Positions 1-64,000 of a stretch of 64,000 nt of DNA are shown piece after piece. The notes beneath the pieces are model-generated. The model saw nothing but the letters and a program-made list of their open reading frames with translations. It ran no database searches and had not been told where the DNA came from. Each line of letters starts with the position of its first letter. The stretch's first letter is position 1. The position numbers and the translations under genes were made by a program. This DNA is from Planctomycetota bacterium. Its GTDB lineage: Bacteria; Planctomycetota; Phycisphaerae; UBA1845. The stretch is taken from positions 45,222 to 109,221 of the forward strand of contig JAJRPG010000006.1 in NCBI GenBank assembly GCA_024280855.1, read 5' to 3'.

Positions 1-2
1 AC

Positions 3-1682
3 CCGCAAGGTCTTTGTGACGTGGCTTTGACACCTTGTGTGCTGGATGTGGATTGTCCGGGCGTTGGTGAAATGTGTCTTCCGAACCGATATTGCCAAGG
101 CGATTCGACGCCTTGTATCACCTCGGCGGATTGTGCTGTGGGGGATGCCTGCGTGGGTGTGATTGAAACGGTTATCCAGCTTCCGGGCGAGGGGCGATTT
201 ATTTTAGCGGCAAAAGCGAGTCCGTTGCGCACGGCTGAGTGGCGCTATGATTACGCTGTATTTAATATGAATTCTGATCGGTCGGGCGCGTTTTTCCGTG
301 TACCTGTGCCTATGAATCAACAGAACCGCGATTTGTTTTTTCGCGACGTTGACTATCACAGTGGCGAAGTTTTTGATCTGACTGACTGGGCGGCTGTGGA
401 AGCGGGCGACACGATTACATGGTCGGCCCATGTTTGTGTGGGGGGCGATGCAGACGGATCGTCTTGCGTGGGTGATGTCGATTGCCCTAATGGTGGGCTA
501 TGTCAGCCCTATCAACTGGACACCTGTGTAGGCGGTGATTTGGATGGTGCGTCATGCACGGACCATAGTGATTGTGCTGGCGCGGTGTCAGGTCAATGTA
601 GTGGTCCGCAGGCAAGGCAATGCACGATGGGCAATAACATTGGCGTGTCATGTTTTAATGACGGCGATTGTGTGAATGGTGGCGTGGGTAGCTGTACGCT
701 GTTGTTTCCGAGTTATGGTGCAAGTGTTAATAGTAACGCACTTCGATTTAGTACGATGTACAGTTTCGGATTCATTTCGCCAGCTCAGCCAGCTACGACG
801 ACGGTTACGCTTGGGTTATTCAAACCCGGAAGCAGTGACAGGATTACGGCATCTTCTGTCGGTCCTTCGGTGGGCCCTGCGGATTGCAACGGTAATAGTA
901 TTCCAGATGAATGCGACGTGGATTGTAACGCGCCGGGATGTTCTGGCGTTCCCATGTGCGGGCTAAAATCTGATTGTCAGCCGTTGGGTGTGGAGGGGCA
1001 TGGGATACCGGATGAATGCGAAGTCGCTTTTATTGACTGCAATGGCAATGGCGTCCCGGACAATTGTGACACCGACCCGTCAGACCCTGATGGCGATGGC
1101 CAAGTGAGTGGCGACTGCAATAGCAATGATTTTCCAGACGAATGTGAGCAGGATTGTGATGGTGACGGATTACCTAGTGCTTGCGATCGAATCTGTAATG
1201 GCACCGTAGACTTTGGCCAAGCTTGCTTTAATGATTCGCAGTGCGATGCGAACTCTTCTTGCGTGGACAATGAAGATACAGATGGCGACGGTTTATCGGA
1301 CTGCGAAGATTTGTGCCCGATGACAAATCCTGGCGGTTCGTGCGTGTGCCCTGACCCTGACCTTTGCTGCCTTTTTGGTGATCCAAATAGCACCTGTATT
1401 GGCGTTCAATCTATCTCGCTCTGCCTAAGTATTGGCTTTGAGCCAGTATGTCAGCTCGCTGCGGAATGTCGCGATGGATGTTTGCTTGGGGACATAGATG
1501 ACAATGGCGTGCGTGATTTGAGGGATATAGCTGGGCTTATGACGTGTTTTTCGGGGCATAGCAGTGTCACTGGATTTGCGACACCTTCGGCGGAGTGCTT
1601 GCGTGTGTTCGATGTTGATAATGACGGCACTGTGGAACAGGCCGATTTTTCAGCTTTTCAAGAGGGACTTCAAGGGCCTTGA
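3..1682 (+). CDS. Secreted Cys-rich, Ca-binding-repeat protein with C-terminal dockerin-like module (5' truncated by window edge)
   Basis: Frame is open to the left edge (PQGLCDVALTPC... before the GTG at 21). Repeated CVGGDxDGxSC / DCNGNxxPDEC motifs; C-terminal GDIDDNGVRDLRDIAGLM...FDVDNDGTVEQADFSAFQEGL. Confidence 0.8.
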   Translation, partial: PQGLCDVALTPCVLDVDCPGVGEMCLPNRYCQGDSTPCITSADCAVGDACVGVIETVIQLPGEGRFILAAKASPLRTAEWRYDYAVFNMNSDRSGAFFRVPVPMNQQNRDLFFRDVDYHSGEVFDLTDWAAVEAGDTITWSAHVCVGGDADGSSCVGDVDCPNGGLCQPYQLDTCVGGDLDGASCTDHSDCAGAVSGQCSGPQARQCTMGNNIGVSCFNDGDCVNGGVGSCTLLFPSYGASVNSNALRFSTMYSFGFISPAQPATTTVTLGLFKPGSSDRITASSVGPSVGPADCNGNSIPDECDVDCNAPGCSGVPMCGLKSDCQPLGVEGHGIPDECEVAFIDCNGNGVPDNCDTDPSDPDGDGQVSGDCNSNDFPDECEQDCDGDGLPSACDRICNGTVDFGQACFNDSQCDANSSCVDNEDTDGDGLSDCEDLCPMTNPGGSCVCPDPDLCCLFGDPNSTCIGVQSISLCLSIGFEPVCQLAAECRDGCLLGDIDDNGVRDLRDIAGLMTCFSGHSSVTGFATPSAECLRVFDVDNDGTVEQADFSAFQEGLQGP

Positions 1683-1801
1683 TATTCAGCATTAGAGAGG
1701 ATTTATCTGTAGACTATTGAGGGTCCGAGAAAAAATAGTTGTTGACTTGTATCGTTGAACGGCTGTAACCTATTAGGTGTAGTTCACTTGTTGGCGATTC
1801 G

Positions 1802-4363
1802 TTGATTTCACCAAATCCAGTGGAGGGGCACGGTGATTCGGATTCGGTATTTGGGGAGAGGTGTGTTTTGCAATTTTTGTCCCATAGGGCATTAGCTACT
1901 TTTGTGACGCGACCCATTCATGTTTGCGTGATGGCGCTGGCTATGATGGTCTGCGCGGATGTTGCGATAGGCGAAGGTACAGGCTCTGTGATTCAAGTCG
2001 GGGCTTGTTCTTTAGATTCTCAATGTGATGATTTTAACGCATGTACACTCGACGAATGCGTAACTAATGAATGCACGTTCACGGCAGTGGCTGGTTGCGT
2101 GCCTTGTATTTTTGATCCTGCGTGCCCACCTATTGATGTTGTGTTCATTATGGATACTTCCGGGTCAATGGCTGATGAGGCTTCGGCTTTGTGTTCGCAG
2201 ATGAACGACGTAGTCGCGGATTTGGCTATGGATGGCGTAGTGGTTAATCCGATATTTCTCGGAATCACAGAGACGCCGGGGCGACACCTTTCTTGTTTGA
2301 CTGACGACGTCGTTACGATGTTTGGTTCTGACGTTCCTGGCAATAACGGGACGTGCCAGTTTCCTGACACTTTTTCATCTCGTGAATCATGGGGGCCTGC
2401 GACGGCGATTGTCGCGGCTGAGTTTTCCTGGACCCCAGGCTCCAGGCGCATCATCATTCCTATCAGCGATGAAGGTTCTTGTGATGGTAGTTTTCCAGAT
2501 GGATGTAGCGATCCAGGCGCGGATAGGGACGCCATTGCTAACGCGATGGTGGTAGCTCGGGCTAATGATGTGATCGTTGCTCCGATTATTGGTACGGGCG
2601 CAGACCAATGTGTTTTGGATTTGGCTGCTGATTTGGCTGGTGGTACTGGTGGAGTGACGAAGCAAACACAAGACCCCGGTACTGATTTGGCGGGTGTTCT
2701 GTTTGAGATTATTCAGCAGTTCTGCGTTGACCCTTGTAATGACTTGGAACATTGCACGGTCAACGATGCTTGCGATGAAGCGGGAATTTGTTCGGGGACA
2801 CCTATTGATTCTATCACTTGTGTCACTGATGACGATTGTTTGTTCTCCGTATGCGATCTGCCTAGTGGGGTATGTTCTTGCGTGTTGGAGCCTGACCTGA
2901 TTCTTGAGCAGGCTGACTCTTCGATCATGTGTTATAATCAAGGTGATATATTCAATATAAATGTTTATCTTGGTGTCAGCTCTGCGGGCATTTTTGGCGG
3001 CCAATTCAATATTCAATATGATCCGAGTAAGCTCAAGTATATTTCAGTGTTGCCGGGTAGCGTAGCTGATATTGCTTCGCCGTTTAATTCGCAAGTCGCC
3101 AAAATCATTGACGAGGTTGGGGGCAGTATTTTTTATGCGATTGGTACACCGTTTTTGCATCCTGGCTCTAACGGGGGGGTGCCGATGGCTATGGTGACGT
3201 TTGAGGCGCTGACTTCTTGTGACAGCACGGATATATGTTTTATTAACGACGGACCTAAGAATACCTTGCTGACAGACACGAAGGGGTCATCTGTCACATA
3301 TCGTGCGCAATGCATGGATAATTTGCGAACTACTGGCGCGGCCCCGGAAATCGTTTGTCCAGCGAGTGTGACCACGAATTTGGATGCTAAAGCGACGACC
3401 GCAACAGTTGTTTGGGATGTCCCCCTAGCTACAGGGGGCTGCGATGGCCCACTCGTCGTTGATTGCTCTGCTACTGGTGACAATAGTCTGATCGATCCTA
3501 ATAATTTAATTACTGGCGGGGGCATCTTCCTGCCTGGTCATTATGAATTTCAGTGCATTGCTGTAGACAGTTGTGGCGCCTCGGCTGAATGTCAATGGAC
3601 GGTGGATGTAGCTAACATGCACACGATGGAAATTGAAGTCGAGTTGTCACCGTCTATTTTGGCGGATGAGCTGGATCGATGTATCGAATTAACATTTTAT
3701 AGCGACTGTTTCGGCGACCCGTTAGTCATTGATCAGGACGTGACCTTCGAGAGGGTTCGCGACACAGCTTTTGCACGGCTAACTATAGATCTTCCTCGTG
3801 GCATTTATTCTTGTGTTACAGCGAGAGATACCAAACACACGTTGCCCTCTTCGAGTCGGGTGACCATTTCCGGGGATGTATATCAAGCTAAGTGTGTTGG
3901 TGATCCGTTATTGAATGGTAATTGGCTGATCGGTGGCAATTTGGACGGTAATGCGACGATAGATCTCGTCGATTTGGCCACGTTGATTGCTGAAATGAAT
4001 AGTGTTGTGGATCCGAACACGCCGTGCGGGACGGTTGGCCCTCATGCTGACATCAATGGGGACGGCGTTGTTGATGCATTGGACGAGGCATTTATTTTGG
4101 AATCGTACCAGCAATTTGCACTGACTACTTGTTGTCCACTAGTTGCGCCAAGTTCCGTTTCAAACTCCAACGAGTTGGTTACGTCGCTTACTATGAAAGA
4201 GCTGCGACAGCATGGGTGGCCTGAGTTGGAAGCTGCTGACACGAATGCAGACGGTAAGGTTGATGCCTCAGAGCTGATGACTTTCGGAAATCGAAGAAGC
4301 ACATCAATCGACCAGAAATTCAGACCCAAGCGCGGTGACTCTCGCGGCTTACTCCGTCGGTAA
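1802..4363 (+). CDS. Secreted multidomain protein: VWA (DTSGS MIDAS), cohesin-like, HYR-like, dockerin-like and EF-hand-like segments
   Basis: DVVFIMDTSGSM; GDIFNINVYLGVSSAGIFGGQFNIQYDPSKLKYIS; PEIVCPASVTTN...; GNLDGNATIDLVDLATLI...DINGDGVVDALDEAF; TNADGKVDASEL. True start may be downstream, e.g. ATG at 1931. Confidence 0.75.
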   Translation: MISPNPVEGHGDSDSVFGERCVLQFLSHRALATFVTRPIHVCVMALAMMVCADVAIGEGTGSVIQVGACSLDSQCDDFNACTLDECVTNECTFTAVAGCVPCIFDPACPPIDVVFIMDTSGSMADEASALCSQMNDVVADLAMDGVVVNPIFLGITETPGRHLSCLTDDVVTMFGSDVPGNNGTCQFPDTFSSRESWGPATAIVAAEFSWTPGSRRIIIPISDEGSCDGSFPDGCSDPGADRDAIANAMVVARANDVIVAPIIGTGADQCVLDLAADLAGGTGGVTKQTQDPGTDLAGVLFEIIQQFCVDPCNDLEHCTVNDACDEAGICSGTPIDSITCVTDDDCLFSVCDLPSGVCSCVLEPDLILEQADSSIMCYNQGDIFNINVYLGVSSAGIFGGQFNIQYDPSKLKYISVLPGSVADIASPFNSQVAKIIDEVGGSIFYAIGTPFLHPGSNGGVPMAMVTFEALTSCDSTDICFINDGPKNTLLTDTKGSSVTYRAQCMDNLRTTGAAPEIVCPASVTTNLDAKATTATVVWDVPLATGGCDGPLVVDCSATGDNSLIDPNNLITGGGIFLPGHYEFQCIAVDSCGASAECQWTVDVANMHTMEIEVELSPSILADELDRCIELTFYSDCFGDPLVIDQDVTFERVRDTAFARLTIDLPRGIYSCVTARDTKHTLPSSSRVTISGDVYQAKCVGDPLLNGNWLIGGNLDGNATIDLVDLATLIAEMNSVVDPNTPCGTVGPHADINGDGVVDALDEAFILESYQQFALTTCCPLVAPSSVSNSNELVTSLTMKELRQHGWPELEAADTNADGKVDASELMTFGNRRSTSIDQKFRPKRGDSRGLLRR

Positions 4364-4573
4364 TCGTCAGGATAGTCATTTTAGATCAAACGATATCACT
4401 ATCTCCATAGCTAGGATGTGCTTGTTGCAATGCGCGCGGACTAGGCCATAATTCCACCAGGGCGACATAGCCTTGGTATAGCCCTGCTGTTAGCTTTCTG
4501 GGGTTGAAAACTTGACGATTGGCTGTGCCTAGCATACCGTCTCTCTCTTAGGTGCTGGATCGAAAGGTACCCG

Positions 4574-6076
4574 ATGATGGCTAAGGATAAAGTCGCTCCT
4601 GATGGGGCGATGCAGCGAATTCAATCTGAGTCTTTGACTTTTGACGATGTCCTGCTGCTTCCGCGCCGTTCTTCAGTTCTCCCCGACAATATCGATCTAC
4701 AAACTCGATTGACGCGTGATATTACGCTGAACATCCCGTTGGTATCCGCAGCTATGGATACCGTGACGGAATCTCGATTGGCTATCAGTCTTGCCCAAGA
4801 GGGTGGGATTGGGATTATTCATAAGAATTTGACCATCGAGGCCCAGTGTCGACAGGTCAATATCGTGAAGCGTTCGGAAAGCGGTGTCATTATTGATCCG
4901 GTGACGTTGGCTCCGGATGAGCCTGTCACGCGGGCTAAGGAAGTGATGACGCTGCAGAATATCTCCGGCGTGCCCATTATTGATCCAGGCCGCGGACTCG
5001 TGGGGATTATCACGCGCCGTGATATGAAATATCTCGAAAGCGAGCATCTCAAAATACGCGATGTGATGACTGCTCAACACTTAGTCACCGGCCCTCCGGG
5101 GACGAGCTTGGCTGAGGCGTGGGAAATTCTGAAACGCAAGAAAGTCGAAAAACTTCTACTTATAGATAATGACAACAAGCTCACCGGGCTGATTACCATG
5201 CGCGATATTGAGCGTAGTCGCCATTTCCCGGTTAGTTGTAAGGATGATCGAGGCCGACTTCGGGTCGGGGCGGCGGTCGGCGTGCATGACTATGATCGCG
5301 TAGAAGCGCTCATTGCCAGCGATGTTGACGTGGTTGTGGTGGACACGGCTCACGGCCATAGCGACAACGTGATTGATACGATCAAAGAGATTAAGAAACG
5401 TCATAACATCAATATCGTAGCTGGTAACATTGCGACGGCTGAGGCGGCTAAGGATTTGATTGAAGCTGGGGCTGATGCGTTGAAGGTTGGCATTGGACCT
5501 GGCAGCATTTGCACGACGCGCATTGTGTCTGGTGTTGGCGTTCCGCAACTTAGTGCGGTGTTGAATGTTTGTTCCGTAGCGAATGCGGCTGGTGTTCCGG
5601 TGATTGCTGATGGCGGTGTTCGTCAGTCAGGCGATATTAGCAAGGCCTTGGCTGCCGGGGCGCACACGGTGATGCTTGGCTCGTTGTTTGCGGGTTTGGA
5701 AGAAGCGCCTGGCGAAACGGTGACGTGGCGCGGGCGTCGGTTTAAGGAATATCGCGGGATGGGTTCGCTGGGGGCGATGGTGAAAGGCTCGGCGGAGCGA
5801 TATGGCCAAGATGCCAGCGCGCCGTCTCGAAAGCTGGTTCCTGAAGGGGTGGAAGGTCGCGTACCTTATCGTGGGCCTTTGTCGGAATTTGTATATCAAC
5901 TGGTTGGTGGCATTCGTTCGGGTATGGGGTATTGTGGAACGGCGACGATTGACGATCTTAGAACATTAGCGACGTTTACGCGGGTAACCGCTGCGGGCGT
6001 TACGGAATCTCGGCCACACGATGTGACCGTTACGAAAGAATCACCGAACTTCGCTATGGAGAGCCATAATGATTAA
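4574..6076 (+). CDS. guaB: IMP dehydrogenase
   Basis: 500 aa; [16 protein letters not shown] pair, [20 protein letters not shown] catalytic loop, [12 protein letters not shown]-like C-terminus. Confidence 0.97.
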
Positions 6077-6539
6077 GTCAACTAACCGAATGGCATTGAG
6101 CTTTGTATCGTTAGCTTGTTTGTTTGTGCAGACAGGCTGCTCGTTGATAGCGAATCCGAATTACGATGAGCTGGCGAGTCAGCCGATGGTCATGACGCCC
6201 TCAGAGTGTGGGGTTCGCCGGGCTGATGTGATGGTCGCTAGTCAGCAGGTTCGGTCTTTTGGTGTGGTGTCATGTGCGGCACATACCAGCGGCTTGACTC
6301 ATGGCCCTTTGTTTTTTGAAGATCCCTATGTGCTTAACGGTAGCGACGACGGCCAATTTGCCTGGACGTTCGAAGAGCCTTTCCACTTCTTGCTCGGCCC
6401 GGTTCGCTATGGCGTTAACCTGGCGTTTATGCCTGTTAGTGCGGTCGTGAATCCCCCTTGGATACCGGTTACGGTAGCTGACGCTGGCGTCGCTGAGCCA
6501 CAAGAAGAATCCGTCGGTGCGATTAAAGAAATTGAGTGA
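6069..6539 (+). CDS. Putative lipoprotein of unknown function
   Basis: Hydrophobic N-terminus with lipobox-like ...FVQTGCS; overlaps the guaB stop by 8 nt. Confidence 0.6.
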   Translation: MIKSTNRMALSFVSLACLFVQTGCSLIANPNYDELASQPMVMTPSECGVRRADVMVASQQVRSFGVVSCAAHTSGLTHGPLFFEDPYVLNGSDDGQFAWTFEEPFHFLLGPVRYGVNLAFMPVSAVVNPPWIPVTVADAGVAEPQEESVGAIKEIE

Positions 6540-6676
6540 CATCGCTGCGGCATTTTCGAACGCGCCTCGTCATCGGCTCGGATACTTGTTAGTGGCTCAC
6601 GCCAAGACGCTCAGCTAACACTCAATTAGGCAGTCGATCTGCTTTTGGCGTTCATAGAGAGATAAGACGAAAAGGC

Positions 6677-7639
6677 TTGACACTTATAGATCATCCAACT
6701 TCAACTACAGTTTTGCGTTGCTCGGCCTGTGGCCAACTGGTAGGGCCTGAGCGTGAAGCGCAATGCACTTTGTGTGGTTTTCAGTTCGGCGATGATCGAG
6801 TGACGGGCGCGGATGTTTCGCCTTATGCCAAGCAATTCGCCAGCAGGCAGAGAGGTTTGTGGCCTATGTGCCATTGGGTTTACTTCGCGGGCAGCCATCG
6901 TCTGAAACATTTGGCACTGATGCGCAGCTCGGCTGCTTCTCGAAGATTCGCTTGGCTGATGATGACGATGACGGCTCTCGCCCTTGGCGTTTTTCAGCTA
7001 TCAATTGTAGGTTGGCGCGGCGTGACGTCATTGGCAGCTGTAGAGGAGACGGGTTCGATAACCCCGGCTGGGCAGCTTTGGCGACATGTGGCTTCTCGCG
7101 CTCGTCCGCTGCCTGCAGGCCTTGCCCCGCAGACGGCGGTAGATTTTTGGTGGAATCCTGCTCAGTCTGCGACCGGGTTCGTGTTGGGTTTGTTAAGCGG
7201 AGGAATATCGCTATGGTTTTTCCTGTGGTTGATGCGGGCGGGTTTAGCGAAGTCGCATCGCCTAGCTTATAGACATGAGCTGCGCATGTCGGCTGCGATT
7301 CATTATAGCATGGCTTGGCTAGTCCCACTTGGCGTGACGTGCGCGGTTATGTTATTTTTACCGTTGATACAAGCCGGGTATATTGTCGGTTGGCTTGGCG
7401 TATCTGCGCCGGATGTGCTAGAGATATCGGCGAGCATCGTCGCGGCGATAGGCCTGATTTTGTGGTGGTTTTGGCTTTTAAGATTAGGCGCAACCGCACC
7501 GCAGGATACGCGGCAACGGGTGGTGGCGTTCATGGCGATTGGCCCCCCGGCTATTGTTACGGGATTGGCTTTTGCGTGGTGGTACGGTGTGTGCGGCGTG
7601 CAAAATTTGTTATTTAAGATGATGCGTATAGATTTTTAA
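6677..7639 (+). CDS. Zinc-ribbon membrane protein of unknown function
   Basis: N-terminal CSACGQ...CTLCG followed by several hydrophobic helices; TTG start; lies between guaB and guaA. Confidence 0.65.
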   Translation: MTLIDHPTSTTVLRCSACGQLVGPEREAQCTLCGFQFGDDRVTGADVSPYAKQFASRQRGLWPMCHWVYFAGSHRLKHLALMRSSAASRRFAWLMMTMTALALGVFQLSIVGWRGVTSLAAVEETGSITPAGQLWRHVASRARPLPAGLAPQTAVDFWWNPAQSATGFVLGLLSGGISLWFFLWLMRAGLAKSHRLAYRHELRMSAAIHYSMAWLVPLGVTCAVMLFLPLIQAGYIVGWLGVSAPDVLEISASIVAAIGLILWWFWLLRLGATAPQDTRQRVVAFMAIGPPAIVTGLAFAWWYGVCGVQNLLFKMMRIDF

Positions 7640-7657
7640 GGGTGTGATGAGGCAAAC

Positions 7658-9208
7658 ATGAAACCAGCAACCATAGTCATCATCGATTTCGGTAGTCAAT
7701 TTGTACAACTAATCGCTCGGCGAGTGCGCGAAAATCGGGTGCATAGCATTATCGTTTCGCCAAGCATCACGCTGCAAGAGATACGCGATCATAACGCAGT
7801 TGGCATCATTTTTTCAGGCGGGCCTGCTAGCGTGTACGCGGACGATGCGCCGAAGTGCGCGCCGGAGATTATGGACATGGGGCTTCCCGTGCTGGGCATT
7901 TGTTATGGCATGCAACTGGCCTGCGATTTATTGGGCAGCGACGTCGGCGCAGGAAATTCGCGGGAGTATGGCCGCACGCAGGTTGAGATTGTGGCGGAGG
8001 ATGCACTACTAAACCATGTACCCACCCAAGCTACGGTGTGGATGAGTCATGGCGACATTGTCAAAACACTCTCCGATGATTTCGTGGCATTAGCTAAGAC
8101 GGACACTTGCCCTTACGCGGCGATGAGACATAAAAGCAGGCCGATGTACGGGGTGCAGTTTCATCCGGAGGTTTTTCATACGCCGTGCGGTAATCAGATT
8201 ATTCGCAACTTTCTTTATGACATCTGTCATTGCACCGGCGATTGGCAGGTGGACCATGTAGCTGATGATGCGATTAAGACCATTCGTGAGAAGGTCGGCG
8301 AGACCGATCGGGTCATTTGCGGTTTGTCTGGCGGGGTGGACAGCAGCGTAGTCGCGGCGTTGATTCACGAGGCGATTGGCGATCGGCTGATTTGTATTTA
8401 TGTCGATAACGGTTTGATGCGAAACCGCGAGACCGATCTCGTGGAGGCGACTTTTAAGCAACATTTCAATATGAACCTGCGATGCGTCGATGCGTCGGAA
8501 AGTTTTTTGACTAAATTGAAAGGCGTGACTGATCCGCAAGAGAAGCGGAAGATCATTGGCCATGAGTTCATAGAGGTGTTTAAGGCTGAGGCGGAAAAAA
8601 TTGATGGCGCGCGTTTTCTTGCCCAAGGCACACTCTATCCAGACGTGATTGAATCTGGTCATAGCGCGTCGGGGGCGACGGCTAATATCAAGCTTCATCA
8701 TAATGTGGGCGGGTTGCCCAAGGAGCTTGGCTTTGAATTGGTCGAGCCTTTGCGCGATCTTTTTAAGGACGAGGTTCGCCGGGTGGGTGAGCATCTGGGC
8801 TTACCGGAGGAGATTGTCTGGCGACACCCTTTCCCTGGTCCGGGCTTAGCGGTGCGTATTATGGGTGATATTACGCCTGAGCGATTGAGCATTCTGCGAG
8901 ATGCTGACGACGTAATTCTTGAGGAGATTCGCTCAGCTGGTTGGTATAATATAATTGCGCAGGCGTTTGGTGTGTTGCTGCCAATTAGTACCGTTGGGGT
9001 GATGGGTGATGATCGGTCTTACGCTGGTCAGCATGTGATTGCGGTTCGCTTTGTGGAGAGTGCCGACTTCATGACAGCTGATTGGGTGCGGGTTGATTAT
9101 GAAGTGCTAGGCCGGATTTCGACGCGGATTATCAACGAAGTCGAAGGGGTCAATCGCGTGGTTTATGACATTTCATCTAAGCCGCCTTCTACGATTGAGT
9201 GGGAATAG
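7658..9208 (+). CDS. guaA: GMP synthase (glutamine-hydrolysing)
   Basis: 516 aa; GATase GICYGMQ, PP-loop [11 protein letters not shown]-terminal PPSTIEWE. Confidence 0.98.
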
Positions 9209-9458
9209 TAAGGTCTACCCCCCCGCACAAATAAAAACAGGTGGCCCGCATTTTTTAGTGTTTATTACCTAATTTTGTTGATGTAGCTATACACGCAAGA
9301 CTTATAGGATGGCTGCTTTCATCATATCTGGGCCTAGTTACTTAGGTCTGAGTATTCGGACGATGCCAGGGTATTTCTGCTGTCGCCTACCCGTCATTAC
9401 CAGTCGATAACACGCATAGTGTACCTGTTGGCTAGAAGAACCATGCGGCGATAATTTT

Positions 9459-10412
9459 ATGTATAACTCAGAATTGCTGCGCAACCCTTCGTCCACCTAT
9501 CCCCATTCGCACGCGGCGTCTATCGCGATTGCGCCTACTGATGATATCTTTGTCACTTGGTACGCTTACCCGGAGGATGAAACACGTGATGCGGTTTTGA
9601 TGCTCGCGCGACGCAGGCCTGGCGCGAGGCTCTTTGATAAACCTATTCGAATCATGGAGCAGTTGACAAAATCGCTAGGGAATCCGGTCATCTTTTTTGA
9701 TCAATTTGGCACGTTGCATTTGCTGTTCGTCTCGCTTCATGGCCATTATTGGGATAGCGCCAAGCTGTATGCGACTAATAGTGAGAATTTGGGGCAGACC
9801 TGGTCTACGCCACATGTGCTGCAATTATCTGATGGCGTTATGTTGAGATATCCGCCCATCGTCCGAACCAATACCTATATGTTGTTGCCCGCTTATAACG
9901 AAAAAACCAACCAGACGGTCATGCTGATGGGTGGCCCTGATGGTGAGGGATGGTATGAGGTTGACCATTTTGATGGTCTGCAAGCTATCCAGGGAAATAT
10001 CGTAAGGCGGGACGAAAAAAACCTCACGATGATTCTTCGGCCTTATGGACAGGAACGATGTTGTATGCGATGTATGTCCAGCGATGATGGCAAGACTTGG
10101 ATGCCGGTGATGCGCACGACGCTGCCCAACCCGTTGTCCGGTGCGGCTGCATTTTCAATGGATGGTACGCTTTGTGTGGTATACAACCATACGACTGAAC
10201 ATCGTCGGTATCCCATCAGTTTTTCCAGTTCAACGAATCAGGGAACGTCATGGTCCGAGCCGATACATCTTGATGCAACGGAGCATGAGCTTTCGTACCC
10301 TGCGTTCACCGTTGATAAGAATGGTGTTGCCCACGGCGTCTATACGTTTGGTCGAACGGCTATTCAGTATGTGGCGTTTGATACAAGCTGGTGGAAAAAT
10401 CATGGCGTATGA
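9459..10412 (+). CDS. BNR/sialidase-like repeat protein
   Basis: Asp-box-like motifs: TNSENLGQTWSTP, SSDDGKTWMPV, SSTNQGTSWSEP. Confidence 0.6.
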   Translation: MYNSELLRNPSSTYPHSHAASIAIAPTDDIFVTWYAYPEDETRDAVLMLARRRPGARLFDKPIRIMEQLTKSLGNPVIFFDQFGTLHLLFVSLHGHYWDSAKLYATNSENLGQTWSTPHVLQLSDGVMLRYPPIVRTNTYMLLPAYNEKTNQTVMLMGGPDGEGWYEVDHFDGLQAIQGNIVRRDEKNLTMILRPYGQERCCMRCMSSDDGKTWMPVMRTTLPNPLSGAAAFSMDGTLCVVYNHTTEHRRYPISFSSSTNQGTSWSEPIHLDATEHELSYPAFTVDKNGVAHGVYTFGRTAIQYVAFDTSWWKNHGV

Positions 10413-11010
10413 GAAAATAGCCGACTTCAAAAATCTGCACAGGGGTAAGAATGCTTTTATTCTTGCGTCAGGCCCATCGCTTGCGCAGATGGATTTGTCG
10501 CTGTTAAGCCGTCGCATCGTGATTGGTTTGAACCGCTCGAGTATTACCTTCCCAGAAACACATTACCACTGCACGATGGACCTTCGCATGTTCAACGAGT
10601 TTGAGACGCTGCTCCGTAAGAGCCGATATTTGTTCACGCTCGAAGACAGGCCATTTGGCATCCCCATTCATTTGTTAGGCTCAGAAGGGTTTAGCTTTGA
10701 CCTGGAAGAGGGGGTTTATAGCGGGTATACGGTTTCGTATTTGGCAATGCAGTTGGCGATTTATATGGGCTTTAAGAAAATCTTTTATCTTGGCCTGGAC
10801 CTGAAGCACGATAAAGGGCAGACGCACTTCTTCGGGCGGGACCAGGTTTCAGCCAATCATGAAAACACTGAAATTCCCAAAATGATTCGCATGATGGGTC
10901 ATGCGGCGGAGGTGTTAGCTGATACAGATATTAAGGTTTACAACTGTAGCCCAGATACCGCGCTGACCTGCTTCGAGCGGGTAACGCTGGACTGGGCGTT
11001 GCAGCAATAG
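10402..11010 (+). CDS. DUF115 / MptE-like (6-hydroxymethylpterin pyrophosphokinase-like) domain protein
   Basis: ATG at 10402 overlaps the upstream stop; GKNAFILASGPSLAQMD and IYMGFKKIFYLGLDLKH motifs. The ORF-track start at 10141 is too early (out-of-frame overlap with the upstream gene). Confidence 0.6.
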   Translation: MAYEKIADFKNLHRGKNAFILASGPSLAQMDLSLLSRRIVIGLNRSSITFPETHYHCTMDLRMFNEFETLLRKSRYLFTLEDRPFGIPIHLLGSEGFSFDLEEGVYSGYTVSYLAMQLAIYMGFKKIFYLGLDLKHDKGQTHFFGRDQVSANHENTEIPKMIRMMGHAAEVLADTDIKVYNCSPDTALTCFERVTLDWALQQ

Positions 11011-11311
11011 TTCGACGTGAATTCTCTCACCGCCTGCATGACAGTTTTTGGTGGGCATCTTTCAGAGCACGGGGCGCGAGCCCTGTGACCAGGCTGGTGT
11101 CGCGAAATTGCGGTGTTTGTACTCATCGTGTCCGTGGGCTTGCGCCCAAAGCTCTGACCTCGCTTACCGCTTTTATGATGGCATCGATCAAACCGCCAAA
11201 ACTGTCACGCACCCCTACCAACCTGTTCGCATGTTCGATTGACGGTCTATCTTGTCTGACTATGATCGACTCAGCGAATAAATATTGGTCATACTTTTCA
11301 GGACGATCTCA

Positions 11312-14308
11312 ATGGCAAGGACGCAAGCGGCTCGCAAACAAGTCTTTTTCTTTGGTAACGGTAAAGCTGACGGTCGTGGCGATCAAAAAGAATTACTCGG
11401 CGGTAAAGGCGCAGGGCTAGCGGAAATGACCAACATTGGTCTGCCCGTGCCCGCAGGTTTTACGATCTCAACGGATGTTTGCGCTGCGTACAATAAGTCT
11501 GGTGGTAAGTGGCCTGGCGGTTTGGAAAAGCAGGTGCGGGCGATGCTGTCTAAGCTGGAGCGGGCGTGCAAGAAAAAGCTGGGCGATAAGAAAAACCCCT
11601 TGCTCGTTTCCGTGAGGTCCGGCGCGGCTAAGTCTATGCCGGGCATGATGGAGACGATTCTTAATCTTGGATTGAACGACCAATCGGTAGAAGGACTCGC
11701 GAAGGTTTCTGGGAACCGCCGCTTCGCCTTCGATGCTTATCGACGACTGATTATGATGTATGGTGCCACGGCTAAAGGCGTTGATCGTCTGCTGTTCGAG
11801 GATACCTTTGATGAGTTGAAAAATGGTAAGACGCGTGCTCGATTAGAAAAGTCTGCGGATGAGCCAATTGAAGATACCGATGCGAGTGCGGAAGAACTTG
11901 CTGAGCTTGTTGAGACGTTCAAAGATATCTACACCGATCAATGCGGTGAAAAGTTTCCTCAGTCTCCATTTGAACAACTAAAGGGCGCGATCAACGCTGT
12001 GTTTGGTAGTTGGGATTCCGAGAAGGCCCAGACCTATCGCCGGGTAGAAAACATCACCGGCCTGCAAGGGACAGCGGTCAATATTTGCCAGATGGTCTTC
12101 GGCAATATGGGCGACGATTGCGGGACGGGCGTATGCTTCACACGCGACCCCAGCACCGGCGAGGCTTGTTTTTACGGTGATTTGCTGATTAACGCGCAAG
12201 GCGAAGATGTGGTCGCCGGCGTACGCACGCCGATTCCTTTGATTGAATTAAAACGAAAAATGCCAGCGGCTTATGGACAACTTGAAGCCGTGCGCGTGAT
12301 CCTTGAGCTTCATTATAAGGATATGCAAGACCTTGAGTTTACGATTGAGCGTAACAAACTTTATATGTTGCAATGTCGAATCGGAAAAAGATCGCCACAG
12401 GCAGCTTTTAAGATAGCCGTCGATCAGGCGACGAAAGGATTGACGACTCCCGCGGCTGCGAAAAGTTTGGTTAAGAAGAAATACCTACCCAAGAAATATC
12501 TATCGCTAGCTAGTAAAGCCATCATTACTAAAGATGAAGCGATATTGCGTATTCGAGAGGCTGATATTGAACGATTGTTTTATCCGGTTTTAGATGCCAA
12601 TGTCTCAGCCGGTGAACTTGCTCAGCGGCGACTTGGCACGGGTATAGGCGCGGTTCCTGGCGCGGCGTGTGGCGAAGTTGCTTTGTCTGCGGAGAGAGCG
12701 GAGCAGCGGGCGGGCGAAGGGAAGTCAGTCATTCTTGTACGCAAAGAAACGTCGCCGGAAGATGTCGGCGGGATGCACGTCGCATCTGGCATTTTAACTT
12801 CGACCGGCGGAAAGACATCTCACGCAGCGGTGGTCGCTCGCGGGTGGGGTAAGTGTTGTATCGTTGGCAGTAGCGACTTGGTGGTTGATTACGAATTGGG
12901 GCAAATTTCTTTTGATGGCAGAGTGATTCGTGAGGGTGATGCAATCACACTGGATGGTAGCGCAGGCGAAATTTACGACGGCACGATAGACCTAGCTAGG
13001 CCTCAAGCGCCAGCCGAGTATGACACGCTGATGAAGTGGTGTGATCAGCGGCGCGACCTCAAAGTGCGTGCCAATGCCGACACGCCAGCGGATGCCGCGA
13101 AGGCCGTTGTTTTTGGGGCTGAGGGTATTGGCCTGTGTCGCACGGAACACATGTTCTTTGATCCAGCGGAGCCTCAGCGCATCCGAGCGATGCGTGAAAT
13201 GATCTTGGCTAACACGCTTGAGCATCGTAAATCGGCGTTAGCGAAACTGCTTCCTTTTCAGCGGCGCGATTTTGAAGGTATTTTTGAAGCGATGGACGGC
13301 TTGCCCGTTACGATTCGCCTGCTCGATCCGCCGCTGCATGAATTTTTACCTCAGCCTGATAACGAAGTTGCGCTAGAGGCTGCGGTGGATGATCTCAATG
13401 TTGCGCTGCGAGACGAAACAAAAGGTGTGCAGGCGGCTGAGTTCGTCAAGTTTACGATGCAGGATGTGTTAGACCGCATCGAAAAGTTGCACGAGTCTAA
13501 TCCGATGCTGGGCCACCGCGGATGTCGTTTGTGCATTACTTATCCAGAAATTTTGGATATGCAGGTGCGAGCGATCATGGAAGCGGCTGTGGCTTGCAAA
13601 CGTCGTAGCATCAAAGTGTTACCCGAAATCATGATTCCGCTTAGCATCGATGCGAAAGAGTTAGGCATTCTCGTGGACCAGACGAGAGGCGTTGCGGAGG
13701 CTGTTCTCAAAGAGAAAAAGGTGAAGCTCAATTATCTTGTGGGTACGATGATCGAAACACCGCGTGCAGCGCTCGTGGCTGATCGAATGGCTGAGGTTTC
13801 TGAGTTTTTCAGCTTTGGCACAAACGACCTGACGCAAATGACGATGGGCTTGTCGCGTGACGATGCCGGACGATTTTTGCCGGACTATGTTGACGAAGAC
13901 AAATCCGGGATTTTTGAGCATGACCCGTTTCAGTCATTGGATGTTCATGGCGTGGGGCTTTTGGTTCAACTTGCGTGCGAAACGGGAAGAGAAGCAAGGC
14001 CTGGGCTGAAGCTTGGTATTTGTGGTGAGCATGGCGGAGACCCGGCTTCGATAAGTTTTTGTTATCAAGCCGACCTTGACTATGTATCGTGTAGTCCTTA
14101 TCGGGTTCCGGTCGCGCGATTGGCTGCGGCTCAGGCGACGATAGAGTTTGGTGGGCCAGCCGCTAAAAAAACTAAGTCGAAACCACGCAAAGCTAAAACC
14201 ACGGCTAAGAAGAAGTCTGCGCCAAAAGCAAAATCGAAGTCAAAAACCAAGGCTAAGCGTTCTGCCGGGAAGTCTTCGACGACTAAGAAAAAGAAACGAG
14301 TTCGTTAG
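11312..14308 (+). CDS. ppdK: Pyruvate, phosphate dikinase with Lys/Ala/Ser-rich C-terminal tail
   Basis: GNGKADGRGDQKELLGGKGAGLAEM; GGKTSHAAVVARGWGKCCIVG phospho-His region; GTNDLTQMTMGLSRDDAGRFLPDY. ATG at 11312 preceded by AGGA; about 50 basic residues after the catalytic domain. Confidence 0.95.
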   Translation: MARTQAARKQVFFFGNGKADGRGDQKELLGGKGAGLAEMTNIGLPVPAGFTISTDVCAAYNKSGGKWPGGLEKQVRAMLSKLERACKKKLGDKKNPLLVSVRSGAAKSMPGMMETILNLGLNDQSVEGLAKVSGNRRFAFDAYRRLIMMYGATAKGVDRLLFEDTFDELKNGKTRARLEKSADEPIEDTDASAEELAELVETFKDIYTDQCGEKFPQSPFEQLKGAINAVFGSWDSEKAQTYRRVENITGLQGTAVNICQMVFGNMGDDCGTGVCFTRDPSTGEACFYGDLLINAQGEDVVAGVRTPIPLIELKRKMPAAYGQLEAVRVILELHYKDMQDLEFTIERNKLYMLQCRIGKRSPQAAFKIAVDQATKGLTTPAAAKSLVKKKYLPKKYLSLASKAIITKDEAILRIREADIERLFYPVLDANVSAGELAQRRLGTGIGAVPGAACGEVALSAERAEQRAGEGKSVILVRKETSPEDVGGMHVASGILTSTGGKTSHAAVVARGWGKCCIVGSSDLVVDYELGQISFDGRVIREGDAITLDGSAGEIYDGTIDLARPQAPAEYDTLMKWCDQRRDLKVRANADTPADAAKAVVFGAEGIGLCRTEHMFFDPAEPQRIRAMREMILANTLEHRKSALAKLLPFQRRDFEGIFEAMDGLPVTIRLLDPPLHEFLPQPDNEVALEAAVDDLNVALRDETKGVQAAEFVKFTMQDVLDRIEKLHESNPMLGHRGCRLCITYPEILDMQVRAIMEAAVACKRRSIKVLPEIMIPLSIDAKELGILVDQTRGVAEAVLKEKKVKLNYLVGTMIETPRAALVADRMAEVSEFFSFGTNDLTQMTMGLSRDDAGRFLPDYVDEDKSGIFEHDPFQSLDVHGVGLLVQLACETGREARPGLKLGICGEHGGDPASISFCYQADLDYVSCSPYRVPVARLAAAQATIEFGGPAAKKTKSKPRKAKTTAKKKSAPKAKSKSKTKAKRSAGKSSTTKKKKRVR

Positions 14309-14367
14309 ACGATAAATACATTTTCGTGGCGTATTGATGACAAGATTGACGAAGCGACTCCATACCG

Positions 14368-14988
14368 ATGAGTGATAAACGATTACGATTAGCTGTGTTA
14401 TTGTCCGGCGGCGGTCGAACGATGGAGAATTTGCACGAACAACTGCGAGACCAACATATCGACGCGCGGATTGACGTCGTGGTAAGTTCACGGGCTGACG
14501 TCGCAGGCATCGAGCGGGCTAAGCAATGCGGGTTGCCCGTCGTCATTATCGAGCGGAAAAAACTTAGTAGCGACGCGTTTCAAGCGGAGCTAACCGAGGC
14601 CGTCAAATCAGTTGACCTTGTGTGCATGGCCGGTTTCTTATCGTTGTGGCATATTCCGGAAGAATTTTTGGGGCGGGTTATGAACATTCATCCTGCGCTG
14701 CTCCCCGAATTTGGCGGTCGGGGGATGTTTGGCCATCATGTGCATAAAGCGGTGATTGCTGCGGGTAACAAGGAAAGCGGATGCACAGTTCATTTTTGCG
14801 ATAATCTGTACGATCATGGGCCGATAGTTTTACAGCGCAAAGTAGTGGTGAAAAACAATGACACGCCCGAGACACTCGCCGCGAAAGTTTTTGAGCAGGA
14901 ATGTGTCGCTTATCCCGAAGCCGTGAGATTGTTTTGCGAGAACCGCATTCGTATTGTTGATGGCTTAGTAGAGATTCTACCGAAGTAG
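14368..14988 (+). CDS. purN: Phosphoribosylglycinamide formyltransferase
   Basis: LAVLLSGGGRTMENL; MNIHPALLPEFGGRGMFGHHVHKAV; GCTVHFCDNLYDHGPIVLQRKV. Confidence 0.88.
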   Translation: MSDKRLRLAVLLSGGGRTMENLHEQLRDQHIDARIDVVVSSRADVAGIERAKQCGLPVVIIERKKLSSDAFQAELTEAVKSVDLVCMAGFLSLWHIPEEFLGRVMNIHPALLPEFGGRGMFGHHVHKAVIAAGNKESGCTVHFCDNLYDHGPIVLQRKVVVKNNDTPETLAAKVFEQECVAYPEAVRLFCENRIRIVDGLVEILPK

Positions 14989-15551
14989 GCCTGCTGATGC
15001 GCGATGCGTGTTGATTGTATTCGTGGCATTGGTAGAACGGACGGATACTTGGGTGAAGGCTCGCGCTCCACGGTTCTGTCACCCAAGCATCCATCGCTAC
15101 TGTCGCGTCCTCCTCTTTCCCCGCACGGAAAGCACGATTTACGACACGACACTGTCTCTTTCCACCACCAACTATCCCCAATGGGGGCCATCTGTCAGCT
15201 AGCCATTCGATACTTCTTGCATGGGAAAAAACGAATGATTCGCTTAGACGCAATCGTTTAGTCAAAACATTTTTTGGTTGTCAAAAAATTAAGCAACGTC
15301 GTGTCAATGGCCGTCGTGTAGGTTGGTCGCTGCGTGTTCGCAGTCTTTTACGCCTTAAATAGAAGGCTAATCATACGCAAGTCAGTCATCGACTCGCGCT
15401 TACAGGCAGTTAGCTGCTGCCTGCTAACTATTAAAATTCTATGCCTCGCAGGTTATCGGAGGCAAGTGAAATGTAAAAAAATGTGTGAAAAATAAATTGA
15501 AACGGGATTCCCGGCAATTAAACTCGTGTTTATTTTTAATAGCTAGGCGGC

Positions 15552-18500
15552 TTATCGTCCACGGATAATGGCTTGCTCTGATTCGAGTCTTTTGGTGCGT
15601 AAGTTATAGAATGCTCGCTTCACGGTAGCGTCTACTGGTAATTGTCCTGGACGTTGCTGAATAATCCGTGCGGGCTGACCTTGTATGATGAGCAGTTCGC
15701 GTTCTCGCTCGAATGTCAGGTCGCTGGCCGTGAGCGAAAGCCCTTCCGTTTGGTCTTGTAACCGGACCTGGCCCGAGGCGTGGAATTGTCGCAATTGGGT
15801 CGTGCTTAGTCTTCCCATTTGTTGTTGTGGGCGCGTGCTAGCTGATTGTTCGCCTAGAAAATCGATAGTAAGCACATCGCATAACAAAAATGTCGCTCGC
15901 CCCGAACCTGTTTCCGTTGTAGTTTTCTTTGCGTCAGGAAATAAGCGAGTCAAATGTTCGCCGCTGAAATGTTTCAGGTTGATGTCGCCTTCAAATCTTG
16001 TTTGATCGATCGAAAAGTCATACCACATAGCTTGGGACCATGTGATGAATGTTTTGGAAGGTCCGGAATTTTCGTCCGCCCCCAAAAAGCCGCGCGGCGT
16101 AGTCTCTGCTTGCTGCGAACTACTCTGCCGGGCGGGCGAGAAATCTTCTATCAATAAATCTCCTGCGCCTTCGATGAGCATTTTTGACATGCCCCGTCGA
16201 AGGTTTACAGACAGTTGTGGTCCTGCGAGTCGCGCTCTGGTTCGCGGCTCTCCAGTTATTTCATCAAGAGATGTCGTCTGCACCACCGCCCGGCCGGTGG
16301 CCAAAATGTATGCAGGCTCCTTGGCTAAGATGCCGCGATTGGCGCTCATCTCGCCGTTATTATTTTGCTCGAATCGTTGAACGAATTTATCAAAAATCCA
16401 CCAGTTGCGGCGCTGAGGCTGAGTCTTGGCGATGGCGACGTCATCAAACTCTACGACCAATTGGTTGCAATCAAACGTCGTGCCGCCAGCACTGGTGGCG
16501 TGGACATCTCCTGAAAAAACGGAACGATTTTCCCGTCCCTGAAATTTCATCCATTCTTCCCAGGTGATGGATACCGGAATGGGCTGGTCTAGCTGTCTGC
16601 CGTCTAAATCTTTGTGTGACTGAAAGGTCATGCGTCCCGCGCCAGGAACCTGTGCCCATTCATCCAGTACGTTCACATTTACCTGCTCGCCAGTCACGGT
16701 GAATTCGCCAGTGGTGACTGACGCTGGCTGAGTTTGTGTGCCGATGATTAGTGTCTTGTCGATGTCACTACCGTTGACAATTGTGCAGTCTAATTCCTGG
16801 GCGGTTAATTCTAAAGATTGAGATTCGTCTGTAACCATGACGTCGCCATAGGCCCGCAATCGTTTTGCGCCAATCTCCGTGCGTACTTTCATTTCGTGTT
16901 CTCGTCGCTTTGCCTCCCAGTCAACTTCTTGAGGATTAACACCCGCGTCGAGCGCCGCTTGATAGGCCTTTGCAGGGTCAAATGGAGACGCTGGCCGTGT
17001 GACAGTTTGGAAGTCGAGGATAAGACGGTCGCGGGCACGAATCGTTCGATCTTCCTGCATCGCGACGACATCTCTTCGGGCGGTGGCCACCAAGGGCATT
17101 AAGCGGCCGTCGGCGTTGGTGGTGACAATGACGTCTAATTCGCTGCAAGCTAAACTATCGTTGAGACGGTCGAGGCGCACATGGCCTCTAGTTTCTACGC
17201 GCTGAATGGTTTGTGCTTGCTGACGCCCGACTGTTTCCTTACCAAAATACAGCGCGAGTTGGTCGGCGGCGAGCGAGGCGTCTTGCTCGATGAGGGCGAC
17301 GTTACCGAGGAATATCGCTTTGTCGAGAACGCGGACCCGCGTCTGTCGTAGTCCTCCTGAGAAACTTAGCTTAGTGCGTTTTTCATAATGGCCTAAGACT
17401 TCAAGACTATCGCTAAAGGCAACTGATAGAGGTGTGCGACCAGGCGTCTTGCTTTGGCCAGTGACTGAGGCGGACTGCGAATGATCGATGCGCATTAGTT
17501 TGCCAGGCCCTTTGACGAGGATTGCTATGTCGTCCTCACCGGGTTTGAGATCAATGCTTGTGCCACTAATTTCGCCATCAGCCAGGGAGCGTACTACCAC
17601 GTTCGTGTTTTTGGATTCGCTAAGCGTGACGCTGCCATCGTCTGGGTTGTAAACCAATTGGCCACAGGTCGCTTCGCCTTCGTCGTTGGAAAGACGAACC
17701 GGGGAACCCTTGGCCGTCAGTAGAGACCTGACTTTGGGGAGACATCGCTCATCATTTTTCCCGCAGGCTTCGAGTGAAAAGTGCCCTTCCCATGACAGTG
17801 AAATTTTTTCTTCTGTCGCTCCCGCGACTTTTTGAGCGGCGGTTTGCTCCATGTTAGTCTGTGATTGTACTTGTTTGCGATCATTAGCTGATACGCTACG
17901 CAAAATATCGAGCGTGCCAGCTTCAAGCCGCGCGAGTGTCTTGCCGCCAGCGACTTGCCGGGCATCGACACCGCCTGCAAAACGAGCGATATATTTTAGC
18001 GTAGGTTTTGAGACTTCAACTTCAGCGGGGTTATCCGTAGCTGAAAATAAGGGAACGGTTTCTTCTGTCGGGCTTTCTTTGATCTCTTCTTGTATCCCCC
18101 CATTTGCGACTTGTTGCTGCGCAGCGAGTATGTTCGATGCGATGGTCTGACGGATCCAATCAACGACGGAATTTCCTGGCTGAGCTTCCTGGCCGGCGGC
18201 GATGCCCAGGCTTGAAGCTTGACCTTTCAACTCAATCGTGCCACCGCTTTCGATGCGTAAATAATCAACACGACCGGCGGATTCGTCGAAACGGATTTCC
18301 ATGTTAGCTGATCTAAAGGTGATGTCTGAAGCTAGGATGGCGACGTCTGAAGGGAAGATAACTTTAGAATACTCAACGTCAAAGATGATTTCGTTGGCTT
18401 CGATGCGAACGACTTGCGATGGCTCTAATATGTGTCGCGTATCTTCGGGTAAACTATCGCGTTGCTGTTCGGACAAACGATCATATTCTATGACCACGCC

Positions 18501-19016
18501 GCCAAATAGCTTCCCCCGCATCGGCGTTAAGCCATGACTAATTTGTCCTTCGACGATGGCTTCTTTCGCGGTGATGCGAACACCGTGGCCATCCTGCGTA
18601 CGAAGTCGGATGACAGGGTTCTCAAGCGCAATCTCGTTGCCCTCTCCTGCTACAGGCGTTAAACGACCGACTTCAACTTCGCCCCATGCTCGATCACTAT
18701 CGGGACGAAACAGAGACAGCTTACTACGCAGCGCAGTTCCTACTCGGCCACCGGATACGGGGACGCCATCATCTTCCGTAGCTTGCGTTTGCCCCGGAAT
18801 TTTTAACGGCAATTCGGGTAGGCGAGTCGTTTGTTTGGAATTCGCTGCTCGCGGATCAATCTGACTAAATTGATAAATGGAAAAACAAACCAGCAAAATC
18901 GCCAGCGTCGCTAAGCCAACAACGATGCCACGAAGCAGCCCGCTAGCCCTTCGGCGCGAACGCTTGGCTAAGCGACTGTTGCGAGATTGAGAATTTGTTG
19001 CGTTCACTTTTATCAT
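15552..19016 (-). CDS. Giant LptC/LptA (OstA)-like periplasmic protein
   Basis: 1154 aa with N-terminal TM anchor and long beta-rich OstA-like stretches (ARLEAGTLDI, LRAYGDVMVTDESQSLELTAQELD, LEVLGHYEKRTKLSFSGGLRQT); ATGA overlap with the kdsC stop. Confidence 0.65.
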   Translation of the reverse strand: MIKVNATNSQSRNSRLAKRSRRRASGLLRGIVVGLATLAILLVCFSIYQFSQIDPRAANSKQTTRLPELPLKIPGQTQATEDDGVPVSGGRVGTALRSKLSLFRPDSDRAWGEVEVGRLTPVAGEGNEIALENPVIRLRTQDGHGVRITAKEAIVEGQISHGLTPMRGKLFGGVVIEYDRLSEQQRDSLPEDTRHILEPSQVVRIEANEIIFDVEYSKVIFPSDVAILASDITFRSANMEIRFDESAGRVDYLRIESGGTIELKGQASSLGIAAGQEAQPGNSVVDWIRQTIASNILAAQQQVANGGIQEEIKESPTEETVPLFSATDNPAEVEVSKPTLKYIARFAGGVDARQVAGGKTLARLEAGTLDILRSVSANDRKQVQSQTNMEQTAAQKVAGATEEKISLSWEGHFSLEACGKNDERCLPKVRSLLTAKGSPVRLSNDEGEATCGQLVYNPDDGSVTLSESKNTNVVVRSLADGEISGTSIDLKPGEDDIAILVKGPGKLMRIDHSQSASVTGQSKTPGRTPLSVAFSDSLEVLGHYEKRTKLSFSGGLRQTRVRVLDKAIFLGNVALIEQDASLAADQLALYFGKETVGRQQAQTIQRVETRGHVRLDRLNDSLACSELDVIVTTNADGRLMPLVATARRDVVAMQEDRTIRARDRLILDFQTVTRPASPFDPAKAYQAALDAGVNPQEVDWEAKRREHEMKVRTEIGAKRLRAYGDVMVTDESQSLELTAQELDCTIVNGSDIDKTLIIGTQTQPASVTTGEFTVTGEQVNVNVLDEWAQVPGAGRMTFQSHKDLDGRQLDQPIPVSITWEEWMKFQGRENRSVFSGDVHATSAGGTTFDCNQLVVEFDDVAIAKTQPQRRNWWIFDKFVQRFEQNNNGEMSANRGILAKEPAYILATGRAVVQTTSLDEITGEPRTRARLAGPQLSVNLRRGMSKMLIEGAGDLLIEDFSPARQSSSQQAETTPRGFLGADENSGPSKTFITWSQAMWYDFSIDQTRFEGDINLKHFSGEHLTRLFPDAKKTTTETGSGRATFLLCDVLTIDFLGEQSASTRPQQQMGRLSTTQLRQFHASGQVRLQDQTEGLSLTASDLTFERERELLIIQGQPARIIQQRPGQLPVDATVKRAFYNLRTKRLESEQAIIRGR

Positions 19017-19492
19017 CGTGTCTGCTTTTGCAGAAGAAGTTCGATCGTTTCCGCCACGGCTCCGCTGCCCCCTTGTCGGCGCGTGATGTAGCCCGCGACT
19101 CGCTTAACCGCAGGAACCGCATTGGCTACCGCGATAGGAAGTCCGACGTGCTGCATGACTTCGAGGTCGGGCCAATCGTCGCCTATATAAGCGACCTGGT
19201 TATCGGACAGGCCAAGCTCAGTCAGCCAACTTTGGTAGACGCCGATTTTATTTTTCACACCTTGACGCACCTGTTCGATGCCCAGCTCTTTCGCACGGTA
19301 CGCGACCGCTGGCGAATTTCGCCCCGTAAGTAAGGCGACTTTATGACCGGCGGCCTGCCAGCGTTTGATGGCTAAACCGTCTTGCACATAAAAAACTTTT
19401 TCCAGCTCACCATCGGCGGTTGTGACGATTTGGCCATTGGTGAGTACACCGTCCACATCGAGTATCAGCAGTTCAATGGCGTTGAAATCCAT
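19013..19492 (-). CDS. kdsC: KDO-8-phosphate phosphatase-like HAD hydrolase
   Basis: IELLILDVDGVLTNGQI, VALLTGRNSPAVAYRAKELGI, YIGDDWPDLEVMQHVGLPIAVANA; start taken as MDFNAIE (ORF track extends to 19570). Confidence 0.85.
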   Translation of the reverse strand: MDFNAIELLILDVDGVLTNGQIVTTADGELEKVFYVQDGLAIKRWQAAGHKVALLTGRNSPAVAYRAKELGIEQVRQGVKNKIGVYQSWLTELGLSDNQVAYIGDDWPDLEVMQHVGLPIAVANAVPAVKRVAGYITRRQGGSGAVAETIELLLQKQTR

Positions 19493-19644
19493 AAATCGTC
19501 TCATTCCCCCGGGGAAAAGTACAGTATCCCGCCCCCATAAGCCACGGTCAAGCGTTCGTTTGGCCCTCATTTCTGACGGCTTATCAGGATGGGGAGTCTT
19601 GACAACGGGCCGACAAACGCCGACCTTTCTCGCACGGGAGGTAG

Positions 19645-20637
19645 ATGAATATGCGCGTGCTGTCTGGTGTCCAATCTAACGGGAAATTGCATCTGGGAAA
19701 TTACCTGGGAGCCATGAAGCAGCATATCGAGTTGCAACGTGAAAATGAGTGTTTTTACTTTATCGCGAACTATCACTCGCTTACGACGGTTCAAGACGCC
19801 AAGTTGTTACGCCAGCTTACCGTAGACGTAGCTTTGGACTACCTCGCTTTTGGACTTGACCCGAACAAGGCTAACCTCTTTCGGCAGAGCGACATCCCCG
19901 AAGTGACCGAACTCGCATGGATTCTTTCCACTGTCACAGGAAAAGGGCTGCTTGAACGAGCGACCTCTTACAAAGACAAAATCGCCAAAGAAATTGCACC
20001 GTCAATGGGCTTATTCTGCTATCCTGTACTCATGGCTGCGGATATTTTGATTTATAAGAGCGATATGGTCCCCGTCGGGAAGGATCAGACGCAGCATGTA
20101 GAGATGGCCGCCGACATGGCTGGGCATTTCAATCATGCCTTTGGGTGTGAAATTTTGAAGCTTCCGAAGCTTCGGCTCAACGAAGCCCACGTCGTGCCCG
20201 GGCTGGATGGCCAAAAGATGTCCAAAAGCTATGGCAATACCATTAACCTGTTCGACCCGCCCAAAAAAGTGCGGAAACAGATTATGGGCATCAAAACCGA
20301 CTCGACACCGGTGGAAGACCCAAAAAACCCTGAGACTTGCAACGTTTTTGCCATTTACAAATTGTTAGCTAATGCGGATGAAGTGGCTGCACTCGATGAA
20401 AAATATCGTGGCGGGGGCATGGGATATGGCGAGGCGAAGCAGCAGTTATTTGAAGTCGCGGAACGCGTGCTAGGTCCAGCCCGTGAGCGGCGCGGGGAAT
20501 TAGAAGCGGATACGGATTACGTTGAGGATGTATTGAACACAGCTGCGGGTCGTGCGCGAGCGGTAGCGGGGGAGGTCATGGCTGAGGTGCGTGAGGTGTG
20601 CGGGCTGATGGTCGGAAAGGGTACGCATCGTGGCTAA
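19645..20637 (+). CDS. trpS: Tryptophanyl-tRNA synthetase
   Basis: VQSNGKLHLGNYLGAM (HIGH region); GQKMSKSYGNTI (KMSKS). Confidence 0.96.
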   Translation: MNMRVLSGVQSNGKLHLGNYLGAMKQHIELQRENECFYFIANYHSLTTVQDAKLLRQLTVDVALDYLAFGLDPNKANLFRQSDIPEVTELAWILSTVTGKGLLERATSYKDKIAKEIAPSMGLFCYPVLMAADILIYKSDMVPVGKDQTQHVEMAADMAGHFNHAFGCEILKLPKLRLNEAHVVPGLDGQKMSKSYGNTINLFDPPKKVRKQIMGIKTDSTPVEDPKNPETCNVFAIYKLLANADEVAALDEKYRGGGMGYGEAKQQLFEVAERVLGPARERRGELEADTDYVEDVLNTAAGRARAVAGEVMAEVREVCGLMVGKGTHRG

Positions 20638-21646
20638 TTATAAAGTTACGCTCGATGCCTATCACGGGCCTCTCGATCTCATGCTGTTTTTGATTCAGCG
20701 TGAAGAGGTCGATATCTATGATATTCCCATCGCGAAAATCACCAAAGAGTATATCGAATATGTCGAGGTGATGGAGAAAATTGATCCTGAAATCGTGGGC
20801 GAGTTTCTCATCCTCGCTGCGACGCTCATGGAGATAAAGTCGAGATTATTGCTGCCGGTTCCGCCGCCGGAAGAAGTTGACGATGAGATGATTGACCCTC
20901 GTCTCGAACTTGTTCATCAACTCCTGGAATACAAAAAGTATAAGGAAGCCGCCCGGTCGCTGGAAGATTCTGCGCTTGAGCAAGCCTTGAAACACGCGCG
21001 AAGCCCGGTCCTGCCGCCGCGCGACCCTGATGATGTCGAATTGGATAGCTTGGAAATCTGGGATGTTTTCGATGCTTTCAATCATATATTGGAACAAACG
21101 GGTAAGAGCGAAGCGGTTCATCAAGTTCCGATTGATGACACACCCATTGCACTACATGCCGATGACGTAGTAGATGTGTTGCAGCGGGCTGGTGGCACTT
21201 ATGAGTTTAGTCGCATATTTGCGGGCAGAACTCGGCCTGAGATGATCGGCTTGTTTCTGGCGATGCTGGAACTTATTCGACAAAAACGTATTGTCGTCAA
21301 ACAAGCAACCAATACCTCTGAGATTGTTATTCATCTGTTGGACGCTACGCCGCTAGATGAAATTGATGATCTCGATGCCGAATATAACAACTACGCCGCG
21401 AAGTATGATACCGAAAGTGAATTGGGGAGTGATGAAGAACCAATTGCAGGACCTGTCTCTGACGCTGAAGATCCTGAACGACAAGACGCATCAGCTAGTC
21501 TAGTCGCGGAGAAAACCGTTGATCGAGATTTTATTGAACTCGATAACACACCACATGATGATGAACTAACCTCAACGCCACAAACGCATAAGTCTGAAGT
21601 TGTTAAACCGGACAGCGATGACAATCCAACTGAGGAAAAAGCATGA
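20630..21646 (+). CDS. scpA: Segregation and condensation protein A
   Basis: YHGPLDLMLFLIQREEVDIYDIPIAKITKEYIEYV; ATLMEIKSRLLLP; acidic C-terminal extension. Confidence 0.93.
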   Translation: MANYKVTLDAYHGPLDLMLFLIQREEVDIYDIPIAKITKEYIEYVEVMEKIDPEIVGEFLILAATLMEIKSRLLLPVPPPEEVDDEMIDPRLELVHQLLEYKKYKEAARSLEDSALEQALKHARSPVLPPRDPDDVELDSLEIWDVFDAFNHILEQTGKSEAVHQVPIDDTPIALHADDVVDVLQRAGGTYEFSRIFAGRTRPEMIGLFLAMLELIRQKRIVVKQATNTSEIVIHLLDATPLDEIDDLDAEYNNYAAKYDTESELGSDEEPIAGPVSDAEDPERQDASASLVAEKTVDRDFIELDNTPHDDELTSTPQTHKSEVVKPDSDDNPTEEKA

Positions 21647-22104
21647 AACCAAGTGAACAATTAGCCAGCCTGTCGATTACGCTTCCAGCCGTGACTAAGC
21701 CTGTGGGCAGTTATGTGCCAGCCATTCGCACGGGAAACCTTATTTTAACCAGTGGGCAGATTCCAATTTGCGACGGCAAGGTTACTTGCAGCGGAAAAGT
21801 TGGGGCTGATGTAACGCTGGAAGAAGCAGCGGAAGCCGCGAAGCTTACCGCGATGAACGGGTTAGCTGCGGCTGCGGATGTAGCTGGGGGGGTTGATAAC
21901 ATTTCGCGCATCGTGCGCGTTGCGGTGTTCGTGAATAGCGCCCCCGGATTCACCGATCAACCCAAAGTGGCTAATGGCGCGAGCGATTTTTACGCCAGCA
22001 TTTTCGGCGAAGCTGGCAAGCATGTTCGCGCAGCTGTAGGTGTCGCGGAGTTGCCGCTTAATGTAGCTGTTGAATTAGAACTTACAGTTGAAACCAAGAG
22101 CTAG
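21643..22104 (+). CDS. RidA/YjgF family protein
   Basis: VGSYVPAIRTGNLILTSGQIPICDG; VRAAVGVAELPLNVAVELELTV. Confidence 0.9.
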   Translation: MKPSEQLASLSITLPAVTKPVGSYVPAIRTGNLILTSGQIPICDGKVTCSGKVGADVTLEEAAEAAKLTAMNGLAAAADVAGGVDNISRIVRVAVFVNSAPGFTDQPKVANGASDFYASIFGEAGKHVRAAVGVAELPLNVAVELELTVETKS

Positions 22105-22111
22105 CGATTTC

Positions 22112-22250
22112 TATTGTAGGGCAGCGTCGTAGACCTGCCTTTACCATGGCTTTCGACATCCATTGACATTTGACGGTCTTTGTGCATTCAAATAGTTCAG
22201 GCAGGTCAACCTTTCGTCAGTAAACGAAAGAACGACCGTGCCCTACATAG
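22112..22250. repeat. Nested inverted-repeat element (MITE/REP-like)
   Basis: TGTAGGGCA/TGCCCTACA outer, GACCTGCC/GGCAGGTC inner, CTTTCGT/ACGAAAG hairpin. Confidence 0.55.
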
Positions 22251-22346
22251 TGGTGGATAACATTTTAAGACCACGGGTAAGCTGAATCGCTTACCCATGC
22301 CACCCGAAAAGATTTAGGTTTCGCAGGTGACACGCGGCGGCACTGT

Positions 22347-25046
22347 TCACGGGCCTAACATTAGCCCCTGAAACTCTGCGTAGTCATTGAGGTCGATCTG
22401 GTTGTTGCCGTCGAAGTCGAACTTCATCAGACACGAAAACTCGAATCCGGGTGGTTCGCTTTGGCAGAATTCAAAATCGGCAAGATCAGCTAGGTCTACG
22501 TCCCAGTCCGCGTCGAGATCGCCGGGGATGCCTGGCTGGGGCGCAGCTGCGAAGGGGGCTGCGATGTTGACACGGTAACAGGTCAACCATATTTGATAGT
22601 CCAAAAGCGTAACGGTTCCATCGTCGTCAAGATCGGCTATTGCGTTGTATCGTGGATTGCCCAAGCTACGTCCAAAGGCGGCTAGCAGCACGGCTAAGTC
22701 GTCGCCGTCCACCATTAAATCATCGTCCAAATCACCGCATAGACCATCGCTGGGGACACACACACTTGGCTCACCTAAACATGCGAACCCCGACTCAACC
22801 AGGCATGTAGCCGAGCATCTGTCGTCGTCGACGGTGTCACCGTCGTCGCACTGCTCAGCGCCTTCCATGACACCATCGCCGCAGACGATCGGGGTAATAT
22901 GGAAGACGTACGCCGCGCCGGATTGAAAGGCACTGCTATCGGTCTGGTTGCCATTGACACCCATGGCGTTGCTGCGTTCGCCATACGCTCCGATCACCAC
23001 CGTGTCGCCGGACACCGCCGCCGAGTTGCCAAATCGTTCACCTGCATCAGTATTGGACGCCTTGAGGTAGGCCCGCTGGCTCCAGACGTTGGCATCGTCG
23101 CGGACGAAGACGTACGCCGCGCCGGAATTGACCGCGCTATTGTCGGCATCGTTTCTGTTGACGCCTGTGGCGTTGCTGTCCTCGAACCACGCTCCGATCA
23201 CCACCGTGTCGTCGCACACGTCCACCGAGCGGCCAAAATAGTCACGTGCATCAGTGTTGGAGGCCTTGAGGTAGGCCTGTTGACTCCAGACACCGCCGTC
23301 ACGGACGAAAACATACACCGCGCCGGAACCGTCGACGGTGTTGTCAGCCTGGTTCCCGTTAACGCCCACAGCGTTACTGTCCTCGTGAGCTGCCCCCACC
23401 ACCACCGTGTCGCCGGACACGCTCACCGACCAGCCCAAAAAATCACTTGCATCGGTGTTGGAGGCCTTGAGGTAGGCCTGCTGGCTCCAGACACCGAAGC
23501 GATCGCGGACGAAGACGTACGCCGCGCCGGATCCAAAGGCGGTGTTGTCAGCCTGGTTCCCGTTAACGCCCACGGCGTTACTGTCCTCGTAAGCCACCCC
23601 GACCACCACCGTATCGTCGGATATGGCCACCGAACGGCCAAACTGGTCAAAACTACCAGTGTTGGAGGCCTTGAGGTAGGCCTGCTGGCTCCAGACATCG
23701 AAGCTATCACGGACGAAGATGTACGCCGCGCCGGAATCGACGGCGCTGTTGTCCGTCTGGTTCCCGTTAACGCCCACGTCGTTACTGTCCTCGTAAGCCA
23801 CCCCGACTACCACCGTATCGCCGGACACCGCCACCGACTCGCCAAACCGATCTTTTAGATCTATGTTGGACGCCTTGAGGAAGGCCTGCTGGCTCCAGAC
23901 GCCGCCATCGCGGACGAAGACGTATACCGCGCCAGAATCGACGGCGAAACTGTCCTCTGAAGCCACCCCGACTACTACCGTGTCGCCGGACATGGCTACC
24001 TTACGGCCAAACTGGTCAAAACTACCAGCGTAGGACGCCTTGAGGTAGGCCTGCTGGCTCCAGTCGCCGTCGCCGTCACGGACGAAAACGTACGCCGCGC
24101 CTGAATCGCGGCGGCTGTTGTCGGCCTGGTTCCCGTTGACGCCCGTAGCGTTACTGTCTTCCCAGGGCGCCCCGACCACCACCGTGTCACCGGACATAGC
24201 CACAGATACGCCAAATAAGTCATATTCATCAGTGTTGGACGCCTTGAGGTAGGCCTGCTGAGCGACGGGGTCGATGGTCAGCGGGTAGCGCGCACCGCGC
24301 TCGTCCACGGTCAGTCGCAACCCCGTAGCGTCTGCAATAATACGCGCGGGAAGCTCCCGCTTATCCGCGTCCCAAACTTTTAGCCCGGCGTAGTTTACGA
24401 CAACGCTACCTTGCCCATTCACAAAGCTCACGCCGAGTCCGTCAGCCTGTTCGTTAGCAAGCAAACCGCCACGCACCGCTAACCTGAATTCTAAATGATT
24501 ACTCGCCCCCAATTGGGGGTCGCCCGCTCCTGTTGGCCGACTTGTCAGCGTGAAGCCGTGTTCCAATCCGCTACGATCGTTGACGAACCACTCCTGCAAT
24601 CCGTCGTGCCAGTCATATGTCACTCGATCGTTATCCGCAGTCATGCTTGCTTGGCCATTAATGCTGCGTTGGTGACCGGGGAAGCCGTAGCTTTGCAGTT
24701 CTAATCCCCATTGCCAACTCGCACCGTCTGGCTTAACGAAAAAGCCACGCCCGTCGAAATGGGTTAGCCATTGTTGGCCAGGATTGCGAGCGCGGAATCC
24801 AGCATCCACGGCTACGGCTGCATGGCGATTCTGCTCGTACACCTGGCGGATGCTATTCCAGTCTGAACCGGCTAATCCTTCGGGGACGGCGTCCTCGTTC
24901 TTTTTGGATTCGGTTAGCGTGTCATTTGCACCGGCCGCACTGACGCTCATGCTGGTACTATCAAAGGCATCGCAACTAAAGGGAGCCTTGGCGAAAGATG
25001 GACTCTGAGATACGACGATAGCTACCGCAACAGCCATCACGCGCAC
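22347..25046 (-). CDS. Secreted FG-GAP repeat protein with DUF4215-like Cys module and C-terminal dockerin-like modules
   Basis: Seven tandem AYLKASNTD..FG.SVAVSGDTVVVGA..EDSNAVGVNGNQADN..SGAAYVFVRD units; CGDGVMEGAEQCDDGDTVDDDRCSATC; GDLDDDLMVDGDDLAVLLAAFG. Confidence 0.85.
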   Translation of the reverse strand: MRVMAVAVAIVVSQSPSFAKAPFSCDAFDSTSMSVSAAGANDTLTESKKNEDAVPEGLAGSDWNSIRQVYEQNRHAAVAVDAGFRARNPGQQWLTHFDGRGFFVKPDGASWQWGLELQSYGFPGHQRSINGQASMTADNDRVTYDWHDGLQEWFVNDRSGLEHGFTLTSRPTGAGDPQLGASNHLEFRLAVRGGLLANEQADGLGVSFVNGQGSVVVNYAGLKVWDADKRELPARIIADATGLRLTVDERGARYPLTIDPVAQQAYLKASNTDEYDLFGVSVAMSGDTVVVGAPWEDSNATGVNGNQADNSRRDSGAAYVFVRDGDGDWSQQAYLKASYAGSFDQFGRKVAMSGDTVVVGVASEDSFAVDSGAVYVFVRDGGVWSQQAFLKASNIDLKDRFGESVAVSGDTVVVGVAYEDSNDVGVNGNQTDNSAVDSGAAYIFVRDSFDVWSQQAYLKASNTGSFDQFGRSVAISDDTVVVGVAYEDSNAVGVNGNQADNTAFGSGAAYVFVRDRFGVWSQQAYLKASNTDASDFLGWSVSVSGDTVVVGAAHEDSNAVGVNGNQADNTVDGSGAVYVFVRDGGVWSQQAYLKASNTDARDYFGRSVDVCDDTVVIGAWFEDSNATGVNRNDADNSAVNSGAAYVFVRDDANVWSQRAYLKASNTDAGERFGNSAAVSGDTVVIGAYGERSNAMGVNGNQTDSSAFQSGAAYVFHITPIVCGDGVMEGAEQCDDGDTVDDDRCSATCLVESGFACLGEPSVCVPSDGLCGDLDDDLMVDGDDLAVLLAAFGRSLGNPRYNAIADLDDDGTVTLLDYQIWLTCYRVNIAAPFAAAPQPGIPGDLDADWDVDLADLADFEFCQSEPPGFEFSCLMKFDFDGNNQIDLNDYAEFQGLMLGP
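22890..24260 (-). repeat. Coding tandem repeats (about 200-bp unit, 7 copies) in the FG-GAP gene
   Basis: Recurring GGCCTTGAGGTAGGCCTGCTGGCTCCAGAC and ACCACCGTGTCGCCGGACA at roughly 200-bp spacing. Confidence 0.9.
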
Positions 25047-25192
25047 CGCTAAGCCTTTTCTGATTATCCTAATAACCTACCCCTTCCAAACGAGATTCGT
25101 GCTATGTGATCGTCACTAAACAAGAGCCTATAAACTACCAGATTTGGCCTTTATAAGTCAAGAAAATATAGCAAAAGGCGCGTAGGGCCGCA

Positions 25193-25236
25193 GGGTAGGG
25201 CATCCCGATGTAAATCGGGATTGCCTGCCGTCTTCG
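25193..25236 (-). repeat. REP-like palindrome, copy A
   Basis: GGGTAGGGCATCCCGATGTAAATCGGGATTGCCTGCCGTCTTCG; reverse complement matches copies C/D. Confidence 0.75.
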
Positions 25237-25349
25237 ATAACCAATCACTTTCCCAGCACGCCCATCATTTTAATGGGGACAAAACGGTTGGTACATACAT
25301 TTCGCCACTTACATGGTTAAATCATGCGAACTATTATGACGTTCGTTAT

Positions 25350-25386
25350 CGGCAGGCAATCCCAATGTGCATCGAGATGTCCTGCA
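25350..25386 (+). repeat. REP-like palindrome, copy B (inverted relative to A)
   Basis: CGGCAGGCAATCCCAATGTGCATCGAGATGTCCTGCA. Confidence 0.65.
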
Positions 25387-25428
25387 TTACTTGTCATGCG
25401 CCTGAGTGGGCATATAGTATAGTACACT

Positions 25429-27039
25429 ATGGCTTTTCTACGATTTATAGATGATTCAGGTACGCTTCAGTCTCGGTCGCTTGACTCAGAGCAGATTGTG
25501 ATTGGTCGGGCTTCGACTTGCGAGATTATCTTTGATACTGACACCATTTCACGCGAGCATGCACGGATTGATGTGGAAAGCGATGGCCGCTTTCGTATCA
25601 GGGATTTGGGCAGTCGTAATCGCACACTCGTAAATGGTGAGCTGGTGACGGAAACGCTGCTTTCGCCGGGCGATATTTTACGCATCGGTGATCGCGTGCT
25701 TGAGTATCGCGACGATGCGTTGCTAGGGCAGGATTTTAGTCTGGAGTTTCTTACGCCGGATAAGGCGGAGCCACCGAACTGTGAGTGGATCAAGTTGAAA
25801 GCGCCACTTTCGCTTTCGCTCGCTCAAGCCGGGCAGCTTGTGCGCTTGTCTATTGACCAACCATTATTGGCCAGGCCTGAGGACATTGCAGAAGCTGCGC
25901 TGGGGCAACTCATTTTAGAATTACAGGCCGACCGTGGTTTTATCGCGTTGAGCGGCGAGGGGCGCATGGACCTCATTCCATTGGCTAGTCGTGCTTTGAA
26001 AAAAACGCCGGGGGGCTCCTTAACACCGGCTAGCCAATCTTTTGTGTTTGCCCCCCTGTTGCAATCTGTGGCTGGCAGATATCCGAAAACCCCCTCGCAA
26101 ATAAATACTAAGTTGGGGTGTGCGACTGCGGCGGTTGTTGCGCCGCTGACGTTTAGCGGCGAAGTGATCGGCTTGGTGTACATCGACAGGCCTGCCAGTA
26201 AAAAACCTTTTCCCACACAGTCTTTGCAATACTGCATGGCAGCGGCGGCTCATATTGGCACGTTAATCGGAGAGACTTCGCGTAAGCTTACCCGTGTTGC
26301 GGCTAGAGAGGGTGCCGCGTGGGTGACATCTTTAAGGCAGGCCCAACAGGCGGTGCGCGTACCGGTTGTGCCCAGTGAAACTTTCGGTGTTGCGTTGAAG
26401 CAATTTCAAGGTCGCGCGCGTTGCGGCGATTTTATAGAAGTGGTCCACCTGGACGAGCATCGCTGCTGTGCGATTGTCGTAGACGGGGGCGGCCATGGCA
26501 TGACAGGGCTTATGCAGGCCAATGCCATAAAAATGGCACTTAGGTCTGCAGCTGAGGCCAACGAAGATGTTTTCGACGATCCCGCACCACTTTTCACTGC
26601 GTTGAACAGGTCCATCGCCGCTTCCGTCCGGCAGGTTATTCCCGTGTGTTACATTGGACTGGATACGGCTGCGGGGAAGGTGACTTATATCAATGCGGGA
26701 TGTATGCCGCCGCTGCTCATGGTGGCGACGGGGCGGCTGGTGACATTGGATCAGCCTTCGTTGGTGCTGGGTGTTGATCCGACGTATGAGTACAAAGAAA
26801 CGCGCGTCGATTTGCCTGAGTCGTTTCGGATTGTATGCCACACGGACGGCTTTGTAGAATCTACCAGTGTGGCGGGCGAGGCTGTGGGACAGGGAAAATT
26901 GCATGAATTGCTGCTGGACCCTGATTCGTTTATTGCGGCGGATGGTCTCGCGGAAAGGGTGGGGCAATTCTTTACGGCACACATGAGCGGCGCACATCCT
27001 GACGATGATGCCTCAGTTTTGGTGATTAGCCGATCCTAA
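25429..27039 (+). CDS. FHA - GAF-like - SpoIIE/PP2C phosphatase
   Basis: FHA: IVIGRASTCEIIFDTDTISREHARI...IRDLGSRNRTLVNG; PP2C: GDFIEVVHLDEHRCCAIVVDGGGHGMTGLM, VCHTDGFVES, DDDASVLVI. Confidence 0.85.
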   Translation: MAFLRFIDDSGTLQSRSLDSEQIVIGRASTCEIIFDTDTISREHARIDVESDGRFRIRDLGSRNRTLVNGELVTETLLSPGDILRIGDRVLEYRDDALLGQDFSLEFLTPDKAEPPNCEWIKLKAPLSLSLAQAGQLVRLSIDQPLLARPEDIAEAALGQLILELQADRGFIALSGEGRMDLIPLASRALKKTPGGSLTPASQSFVFAPLLQSVAGRYPKTPSQINTKLGCATAAVVAPLTFSGEVIGLVYIDRPASKKPFPTQSLQYCMAAAAHIGTLIGETSRKLTRVAAREGAAWVTSLRQAQQAVRVPVVPSETFGVALKQFQGRARCGDFIEVVHLDEHRCCAIVVDGGGHGMTGLMQANAIKMALRSAAEANEDVFDDPAPLFTALNRSIAASVRQVIPVCYIGLDTAAGKVTYINAGCMPPLLMVATGRLVTLDQPSLVLGVDPTYEYKETRVDLPESFRIVCHTDGFVESTSVAGEAVGQGKLHELLLDPDSFIAADGLAERVGQFFTAHMSGAHPDDDASVLVISRS

Positions 27040-27110
27040 AAACGTGGGCTGGTTCATCGGTCGCCCGGTTTGATTTATAAAAAGTTTCATGGTGTATTGA
27101 GTAAGCCATT

Positions 27111-28787
27111 ATGATAGCGGCTGAAGCGGCAGAACAAAGCATTATTGTCAAGCTTTTAGGTGACAAATCATTGACACCTGGGGGATTGGACGCGCTGCGC
27201 CGCGAGTCAGAAGTGAGCGGGGTTCCTTTGGTGGAAACGCTTGCGCAGCATGATCTTGTCAGTGACGCTGACATCGCGGCTTCTTATGCAGAGCAAAATG
27301 GTCTTCGCTTTTTGGATTTAACGCGGCGATTGCCGAGTCGAGGCTGGGTGTTGACGCTGGCTGAGAACGTTGCCCGTTGCAAAGAATGCATTATCTTCGG
27401 CGAAGTTTCTGGTCAGTTAGTTGTGGCTGTGGTTGATCCTTTCGATGCTTCAGTTCGTATCGCTATTTCAGAACGATTTCAGCGCCCTGTGCAATATGTG
27501 GTTAGTCCGCGATATCAAATTCTCGAAGCAATCGATCATATGTATGGTGAAGCTCGCGCGGAAGGTGCGATGCTTCAGCCTATTGCCCCCATTGCCTCGT
27601 CCGTTTCGACCACGACTGGCGCGGACATCAATATCATTTAACAGTTCGATAGTATTGTAGACGAAGCCGTCGATCGTCGTGCTAGTGATATTCATATAGA
27701 GCCTGAGACCGATCGCCTGCGCATTAGGCTGAGAATTGATGGCCGAATGATGGAGGTGAGGGCGTTCCCGCTCGACGTAACTTCTGCGATGATATCCCGT
27801 GTCAAGGTACTGGCACGCTTGGATATTACCGAACGACGGAAGCCTCAGGACGGGCGATTTTCTCATCACAGTTTCGACCAGCAAATTGATGTTCGTGTCG
27901 CAGTCATTCCTACTTCGCGTGGCGAGCGTGTGACGTTGCGTTTGCTTGCACAGGATCGCTCTCGCCTGACACTGGAACATTTGGGCATGGGGAGTGAAAT
28001 CCGGCAGGCGTTCGGGCGACTTATTCATCGGTCGCACGGCATTATTTTGCTGACTGGGCCTACGGGTAGCGGTAAATCCACGACGCTTTATGCCGCGCTG
28101 GAGACTATTAATACCGTCGACAAGCACATTATCACGACGGAAGACCCGGTGGAATATGATATTGGCGGGGTGAATCAGGTGGCGGTTGATGCGGAGTTCG
28201 GCGTGAGTTTTGCGGCTTCGTTGCGCAGCATCCTTCGTCATGACCCGGACGTGATTATGGTGGGTGAGATTCGAGACGAGGAGACTGCGCATCTGGCGCT
28301 GGAAGCTTCGTTGACTGGTCACCTTGTTTTTTCGACGCTGCATACCAACTCAGCGGTGGGAGCGGTTACGCGATTGCTGGATATGGGGTGCGAGTCGTAC
28401 CTTGTAGCTAGTGCCTTAATCGGAGTCATGGCTCAACGTCTCGTTCGTAAAATTTGCGTGCATTGCAAAAAGCCTTATGAGCCTAATCCAACTGAGCGGG
28501 ACATCATGGGCATTCCGAGAGAACGTACCGGCGTAGTGTTGTATCGTGGCATGGGTTGTACACGATGTTTACGCAGTGGCTATTATGACCGCGTTGGCGT
28601 TTACGAATATGTACCCTTTGAATCTGGCGTATCGCGGCTGGTTATGGAAAAAGCGACAACAGAGGAATTGCAAAAATTTGCGGGTGAGCATGGCGCGATC
28701 TCCCTTCGAGACGACGCCCTAGCTAAGGTACGCGAAGGGGTGACGACGCTGGAAGAAGCACTGCGCGTCACCACACTCGAAGCGTAG
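27111..28787 (+). pseudogene. GspE/PilB-type ATPase interrupted by a single in-frame TAA (27639-27641)
   Basis: Upstream ORF 27111-27641 is a GspE N-domain. In the same frame after TAA: QFDSIVDEAVDRRASDIHIEPETDRLRIRLRIDG..., then LTGPTGSGKSTTLYAAL (Walker A), HDPDVIMVGEIRDEETA and CxxC...CxxC. May be pseudogene, readthrough or sequence error. Confidence 0.85.
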
Positions 28788-28796
28788 TCAATTATT

Positions 28797-29495
28797 GTGT
28801 GTGGCCGATTTACCCTTACTAAACCAGCCGATGAGATTGCAGATTATTTTGAGCTGCACGATTTACCTGAATGGCAACCAAGATACAACATCGCGCCCAC
28901 ACAAGCCGTGCCGACTGTTCGGTTTGATGCTTCCAGTCAACGACGTGTTTTCGAATGTCGTAAGTGGGGGCTGATTCCTTCCTGGTCGCGTGATGATAAA
29001 TTCGCCGCGAAGTTGATTAACGCCCGCGCTGAAACCGCTGCTGAAAAACCATCCTTCCGAGATGCGATGAAACGTCAGCGATGCCTGATTGTGACGGACG
29101 GATTTTACGAATGGCAAGCCCCGAAGTCTAAAGGTCAGCGCAAACAGCCTTACTATATTCGGATGCAGTCGGGTTCGCTTTTTGCGATGGCTGGGTTGTG
29201 GGCGCGGTGGAAAGGAGATGATGAGCAAGTCGTTCAATCTTGTACCGTGTTGACCACGAATCCGAACGAGTTGATGAAACCTATTCACGATAGGATGCCG
29301 GTTATTTTGTCGCCCCAGGACTTTGGCCTTTGGCTAGAACCGGAGCGGACAGACCCAACAGCTTTGGAAACGCTTCTCACTCCGTACCCCGCAGACGCTA
29401 TGCAAGCGTTGGCTGTTTCAACCAGAGTGAATTCGCCATCTTGCGATGACCCTGACTGTGTGAAGCCAATAACGAGCGAAAGTGAGTTGTGGTAG
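28797..29495 (+). CDS. SRAP (HMCES/YedK) family abasic-site-processing protein
   Basis: GTG start giving MCGRF (catalytic Cys2); YNIAPTQ; KLINARAET; CLIVTDGFYEW; IHDRMPVIL. Confidence 0.95.
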   Translation: MCGRFTLTKPADEIADYFELHDLPEWQPRYNIAPTQAVPTVRFDASSQRRVFECRKWGLIPSWSRDDKFAAKLINARAETAAEKPSFRDAMKRQRCLIVTDGFYEWQAPKSKGQRKQPYYIRMQSGSLFAMAGLWARWKGDDEQVVQSCTVLTTNPNELMKPIHDRMPVILSPQDFGLWLEPERTDPTALETLLTPYPADAMQALAVSTRVNSPSCDDPDCVKPITSESELW

Positions 29496-29529
29496 GCTCG
29501 TGTGATGGACATACGGCTGGCTCACGATT

Positions 29530-30549
29530 ATGGTGCGGTGTCGTTATCCTAGTGAGAAAGAAGTATTGACAGCACAAGTTCTTATACAACGAGTTTCCTA
29601 CGGCGCGTTAGCGTTGACACTACTCATCACGCTTTTTGCGGTTGATGCGGAAGTTGGCAATCGCCTTACGGGCATAGACGGTATGCTGGCTTCGCTGTTT
29701 CAGCGCGGTAGCGTCGTCCCGCTGCTCACGGCTTTGGTCTTTTTGCAGGGCGCTCGTGAACTAAATAATTTTTATGTGCTGCGCGGCGTAAAGCCTTATG
29801 CAGGCTGTGCGTATGTGATGGTTTTGGCTGTTTTTTTAACACCCTGGTTGTCGGCTGCGGGGTGGCTTGGTGATGGCGTCGCGCAGGTGGAAGGAGCGCA
29901 GACGATGCTCCTGGTCATGCTCATCGCTATGGGCAGCGTGTGGGTGACCGCTGTTATCAAAAAGGATACAGCTGACTGTTTGCGCAATAGTAGCGCGACG
30001 TTGCAGATTATATTTTACCTTGGTTTTTTAAGTTCGTTCGGGCTGCAAATTCGGTGTGGTCGAGATATCCCCTCCGCGGCAGGCGCTTGGCTGATGCTGT
30101 ATATATTGCTGATTACGAAAGCGTCTGACATTGGCGCTTTTTTTGCCGGCAGCTTGCTTGGAAAACATAAACTTTGGCCTGGGGTTAGCCCGGGCAAGAC
30201 GATCGAGGGGGCTATCGGAGGTATACTTTTTAGCGCTGGCGTAGCTTCGCTGCTTTTATATGTGTGTCAGACGTACTTGTTGGACAATGGTATCCGAACC
30301 ATGGTCAGATTTCTCAGTCAGACTTCGCACCTGTCTCCGATGATTGCGGTGGGTCTGCTAGGCGTTGTCTTAGCGATAGCCGGGCAGATGGGCGATCTTG
30401 TTGAGTCTTGCTTTAAGCGAGACGCCAATGTAAAGGATTCGGGGCAGCTTATCCCGCGATTTGGCGGTATACTCGATTTGTTGGACAGCCCGTTAGCCGC
30501 GATGCCGGTTGCCTGGATAATTCTCACGGTCGTGTGGCCAATGCTCTAG
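29530..30549 (+). CDS. cdsA: Phosphatidate cytidylyltransferase
   Basis: Multi-TM; C-terminal signature GQMGDLVESCFKRDANVKDSGQLIPRFGGILDLLDSPL. Confidence 0.9.
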   Translation: MVRCRYPSEKEVLTAQVLIQRVSYGALALTLLITLFAVDAEVGNRLTGIDGMLASLFQRGSVVPLLTALVFLQGARELNNFYVLRGVKPYAGCAYVMVLAVFLTPWLSAAGWLGDGVAQVEGAQTMLLVMLIAMGSVWVTAVIKKDTADCLRNSSATLQIIFYLGFLSSFGLQIRCGRDIPSAAGAWLMLYILLITKASDIGAFFAGSLLGKHKLWPGVSPGKTIEGAIGGILFSAGVASLLLYVCQTYLLDNGIRTMVRFLSQTSHLSPMIAVGLLGVVLAIAGQMGDLVESCFKRDANVKDSGQLIPRFGGILDLLDSPLAAMPVAWIILTVVWPML

Positions 30550-30642
30550 TGCGATGGCGAGGCTGTTCGACTGGTGCGAATAGTTGGCCGATATTGATAG
30601 TTGTGAGTCTGGTGTTTCTGTCGGTGTGCCTGAACGAATCGC

Positions 30643-31599
30643 ATGAAAGGGCAAGATCAATTGGAATTATCGATTCCCATAGAGGATGCGTCGCGTAGGG
30701 GGGAGCTTTACGGAAGTTCCGATTGTAACCTGCGGCTTATCCGATCTGCATTTGATGTTCGGATTAGTGCCCGCGATAGCATCGTGCATCTGTCCGGTGA
30801 AGCGGAGGCTGTACAGCGTGCTGCGTTTGTGATTCACGAACTGCAAAAAGCTTTGCGAACTCGGCCTGACCTTTCGGACGAGTTGGTTCATGATTTTATT
30901 GAGCAATCTCAACATCAAAATAGTCAATCGCTGCGCTCACGGACGATCGAAGTTTTCCTGGCTTCTGCAACGATCATTCCCAAGGGCGATGGTCAGCAGG
31001 GATATGTTAATTCTATTTTCAGTAACGACCTAACCTTTTGCACTGGCCCTGCGGGGACAGGAAAAACTTTCCTGGCTGTCGCAGCTGCGGTATCGCTGCT
31101 TAGAAAGCAAAAAGTGAAACGCATCGTCCTGGTTCGACCCGCCGTCGAAGCTGGTGAAAAACTTGGCTATCTTCCCGGCGATTTGCAAGCGAAAGTAAAC
31201 CCATATCTTCGGCCTTTGTTCGACGCGATGAACGATATGATGTCATACGATCAGTTGAGACGATTTATGCAAAACGACGTCATCGAAGTCGTGCCGCTGG
31301 CGTTTATGCGTGGCCGAACGCTCAACAAGGCCGCTATCATTTTGGATGAGGCGCAAAATGCCACGGTTTCTCAGATGTTGATGTTCCTGACCCGACTTGG
31401 TCAGCGCAGTAGAATGATCGTAACTGGCGATGAAAGTCAAAGCGACCTGGGCGATAAAGAGCCGAGCGGCTTTGTGGATGCCATGCAAAGATTGGCTAAG
31501 GTTCCTGGCATAGGCATGGTTCGCCTGTCGCAAATCGATATTGTCCGACACCCATTAGTCCAGAAGGTTGTCGAAGCTTACGGGCGTGACAGGGCTTGA
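30643..31599 (+). CDS. phoH: PhoH family ATPase
   Basis: TFCTGPAGTGKTFLAVAAAV; RPAVEAGEKLGYLPGDLQAKVNPYLRPLFDAM; ILDEAQNAT; VTGDESQSDL. Confidence 0.95.
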   Translation: MKGQDQLELSIPIEDASRRGELYGSSDCNLRLIRSAFDVRISARDSIVHLSGEAEAVQRAAFVIHELQKALRTRPDLSDELVHDFIEQSQHQNSQSLRSRTIEVFLASATIIPKGDGQQGYVNSIFSNDLTFCTGPAGTGKTFLAVAAAVSLLRKQKVKRIVLVRPAVEAGEKLGYLPGDLQAKVNPYLRPLFDAMNDMMSYDQLRRFMQNDVIEVVPLAFMRGRTLNKAAIILDEAQNATVSQMLMFLTRLGQRSRMIVTGDESQSDLGDKEPSGFVDAMQRLAKVPGIGMVRLSQIDIVRHPLVQKVVEAYGRDRA

Positions 31600-31885
31600 G
31601 TCCGATAATATCTGCCATTTAAGCAATTCGACTATAAAATTCCTTGATATCGCGTGTCATTTTTCCTGCTTTGACGATAATTGGCCTAAGACGAATTCGC
31701 TTTTAGTGGCTGACTGATTCCACGAAAAGTGTTTGGGGCGAAGTTAAAAGTCCACAGGCTGCGGCTAAGATATTGAGCTTGCCAGGTAATAAGTGCTGGC
31801 TCTGGCGTAGACTTGTGATGGTGTTTGGAAGTGTAGGCGTCTTGGTCTGATCTTGGGGTCGTTTGGACGTCTGTGCGATGACTTT

Positions 31886-34261
31886 ATGTTTGGATGGTTC
31901 ACAAAACACAGCTCGCGCCGTAAGCAGGTTCGGGGTCGCAGGCTTCAAGAGTCTGGCGGTTCCAAGCTGCGGTTATTGCGTCGTGCGTTTACCTGGAAGT
32001 TTTTTAGTAGTGCGACGTTTGTATCCCTGGCTGTGGTTGTCTCGTTGTATGGCAGCCGAACGCTAAAGTATTCTGTCGGTCAACGGGTCGAGCATCCCGT
32101 TTATGTACGGGCAGATTTTCAGGTGCCAGACCCTCAGCAGACCCGGGCTAATCGCAGCGCTGCCCGTGCTTCGACGCCTAGTCATTACACTCTCAACGCA
32201 CCCGGCGTAACCATAGATCGTATCCGTGCCGATTTGATGCGTTTGTACCGAACCGCAGCGGATTCTGAATCTTTTGAAGAATATAAAACCTCGCTCACCG
32301 AACAAAAATGGTTGGCTGACGAAGCCGCGTATAACAAACTCCGCGAGTTGGTAAGCCTGCCTGACCAGAAAGGCCAACAGCGTTTCAAGCCTTGGGTGGA
32401 CGCGATGGCGTTGGAGGATGAGTACGTCGCTCGTGACCTGCTTCGTGAGCCGCGCGACCCCGCGAGTACGACTGACTATATTGTATTGGTATCAAGTTCG
32501 GAAGATAAGCCTTCGACAGTCAAGAAAATTCCGCTTTCGTTGTTGGTTCCGCAGGATAACGAAAGAGCCTTGCAGGGTTCAGCCTCTGGGTTGAGTCGGC
32601 TGTTTCCTTTCGCACTTCGATCAACCGTCGAATCTCTCATCCTGATTACGATGCACGATCAGCCTACGATTGTTTATGATCGTGGCGGGACGCTGGTGGA
32701 AATGTTAGCCGCGGAGGAAGCGACGCCCACTGCGATGACTGCTTATAAGCAGGGTCAGCCATGTGTCATACCGGCGGTGATTGGATCAGAGCAGCATCAA
32801 CTACTTCAAGCGGAGCATGACGCCTACCTGGCATTTCTGGCTGAAGATATTGACATGTCTGAGGCGCAGGAATCGCGCAGGCTATTGCAGACGAGTTTGA
32901 GGCAGCAGCGGCTACAAAAGCAGGTCGGATTGGCTATGTTGGTCATCGCGGTGTCCATTGGCCTGCTGGTTTATGCTTCCGTGAATTATCCACGCGTGTT
33001 CATGTTTCGCGCGACGACAATCTCGTTTTTTGGGCTTATCTTAGCTATGTTGGTATGTACACGTTTGGTCGATTTGCATTGGTCTCACATGCCGTCGCTC
33101 ATACTGATTCCCTGCGTGTTTGCGGGCAGCGTGCTAGCTATTGTGTATCCGCCACGTTTCGCGCTGGGTGCAATTTGCATCGCCATGGTTCTCGTTGCGG
33201 TTTCCATTGAATCTAATTTGACGATGTTAGCTACGCTGTTTACCGGCGTGACCGTGGGCGTTTACCAGTTAGATGAAATCAGGTCACGCACCAAGCTCAT
33301 CACGGCTGGTATGATGACGGCGCTATGCGTGATGGTGACTGCGGCATCAGGCGGCTTGCTCGAAACACACGCACCATCTTTTGTAATTGGACACGCCCTG
33401 CGAGCTGGCGGCTGCGCTCTGTTAGCTGCTTTTATTGTGTCTGGTGTATTGCCTTTTATTGAACGCATTTTCGGCGTAGCGACTTCGCTTACGTTGTTGG
33501 AATGGCGTGACCCAACCAAGCCTTTGCTCCAGCTTTTAGCCCGCGAAGCGCCAGGGACGTATAACCATAGTCTCGTATTGGGCACGCTAGCTGAAGCGGC
33601 TTGCGAGCGCATTGGTGCGAATGGTTTGCTGGCTCAGGTGGGAGCGCTTTATCACGACGTTGGGAAAATTCCCAAAGCGGAATACTTCGCAGAAAACCAG
33701 ACAGGTTCGATCAATCGTCACGACAACTTAGCCCCGACCATGAGCCTGTTGATTATTCTTGGCCATGTGAAGGATGGGATTGAGATGGCCCGCGAGTATA
33801 AGCTCCCTCGCGTGATGCAACATTTTATTGAAGAGCATCATGGCACGACCGTGGTGCGATATTTCCATCACGTCGCCAGTGAAAAGCAACCGAAAATCGC
33901 CAGCGGGAAGCATGACCGAGAAGTATCCGAAGCAGAGTTTCGTTATGCGGGTCCAAGGCCTCAGACGAAAGAGTCCGCGGTGATTATGCTATGCGACGGC
34001 GTAGAGGGAGCCGTCCGAGCGCTGTCTGATCCTACGGTCGGGCGTATTGAATCGGTGGTGCATTATATCGTGAACGATCGTCTGAGCGACGGACAGTTAA
34101 GCGACTGCGACATTACGTTGAAAGAAGTTCGCATTGTGGAAGAGTCCCTGGTTAAAAGTTTATGTAGTATTTATCATGGCAGGGTAGCGTATCCTAAGGC
34201 GAAGAGTAAGGATGATGATAGTTCCGCACAAATGCCGCGGGCAGTGAAAACGGGTAGCTAA
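31886..34261 (+). CDS. 7TM-HD (PgpH/YqfF-like) phosphohydrolase
   Basis: N-terminal extracellular region, multi-TM segment, HD motif YHDVGKIPKAEYFAENQ, EEHHGTTVVRYF; lies between phoH and ybeY. ORF-track start 31853 replaced by ATG at 31886. Confidence 0.9.
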   Translation: MFGWFTKHSSRRKQVRGRRLQESGGSKLRLLRRAFTWKFFSSATFVSLAVVVSLYGSRTLKYSVGQRVEHPVYVRADFQVPDPQQTRANRSAARASTPSHYTLNAPGVTIDRIRADLMRLYRTAADSESFEEYKTSLTEQKWLADEAAYNKLRELVSLPDQKGQQRFKPWVDAMALEDEYVARDLLREPRDPASTTDYIVLVSSSEDKPSTVKKIPLSLLVPQDNERALQGSASGLSRLFPFALRSTVESLILITMHDQPTIVYDRGGTLVEMLAAEEATPTAMTAYKQGQPCVIPAVIGSEQHQLLQAEHDAYLAFLAEDIDMSEAQESRRLLQTSLRQQRLQKQVGLAMLVIAVSIGLLVYASVNYPRVFMFRATTISFFGLILAMLVCTRLVDLHWSHMPSLILIPCVFAGSVLAIVYPPRFALGAICIAMVLVAVSIESNLTMLATLFTGVTVGVYQLDEIRSRTKLITAGMMTALCVMVTAASGGLLETHAPSFVIGHALRAGGCALLAAFIVSGVLPFIERIFGVATSLTLLEWRDPTKPLLQLLAREAPGTYNHSLVLGTLAEAACERIGANGLLAQVGALYHDVGKIPKAEYFAENQTGSINRHDNLAPTMSLLIILGHVKDGIEMAREYKLPRVMQHFIEEHHGTTVVRYFHHVASEKQPKIASGKHDREVSEAEFRYAGPRPQTKESAVIMLCDGVEGAVRALSDPTVGRIESVVHYIVNDRLSDGQLSDCDITLKEVRIVEESLVKSLCSIYHGRVAYPKAKSKDDDSSAQMPRAVKTGS

Positions 34262-34282
34262 CTGATTAGAATAAAAACCGAT

Positions 34283-34804
34283 ATGGACGACGACCCCGAC
34301 TATCAATTATCCTTTACTTGCGAAAGCGAAATTGCGAAGGACATTTCTTCCTCGCTGTTAGAGAAGGCTATTGCAGCTACCCTGACTCGACATAAAGTGA
34401 ACCGGGCGCAGATAAGTTTCGCATTGGTTGACGACGCTCGAATCGCATCGATCAACGAATCTTTTTTACATCATGAAGGCCCGACGGACGTCATTACTTT
34501 TGATCTGCGGGACGAAACGCCTGCGCAATCAGACGAGGCCTCTAATTCGTCGGACAAAAACGCACCTTCGCATGGCGATATGGATGGCGAAATCGTCATA
34601 TCCGTAGAAACCGCGTTACGCGAGTCCGGGCAGCGAGGCCATAGTTTGGAGGCGGAGGTCGCCCTTTATGCCGTGCATGGCACGCTACATTTGTTGGGAT
34701 ATGACGACCAGACTGAAGAAGAGTCTGAGCGGATGCACGCGATGGAAAATGTCATACTTTCTACATTAGGCATAGGCCCTGTATACGGGAAGACCAAAAC
34801 GTGA
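34283..34804 (+). CDS. ybeY: Endoribonuclease YbeY
   Basis: HHEGPTDVITFDL and VHGTLHLLGYDDQTEEESERMHAMENVIL. Confidence 0.95.
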   Translation: MDDDPDYQLSFTCESEIAKDISSSLLEKAIAATLTRHKVNRAQISFALVDDARIASINESFLHHEGPTDVITFDLRDETPAQSDEASNSSDKNAPSHGDMDGEIVISVETALRESGQRGHSLEAEVALYAVHGTLHLLGYDDQTEEESERMHAMENVILSTLGIGPVYGKTKT

Positions 34805-34930
34805 TATTGAATTACATAACATGTGTTGGTTCATGGGGATTTGGATACGTTATAATGTGCAAGCATCGTTACCAAGCAGACTGAGTGACGATGTTCGGGT
34901 GATGTGAGTGTTCTGCGCGGATAACTGTCC

Positions 34931-36208
34931 GTGTTATCTTGGGAATTTTGGATAGGCGTTGCAGCGACAGCTACGCTACTTTTTTCTTCAACACTTAAAG
35001 CCGTGTTGCGTGCCCCCTCGCGCGTACGCTTAGCCGAGCAATTTGAAGCCAGTGGAAGACTCGACTCAATAGACAAATTTTTCGCGCTGCGGTCGCGTTT
35101 TCTATTTGCGGCATCTGTACTACGATCGATCGCGCTGCTGCTGCTATTCGTAGCTGTAGTATGGCATCTTGATATCCCTGGAAATAGCCCTTCGACCCCC
35201 TCATTATTAGTCGCGGGATGTGTCGTCTGGAGTATCCTTCTTGTATTTGGCATTGCGATTCCCCAGGCTTGGTCGAAGTACACGGGCGAGTTACTCATTG
35301 CCCGGTCCTGGCCTTGGTTGATTATTTTTCTTTGGTTGGTTCGCCCGCTGGTGTGGTTCCTGGAACAATTCGATCCTTTGGTGAGGCGATTATGCGGCGT
35401 GCCGGTTCGTGACGCACAGTTCTACGCCGACGAACTAGAGCAGGAGATTCTCAACGTCGTAAGCGAAGGTGAAAAAGTCGGAGCCGTGGATGAAGAAGAA
35501 AAGGAGATGATCGAATCGGTCATTGAATTGGGTGATCTGACGGTCGATGCGATTATGATGCCGCGTACTGACATCGTCGCATTGTCCAAAGAAGGTGATC
35601 GAAACAGCGTGCTAAAAATCGTTGGCACCGAAGGCCATTCTCGCATTCCTGTTTACGACGACACTATCGACACCATTCTCGGCGTTTTGTATGTGAAAGA
35701 TTTGCTCCTGCTGCCAAGCGGTCAGCCTTTCAGCATCACGAGCATGATGCGCGACGCGATATTCATTCCGGAATCCAAGTCGGTGCGCGAGCTATTGCGA
35801 GAATTCCAATCGAAAAAAGTGCATATCGCCATCGTGCTAGATGAATACGGCGGCACGGCAGGGCTGGTAACGATTGAAGATATTCTCGAAGAATTGGTGG
35901 GCGAAATCGTAGACGAATACGAAACAGAAGCCCCTGCGGAAATTCAACGCATTGATGAAACCACCGTAGAAGTAGACGCCCGCCTTCGCATCCACGATCT
36001 TAATGACGAATTGGATGTCGAACTGCCTGACGATGAAGACTACGAAACCATTGGCGGGTTTGTTTTCAGCACACTGGGGCGAATCCCTAAGGTTGGCGAT
36101 GAGTGTGCTCATGAGGAAGTCAAGATTCAGGTCATCGCAGCCGACGACCGGCGCGTCCTGCGACTTCGACTCGATATCGAAAAAGTGGGTAACGGACAGC
36201 CAGAATAA
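34931..36208 (+). CDS. DUF21/CBS/CorC_HlyC-domain membrane protein
   Basis: N-terminal TMs; VDAIMMPRTDIVALSKEGDR; HIAIVLDEYGGTAGLVTIEDILEELVGEIVDE. Confidence 0.92.
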   Translation: MLSWEFWIGVAATATLLFSSTLKAVLRAPSRVRLAEQFEASGRLDSIDKFFALRSRFLFAASVLRSIALLLLFVAVVWHLDIPGNSPSTPSLLVAGCVVWSILLVFGIAIPQAWSKYTGELLIARSWPWLIIFLWLVRPLVWFLEQFDPLVRRLCGVPVRDAQFYADELEQEILNVVSEGEKVGAVDEEEKEMIESVIELGDLTVDAIMMPRTDIVALSKEGDRNSVLKIVGTEGHSRIPVYDDTIDTILGVLYVKDLLLLPSGQPFSITSMMRDAIFIPESKSVRELLREFQSKKVHIAIVLDEYGGTAGLVTIEDILEELVGEIVDEYETEAPAEIQRIDETTVEVDARLRIHDLNDELDVELPDDEDYETIGGFVFSTLGRIPKVGDECAHEEVKIQVIAADDRRVLRLRLDIEKVGNGQPE

Positions 36209-36211
36209 GAT

Positions 36212-36280
36212 GCAGATGCCGACTCCTTTGTGAGTGCCATTCCCCACCCTTCATGAGTACCCGAAGAATAAGGCATCTGC
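36212..36280. repeat. Intergenic element with CCCCACCCTTC..GAGTACCCGAAGAAT core, copy 1
   Basis: Core 36242-36269 inside a 9-bp stem GCAGATGCC/GGCATCTGC. Confidence 0.6.
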
Positions 36281-36403
36281 TGTGTAGCCAATCATATCCC
36301 TAGCCTCGCATTTTAACTTGCAAAAATCCTGCGTTGCACTTCCAATACCCGCACTAGGCCTTGGCACGTTCGTGGATCGTGCAATCGTATGGTATTTTAG
36401 GAT

Positions 36404-38191
36404 GTGAGCCGGCGGATGTATGAAACACCGACTTCTATGATCCTGGCTTCCTCAGCTAGCCCCGCGATGTTGTTCGGGCTTATGTTGACCGCAGCTATTT
36501 TGGGCGGCATGCTGGCTCGGCGCTTTCATATTCCGCGCGTGGTAGGCTATCTTTTTGCCGGCGTAATCCTTCGCCAAATCATAGACGCCTTTCCAGGAAA
36601 TCTAAATATGGCAGCGATGGTTCCTTTGCAAGCCATTCGTGATCTGTCTTTAGGCGTCATCCTTTTTTCTATTGGTAGTGTCTGCGAGAAAAGAAAGCTG
36701 CTCGAATCTGGCGCGCGCGTCTGGCGCATTAGCCTGGTGGAGATGTGCCTGACAGCTACGCTGGTATTTGTGGCCTGTTATTTCGTTGGCAAATCAACAT
36801 TCACCGAAACGGGGCAAGATTACATCGTCCTCGCTGCCCTACTAGCCATCGCCGCCATAGCCACTGCCCCGGCGGCTACGCTTTTTGTACTGCAAGAATA
36901 CGAGGCTAAAGGTTCGATCACAAATACCATACTTGGCGTCACGGGCGTCAATAATGTGGTGTGCATTATTGGCTTTCATACTTGTTTTATCGTGTTGGTC
37001 TCAGCCGGTTTGATTACGACTACGCAGACCATGTCCGCGCATCCGCTGGTTGGTATTGGTGCGATGATTTTAGGCAGCTTTGCATTGGGCGTTATCATTG
37101 GCACGGTTCTGAGCATCGCCCACGCCAAATTGTCTATCGGTGACACGCTGCTGATATTTTTCGCAAGTTTCATTTTACTCAGTGCGGCGGAAGATTGGAT
37201 GCTGGTTCGAGCGCATTTTTCATACAACAAACTTCTCGCAGCCCTGATAGCAGGCATCGTATTTACCAATATAGCCATCGATTCGCAAAAGCTTCAAGCG
37301 GCGCTCTGGACGGCAGCGACGCCCATCATGGTCGGCTTTTTTGCTATGGCAGGTTTTAATTTACATCTTAAAGACCTGGCTCATATGGGCGTGTTTGGTA
37401 TGACGTTTTGGTTATGCCGGACTATTGGAAAAAGCCTCGGCGCTTACATGGGGATTCGCTGGGCGAACGCCCCCGATGGCGCAGCCACCACGCTAGGCCC
37501 GGCGCTATTGTGCCAAGCGGCTGTCGTTATTGGATTAGCCGCGTTTGTCGAGCAGTATTGGCAAAGTCCTTTAGCCAAGCAATTTTCAACCGTGGTGTTG
37601 GGCAGCGTTGTCGTATCGGAAATGCTCGGCCCATTTATGGTTAAGCGATGCGTCGTTCGCGGTGGTGAGGTCAAAGCGATTACCTTGCTATCTCGCGCTA
37701 AAGAAGGTGGGCGAAATGATTCCGTCGTGCGAATCACCCTACAAGCGTTGGGTCGAGCGTTCGGAATCAAGCCTCGGATAAAAGGGGCGGAGGCGGTTTC
37801 GCAATGGCAGGTGAAACATATCATGCGTTCGAACGTGCAGTTCATACAAGATAGCGATACGTTTGATGATGTGTTGCATTTTATTGAAAAATCTATCGAC
37901 GCTCATTTTCCCGTATTACATGCAGATGGCACTTTCGCAGGCGTGATTCATTTTGTGGATGTGCGCGATGTTATTTACGACCCAGCCGTGCGAAATCTGA
38001 TTACAGCTATCGATCTCGCTGACGCGGCTACGACGGTCGTACCGGCGGATATGCCGATTTCCGAGCTGTTCGACGTTTTTCATCGAGAGAACACCAGCCT
38101 GCTTCCAGTGGTCGAGGTGGAGGGAGACAAGCACGTCATCGGGGTGGTCGAACAACGCGATGTACTCCGCGTTCTGCCGACACCCGAATAG
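36404..38191 (+). CDS. Kef-type cation:proton antiporter with C-terminal CBS pair
   Basis: Multi-TM (GGMLARRFHIPRVVGYLFAGVILR) followed by two CBS-like segments. Confidence 0.85.
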   Translation: MSRRMYETPTSMILASSASPAMLFGLMLTAAILGGMLARRFHIPRVVGYLFAGVILRQIIDAFPGNLNMAAMVPLQAIRDLSLGVILFSIGSVCEKRKLLESGARVWRISLVEMCLTATLVFVACYFVGKSTFTETGQDYIVLAALLAIAAIATAPAATLFVLQEYEAKGSITNTILGVTGVNNVVCIIGFHTCFIVLVSAGLITTTQTMSAHPLVGIGAMILGSFALGVIIGTVLSIAHAKLSIGDTLLIFFASFILLSAAEDWMLVRAHFSYNKLLAALIAGIVFTNIAIDSQKLQAALWTAATPIMVGFFAMAGFNLHLKDLAHMGVFGMTFWLCRTIGKSLGAYMGIRWANAPDGAATTLGPALLCQAAVVIGLAAFVEQYWQSPLAKQFSTVVLGSVVVSEMLGPFMVKRCVVRGGEVKAITLLSRAKEGGRNDSVVRITLQALGRAFGIKPRIKGAEAVSQWQVKHIMRSNVQFIQDSDTFDDVLHFIEKSIDAHFPVLHADGTFAGVIHFVDVRDVIYDPAVRNLITAIDLADAATTVVPADMPISELFDVFHRENTSLLPVVEVEGDKHVIGVVEQRDVLRVLPTPE

Positions 38192-38435
38192 GCCAATTGA
38201 TGTGGGTGGCGACTGCATAGCCATGCTCAAATATGCTGCCAATCTGGCAGACGCCGAATCCCGCCGCACCTGATTTGTCAGCCTTGACGGCATCGTTCTA
38301 CCCGCCAACGGTCGCACCCTGGTCTTGGCAATGCCTATAAACCATTAGGAGTAAAGCACTTACAGAAAACAATGAGGACGGCTAAAAATCGTGATTATGT
38401 GGCATCTATCATGCAATCTGTAGCTACGGAGAGAG

Positions 38436-38870
38436 TTGTGTATACGGATTTTTGAAGTGACGAATAATCCAAAATTTGCTTTTAACGAACGTCGCGAGCT
38501 GTTGCTCGCTAAGGGCCGTAGTTCGGTTCGGCCTCGCTGGTTCGCCGCGCTCGACGCGGTGTTGCACCCTGGTTCTCTGGATGTTTGCCCGGCGTACTCG
38601 GCTCCGGACACCATAAGTCGGGTGTCGCAGGGCGGTTTAGCGGCTGCGTTGCTCGTAGCTGATGATGAGTTCATCGACCCGTTGTCGCTACTGCGCATTA
38701 TTCGTTCTATAGATACGGCTTTGCCCTGTTGCCTGGTCACGACGGAAGCGACCAAGACCATGTTGCAAAGTGCTTTTTTACTTAACGCGATGAGTGTCGT
38801 GACGCACGCCGCTTCGGTGGACGAAATGACGCTCGTTTTACAGCGATTGATTACCCCGGGTTCTGGATAA
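38436..38870 (+). CDS. Hypothetical protein, degenerate receiver-like fold
   Basis: 144 aa ORF, TTG start, alternating alpha/beta pattern (AALLVADDEFIDPLSLLRIIR; CCLVTTEAT). Confidence 0.45.
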   Translation: MCIRIFEVTNNPKFAFNERRELLLAKGRSSVRPRWFAALDAVLHPGSLDVCPAYSAPDTISRVSQGGLAAALLVADDEFIDPLSLLRIIRSIDTALPCCLVTTEATKTMLQSAFLLNAMSVVTHAASVDEMTLVLQRLITPGSG

Positions 38871-38904
38871 ATAAAATAATGAGCAAGGCTGACAGTAGCT
38901 TTGC

Positions 38905-38950
38905 ATTCAAGTATGACCACACACAAGTGTGACCGCACAGGTGTGACAAC
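38905..38950 (+). promoter_or_regulatory. Three direct GTRTGAC-type repeats upstream of groES
   Basis: GTATGACC (38911), GTGTGACC (38927), GTGTGACA (38941), 16 and 14 nt apart; no CIRCE element seen. Confidence 0.4.
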
Positions 38951-38968
38951 AAAGGAGACTGGTAAATT

Positions 38969-39265
38969 ATGGCAAAGTTAAACATCAAACCACTAGGCGA
39001 CAAAGTCATCGTCCAGCGCGTCGAAGCCGACCAAACGACGGCCGGTGGCATCCTTCTTCCCGATAGCGCTAAGGAAAAACCAAAGCGCGGCATCATCCTC
39101 GCGGTGGGTAATGGCCGACTGCTCGATGACGGCACGCGAAGTGAGATGCAGGTCAAGAAAAACGACGAAGTACTTTTCACCAGCTATGCCGGTACCGAAA
39201 TCAAAGTTGACGGTAGTGAGTACATGATTATGGACGAGTCGGACATTCTCGGCGTTGTGAACTAA
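38969..39265 (+). CDS. groES: Co-chaperonin GroES
   Basis: IKPLGDKVIVQRVEADQTTAGGILLPDSAKEKPKRG; GTEIKVDGSEYMIMDESDILGVV. Confidence 0.98.
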   Translation: MAKLNIKPLGDKVIVQRVEADQTTAGGILLPDSAKEKPKRGIILAVGNGRLLDDGTRSEMQVKKNDEVLFTSYAGTEIKVDGSEYMIMDESDILGVVN

Positions 39266-39363
39266 GCATTCTTAATTGTCCATAGGCGCCGGGTTGTAGC
39301 CCGCGCCGTTAGTCATAAACATTTTAGGCGACAGGCCTAACTTTCATACAGGAGATTGCCAGC

Positions 39364-41040
39364 ATGGCAGCTAAGCAGATTGCATACGATATGGAGGCCC
39401 GCGAGGCCATTCGCCGTGGCGTGAAACAATTAGCCAAGGCGGTTAAGTCTACCCTTGGTCCTTGTGGCCGAAACGTAGTCATCGAAAAATCTTTCGGTTC
39501 ACCCACCGTTACTAAAGATGGTGTCACCGTAGCCAAGGAAATCGAACTAGAGAACACCTACGAGAACATGGGCGCTCAGATGGTCAAAGAAGTCGCCTCC
39601 AAGACGTCCAACGTCGCGGGTGATGGTACGACCACAGCGACCGTTTACGCCGAAGCCATTTACGATGAAGGCCTAAAAAACATCGCAGCTGGTGCGGAGC
39701 CAATGGAACTCAAGCGCGGCATCGAAGCGGCAGTCACAGCTATGGTCGCCGAAATCGAAAACATGAGCGTACCCGTTAAGGGAACCGACCAAATCGCTCA
39801 GGTTGGTACATGCGCCGCGAATCAAAATGCTGAAATCGGCAAGCAAATTGCCAAGGCTATGGAAAAAGTCGGCAAAGACGGCGTGATTACCGTCGAAGAA
39901 GGCAAGACCATCGAAACAACCGTTGAACTCGTTGAAGGTATGCAGTTCGACAAGGGTTATCTCTCGCCACATTTCATCAATAAATTCGAGAATCTTTCCT
40001 GCGAATTGGATAAGCCATATATCCTTATCCACGAGAAGAAAATCTCATCCGTGAAGGACATGATTCCGATTCTAGAGAAAATTTCCCAGTCAGGTAGGCC
40101 GTTGCTTATCATCGCCGAAGACCTAGAAGGCGAAGCACTAGCGACCTTGGTCGTCAACAAGCTTCGTGGCACGCTGCAAATTTGTGCAGTGAAAGCTCCA
40201 GGCTTTGGTGATCGTCGCAAGGCTATGCTTGAAGACATCGCGGTTCTCACCGGTGGCACAGCGATCTTCGAAGATTTAGGTCGAACGATGGAAGGTGTTA
40301 CCCTAGCTGACCTTGGCTCAGCCAAGAAAGTTCGCATCGACAAAGATGCTACCACGATTATCGAAGGTGCAGGCAAGACGTCTGACATTAAGGGCCGTAT
40401 CGAAGCAATTCGTAGTGAAATCGAAAACACAACTAGTGACTACGATGTTGAAAAGCTTAACGAGCGATTGGCTAAGCTTTCTGGCGGCGTGGCTCAAATT
40501 AATGTTGGCGCTGCGACTGAAATCGAAATGAAAGAGAAGAAGGCTTTGGTCGAAGACGCCCTACACGCATGTCGGGCAGCTGTCGAAGAAGGCGTGCTTC
40601 CTGGTGGCGGCGTAGCTATCGTTCGAGCGGCTAACAACGTGCTTGACGCGGTCACGAAGAAAGTTCGCGGCGACCAAAAGACGGGCGTGGACATCGTTCG
40701 TCGCGCCATATCAGCACCACTCAAGCAGATTGCTGAAAATGGTGGGCTGGACGGAGCTATCGTGTTGCAAAAAATCAGCGAGAGCAAAGACAACAACTTT
40801 GGCTTTAACGCTTTGACGCACGAGTATGGCAACCTGATTAAAATGGGCGTGCTAGTACCGGCTAAGGTGGAGCGCGTAGCGTTGCAAAATGCCGCGTCAG
40901 TGTCATCAGTTCTTTTGACGACCGATTGCATCATTGGCGAAATGCCAAGCAAGGACGGCAAAGGCGCTGGCGGCGGAATGCCAGGTGGCGGCATGCCTCC
41001 AGGAATGGGCGGCATGGGTGGTATGGGCGGCATGATGTAA
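39364..41040 (+). CDS. groEL: Chaperonin GroEL
   Basis: 558 aa; full GroEL match, GGM-rich C-terminus [17 protein letters not shown]. Confidence 0.99.
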
Positions 41041-41122
41041 GCTTCGCCCGCATCGGTTTACACCGATCAAAATAAACCGACTGGCGAAGGCTATGCCTCG
41101 GTCAGTCGGATAAGCATAGAGA

Positions 41123-41157
41123 AACGCCCCGTCAGGAAACTGGCGGGGTGTTTTTTT
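41123..41157 (+). terminator. Rho-independent terminator after groEL
   Basis: AACGCCCCGTCAG-GAAA-CTGGCGGGGTGTT stem (13 bp including 2 G-U pairs, GNRA loop) followed by T-run. Confidence 0.92.
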
Positions 41158-41332
41158 AGTACATCAAAAAAGTAATTGTTAAGGCCTATTGTTTAATTCG
41201 CCTGCACGCTACTCGTGCCCTGTGGACCCAAAGTATACACCAAACTCCACAACCAATTGCGAGCCGAACCACTAATGGGGAAGCCAAGGTAAGTCCATAC
41301 GACACAAGCGACAGTGCCATTCCCCTATTGTT

Positions 41333-43945
41333 CTATTTTTTATCTTCGCGATTCCACGATTTATAAAGTTCTGTCAACCTGTCTGCTGCGATGTTGGTTC
41401 GCGCGTGGTCGGCACCAAAAAGTCGGCGCAGGGCTTTGTGAGATCGTACCAATAAAGGCTCGGCTTCTTCGTATCTCGCCAGTCCGGTCAAACAAGCACC
41501 AGACGCATTACGACAAATATGTATGAAGTAGTGATCCTCCGGAAACACCTTCACGGCTCGTTCCAGACATTGTTCGTACATTGTTAATGCCTCTTGAAAT
41601 CGTCCCTGATCGCGCCATATACCTGCGAGATTGTTCATGGCTATAAGAGTCGAAGGGTGATCTTCGCCCAAGGCATCGCGGCATAATTGCAACGACTTTT
41701 TGAAAAGACGACCGGCCTGTTCCATTTCGCCTAAATCGGAAAGTATCCCCGCGTAAGCGCCCAGCACTATAATAGACTTCGGATGGGACTCGCCGAGAAG
41801 GCTTCGCATGGTCTCATAGGCCTCCCGCAACAGCGGCATCGCATCCTGCAACTTGCCCTGGTCATGCAACACACGGGCTAGGTTATTCATAGAAACCAGC
41901 GTCATTTCGTGCCTCGTCCCAAATATCTGCCGCCGGGCGTCAAGCACTTCACCATAAATCGTAGCCGCTTCAGTAAGTTGTGACTGGCTTTGCAAAACAA
42001 CGGCTAAGTTGTTCTTGGCGGTGAGGACTTCAGGGTGTGTCGCGCCACGAAGATTGGTCTGAATGCGCACCAGCCTGCGTAGCAATCGCTCCGCCTCTTG
42101 CCATTGTCCAATTTGCTCCAGCAGCAAGGCTAAGTTGTTTGTGGCTGTCAATGTGTCAGGGTGTTCGTCGCCAAGCGTTTCCTGACAACGCTGTTGGGCT
42201 TCACGAAGAAGTACCTCCGCCTCGACGAATTGAGCATCCGCCTGCAGAAAACCGCCCAACATGCGCAGGGTCGAAAGCGTTTCACTATGATTATCCCCCA
42301 GAACTCGTCGTTGAGATTCCAGCACTTCTCGTGCGATTTCAATCGCGTCGGCCAGAGAGCCTTGATCGTAACGAATTAACGCCATGTTATGACGAATGAG
42401 CATGGACGTAATATCATCGGGTTCTAACGATCCCTTGGCCGCAGTCGCAGCTTGTTCGATGACGCGATTCGCCTCTGAAATGTCACCAGCATTGAGGTGG
42501 GCCATCGCTAAACGAGCCATCGTGTCGATCGTATCACGATGCGATAGCCCAAGCGACGTACGCCGTAGCTCATAACATTGTGTAAGCTCCTGAACGGATT
42601 CTTTGAACCGACCTAACCCATAAAAACTCGTACCCACCGTGTCCAATAGTGAGGCCTTGATCTCCGGATGGTCGTCGAACCGTGCCCCCAACTCACGATG
42701 GGCACGACTCAGCACATCAGCTACGGTGACTTGGTAACCATCCCGTTCTACGTCAACTGAACGAAGCATATCATGAAGAAAATCATTGATAGCCACCGTT
42801 TTTTCCGTCTCGATTTGAGTGTCCAGCAGGCGTTGTTGTGCCAATGTTTCGGCACTCGTAGCCCGGCTATAAAGCACGCCAAGTGTGACTGCGAGAATAA
42901 GTGTAAGAACAAGAAAAAAAGCAGAAATCGATGCGACCAACCGATATCGTCGTAGCTGTTTACTGACCACATACCATGTGCTGTCGCGCCGCGCCTCGAT
43001 TGGCTCGCCGGCAAGGTATCGCCGAATGTCGCGGGCCAACTCGCCAACGCTCTGATAACGCCGATCCGGTTCTTTGGATAAACATTTCAAAATGACCGTA
43101 TCAAGCTCAAGGTCAATCGCAGGATTTATCGAAGAGGGTCTGCAAGGGTCCGTGTTTACAATCCCGTCCAAAACCTCTCGCATCGTACCATGAACGTCGT
43201 AGGGAAATTCATCCGCAAGCAGGCCAAACAGGATCACGCCCAGCGAGTAGACATCAGAGTGAATGTTAACACGATCGACGGCCCCCTCTGCTTGTTCAGG
43301 GCTGGCCCACGCCAAGGAACCGATAAATTGCCCCTCCACATCTTTTGTCAGGCTCATGTGAACATTGGCAGGCGCATCGTTATTCGCCTTGGCTAATCCG
43401 AAGTCCAGCACGCGCGGCTCACCGGCTCCATCGACTCGAATGTTGCTGGGCTTAAGATCGCGATGAATGACGCCGTGCTGGTGGGCGAATTGAACCGCAT
43501 CACACGCCTTAATGAATAACTCGAGGATTTTCTTTTGTGAGCCTTTTTCTGAAGCCAACCTACAGTGTTCACGAACGTATTCGTCCAGTTCGAGTCCATC
43601 CACAAATTCCATGACAAAATAAAGTGAATCATTGTCAGTCAGCCCGCTGTCGTAAATACTGACGATGTTGGGATGGCGAAGACTAGCTACAATGTCAATC
43701 TCGCGTTCAAATCGACGCCGGCGGCTAGCGGAAGCAAAGTCTCCGCCGATCAACACTTTGATAGCCACCGCCCGCTTGGTCGACCGCTGTATGCCAGTAT
43801 AGACAATCCCTTGCCCACCTCGACACATCTCTTTCAAATCATCGTACCCATCGAGATTAAGCGGCGGCTTTTTTTCGCGGTCGCCAAGCTGCACTTCTTC
43901 CAGTAGCTTTTCTGGATCGCTGTACCATTGTGTGTTTGCGGTCAT
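41333..43945 (-). CDS. Ser/Thr protein kinase with TM helix and C-terminal TPR array
   Basis: Kinase motifs VIHRDLKPSNIRV, VLDFGLAK, ASPEQAEG; TM FFLVLTLILAVTLGVLY; many TPRs (HPDTLTATNNLALLLEQIGQWQEAE). Confidence 0.95.
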   Translation of the reverse strand: MTANTQWYSDPEKLLEEVQLGDREKKPPLNLDGYDDLKEMCRGGQGIVYTGIQRSTKRAVAIKVLIGGDFASASRRRRFEREIDIVASLRHPNIVSIYDSGLTDNDSLYFVMEFVDGLELDEYVREHCRLASEKGSQKKILELFIKACDAVQFAHQHGVIHRDLKPSNIRVDGAGEPRVLDFGLAKANNDAPANVHMSLTKDVEGQFIGSLAWASPEQAEGAVDRVNIHSDVYSLGVILFGLLADEFPYDVHGTMREVLDGIVNTDPCRPSSINPAIDLELDTVILKCLSKEPDRRYQSVGELARDIRRYLAGEPIEARRDSTWYVVSKQLRRYRLVASISAFFLVLTLILAVTLGVLYSRATSAETLAQQRLLDTQIETEKTVAINDFLHDMLRSVDVERDGYQVTVADVLSRAHRELGARFDDHPEIKASLLDTVGTSFYGLGRFKESVQELTQCYELRRTSLGLSHRDTIDTMARLAMAHLNAGDISEANRVIEQAATAAKGSLEPDDITSMLIRHNMALIRYDQGSLADAIEIAREVLESQRRVLGDNHSETLSTLRMLGGFLQADAQFVEAEVLLREAQQRCQETLGDEHPDTLTATNNLALLLEQIGQWQEAERLLRRLVRIQTNLRGATHPEVLTAKNNLAVVLQSQSQLTEAATIYGEVLDARRQIFGTRHEMTLVSMNNLARVLHDQGKLQDAMPLLREAYETMRSLLGESHPKSIIVLGAYAGILSDLGEMEQAGRLFKKSLQLCRDALGEDHPSTLIAMNNLAGIWRDQGRFQEALTMYEQCLERAVKVFPEDHYFIHICRNASGACLTGLARYEEAEPLLVRSHKALRRLFGADHARTNIAADRLTELYKSWNREDKK

Positions 43946-43963
43946 GGCTAAATCCGCTGGATG

Positions 43964-44587
43964 CTAACCTTCTTCTCGTGTTTGAATCTCTATTAACTCT
44001 CCAAGCCGTCGGAGTATGCGCGACTTAGCCTTGTACACCTGATCGACATTCATGCCCAAGACATCAGCCGTTTCTTGCGCACCGCAGGCTTCGATAGCAT
44101 ATCGCTGATAAGCGTCACGATCTGCTTGATTAAATTCCACCAAGATCGTCTCCATCGCTTGGGCAATATGGTATTGTCGCCACTCGACCTCCCACATCAT
44201 CTCGGCCTCTTCGTCTACGCCCGCATTAGCCGACGCAGCCTCAATGTCTTCTAGTTGCACATCGCGACGTTTCTGAAATGTTTTTTTGTAAATAGCCCGT
44301 ATCACTAAAGTTTTGAGATATCCTCGAAATTTGCCCTTGCCAGGATCGTAGCGAAAACCAGGCATCGACTTGGTCAATGTCATGAGGACGTCCTGCATGA
44401 TGTCATCGGCGTCGCAGCCATGTGCACCTCGACGACGCACAAAACCGCGGATCAGGTCTCCATAACGCAGACAAAATTCGCGCCAGGCGTCAGCATCCCC
44501 CGGCATAGATACCCGAGCCAGCAGCGAAGCATGTGTTGTTATCCGATGAGGCATCAATCCATTATAGCAGCATTCAGAAAGAACCAA
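43964..44587 (-). CDS. ECF-type RNA polymerase sigma factor
   Basis: DADDIMQDVLMTLTKSMPGFRYDPGKGKFRGYLKTLVIRAIYK; region 4 ETADVLGMNVDQVYKAKSRILRRL. Confidence 0.9.
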   Translation of the reverse strand: MVLSECCYNGLMPHRITTHASLLARVSMPGDADAWREFCLRYGDLIRGFVRRRGAHGCDADDIMQDVLMTLTKSMPGFRYDPGKGKFRGYLKTLVIRAIYKKTFQKRRDVQLEDIEAASANAGVDEEAEMMWEVEWRQYHIAQAMETILVEFNQADRDAYQRYAIEACGAQETADVLGMNVDQVYKAKSRILRRLGELIEIQTREEG

Positions 44588-44766
44588 ACGGGAACGCCAA
44601 AAACTTGACTAACAGGCCGGAAATTATGCCTTTATCGGCATTTTACAAAACTATTCGTTTTTCTTTTCAGAATAACGAGGCACTCATGCAAGGGTTGAAT
44701 GAGGACCACATCGTACATGCGTGCGATTTTATGAACATGATAGTGAACAGTATGCCTTGAGGCGAA

Positions 44767-46437
44767 ATGGAGTTTCAAATGAATGAGAGAAATCGAAATT
44801 TACTTCGGAGATCATCGGAAAAATTGAAGAGTAGTAAGCTATTGTTATTGGGGTTAATGGTATCGCTTCCTTCCTGCAATATGAATACGAACCCGCAGGG
44901 TAGGGATGCCCCCGGTGGGGCGAACTCCGTTCGTTTTGACGGCCTGCCAGATGCCAGCGCCTCTAACAGTTTTGTAGAAAATTTCTCCTTAAAAACGAGA
45001 TGGCAGAAGCAAAACCTTACGTATTTTATCGCCAACTTTACAAATGACCTCAGCGAGCAGGCCCAACGAAGCATTGTCGAACAATCCTACGCAACCTGGG
45101 CAGCCGTAACGCCACTAACTTTTACAGAAGTAAGCTCTGCGGGCGAAGCAGACTTGCTAATCGGATTTGGAACAGGCGGCCACTGCGAACTTTATGAGAT
45201 CACGGGGACGTCATGCCCATCTGCAGAAGGACAAGGAGGCGAATTCGATGGTCCGAGTGGCGTGCTCGCTCATTGCTATTTCCCGCCAGGTAGTGGCGGA
45301 CCGAACGCCGGTGATTGCCATTTTGACGACGGCGAGCTTTGGGCAGAAAGTGATGCCGGAAGTAACCAGATTCGGTTAATCGAAACCGCTATCCACGAAA
45401 TAGGCCATGGCTTGGGATTGGGACACAGCGAAGACACAAACGCCATCATGTTCCCAAGCTACGACACTTCATTCACTAAAATTCAACTCGGACAGGATGA
45501 TATTAACGGCATCCAACAGCTCTACGGGGCTGGAGATGGCGGCGTTATGCCCGCAGCGCCGCCGAGACCAGATGCTCCGAACCCAGGCGACGTACCAACG
45601 GGCGCAGGCGACCCCGGTACAAACGACTCCGACGGTGATGGCCTTGAAGACGGGTTGGAATTATTCGCTATTGGCACCGACCCCAACAACCCTGACACAG
45701 ATGGCGATGGACTTACCGACTTTGAAGTAGTCTTTGGATTAAACCCGCTAAATCCCGATACCGACGGTGACGGCGTGAATGATGGCGACGAAGTAAACGC
45801 CGGCACAGACCCGCTTACGCCAAATTTCGACGGAGGTGGAGGCGGCGGAATTGCAGGTATATTCTCTGGCCAGGACAGTGAGGGTTCCGCGCTGGCATTT
45901 GAAATTCTCAGCGACGGAAAAGCTGTCGGTTCACTAAGCATTCAGCAGTTCGGATTTGCTACTGAAGTAGACCTTTTCGGAGGCATTGACGCCAATGGTC
46001 AGCTATTACTCGTTTCATACGATTACTTTTTCGTTTTCAGCGGAACCGTATCAGCAGGTAGCGCATCCGGACAAGTCGAAACGCAAGGTGGGTTCGTTGG
46101 TAATTGGTCCGCTTCCGCAGGCAATGACGGAGGTGGTGGTGATGGCGGCAGTGGAGGCGGTGGCCAAGGTGGTGGTGGCGGAACCATCAACGGGGGTTGC
46201 GACGATACATGCCAATTTGCATTCGATAGCGAATGCGACGACGGTCGTCAGGGAGCCATATCGGGAGCCTGTGCGCCAGGTTCCGATTGCAGCGACTGTG
46301 GCCCTGCCGGTTTTTCAGTTCGCTCTCGCTTAATACAAAGCACGGGGAGAGCCGACGCCGACGCCTACCAACCATCGCCGAACCAAAAACAAGGACTGAC
46401 AAGCCCGGTCCACTACCGTGTTGACTGGAAAAAATAA
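44767..46437 (+). CDS. Matrixin-like metalloprotease (lipoprotein) with TSP3-like Ca-binding repeats
   Basis: [19 protein letters not shown] zinc site; [33 protein letters not shown] repeats; lipobox-like LPSCN. Confidence 0.9.
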
Positions 46438-46613
46438 TCAGAAAGTTCACAACCGATGACACGGCAATGCGCCATGTACATCATGTCACCAGATGACCCC
46501 GTGTCCATCGTAAGAACGGACAGCGATAGCTTAAATAGTTATTGCAGATGGCGCGGGGGGACAATAGAGGGCAGTGCCATTCGTGACTGTGGGGCTGTTC
46601 ATTCGGCGCCCCC

Positions 46614-47126
46614 TCACTTCTTCGGGGCAGGCACATGCTGATCGATGAGGATCGGGTTCCCGTCGGGATCGAGCAGCATCAGGCTCGCAGGCCCGGTACT
46701 CGACTCATCGGCTTTGGTCGCGAGCGTGAGCCCCTTGCTCACCAGCGTCCGCTGAATTTCGCGCACGTCGTCGAAGTCGGGGAGCGTTTCATTGGAGCGA
46801 TCCCAGCCGGGGTTGAAGGTCAACATGTTCTTCTCAAACATCCCCTGGAAGAGGCCGATGGTGGTAGTCTCGTTCTGGAGGACCAACCACTTCTGAGCCT
46901 GGTCGCCGCCAGACACCTTGAAACCGAGCTTCTCGTAAAACGCGCGGGAGACGGCTATGTCCTTGACGGTCAGACTGACGGAAAATTTTCCTAACCTCAA
47001 TTGTGCATCTCCTTTTTTATCACTGACGCCAGCCTTCGCGGCATACATCGACGCAGTGCCACCGAGAAAACATAGAACTACGCATAGGGCCCTTCGTGTC
47101 ATCGGTATCTCCAGGTTTGCGTACAT
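46614..47126 (-). CDS. VOC (glyoxalase/bleomycin resistance) family protein with signal peptide
   Basis: KFSVSLTVKDIAVSRAFYEKLGFKVSGG; SLMLLDPDGNPILIDQH. Confidence 0.85.
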   Translation of the reverse strand: MYANLEIPMTRRALCVVLCFLGGTASMYAAKAGVSDKKGDAQLRLGKFSVSLTVKDIAVSRAFYEKLGFKVSGGDQAQKWLVLQNETTTIGLFQGMFEKNMLTFNPGWDRSNETLPDFDDVREIQRTLVSKGLTLATKADESSTGPASLMLLDPDGNPILIDQHVPAPKK

Positions 47127-47451
47127 TTCGCTTAACAGGTCACGATATGGTCGGACATTATACGGGCTAGGGCGGTCTTGTCATACTTTGCGAATTATCG
47201 AAAAGGATAAAGGGGGACGGAACAATAGGCACATGGGCAAATAGGGGACACGTGACTGTCCCGAATGGCGGTATCGACTTTCACATCCGAGCGTACGTCG
47301 ACACGACTCATTTTTTGATCCGATTTTTATTGTCGTTGGCGCCTGCAAAAATTGGCAGTCGTAGATATGAAACAACGGTGAAAAAATAGGACGCGCCTTC
47401 CGCTCGCCATCTAACAAAATTTTAGACATGCGGTAATTTTAGACATTCGTA

Positions 47452-47491
47452 GTCGGCAGGCAATCCCGATGTACATCGGAATGCCCTACCC
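47452..47491 (+). repeat. REP-like palindrome, copy C
   Basis: GTCGGCAGGCAATCCCGATGTACATCGGAATGCCCTACCC. Confidence 0.75.
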
Positions 47492-47833
47492 GGCCAGATA
47501 CTCCTTCAGCGCTATAGCATTATTCCTTTCCTCGTCCTTGGCGGCGAAGAGCAGTGTTACTTTCGAACGAGAAGCTTCATCCAAAATGGACTGAATATCC
47601 GCGTTGTCGGTTAGTTCTTCAAAGTAACGCTGTTGGAATTCATCCCATTTCTCAGGCTCATGATTAAACCATCGACGCAGTTCACGGGAGGGCGCGACAT
47701 CACGGAGCCAATGATCGACCCCGGCCTTGTCTTTAGACATGCCGCGAGGCCAAAGTCTATCGACGAGAATCCTCACGCCGTCATCCTCAGTGGCTGCCGC
47801 ATAAATTCGTTTAACGTTTATTTGCATCGTCAA
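47486..47833 (-). CDS. DUF488 family protein
   Basis: VRILVDRLWPRGMSKDKAGVDHWLRDVAPSRELRRWFNHEPEKWDEFQQRYFEEL. Confidence 0.92.
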   Translation of the reverse strand: MTMQINVKRIYAAATEDDGVRILVDRLWPRGMSKDKAGVDHWLRDVAPSRELRRWFNHEPEKWDEFQQRYFEELTDNADIQSILDEASRSKVTLLFAAKDEERNNAIALKEYLAG

Positions 47834-47895
47834 CTAGGCTTTCAAAAAAACTAATAGATCCGCTAGGGCAGGCATGTGAGTGATTGTTTTCCGTA

Positions 47896-47935
47896 GACGG
47901 CGGCAATCCCGATGCGCGTCGGGATGCCCCGCTCC
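47896..47935 (+). repeat. REP-like palindrome, copy D
   Basis: GACGGCGGCAATCCCGATGCGCGTCGGGATGCCCCGCTCC; same orientation as copy C. Confidence 0.7.
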
Positions 47936-48304
47936 ATCGTAGCATAGGCTACCCCACCAACGCGATAACCAATTGAGCCGTGAAAACATAATATCGCCGA
48001 CAACACGTTAAGGTTATCAGACGCACTTGCCTAGTCAATTTCTTATTTCTGCTATTCAAGACCGCGAAAACCTTCCGTCTGTGTTAGACGTCACAGTTCC
48101 ATTTACTGGGCCCAATCTATGACAGTAAGCCCGCCAAACAGCGTTAGTCCTGACCACCCTCCATGTAAGCCGTCCGATAGTTAAATTACTTAATGTCACA
48201 GGAAATTCAGAAGTATCCCCCTCTCAGAAAGTTTCCGATGGAAGTGTTAAGGCTTGGATAGTGCCAAGCGAATGCCCCTGCTTTGGGTAATGCATTAGGA
48301 ATAG

Positions 48305-49918
48305 TTGATAGGTATGAATAGCAGCACACCTGAATACATTTTGGTTGTAGAAGACGACGCGGAATTGCGCTTCATATTGATGGCACATCTTCAGGCAGCT
48401 GGCTTTCGCACTCTCGAAGCAACCAACGCCGCCCAAGCGTATGCCATAGCTAGTGATTCGATCCCCAGCCTGATTATCATGGATGTCGGCCTCCCCGGTG
48501 GCGTAGATGGTATTGAAGCTACGCGCACGATTAAGAGCGACACGAAACTGGCACACATTCCCATCATTATGCTTACAGGCCGCTCGCGCACAGAAGATGT
48601 CGTTCATGGCTTGGAAGCAGGTGCACAGGAGTATTTGTGCAAACCATTTGAACTAGCAGAACTATTGGCTCGGGTGCATACCGTGCTAAAGCTTTCCCAT
48701 GCCAGGGAAGACCTCGATCGACTAAACACCCAACTTGAAGAACAGGTAGATGTAAAAACCAAGCGGCTACAACTACTATATGAATACATGCGCGATCTCA
48801 GTAGTGCTACCACGCGCAATCGAGTTTACGATCTCGCGATCAAAGGCGTGCAGCGAATGACGGGGGCAAACCGCATATCGCTGTTCGTGCGAGAAACCTC
48901 AACAGACCAGCTTCGGTGCGCGGCTTCCATAGGTATTGACGCTGATGTTCTGGAAAAATTGACCATCGAAAACAACGTGGGCATTTCCGGGCAAGTGTAC
49001 AAGCAAGGACGCACCTTAGCCGCCCGCGCTTACGGGGACGGGGCTAAGAACGCTAACCAATATCAGGGCGACATGTTCGTCAGTACCCCGCTCATCTCCG
49101 CGCTACAACAAGATAATGAACTTGTACTCGGCGTCATCAATGTGACCAACAAATACGGAGACGCTCCTTTTCAGGAAGAAGAAATCGAAGGCATTAGATC
49201 CATTGCCGACGCCGCGGCTATCGCACTCGACGGCTTGTCGCGACAAGAACAATTAGAGCTTTCCGTCAGCACCCTTGTACGCACGGTGGCTCATCTAGCG
49301 GAATACAAGGACGAAGAGACGACCGAGCATCTGGAACGCGTAGCCGTTTTCGCTGAAATATTAGCTCAGCAACTGCAAAAATCTTCATCATACGCCGCTG
49401 ACATTACAGACGATTTCCTTCGTTACATGATGCAGGCAGCCCCCATGCACGACATTGGAAAAGTTGGCATCCCCGACGACATACTCACAAAACCGGGCAA
49501 GCTCACCGATGATGAATTTCGGATTATGCGCACGCACACAGAGATTGGACGACGTGTGCTATCACAAGCATTGCTGGCTTCGCACGAATCGCCATTGCTA
49601 CAAATGTGCATCGACATCGCCCACTGTCATCACGAACGCTGGAACGGTAAAGGGTACCCCAGAGGCTTAAAGGAAAAAGAATCGCCATTAGCCGCCCGCA
49701 TTGTAGCCTTGGTCGATGCTTACGATGCGATTACCAGCGAGCGCCGATACTCCGCAGCTCGGTCTCATGTACAAGCCATGGACATCGTTCGTTCGGAGCG
49801 AGGCCAACACTTTGACCCTGTCATTGTGGACTCTTTCTTAGAATGCCAGGCAAAGTTTAATGAAGTGCGATCTAAGTACACCGCGCGACAAGCAGAGACC
49901 GCACTCGTAACTGGTTAG
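48305..49918 (+). CDS. Response regulator - GAF - HD-GYP phosphodiesterase
   Basis: Receiver YILVVEDDAELR...IIMDVGLPGG; GAF; HDIGKVGIPDDILTKPGKLTDDEF...HHERWNGKGYPRGL. ATG at 48314 is a likely start. Confidence 0.93.
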   Translation: MIGMNSSTPEYILVVEDDAELRFILMAHLQAAGFRTLEATNAAQAYAIASDSIPSLIIMDVGLPGGVDGIEATRTIKSDTKLAHIPIIMLTGRSRTEDVVHGLEAGAQEYLCKPFELAELLARVHTVLKLSHAREDLDRLNTQLEEQVDVKTKRLQLLYEYMRDLSSATTRNRVYDLAIKGVQRMTGANRISLFVRETSTDQLRCAASIGIDADVLEKLTIENNVGISGQVYKQGRTLAARAYGDGAKNANQYQGDMFVSTPLISALQQDNELVLGVINVTNKYGDAPFQEEEIEGIRSIADAAAIALDGLSRQEQLELSVSTLVRTVAHLAEYKDEETTEHLERVAVFAEILAQQLQKSSSYAADITDDFLRYMMQAAPMHDIGKVGIPDDILTKPGKLTDDEFRIMRTHTEIGRRVLSQALLASHESPLLQMCIDIAHCHHERWNGKGYPRGLKEKESPLAARIVALVDAYDAITSERRYSAARSHVQAMDIVRSERGQHFDPVIVDSFLECQAKFNEVRSKYTARQAETALVTG

Positions 49919-49979
49919 AACATCGTGTCGTAGGAAAATTCGTAAGCTGGAAATCATCTATGACTTACGTCGCTAAGGA

Positions 49980-51488
49980 TTGCAAATACAAGTGGCCGCA
50001 ACAGAGACAAAATCCGCCCTCGTCATCACGCTATCTGATGATCGCTTGTCAGCTACGCTATCAGTGCGCGAACGTGTCCGAAAAAATTCTATCAAACGCG
50101 CGGACGTAGTCGCAGCTTTGGAAGAAGAGTCTATTATCATAGACGACCAAGCTGATGAACGAATCAAGGCATTTATAGCTGAAATCAATAAAACTGGAAA
50201 TTGCGAATCGCCTCACCTCATCGCAGAGGGTGTGCCCACGCAAAACGCCCAGCACGAAGCCCTGGTTTGGACACAACAATTCCAGGACCAAGCCGAGGAA
50301 TGGAAAGACGACGCAGAAGTCAACCCGTACCCCACCAACGTAGTCGTCACCATACAAAAAGGCGAAGTCATTGGTACGATTTCACCAGCAGTTAAGGCTA
50401 CAACTGGAACGGATATCACTGGCGAAGAGACTACAGGAAAAGGAACGCCGAATTCCATTACGCTCGATCAAACTCTGGAACGAAACGCAGAAACCAACGA
50501 AGTGACAGCAAGTGTATCAGGCATAGTCGTGATGCAAGGCGACGCGCTGACAGTTGAACCGCGTAAACGTATTGATGACAGCATCAACCTCGAAACTGGC
50601 AACATCAAAATTGGCGGGCATATTTTTATCGAAGACCGCATTAATGACGGCATGGCCTGCACAGCAAAAGGCTCAATAACAGTCGGCGGCGCCATAGAAG
50701 CAGCTCGGGTTCATGCCAGCGGCGATGTATTCGTTCGCAAGGGAATCATAGGCCGCAAGACAGGACTCATTCAAACCGAGAAGTCCGTTACGGCGAAGTT
50801 CATGTCGGAAGCCAACATTGTGTGTTCTTGCAACATGACTGTATCTGCGCAGTTAATGAACTCATATGTGTGCGTGGATGGCTGTGTCATCGCCACTTAC
50901 GCAAGCATCATCGGCGGCGCGACCTTTTCCCGTATAGGCGTTCGTGCGGCCACGATAGGCAACAGCGCGAATATACCCACCAAAATTGTAGCGGGCGTCA
51001 TAGCATGCGATATTCGCCAAATTGCAGAGATTGATCGAAAAGCAATTAAAATACGAGAGATCATCAAACGGATTCGCCAAGCTATCGACGCCGTCTCAGC
51101 CAATGGCAACCAAACAAGCATTCAGCAAACGAACATGGCCCGTGAACTCGAAATAAAAGTACAATCGTCGCAAGAGCTACTTCAAAGTGACAAAAAACTG
51201 CGTGCAGAGTTAGTAGAAAACATCAACATCACCGAACCATCTTTCGTGGAAGTCTCTGAACGCATCTTCCCGAAAGTTACGATACGCATCGGAGATCGCG
51301 CAACATCCATCAATGAAGAAATGAAAGGCCCTGTGCGCATCGAAAAAAAGAAAATCAAAAACGTGACCGAACTGGTAGCTACCTACCTGAAAACTGATCG
51401 CACCAAAGTATTGCGATCGGAGCGATGCAAGCCGGAAGACCTGCTCGAAGGATTCAAGCTCGAGCAAGACACCGACAACTTAGAATAA
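49980..51488 (+). CDS. FapA (DUF342) family protein
   Basis: VVTIQKGEVIGTISPAVKATTGTDITGEETTGKG; VEPRKRIDDSINLETGNIKIGGHIFIEDRINDGMACTAKGSITVGGAIEAARVHASGDVFV. Confidence 0.88.
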   Translation: MQIQVAATETKSALVITLSDDRLSATLSVRERVRKNSIKRADVVAALEEESIIIDDQADERIKAFIAEINKTGNCESPHLIAEGVPTQNAQHEALVWTQQFQDQAEEWKDDAEVNPYPTNVVVTIQKGEVIGTISPAVKATTGTDITGEETTGKGTPNSITLDQTLERNAETNEVTASVSGIVVMQGDALTVEPRKRIDDSINLETGNIKIGGHIFIEDRINDGMACTAKGSITVGGAIEAARVHASGDVFVRKGIIGRKTGLIQTEKSVTAKFMSEANIVCSCNMTVSAQLMNSYVCVDGCVIATYASIIGGATFSRIGVRAATIGNSANIPTKIVAGVIACDIRQIAEIDRKAIKIREIIKRIRQAIDAVSANGNQTSIQQTNMARELEIKVQSSQELLQSDKKLRAELVENINITEPSFVEVSERIFPKVTIRIGDRATSINEEMKGPVRIEKKKIKNVTELVATYLKTDRTKVLRSERCKPEDLLEGFKLEQDTDNLE

Positions 51489-51752
51489 ACGCTCCCCCAC
51501 CCGCCACAATGAGCCACATCACGAACGATGGGACACTATCAGAGCCGCACGGCGCAAGCCTGCGGGCATGCGTAACCAGCTACGCGAACCTGGCACGTTA
51601 CCTCCAGACCCTCACCAAGCCTGCGCCAGGAGCGATGAACACTTTCTTGCTCAGATACTTCGATCGCATATAATCTTTTCCAGACAGCTTTCCGCCCAGC
51701 AGATAGGTGGACGGCATAATAGGCTCAGGTTTTTCCAAAAGGAATACTAGCG

Positions 51753-51875
51753 ATGTTTGATATTGGCGGTTTCTTATCTTCAACGGAATTCTTCGCACAA
51801 CTTGCTTCTATCATCACTGCGGTGCTGAATACGTTTTTTGGCGACCTTCTACTAGGCCTATTCGGCGGGATGTAG
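51753..51875 (+). CDS. 40-aa hydrophobic small protein (absent from ORF track)
   Basis: ATG after AAAAGGA with 9-nt spacer; MFDIGGFLSSTEFFAQLASIITAVLNTFFGDLLLGLFGGM-stop; single TM-like segment and no Lys/Arg. Confidence 0.5.
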   Translation: MFDIGGFLSSTEFFAQLASIITAVLNTFFGDLLLGLFGGM

Positions 51876-52073
51876 GCCCAACCCTCGGCATCCGCAACTG
51901 ATAGGGGCACAAGGGGGCCAGGACAGGGGAAATCCGCTCACACTTCACAGCCCGTGTTGACCCTCATGCTCGACATGTAGTATACTGCCCCGTCGTGTTA
52001 TTGTTGACACGCGATTTTGGATTGAACGGCCAACGTCCTGCTCGGACAGACGCCGCAATGATACTTAAATGGT

Positions 52074-52188
52074 AAACGGTTCGAGGCTTGATAACGCATA
52101 ATGACAAGTAGTCTGAGTTTGCTGGCAGCCCCTGGCTGTTCCGGTGGCCCGTGACTAGGCGCATTATCAAGCTGGGGACCGTTTTTTT
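52074..52188 (+). ncRNA. Rod-like structured RNA candidate / thrS leader ending in U8
   Basis: AAACGGTTC pairs with GGACCGTTT (9 bp), 3x3 internal loop, GCTTGATAA pairs with TTATCAAGC (9 bp), apical GGCAGCC-CCT-GGCTGTT hairpin, then T8. Confidence 0.6.
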
Positions 52189-52228
52189 TGTATATCGTTA
52201 GTTATTAAGTTTATTTTCGGAGATTGTC

Positions 52229-54409
52229 CTGAACGTCACACTCCCTGATGGCACTGTCCTGGAACTTCCAGAAGCGTCAACCACTGCCGACGTCGCCGCA
52301 TCTATTGGCCCGGGCCTGGCCCGCATGGCTATCGCTGGTCTCGTGACTCAACAAGATAGCGGCGAAGGCGAAGTGTTCGATCTTGATCGAGCATTACCCG
52401 GCGATTGCCATCTCGAAATTTTCACGGCTACAGACGAATCACCAGCGAGTTTATTCGTATTGCGTCACAGCGCCGCCCACATTATGGCTGAGGCGATTTG
52501 CAAGCTATTCCCCGCAGCTAAACTCGTTTATGGCCCGCCCCTTGATGACGGTTTTTACTACGACATCGACCTGGACCAATCCATCACCCCGGACGATTTC
52601 CCGCGTATCGAAGCGGAAATGACCCGCATTATCAAAGAAAAAAGGACTTTTTCCCGTTACGACATGCCGCGCGAAGAGGCTATGACCAAACTTCATGACG
52701 AGGGCAATCGTTACAAAATCGACAACGCAGAACGAGCTGAGGGCGATTCGCTCAGCTTCTACGTCACAGGCAACAAGAGCGATGGCCACTTCGAAGACCT
52801 CTGTCGAGGCCCACACATTCCAACTACGAAACTCGTGAAGGCGTTTAAGATTCAGCAGGTTTCTCGTTCACACTATCGCGGCGATATTAACGACCAACCT
52901 TTGCAACGCATCTATGGCACGGCCTTTTTCAAAAAAGCTTCACTGACTGAATATATGGAGCGTATGGAGGAAGCTAAGAAGCGCGACCATCGCGTACTCG
53001 GCAAAGAGCTAGACCTGTTCACCATTAGCGAACAAGTCGGCGGCGGCTTGGTGCTATGGCAGCCTAACGGCTCGGTTGTGCGCACTGAACTTCAAAACTA
53101 CCTCACCGGCGAAATGAAAAAGATGGGCTATCACATGGTCTACACCCCGCACGTAGGCCATCTTGATTTGTATCGCACCAGCGGCCACTACCCGTACTAT
53201 GAAGACTCCCAATACCCAGCCATGTTCGAGACCGAGCGGGGCAAAGCCATCCAAAGCGCGCTTCAGTTAGCCAGGCGCGTGCAAAAAATGTCGGGCAAAG
53301 ACCTCGACCAGGGATTATCAAACGTAATCACAGCCACCGAATCCATCACAAAAATATGGGGCCAAATCGAAGGCATCGACCCCAACTCAGCTATAGATAA
53401 GACAATTGAATGCCTATACAACGCACTAGCTGATGAGCCAGGCTACTTGCTCAGGCCGATGAACTGCCCGCACCATATTCTCATTTACGCCTCTAAGTTG
53501 CGTAGCTATAGGGACTTACCGTTCCGAATCGCGGAATATGGCACGGTGTATCGCTTTGAGCAAAGCGGTGAAATAAGTGGTATGACGCGGGTTCGCGGGT
53601 TTACTCAGGACGACGCCCATCTATTCTGCACGCCCGACCAATTGGCTGATGAGTTGGTAGCCACGGTCAATTTGACCAGAAAAGTCCTTGAGGTACTCGG
53701 CCTAACTGATTACAGCGTTCGATTGGGCCTTCGCGACCCGGATAGCGACAAATACGTCGGTTCTGACGAAAATTGGGACAAAGCAGAGGCAGCCATCCGC
53801 CAAGCGGTCAAGGCTAGCGGGGTTGATTACGTCGAAGAACAAGGCGAAGCCGCGTTTTACGGGCCGAAAATCGACTTTGTAGTCAAAGATTGCATCGGCC
53901 GAAAGTGGCAGTTGGGAACCGTACAAGCCGATTATAACTTACCGGAGCGATTTAAGCTTTCGTATGTCGGTTCAGATAATGCCCAGCATCGTCCGGTGAT
54001 GGTCCATCGTGCCCCTTTTGGTAGCATGGAGCGGTTCGTCGGAATTTTGATTGAACATTATGCCGGGGCATTTCCGCTTTGGTTGTCGCCGGTACAAGTT
54101 GGCATTACAACGGTTAGCGACAAGAGCAAGGATTTCGCTAAGGAAGTATACGCGACTTTGCAAAAGGCAGGATTGCGTGTGGGGCTGGATATGACCAGCG
54201 AAAAAATCGGTCCTAAAAAGCACCGTTTTCGCCAGGCGAAGGTAAACTACATTCTTGTTGTCGGCGAGCAGGAATCCCAGAGCCACACGGTCAACGTAAA
54301 CGATCGCGATGGACAGGTGCTTGGCAACTTGTCGGTGGATGAATTCATCCGGTCGTGCCAGGAAGAAATTGATTCTAAAGGCAGCAGTAAAGTTACTGTG
54401 GCTCAATAG
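52229..54409 (+). CDS. thrS: Threonyl-tRNA synthetase (probable CTG start)
   Basis: TGS domain begins upstream of the listed ORF: LNVTLPDGTVLELPEASTTADVAASIGPGLARMAIAGL; RHSAAHIMAEAI; LLRPMNCPHH; RVRGFTQDDAHLFC; GSMERFVGILIEHYAG. GGAG 6 nt before CTG 52229; frame stop TAG at 52199. Confidence 0.93.
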   Translation: MNVTLPDGTVLELPEASTTADVAASIGPGLARMAIAGLVTQQDSGEGEVFDLDRALPGDCHLEIFTATDESPASLFVLRHSAAHIMAEAICKLFPAAKLVYGPPLDDGFYYDIDLDQSITPDDFPRIEAEMTRIIKEKRTFSRYDMPREEAMTKLHDEGNRYKIDNAERAEGDSLSFYVTGNKSDGHFEDLCRGPHIPTTKLVKAFKIQQVSRSHYRGDINDQPLQRIYGTAFFKKASLTEYMERMEEAKKRDHRVLGKELDLFTISEQVGGGLVLWQPNGSVVRTELQNYLTGEMKKMGYHMVYTPHVGHLDLYRTSGHYPYYEDSQYPAMFETERGKAIQSALQLARRVQKMSGKDLDQGLSNVITATESITKIWGQIEGIDPNSAIDKTIECLYNALADEPGYLLRPMNCPHHILIYASKLRSYRDLPFRIAEYGTVYRFEQSGEISGMTRVRGFTQDDAHLFCTPDQLADELVATVNLTRKVLEVLGLTDYSVRLGLRDPDSDKYVGSDENWDKAEAAIRQAVKASGVDYVEEQGEAAFYGPKIDFVVKDCIGRKWQLGTVQADYNLPERFKLSYVGSDNAQHRPVMVHRAPFGSMERFVGILIEHYAGAFPLWLSPVQVGITTVSDKSKDFAKEVYATLQKAGLRVGLDMTSEKIGPKKHRFRQAKVNYILVVGEQESQSHTVNVNDRDGQVLGNLSVDEFIRSCQEEIDSKGSSKVTVAQ

Positions 54410-54420
54410 ATAATGATAAC

Positions 54421-54484
54421 ATAGCGGTTACTCTTAAGGAGTAAGACTAAAATGGTTTTAGTCGCCAGCCGCATTGCTTTTTTT
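54421..54484 (+). promoter_or_regulatory. Structured leader between thrS and infC
   Basis: GCGG/CCGC outer pairing, TTACTC-TTAA-GGAGTAA and perfect GACTAAAA-TGG-TTTTAGTC hairpins, then T7. Confidence 0.45.
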
Positions 54485-54498
54485 GAAAGGTTACTGTC

Positions 54499-55017
54499 AT
54501 CGCAAAGGAAGTTCGCAGGAATGAACGTATTCGGATTTCTCCAATACGTGTGATCGATCAGGATGATAATCAGCTTGGTGTCATCCCCACCATCGAGGCC
54601 CTCAATTTAGCCAGGGAAGCCGGCTTGGATTTGGTCGAAGTATCTCCCACTGAAACACCACCGGTTTGTCGAATTGTCAACTACGGCAAGCAGTTGTACG
54701 ACCGTAAAAAGCGTATCAAAGCATCGCAAGGCTCGCATACGGTTACGCTCAAGGAAGTACGTCTTCGCCCTAAAACAGATCCGCACGACTTAAAAATTAA
54801 GCTCGATCGGGCGAAGAAGTTTTTGGAGCTAGGCCACAAGTTGCAGTTCACCATGCTTTTTCGTGGTCGCGAACGGTTTAACCGAGAATTCGCGGCTAAT
54901 ATCTTCAAAGGTATTCTGGCTGAACTCGGCGAAACTATTAAGATTGAAAGACCAGCATCTATGGAAGGTCGCCGAATGACCCTGCTCGTCTCACCGGTCA
55001 AGAAAGCTAAGAAATAG
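54499..55017 (+). CDS. infC: Translation initiation factor IF-3 (probable ATC start)
   Basis: In-frame (I)AKEVRRNERIRISPIRVIDQDDNQLGVIPTIEALNLAREAGLDLVEVSP; no ATG/GTG/TTG between the TGA at 54484 and GTG 54550; GAAAGG 8 nt before ATC. Confidence 0.93.
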   Translation: MAKEVRRNERIRISPIRVIDQDDNQLGVIPTIEALNLAREAGLDLVEVSPTETPPVCRIVNYGKQLYDRKKRIKASQGSHTVTLKEVRLRPKTDPHDLKIKLDRAKKFLELGHKLQFTMLFRGRERFNREFAANIFKGILAELGETIKIERPASMEGRRMTLLVSPVKKAKK

Positions 55018-55238
55018 CGCGTGACACGCCCCTGCAAATAGTATGACCATAATAATTGGCCGTGCAGCCGTGGTTGGCCGTAATCGATGTTCATGGCAGG
55101 CACTGATTAGCCTGTCAGGTCGAGTTTCGCTGTGCCCTTGCCACGTCTGAGCAAAGACCCTAGTCTGCATGTGCAGACAAAATGGGGAAGAATTGTAAGT
55201 TTCATGTTTGAGGATAAAACAAAGAGAGGACTGATATC

Positions 55239-56384
55239 GTGCATACTGACTTGATTGAACCACATGGGGGAAAATTGGTGGATTGCTGCGGCGCAGCTGA
55301 GATGTCCACCCCGCCAGCCGTAGCGATTTCGCTGACACCTCGCCAGCAGTGCGATTTGGAGATGATTGCGGTCGGCGCAATGAGTCCACTAGATGGGTTC
55401 GTGGGCGAGGCAGATTACAACAGCATCTGCGACAACATGACCCTCGCCAACGGCGTGGTTTGGCCTATGCCAATCACCTGCGCAGTAGACCATGCCACCG
55501 CAGACAAAGTCTCCGTTGGCGACAAAGTTCAACTAAACGATGACCAGGGTCGACTGCTTGGCTATTTGAACGTTTCTGAAAAATACACCCAGGACAAAAA
55601 GAAGCAGGCCCTTAAAGCTTATGGCACTGATGACGAGGCTCATCCCGGCGTTAAGGTGATGATGGAAGAAGGCGACACCTGCCTGGCTGGTAAGATTGAG
55701 GTCGTCACTCCACGACACGACCCAATGTTCACGGCTCACCGACTCACACCTGTTCAAACTCGTGAGACGTTTGCGAAAAAAGGCTGGAAAACCATCGCAG
55801 CTTTTCAGACGCGTAATCCGATTCACCGCGCTCATGAATATCTCACCAAGTGCGCCCAGGAAATTACCGATGGCCTATTGATTCATCCGCTCATGGGTGC
55901 AACCAAAGACGGTGATATTCCTGCTGACATTCGTATGCAGTGTTACGAAGTGATTATCGAAAAATATTATCACCCAGACCACACGATGCTATCAGTCTTG
56001 CCCGCAGCTATGCGATATGCAGGCCCTCGCGAGGCATTGTTTCATGCGATTCTTCGTCAGAACTATGGCTGTTCGCATATCATCATTGGCCGAGACCATG
56101 CAGGCGTGGGTAAATACTATGGCACCTTTGATGCACAGCATTTGTTTGATAAATTACCGGAAGGCGCATTGAAAATCACGCCATTAAAATTCGAGCATGC
56201 AGCTTGGTCCAAGACGGCTGGTGGCATGGTCAGCGGGAAAACATTCCCAAAAATCGAAGGCGATCAGATTTTCCTTTCGGGAACCAAGGTTCGAGAAATG
56301 CTGGTCAAAGGCGAGCGCCCTCCGATCGAATTCACGCGACCTGAGGTGGCGGACATTCTGATTAATTCGATGAAAAACGCCTAG
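55239..56384 (+). CDS. sat: Sulfate adenylyltransferase (ATP sulfurylase)
   Basis: FQTRNPIHRAHEYLTKCAQE; LPAAMRYAGPREALFHAILRQNYGCSHIIIGRDHAGVGKYYG; FLSGTKVREML. Confidence 0.95.
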   Translation: MHTDLIEPHGGKLVDCCGAAEMSTPPAVAISLTPRQQCDLEMIAVGAMSPLDGFVGEADYNSICDNMTLANGVVWPMPITCAVDHATADKVSVGDKVQLNDDQGRLLGYLNVSEKYTQDKKKQALKAYGTDDEAHPGVKVMMEEGDTCLAGKIEVVTPRHDPMFTAHRLTPVQTRETFAKKGWKTIAAFQTRNPIHRAHEYLTKCAQEITDGLLIHPLMGATKDGDIPADIRMQCYEVIIEKYYHPDHTMLSVLPAAMRYAGPREALFHAILRQNYGCSHIIIGRDHAGVGKYYGTFDAQHLFDKLPEGALKITPLKFEHAAWSKTAGGMVSGKTFPKIEGDQIFLSGTKVREMLVKGERPPIEFTRPEVADILINSMKNA

Positions 56385-56414
56385 CGTTCAACGTTTTGAA
56401 TAAGCAACGCTACG

Positions 56415-56448
56415 AAGGCAGGTCAGTGATGGCCTGCCTTTGTTTTTT
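56415..56448 (+). terminator. Rho-independent terminator after sat
   Basis: AAGGCAGGTC-AGTGAT-GGCCTGCCTT stem followed by TGTTTTTTG. Confidence 0.85.
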
Positions 56449-56605
56449 GTTCAGTACAGCGGGTGTTCCATTGTTTGCCTACTGGCAAAGAGTGGGGGAC
56501 GGACAGCACTGATGAGAAGTTGAGAAAGCCATACCGGCACTTAATTTGGTTACGGCTATTAATCATCTACTGAAAGTTTGATGGTTAAATAAACGACCGA
56601 CCTTC

Positions 56606-56633
56606 CCCCACCCTTCGGGAGTACCCGAAGAAT
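56606..56633. repeat. Intergenic element core, copy 2
   Basis: CCCCACCCTTCGGGAGTACCCGAAGAAT; contains perfect hairpin CTTCGGG-AGTA-CCCGAAG. Confidence 0.6.
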
Positions 56634-56742
56634 GGAGTACCCAGACCGGTGTTGTCAGAGTGATTTACTTCTGTGAAAATGTTAGTAGAGATGAAGTTTA
56701 GCTAGGTGGTAACATGCCTACTGACCGTAAGGAAATAATCCG

Positions 56743-57759
56743 TTGAACAATGCACCAAATATCACTGTCAAGGATGTACCAGCTGAGGTGGTTCAAGCTA
56801 TCACTGCGATGCGTCGCCCGATTATGATTTCGCACGTCGTGCCTGACGCCGATGCCCTTGGCTCTATGATATCCATGGCTCTGGCTTGGCGCGATGACCA
56901 GCGACAGCCAAAGGTGTCCCTGCCTGAGGGGTCCATCTCGCAGCGGCTTCAATTTCTTGTAGACCTTGCAGATGCGCCCGTCGCAACCATTGAAGACTTC
57001 GCCCAGGCAGACGGCTTTGTGGTCATCGACACCGCGAAAAAGCTCCGTTGCAATGTCGGGCCAAATCTTAAAGATACCGATTGGTCAGCCGGTCGCCCCA
57101 TTATCAATATCGACCACCACGCCACGAGCACTCAATTTGGGGGCATCAACTGGGTTGTGGGCGGAGCCAGTAGCACCTGCGAGCTTGTTTACTACTTGCT
57201 ACGCGCAGCTGACCGTCCGATTAGTGCCGCAAGTGCGTCACTCATATATTCCGGTATACAAACTGACACCATAGGCTATTCGCTGCCGACCACCTCGGCT
57301 TCTGCATTACGGGCGACGGCGGATGCTGTAGAACTGGGCGCGGACATTGGCCAAATCGGCGAAAGGCTTGGCCGAAGTCAAACCCAAAGCGAGTTCGATT
57401 TATTACGGGTTATTTATGACAACACCAAGGTCTTAGCCGACGGCAGATTAGCCTATAGTTCAGCCAGTTTCGACGACATTGAAAACGCTGGATGCACCGC
57501 TGCGGACATTGACGACCAGATCAACGTGCCTCGCTCGTTGGATGGCGTGGTCTTAGCCATGTTGTTTACGGAGGGTGTTCAAGGTAAAACGCGCATCAAC
57601 TTTAGAGGCTCCGGGCAGGTCACCATTTCAGAATTAGCGGCGATATTCAAAGGCGGCGGACACTCCCAAGCGGCGGGGGCGATTCTCGATTGCGGCATCA
57701 ACGAAGCCATTGAAAAGGTTGTACCCCAAGCGCTCGAACATTTAAGCACTTTTGTTTAG
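56743..57759 (+). CDS. DHH/DHHA1 phosphoesterase (NrnA-like oligoribonuclease / pAp phosphatase)
   Basis: ISHVVPDADALGSM; IINIDHHATSTQFG; C-terminal GGGHSQAAGA. TTG start. Confidence 0.92.
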   Translation: MNNAPNITVKDVPAEVVQAITAMRRPIMISHVVPDADALGSMISMALAWRDDQRQPKVSLPEGSISQRLQFLVDLADAPVATIEDFAQADGFVVIDTAKKLRCNVGPNLKDTDWSAGRPIINIDHHATSTQFGGINWVVGGASSTCELVYYLLRAADRPISAASASLIYSGIQTDTIGYSLPTTSASALRATADAVELGADIGQIGERLGRSQTQSEFDLLRVIYDNTKVLADGRLAYSSASFDDIENAGCTAADIDDQINVPRSLDGVVLAMLFTEGVQGKTRINFRGSGQVTISELAAIFKGGGHSQAAGAILDCGINEAIEKVVPQALEHLSTFV

Positions 57760-57767
57760 CCGAAGAC

Positions 57768-57785
57768 GTCAGGCAATAGCCTGAC
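57768..57785. terminator. Hairpin between convergent NrnA-like and DUF2723 genes
   Basis: GTCAGGC-AATA-GCCTGAC perfect stem; T-rich tract about 10 nt downstream. Confidence 0.45.
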
Positions 57786-57839
57786 CTACGAAACTTTTTC
57801 TTAGCTGTGCATACGAACGCACATGACAAGTTGAAGTTA

Positions 57840-59348
57840 TCAATCCATTTCATACCACACTTTTGAGCTTTCCACCGCTATAATTGGACGATTGCGAAAG
57901 GGCAATAACATACGCGGCCAGGTTGAATAGGAAGCGTTAATTATTGTGATATCCGGTCTATTGTGTGTCACATGCTTGGCATAATAAAGTGCCCCGGACG
58001 TTTCCCATATGGTACAAATCACCGTATTGGGAGGGAGAGAATTTAGATCAAACTCCCGTTGGAATGTTGTGGCATCTACCTCACGACCATACTCGCGGCG
58101 TGTGGGGACGTGCCAAATAGTAAAAATTATGGTTATACCCAGGATAACCGCAGAGGTTATACGGCTAGGCTTCTCGCCAAGTAATTGCAACACTCTTGAT
58201 ATTGATATGCCAACTAATACACTGCAAGTAAAAAGTAGTGGTAGCGTATTAGCCGCGCCCCCGTGGATACGGTACAGGCAGACGAACAAGATACTCTTAA
58301 CAGCTAAGCCAATCAGGATGACAGCTGCTAACCAGTTTTTCGACCACACAAAGCTAACACCGGCGAGTACAACGATCAGCCAAGTAGGGAATATGAGTCC
58401 TTCTGAACCCCACTGGGCAACACCAAGCCATTGCCGTAAATCATATCCAAGCCATCGCATTTTGCTTTTCAAGCCAGACCAGGTATTGCCCATCTGCGAT
58501 CGAAATTGAGCGCCGCTAACCAACCAAAACATACGCTCACACTTAGCGCCAAAGCCAAGATCACTCGATGGTACGCAATGAGCTTCGGCATTGTATTGTT
58601 CGATATAATTATAAACAGTACCAGGTCTATCCCGTACAAAGATGCACGTTCCTGTATATATAATAGGAATAACCAAGACAAATATTGCTATCGCAACATC
58701 ACGGCGAGGTGAGCGCATGGAACGCCATCTGCTTATAAAAAAGATGGTGACTGCAACGACAACAAACGCCAGAAAAAACACGACCGGCGGACGATTAGCC
58801 AGGGCAATCCCAATGCTTAGTGCACCTAACCATAACCATCGACGTCGCTTTGTCTCGGCAAATTGGATGAGCCAATATACGGATAACGCTTCAAAAAAAA
58901 GCGTCGGCATGTAAACTTCGGGTGTAAGAAAATTCGACCACACACGAGGGTGAATGGTAAACAAAAGTGAAACCGCCGCAGCCAGCCATGCGTCTACGCC
59001 GAGTCTTATTTGAATGAGTGTGCATATCGCCACAACCCCTAAGCCGCTCGCCAGGCATGACAGCGAAACATCATACGCCGCGTCGAAGGGAAGCACCCAG
59101 GTAAGGACGTGCAGTATGGATGTGTATAGGACGTAGCCTGGCGGGTGAGTAATTCCACGGGTAGCGGCTGCTAGTTGAATCCCACCGGAATCACCAAAAC
59201 AAATCCCTTGAGGCAAGCGAGGAACTGTGAATGCCAGCAAGACGAGAACCGGCACCATGACAGCTAGCCATTCCCGGACTCCCAGTGATGATTGTTTCCC
59301 TTGCGGTTGACCGCGATGATCACAATGAGCTTTCATATCCATAGCCAA
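57840..59348 (-). CDS. DUF2723 family multi-TM glycosyltransferase-like protein
   Basis: DSGGIQLAAATRGITHPPGYVLYTSILHVLTWVLP signature; many TM helices. Confidence 0.88.
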   Translation of the reverse strand: MAMDMKAHCDHRGQPQGKQSSLGVREWLAVMVPVLVLLAFTVPRLPQGICFGDSGGIQLAAATRGITHPPGYVLYTSILHVLTWVLPFDAAYDVSLSCLASGLGVVAICTLIQIRLGVDAWLAAAVSLLFTIHPRVWSNFLTPEVYMPTLFFEALSVYWLIQFAETKRRRWLWLGALSIGIALANRPPVVFFLAFVVVAVTIFFISRWRSMRSPRRDVAIAIFVLVIPIIYTGTCIFVRDRPGTVYNYIEQYNAEAHCVPSSDLGFGAKCERMFWLVSGAQFRSQMGNTWSGLKSKMRWLGYDLRQWLGVAQWGSEGLIFPTWLIVVLAGVSFVWSKNWLAAVILIGLAVKSILFVCLYRIHGGAANTLPLLFTCSVLVGISISRVLQLLGEKPSRITSAVILGITIIFTIWHVPTRREYGREVDATTFQREFDLNSLPPNTVICTIWETSGALYYAKHVTHNRPDITIINASYSTWPRMLLPFRNRPIIAVESSKVWYEMD

Positions 59349-59794
59349 GCATTATATCGCAAACTAAACAAGTACGGTATTGGTGAATGTGCTTCATGCG
59401 GTCAGTAGTATTTTATTCTGAAGTTAGTTGATAGGGCCGAAATTATAGGCGGCCTCAGACACTATATCAACTATTGCGTTCGGCTGATACGCTATCGTAT
59501 CGCGGCCAAGCCTTGCTTGTAATGAAAAAATGACAATTCGGGGAACTTTGCAAGCTCCACCAGCGTCTAACCTTATGGACATCGCAGGATGACAGCCATG
59601 TGCTTTTACATGTCTTGTTCCCGTGAGTACCACATAACTAGCGACGAAAACACGTTAGACAAAACATAACGACAAGCGTAGCCGCGGTCATACCTACGGC
59701 CAGTGGAACCGTTCTACGCGAATCGTGAATACAATAGAACGATGCAACGTGCATCGCTCAGTCCATTTAGATTGCTCAATGAAGGGAGATTTTC

Positions 59795-60109
59795 ATGCTA
59801 GACTCAAAACACACTAAAATTATTGGTGGATCACTCGGCGGGCTGATTGTTTGCGTCGCTGCGGTTTTCTGTTTTTCCAATGACACTGTCGAGACACAAG
59901 ATCAAGTCGCCAGTAACACACGGATCGTAAGGAGTACGGCGGAGACGGATACTGGACGAATAGCCAGGCCGATTATAGAAAAGCGGGAACCGACAACCAG
60001 GGTTGTGAGGATTCGAGAGCCGCATCGTAATGGGGGCAGGCGTTTGCCACGCAACCACAAACACAAGCCAAAAAGGGTTATCCAAGAACAACTAAAACCT
60101 GCTGCGTAA
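59795..60109 (+). CDS. Small membrane-anchored or secreted basic protein
   Basis: MLDSKHTKIIGGSLGGLIVCVAAVFCF TM/signal then Arg/Lys/His-rich tail; GAAGGGAG upstream of ATG. Confidence 0.55.
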   Translation: MLDSKHTKIIGGSLGGLIVCVAAVFCFSNDTVETQDQVASNTRIVRSTAETDTGRIARPIIEKREPTTRVVRIREPHRNGGRRLPRNHKHKPKRVIQEQLKPAA

Positions 60110-60578
60110 ACGAGACCATGAGAAACATTAGAAAAAGTGGGTCCGTGCACCTATCACAATATGTTGCATGCCAGGCTGACTGCCTTAATCAGGACGGGTA
60201 GTCAGCCTGGAGCAGCATTACGGTGGGTGCGTTCTCTTTTGCTGCCTGAATAAGGCTAGGGAACCCCCTACGCCCTACACCTGACCTGCGATAATGCCAG
60301 GGGAATTGCACTAGCCCATCACACGTCGACTCACATTTAACCTACTTAATCATCCATTCCCAGATTATTGTCTCCCAACATTGCACACTGGCCTCATCGT
60401 GCTATCATTCCCCGACTTGTTTCGTGCCCGCCATGCGTCCCGGTAGAGGCCTGTTGACTTGCCAGACTTCGGTTTGACTCTTACATCCAAAACCTAACGA
60501 ATCGAAACAAGTCACGGGGGAAGTAACGCCTAAAGCGGCTGGGCGACTAAGAGTAACATCATAGAGAGAGAGAAGAAA

Positions 60579-61133
60579 ATGGCCCGAGCAAAGTTTAAGT
60601 GTACAAAATGTGATCGCAAATTTTCCATGGCAGCCCATCTTGCCCGGCATATGGCTAGCCATAATAAATCTGGTCGAAGCGTGGCTAAGGCTTCGGGTCG
60701 AGGTCCCGGTCGCCCGAAAGGATCGAAGAATAAAACTTCGATTACGCTGGGAACAAACTTCACACCTGCGGGACATGAGGGCATCGTGCTGCAAATGGAA
60801 AATTATCGCAGAGACCTTGAAAATCAACGGCAACAAATTGATCTTGCTCTGGAAGGAATTACCACTGCGCTGCGCGCGTTCGGTAGCAGCGCCTCCACGA
60901 AACGGTCTGTAGGTCGGCCTCGCGGCAGCAGCTCACGGTCCGGGTCGTTGAAGAGTTATATTATCGACGTTTTGAAAAAGTCCAAAAAGCCCATGAGACC
61001 GCGTGATATATCAACTGCGACAATCAAGGCTGGGTATTCTACAAAATCAGACGACTTGACCAAAGCGGTTAGCAATGCACTGCCGCAAATCAAACAGGTT
61101 AAGCGTATCGGTTTTGGTATGTACCAAATGTAA
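60579..61133 (+). CDS. C2H2 zinc finger + AT-hook-like + possible winged-helix protein
   Basis: CTKCDRKFSMAAHLARHMASH (C-x2-C-x12-H-x3-H); GRGPGRPKGSKNK and VGRPRGSS; C-terminal LKSYIIDVLKKSKKPMRPRDISTATIKAGYSTKSDDLTKAVSNALPQI. Confidence 0.85.
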   Translation: MARAKFKCTKCDRKFSMAAHLARHMASHNKSGRSVAKASGRGPGRPKGSKNKTSITLGTNFTPAGHEGIVLQMENYRRDLENQRQQIDLALEGITTALRAFGSSASTKRSVGRPRGSSSRSGSLKSYIIDVLKKSKKPMRPRDISTATIKAGYSTKSDDLTKAVSNALPQIKQVKRIGFGMYQM

Positions 61134-61156
61134 CCATTTTTCACGAAGCCTATAAA

Positions 61157-61199
61157 CAAAATGACACCGCGACTTATTATAGTCGCGGTGTCATTTTTT
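61157..61199. terminator. Bidirectional rho-independent terminator
   Basis: Perfect 14-bp stem ATGACACCGCGACT-TATTAT-AGTCGCGGTGTCAT with flanking A and T runs between convergent genes. Confidence 0.95.
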
Positions 61200-61269
61200 A
61201 TTTGCAATGTCCAACTCAGCCGATTAGTTATGTTTCACTAATCGGTTAACTCAGACAATCCGTTGGTGA

Positions 61270-62667
61270 TTATTCTACCAAACCTGCCGCGGGATTATTT
61301 GGCGTTCTAAGGGAGAGCAAGAACGACAACAACTGCGCCTTCTTATTGCGGGAAAGCGCGGCGAAGTTATTTCTCGCGTTTAGCGCTTCACCGGCGTGCA
61401 TGTCGATAGCTTCACCGATCGTCAGTGCGCGACCATCGTGCATATAGGGAGCCGTATCCGCGACGCCCCACAGGCGAGCCGTGGTGAAAACCAAATCGAG
61501 TGGGCTGCCTGCCGTCTCAGCTAATGCAAGACCCATATCATGACGCTTTAAGTCTGCGAACAGATTAATTTTGAGTCCACCATTGGATGTTTCTTTGAAT
61601 TGAACTGGCATTTCAGCTAAGTCTACATCGTAGTAGACGTTAGCAGCCGGGTCAGCAGGTTCTTCCGGGAAGCTATACGTTAAAATATGGCTATCGGTTT
61701 TCAGCGTTGGAATATGACAATCAGCACAGCCGATTGATCTGAACAGTGTTCTTCCCTTTTTGGCCTTGTCGGTCAAGTGATCCTTAAATGGACGTTCCAG
61801 GTTGGTATTAAAAATCACCAACGCTGACAACTCACCCACCATGATTTCATTTGACACACCGTCACCATCATCATCGACATCAACGCCGACAGTTTCTGTG
61901 GATTGCATACCGAAGTGAAAGGCCATCGCACCTACGTCAAACGCCCTGACAGTTATGAACTCACCTTTTCGACCGAATGGCTTAACGACGAGATCATCAT
62001 CCACACCCATGACATCCGAAGTATCCAGCGAACCGCCAACATAGCGAATGACGCCAAAGTCTACACCCTTGGTGATCAGTGCAACATCAACACCAGGATT
62101 ATCTTCGGCATGCGCTTTGAGCGCTTGAAGTTCTGTAGTCATTTCCTTGCTGAGCAGTTCAACACCGCCTGATCCGAATAGAAACGGTGGGTTGATAAAT
62201 CGGCCATCATAAGATGCGAACCCTACTCCGGCTTCATCGTCTACATCGATATTTTTCGCGCCACCCAAAGCATTGGTCACTGAACCACCTACGCCGCCAA
62301 TACCCAGCTTAGCTGGGACGGATGCGTTACTGACAATGGAGTGGCATTCCAGGCAAGTCTGCGCATCAATGCCATTCACCCGAAGAAACGTGCCATTATT
62401 TTGCAAGGTAGGCCGACCACCCGGCGTGGTCGTATCAGCCGGGTTGATAGGCCCGTCGCCATAACCATCTTTCTTATTGAAAGGCGTCGAGAATATGCGC
62501 AATCCCTGCTGACGCAATTCAAATAATGACATACCTCCGAATTCGACATCATCCTGAGTGATTCGATCATTACCAAGACGCGGTCCTTCGCCCGGCAGCG
62601 CTGCAATGGCTGCCCCGGAAAACATGAGACACGCCCCTATCGCACTTACAGATAATCTAAACTTCAT
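61270..62667 (-). CDS. DUF1111 dihaem oxidoreductase (cytochrome c peroxidase-like)
   Basis: Two haem motifs CLECH and CADCH; LWGVADTAPYMHDGRALTIGEAIDMHAGEA; signal peptide. Confidence 0.88.
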   Translation of the reverse strand: MKFRLSVSAIGACLMFSGAAIAALPGEGPRLGNDRITQDDVEFGGMSLFELRQQGLRIFSTPFNKKDGYGDGPINPADTTTPGGRPTLQNNGTFLRVNGIDAQTCLECHSIVSNASVPAKLGIGGVGGSVTNALGGAKNIDVDDEAGVGFASYDGRFINPPFLFGSGGVELLSKEMTTELQALKAHAEDNPGVDVALITKGVDFGVIRYVGGSLDTSDVMGVDDDLVVKPFGRKGEFITVRAFDVGAMAFHFGMQSTETVGVDVDDDGDGVSNEIMVGELSALVIFNTNLERPFKDHLTDKAKKGRTLFRSIGCADCHIPTLKTDSHILTYSFPEEPADPAANVYYDVDLAEMPVQFKETSNGGLKINLFADLKRHDMGLALAETAGSPLDLVFTTARLWGVADTAPYMHDGRALTIGEAIDMHAGEALNARNNFAALSRNKKAQLLSFLLSLRTPNNPAAGLVE

Positions 62668-62934
62668 TGCTCGGCTCCTCCAAAAATATGAAACTGTACT
62701 TAATCGACTGCAATAACAATCGATGACGCATTGAACCTGCGAATATAGCGAAATTCGACTTCATCTCCAAGGAAAAAATTTGAAAACAATACACAAAAAA
62801 AACAAATAAATTGGTGCTTTACCGGCCCTAAACTAAGCAACATAATCATTCGCAATGCCTCTCCCGCGTGTCACAGCACACACGTTTTCACATTAGCGTG
62901 AATTAATCTGCGTACTTCAATTACGTTCGCAAAA

Positions 62935-63189
62935 ATGGATAAAAATCCACCTCCGACACCTGAGCGATCTATTCTGCGTACTGAGCGTGCGACGCTTCAA
63001 TTAAACGTCCAAGCACCGCGACCGACCATTAAAGCCAAGATCAATGAAAAAAGTCTGTTCCTTTTTGTCTTAGATATGAGCGCGCTGGGTTTCGTCATCA
63101 ATGACGACTTAGCCAAGGAACTCAACCTTCCCGTCATCGGTAAAGCTGGTATAGGCGACCCCAAAAACAAGCGCTATCTATTGCGGTGA
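62935..63189 (+). CDS. Short retropepsin-like fragment lacking canonical DTG/DSG
   Basis: FLFVLDMSALGFVINDDLAKELNLPVIGKAGIGDP resembles the first half of an aspartyl-protease domain with DMS in place of DTG; ends after 84 aa. Confidence 0.4.
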   Translation: MDKNPPPTPERSILRTERATLQLNVQAPRPTIKAKINEKSLFLFVLDMSALGFVINDDLAKELNLPVIGKAGIGDPKNKRYLLR

Positions 63190-63256
63190 ATCAGAGCAGC
63201 ACCCTTCGCCATAACCGAGTCACGGCAACAACCGTTTCGCCTACTCACCGTGGACC

Positions 63257-64000
63257 TCATTTGGCATGATGGTTCACCCAGTCTCGGGAGAGTCGCTGCC
63301 CCGTTGTAATTTGGTCGCGTGTCATCCGCTTTTCGAGTATTCCACGCGATTGTGGGGCAACTTCATTTCCTGATGCGGCCGCTACATTTATCCACATGTA
63401 GGCGAGAACGTCGTCCTTAGGCACGCCTTCACCGCTTCCGTACATAACGCCAAGGTTATACTGCGCCTCCGCGTACCCTTGGTCGGCGGCCTTGCGGTAC
63501 CACGCGACCGCCTGCTTGTCGTCCTTGGGTACGCCTTCACCGCTTTCGTGCATAACGCCAAGGTTAAACTGTGCCTCCGCTACCCCTCGGTCGGCCGCTT
63601 TGCGATACCACGCGACCGCTTGCTTGTCGTCCTTGGACACGCCCTTACCGTTGTTGTACATGATGCCAAGATTATACTGTGCCCTCGCTACCCCTTGATC
63701 AGCGGCCTTGCGATACCACGCGACCGCCTGCTTGTCGTCCTTAGGCACGCCTTTACCGCTTTCGTACATAACGCCAAGGTTAAACTGTGCCCTCGCGTAC
63801 AATTGGTCGGCCGCTTTGCGATACCACGCCACCGCCTGCTTGTCGTCCTTGGGCACGCCATAACCGTTGTCGTACATGATGCCAAGGCTATACTGCGCCT
63901 CCGCATACCCTTGCGCGGCGGCCTTGCGATACCACGCGACCGCCTGCTTATCGTCCTCGAGTACGCCCTGACCGTTCGCGTACATAACGCCAAGGTTATA
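63257..64000 (-). CDS. Sel1-repeat (TPR-like) protein, N-terminus beyond the window edge
   Basis: 36-aa repeats AEAQYNLGVMYxxGxGVPKDDKQAVAWYRKAADQG; frame open to the right edge. Confidence 0.92.
   Translation of the reverse strand, partial: YNLGVMYANGQGVLEDDKQAVAWYRKAAAQGYAEAQYSLGIMYDNGYGVPKDDKQAVAWYRKAADQLYARAQFNLGVMYESGKGVPKDDKQAVAWYRKAADQGVARAQYNLGIMYNNGKGVSKDDKQAVAWYRKAADRGVAEAQFNLGVMHESGEGVPKDDKQAVAWYRKAADQGYAEAQYNLGVMYGSGEGVPKDDVLAYMWINVAAASGNEVAPQSRGILEKRMTRDQITTGQRLSRDWVNHHAK

Follow-up and report, generated by a model that had tools for sequence, protein, structure and literature searches.

Assembly ATPases of the GspE/PilB family are the closest described counterparts of the gene analysed here, and its domain order, Walker A motif and length match theirs. 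It differs from them in being broken between the MshEN and ATPase domains and in sitting outside a gsp or pil operon. An intact sister of the gene aligns with the solved GspE and PilB/PilF structures (4kss, 1p9r, 5tsg and 6f8l) over a stretch that begins shortly before the stop position and ends at the C terminus. Young pseudogenes of the ordinary kind have been described in Salmonella (PMC2916853); those created by a nonsense change likewise carry one disabling change, show no further decay and have intact orthologues in sister genomes, whereas the allele reported here is known from one MAG only. A survey has proposed that bacteria often read through in-frame stops, using a filter for stops shared between species that removes sequencing errors (PMC7918605). 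As in that set, dN/dS is below 1 on both sides of the stop described here; the surveyed stops each occur in at least two species, whereas this one is private to a single genome.

An interrupted gspE/pilB-like reading frame

The window, the whole 64,000-nucleotide stretch of DNA that we analysed, lies on contig C30 of a Phycisphaerae (Planctomycetota) MAG, a 4.56-Mb draft of 112 contigs that is 96% complete. Positions 27111–28787 of its forward strand form one GspE/PilB-family ATPase frame with 558 codon positions before the final TAG. The sole interruption is an in-frame TAA at 27639–27641, flanked by the residues DINII-x-QFDSIVDEAVDR; the frame is free of indels and open from 27642 through 28787. 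The initial annotation had proposed one ATPase frame split by a single TAA without an indel, open on both sides and with its catalytic motifs intact, and we found its coordinates and frame arithmetic to be right. The 5′ fragment (27111–27641, forward strand) runs from the ATG to the premature TAA and encodes 176 aa with an MshEN (N1) domain. The remainder of the frame (27642–28787, forward strand) comprises 381 codons plus TAG and encodes the T2SSE domain with an intact Walker A motif (GPTGSGKST). Within this remainder, an ORF of 346 aa at 27747–28787 on the forward strand ends at the TAG and shares the frame of the ORF at 27111–27641.

Pfam profile searches matched MshEN (PF05157) in the N-terminal part (47.3 bits, cut-off 23.1) and T2SSE (PF00437) in the C-terminal part (424.6 bits, cut-off 24.9); the two domains are in frame, but the TAA stands between them. 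Among NCBIfam models GspE was the closest to the C-terminal part (514 bits), followed by PilB (461 bits), with the C-terminal part scored alone falling under the equivalog cut-offs of both. Searching the whole genome for T2SSE/PF00437 gave 11 matches, one with the TAA inside this gene and ten without a stop. Since this gene alone among the T2SSE matches is interrupted, the observation is not one of chance.

The stop position in relatives and the age of the change

Judged by the C-terminal part, the nearest named relatives are JAJDDW010000061 (isolate OFTM182, 96% identity) and JAJRWX010000034 (isolate Dive96_bin2.90, 92%). In two same-genus sister genomes, G001 and G002, the frame runs uninterrupted for 571 and 559 codons, respectively (sequence ...ADINIIEQFDSIVDEAVDRRASDIHIEPETD...), and both read Glu (GAG) where the window has TAA. 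The initial annotation had raised the prospect that every sister genome would carry a pair of separately initiated ORFs; each of these sisters carries one intact ORF instead. The window protein is collinear with its same-genus orthologue residue by residue, and the stop falls exactly on one Glu. A frameshift or indel in the gene was rejected because the sister alignment is ungapped. Across the close orthologue rows, defined by at least 60% identity and with some genomes counted twice, Glu occupies the stop position in 33 of 33, encoded by GAG in 27 and by GAA in six. The stop is thus private to the window genome rather than part of a conserved recoding site. CAA or AAA, suggested earlier as the lost codon, does not agree with the Glu codons of the relatives (GAG, sometimes GAA). 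All 24 orthologues from the relatives compared are intact through the stop position. Distant GspE/PilB homologues vary at this position and mostly have Arg, Lys or Glu. Where both sisters read GAG, the window has GAA at 7 of 31 codons, so that a GAA intermediate, one step from TAA, would be unremarkable.

We then compared rates of change on the two sides of the stop. Relative to G001, dN/dS was 0.026 before the stop and 0.023 after it, among the lowest of the neighbouring genes; values of about 0.02–0.05 for both halves correspond to strong purifying selection, and such selection, with conservation of the gene, holds across the whole bacterial family. When G002 served as the outgroup, private amino-acid changes in the ATPase gene numbered 13 on the window lineage, where scaling by eight other genes predicts 12.9, and 11 on the G001 lineage. 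There is no excess of lineage changes, so either the event is too recent for decay to show or function persists. Under a simple Poisson model, neutral evolution covers at most about 1.1–1.3% of the branch leading to the window genome from its split with the nearest sister (95% limit), and dS since the stop is at most about 0.009 synonymous changes per site; this dating is approximate, since the model takes synonymous rates to be equal and the counts to be clean, and dS reaches high values of about 1.2–1.5. If the gene is dead, its inactivation falls within approximately the last 1.3% of that branch. The clean triplet of same-genus genomes dates the stop event tightly. The low dN/dS reflects selection prior to the stop and is not evidence of continued translation downstream of it.

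A probable recent nonsense allele and the alternatives

A recent nonsense mutation or a single-base error, rather than a new decoding mechanism, is the most likely source of the stop. Four options had been listed unranked in the initial annotation; comparison with relatives favours a very recent nonsense mutation, still allows a base-call error, and lends no support to readthrough or to two separately initiated polypeptides. We consider that the TAA is probably a genuine and very recent nonsense (pseudogene) allele of a conserved assembly-ATPase gene, and we infer both that the base is real rather than an assembly error and that function has been lost. A point change would have turned a Glu codon into TAA in a gspE/pilB-type ATPase gene conserved family-wide. 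Translation would then end after 176 residues, yielding the N-terminal MshEN part alone and no motor domain, or traces of it only. The gene would be either a newly formed pseudogene or a null allele that is still segregating. Other intact PF00437 genes in the genome may ease the loss. The strong family-wide conservation speaks against easy loss, and full-length protein made by readthrough would equally explain the absence of decay. An allele of this kind would be another example in which gene callers report two partial genes against one in relatives.

Short of reads, a gene that died recently cannot be told from an erroneous base. An error of a single base in the consensus or assembly, or a minority strain variant caught in the MAG, would leave the organism's own gene intact, and we regard this as a tenable but distinctly less probable account. 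It would fit a fragmented draft of this kind, the isolation of the change within an otherwise undecayed gene, and the strong conservation of that gene in the family. Against it, sister ORFs were mapped reciprocally with the window; apart from one ORF (C19_6701) that has matches in two window frames, at 9606 and at 10669, this turned up no further in-frame stop or clear frameshift in any genuine gene that could be resolved, and the assembly therefore looks clean here. The other stops that G001 genes met on the window all fell in shadow frames or beyond the start and stop codons that bound real genes. We accordingly rejected widespread assembly damage, the ATPase stop being the only in-frame stop within the bounds of the genuine resolved genes.

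Readthrough of the UAA, in which occasional insertion of an amino acid would give full-length ATPase and the stop would set the amount of protein, appears improbable. Purifying selection on both halves and the lack of any sign of decay would accord with it, but the low dN/dS is explained by selection before the stop arose, and the stop is absent from every relative, with Glu in all of the close rows. The base after the stop is C, a context of inefficient termination, although weak termination before C is documented mainly for UGA, and highly expressed bacterial genes prefer UAA as their stop (PMC5289835). The downstream CAG encodes a Gln conserved in the sisters, so this context was inherited and not selected. 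The survey introduced above argues that in-frame stops are often tolerated in bacterial genes, but it required stops common to two or more species, and a private stop such as this one would go uncounted (PMC7918605). None of the 44 tRNAs with anticodons named by ARAGORN has a UUA anticodon, although with a genome 96% complete this absence is not an absolute one; a further, 45th match, truncated at a contig end, reads CAT in its anticodon loop. Three folds of the RNA at the stop were no better than shuffles (z −0.6 to +1.0). Readthrough as first suggested thus found no backing in relatives, in a suppressor tRNA or in a special RNA structure.

CAR-YYA is a readthrough motif of plant viruses. The sequence CAGTTC after the stop matches it at five of six positions, but merely encodes a conserved, inherited Gln-Phe, and we discarded it as a signal. 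A regulated form of UAA readthrough, newly arisen in one species and yielding a low-level pilus or secretion motor, with free MshEN beside the full-length enzyme, is in our view very unlikely. If the UAA did not prevent production of full-length protein, the gene would offer a rare planctomycete example of efficient ochre readthrough.

Equally slight is the chance that the gene is split, with MshEN as a free domain and the ATPase initiated separately. Mechanical calling does return each part as a separate ORF, but the first in-frame ATG, GTG or TTG past the stop, the ATG at 27747–27749 (forward strand), comes 105 bases later, within the conserved ATPase domain, and no clear Shine-Dalgarno sequence precedes it. 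A product from this start would be without MshEN and without the first part of T2SSE, its match to the T2SSE profile beginning at position 48, whereas that of the intact sister begins at position 7. A split gene was seen in no relative compared. Internal reinitiation, as put forward originally, is at odds with usual starts that lie at least 36 codons downstream of the stop.

A genetic-code change by which this organism would read UAA as an amino acid, and for which nothing speaks beyond the one codon, has next to no probability and was rejected: TAA terminates normally here, as the ordinary end of several neighbouring window genes, internal TAA is absent from the other T2SSE genes and from the window genes compared, and no tRNA was found that reads it.

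Gene neighbourhood and other features of the window

The probable nonsense allele lies in a block that is collinear with G001 and contains genes for a SpoIIE/FHA phosphatase, the interrupted ATPase, an SRAP peptidase, CdsA, PhoH, a 7TM-HD protein and YbeY. A gspF/pilC neighbour is usual for operon members of the ATPase family, although not strictly defining. We found no such partner next to the ATPase gene, and its contig gave no T2SSF match. Elsewhere in the genome, a T2SSF (gspF-like) gene is present on contig C26 at 46381–47352 with no T2SSE match nearby, and it may be a candidate partner of the interrupted ATPase.

Several other features of the window were recorded. At 22192–22246, an intergenic 55-base imperfect palindrome forms a hairpin with a CTTTCG...CGAAAG core; it has at least 40 further copies in the genome at 86–100% identity and dozens in the sister genome, and is a REP- or MITE-like dispersed family. 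A second dispersed element of about 185 bases, at 56459–56649, has eight further long copies (79–87% identity), and its end pieces of about 41–46 bases, with the hairpin CTTCGGG-AGTA-CCCGAAG, occur in many copies elsewhere in the genome; it looks like a composite miniature mobile element. Between 9459 and 11010, ORFs overlap in different frames, and the match to an ORF on contig C19 of G001 may represent a rearrangement, a repeat or a frameshift. An apparently interrupted match at 38786–39262 was dismissed because its stop lies upstream of the start, at 38966, of a groES-like gene. This gene (38966–39262; MAKLNIKPLGDKVIVQ...) falls below the 100-aa listing cut-off and is well conserved with the sisters.
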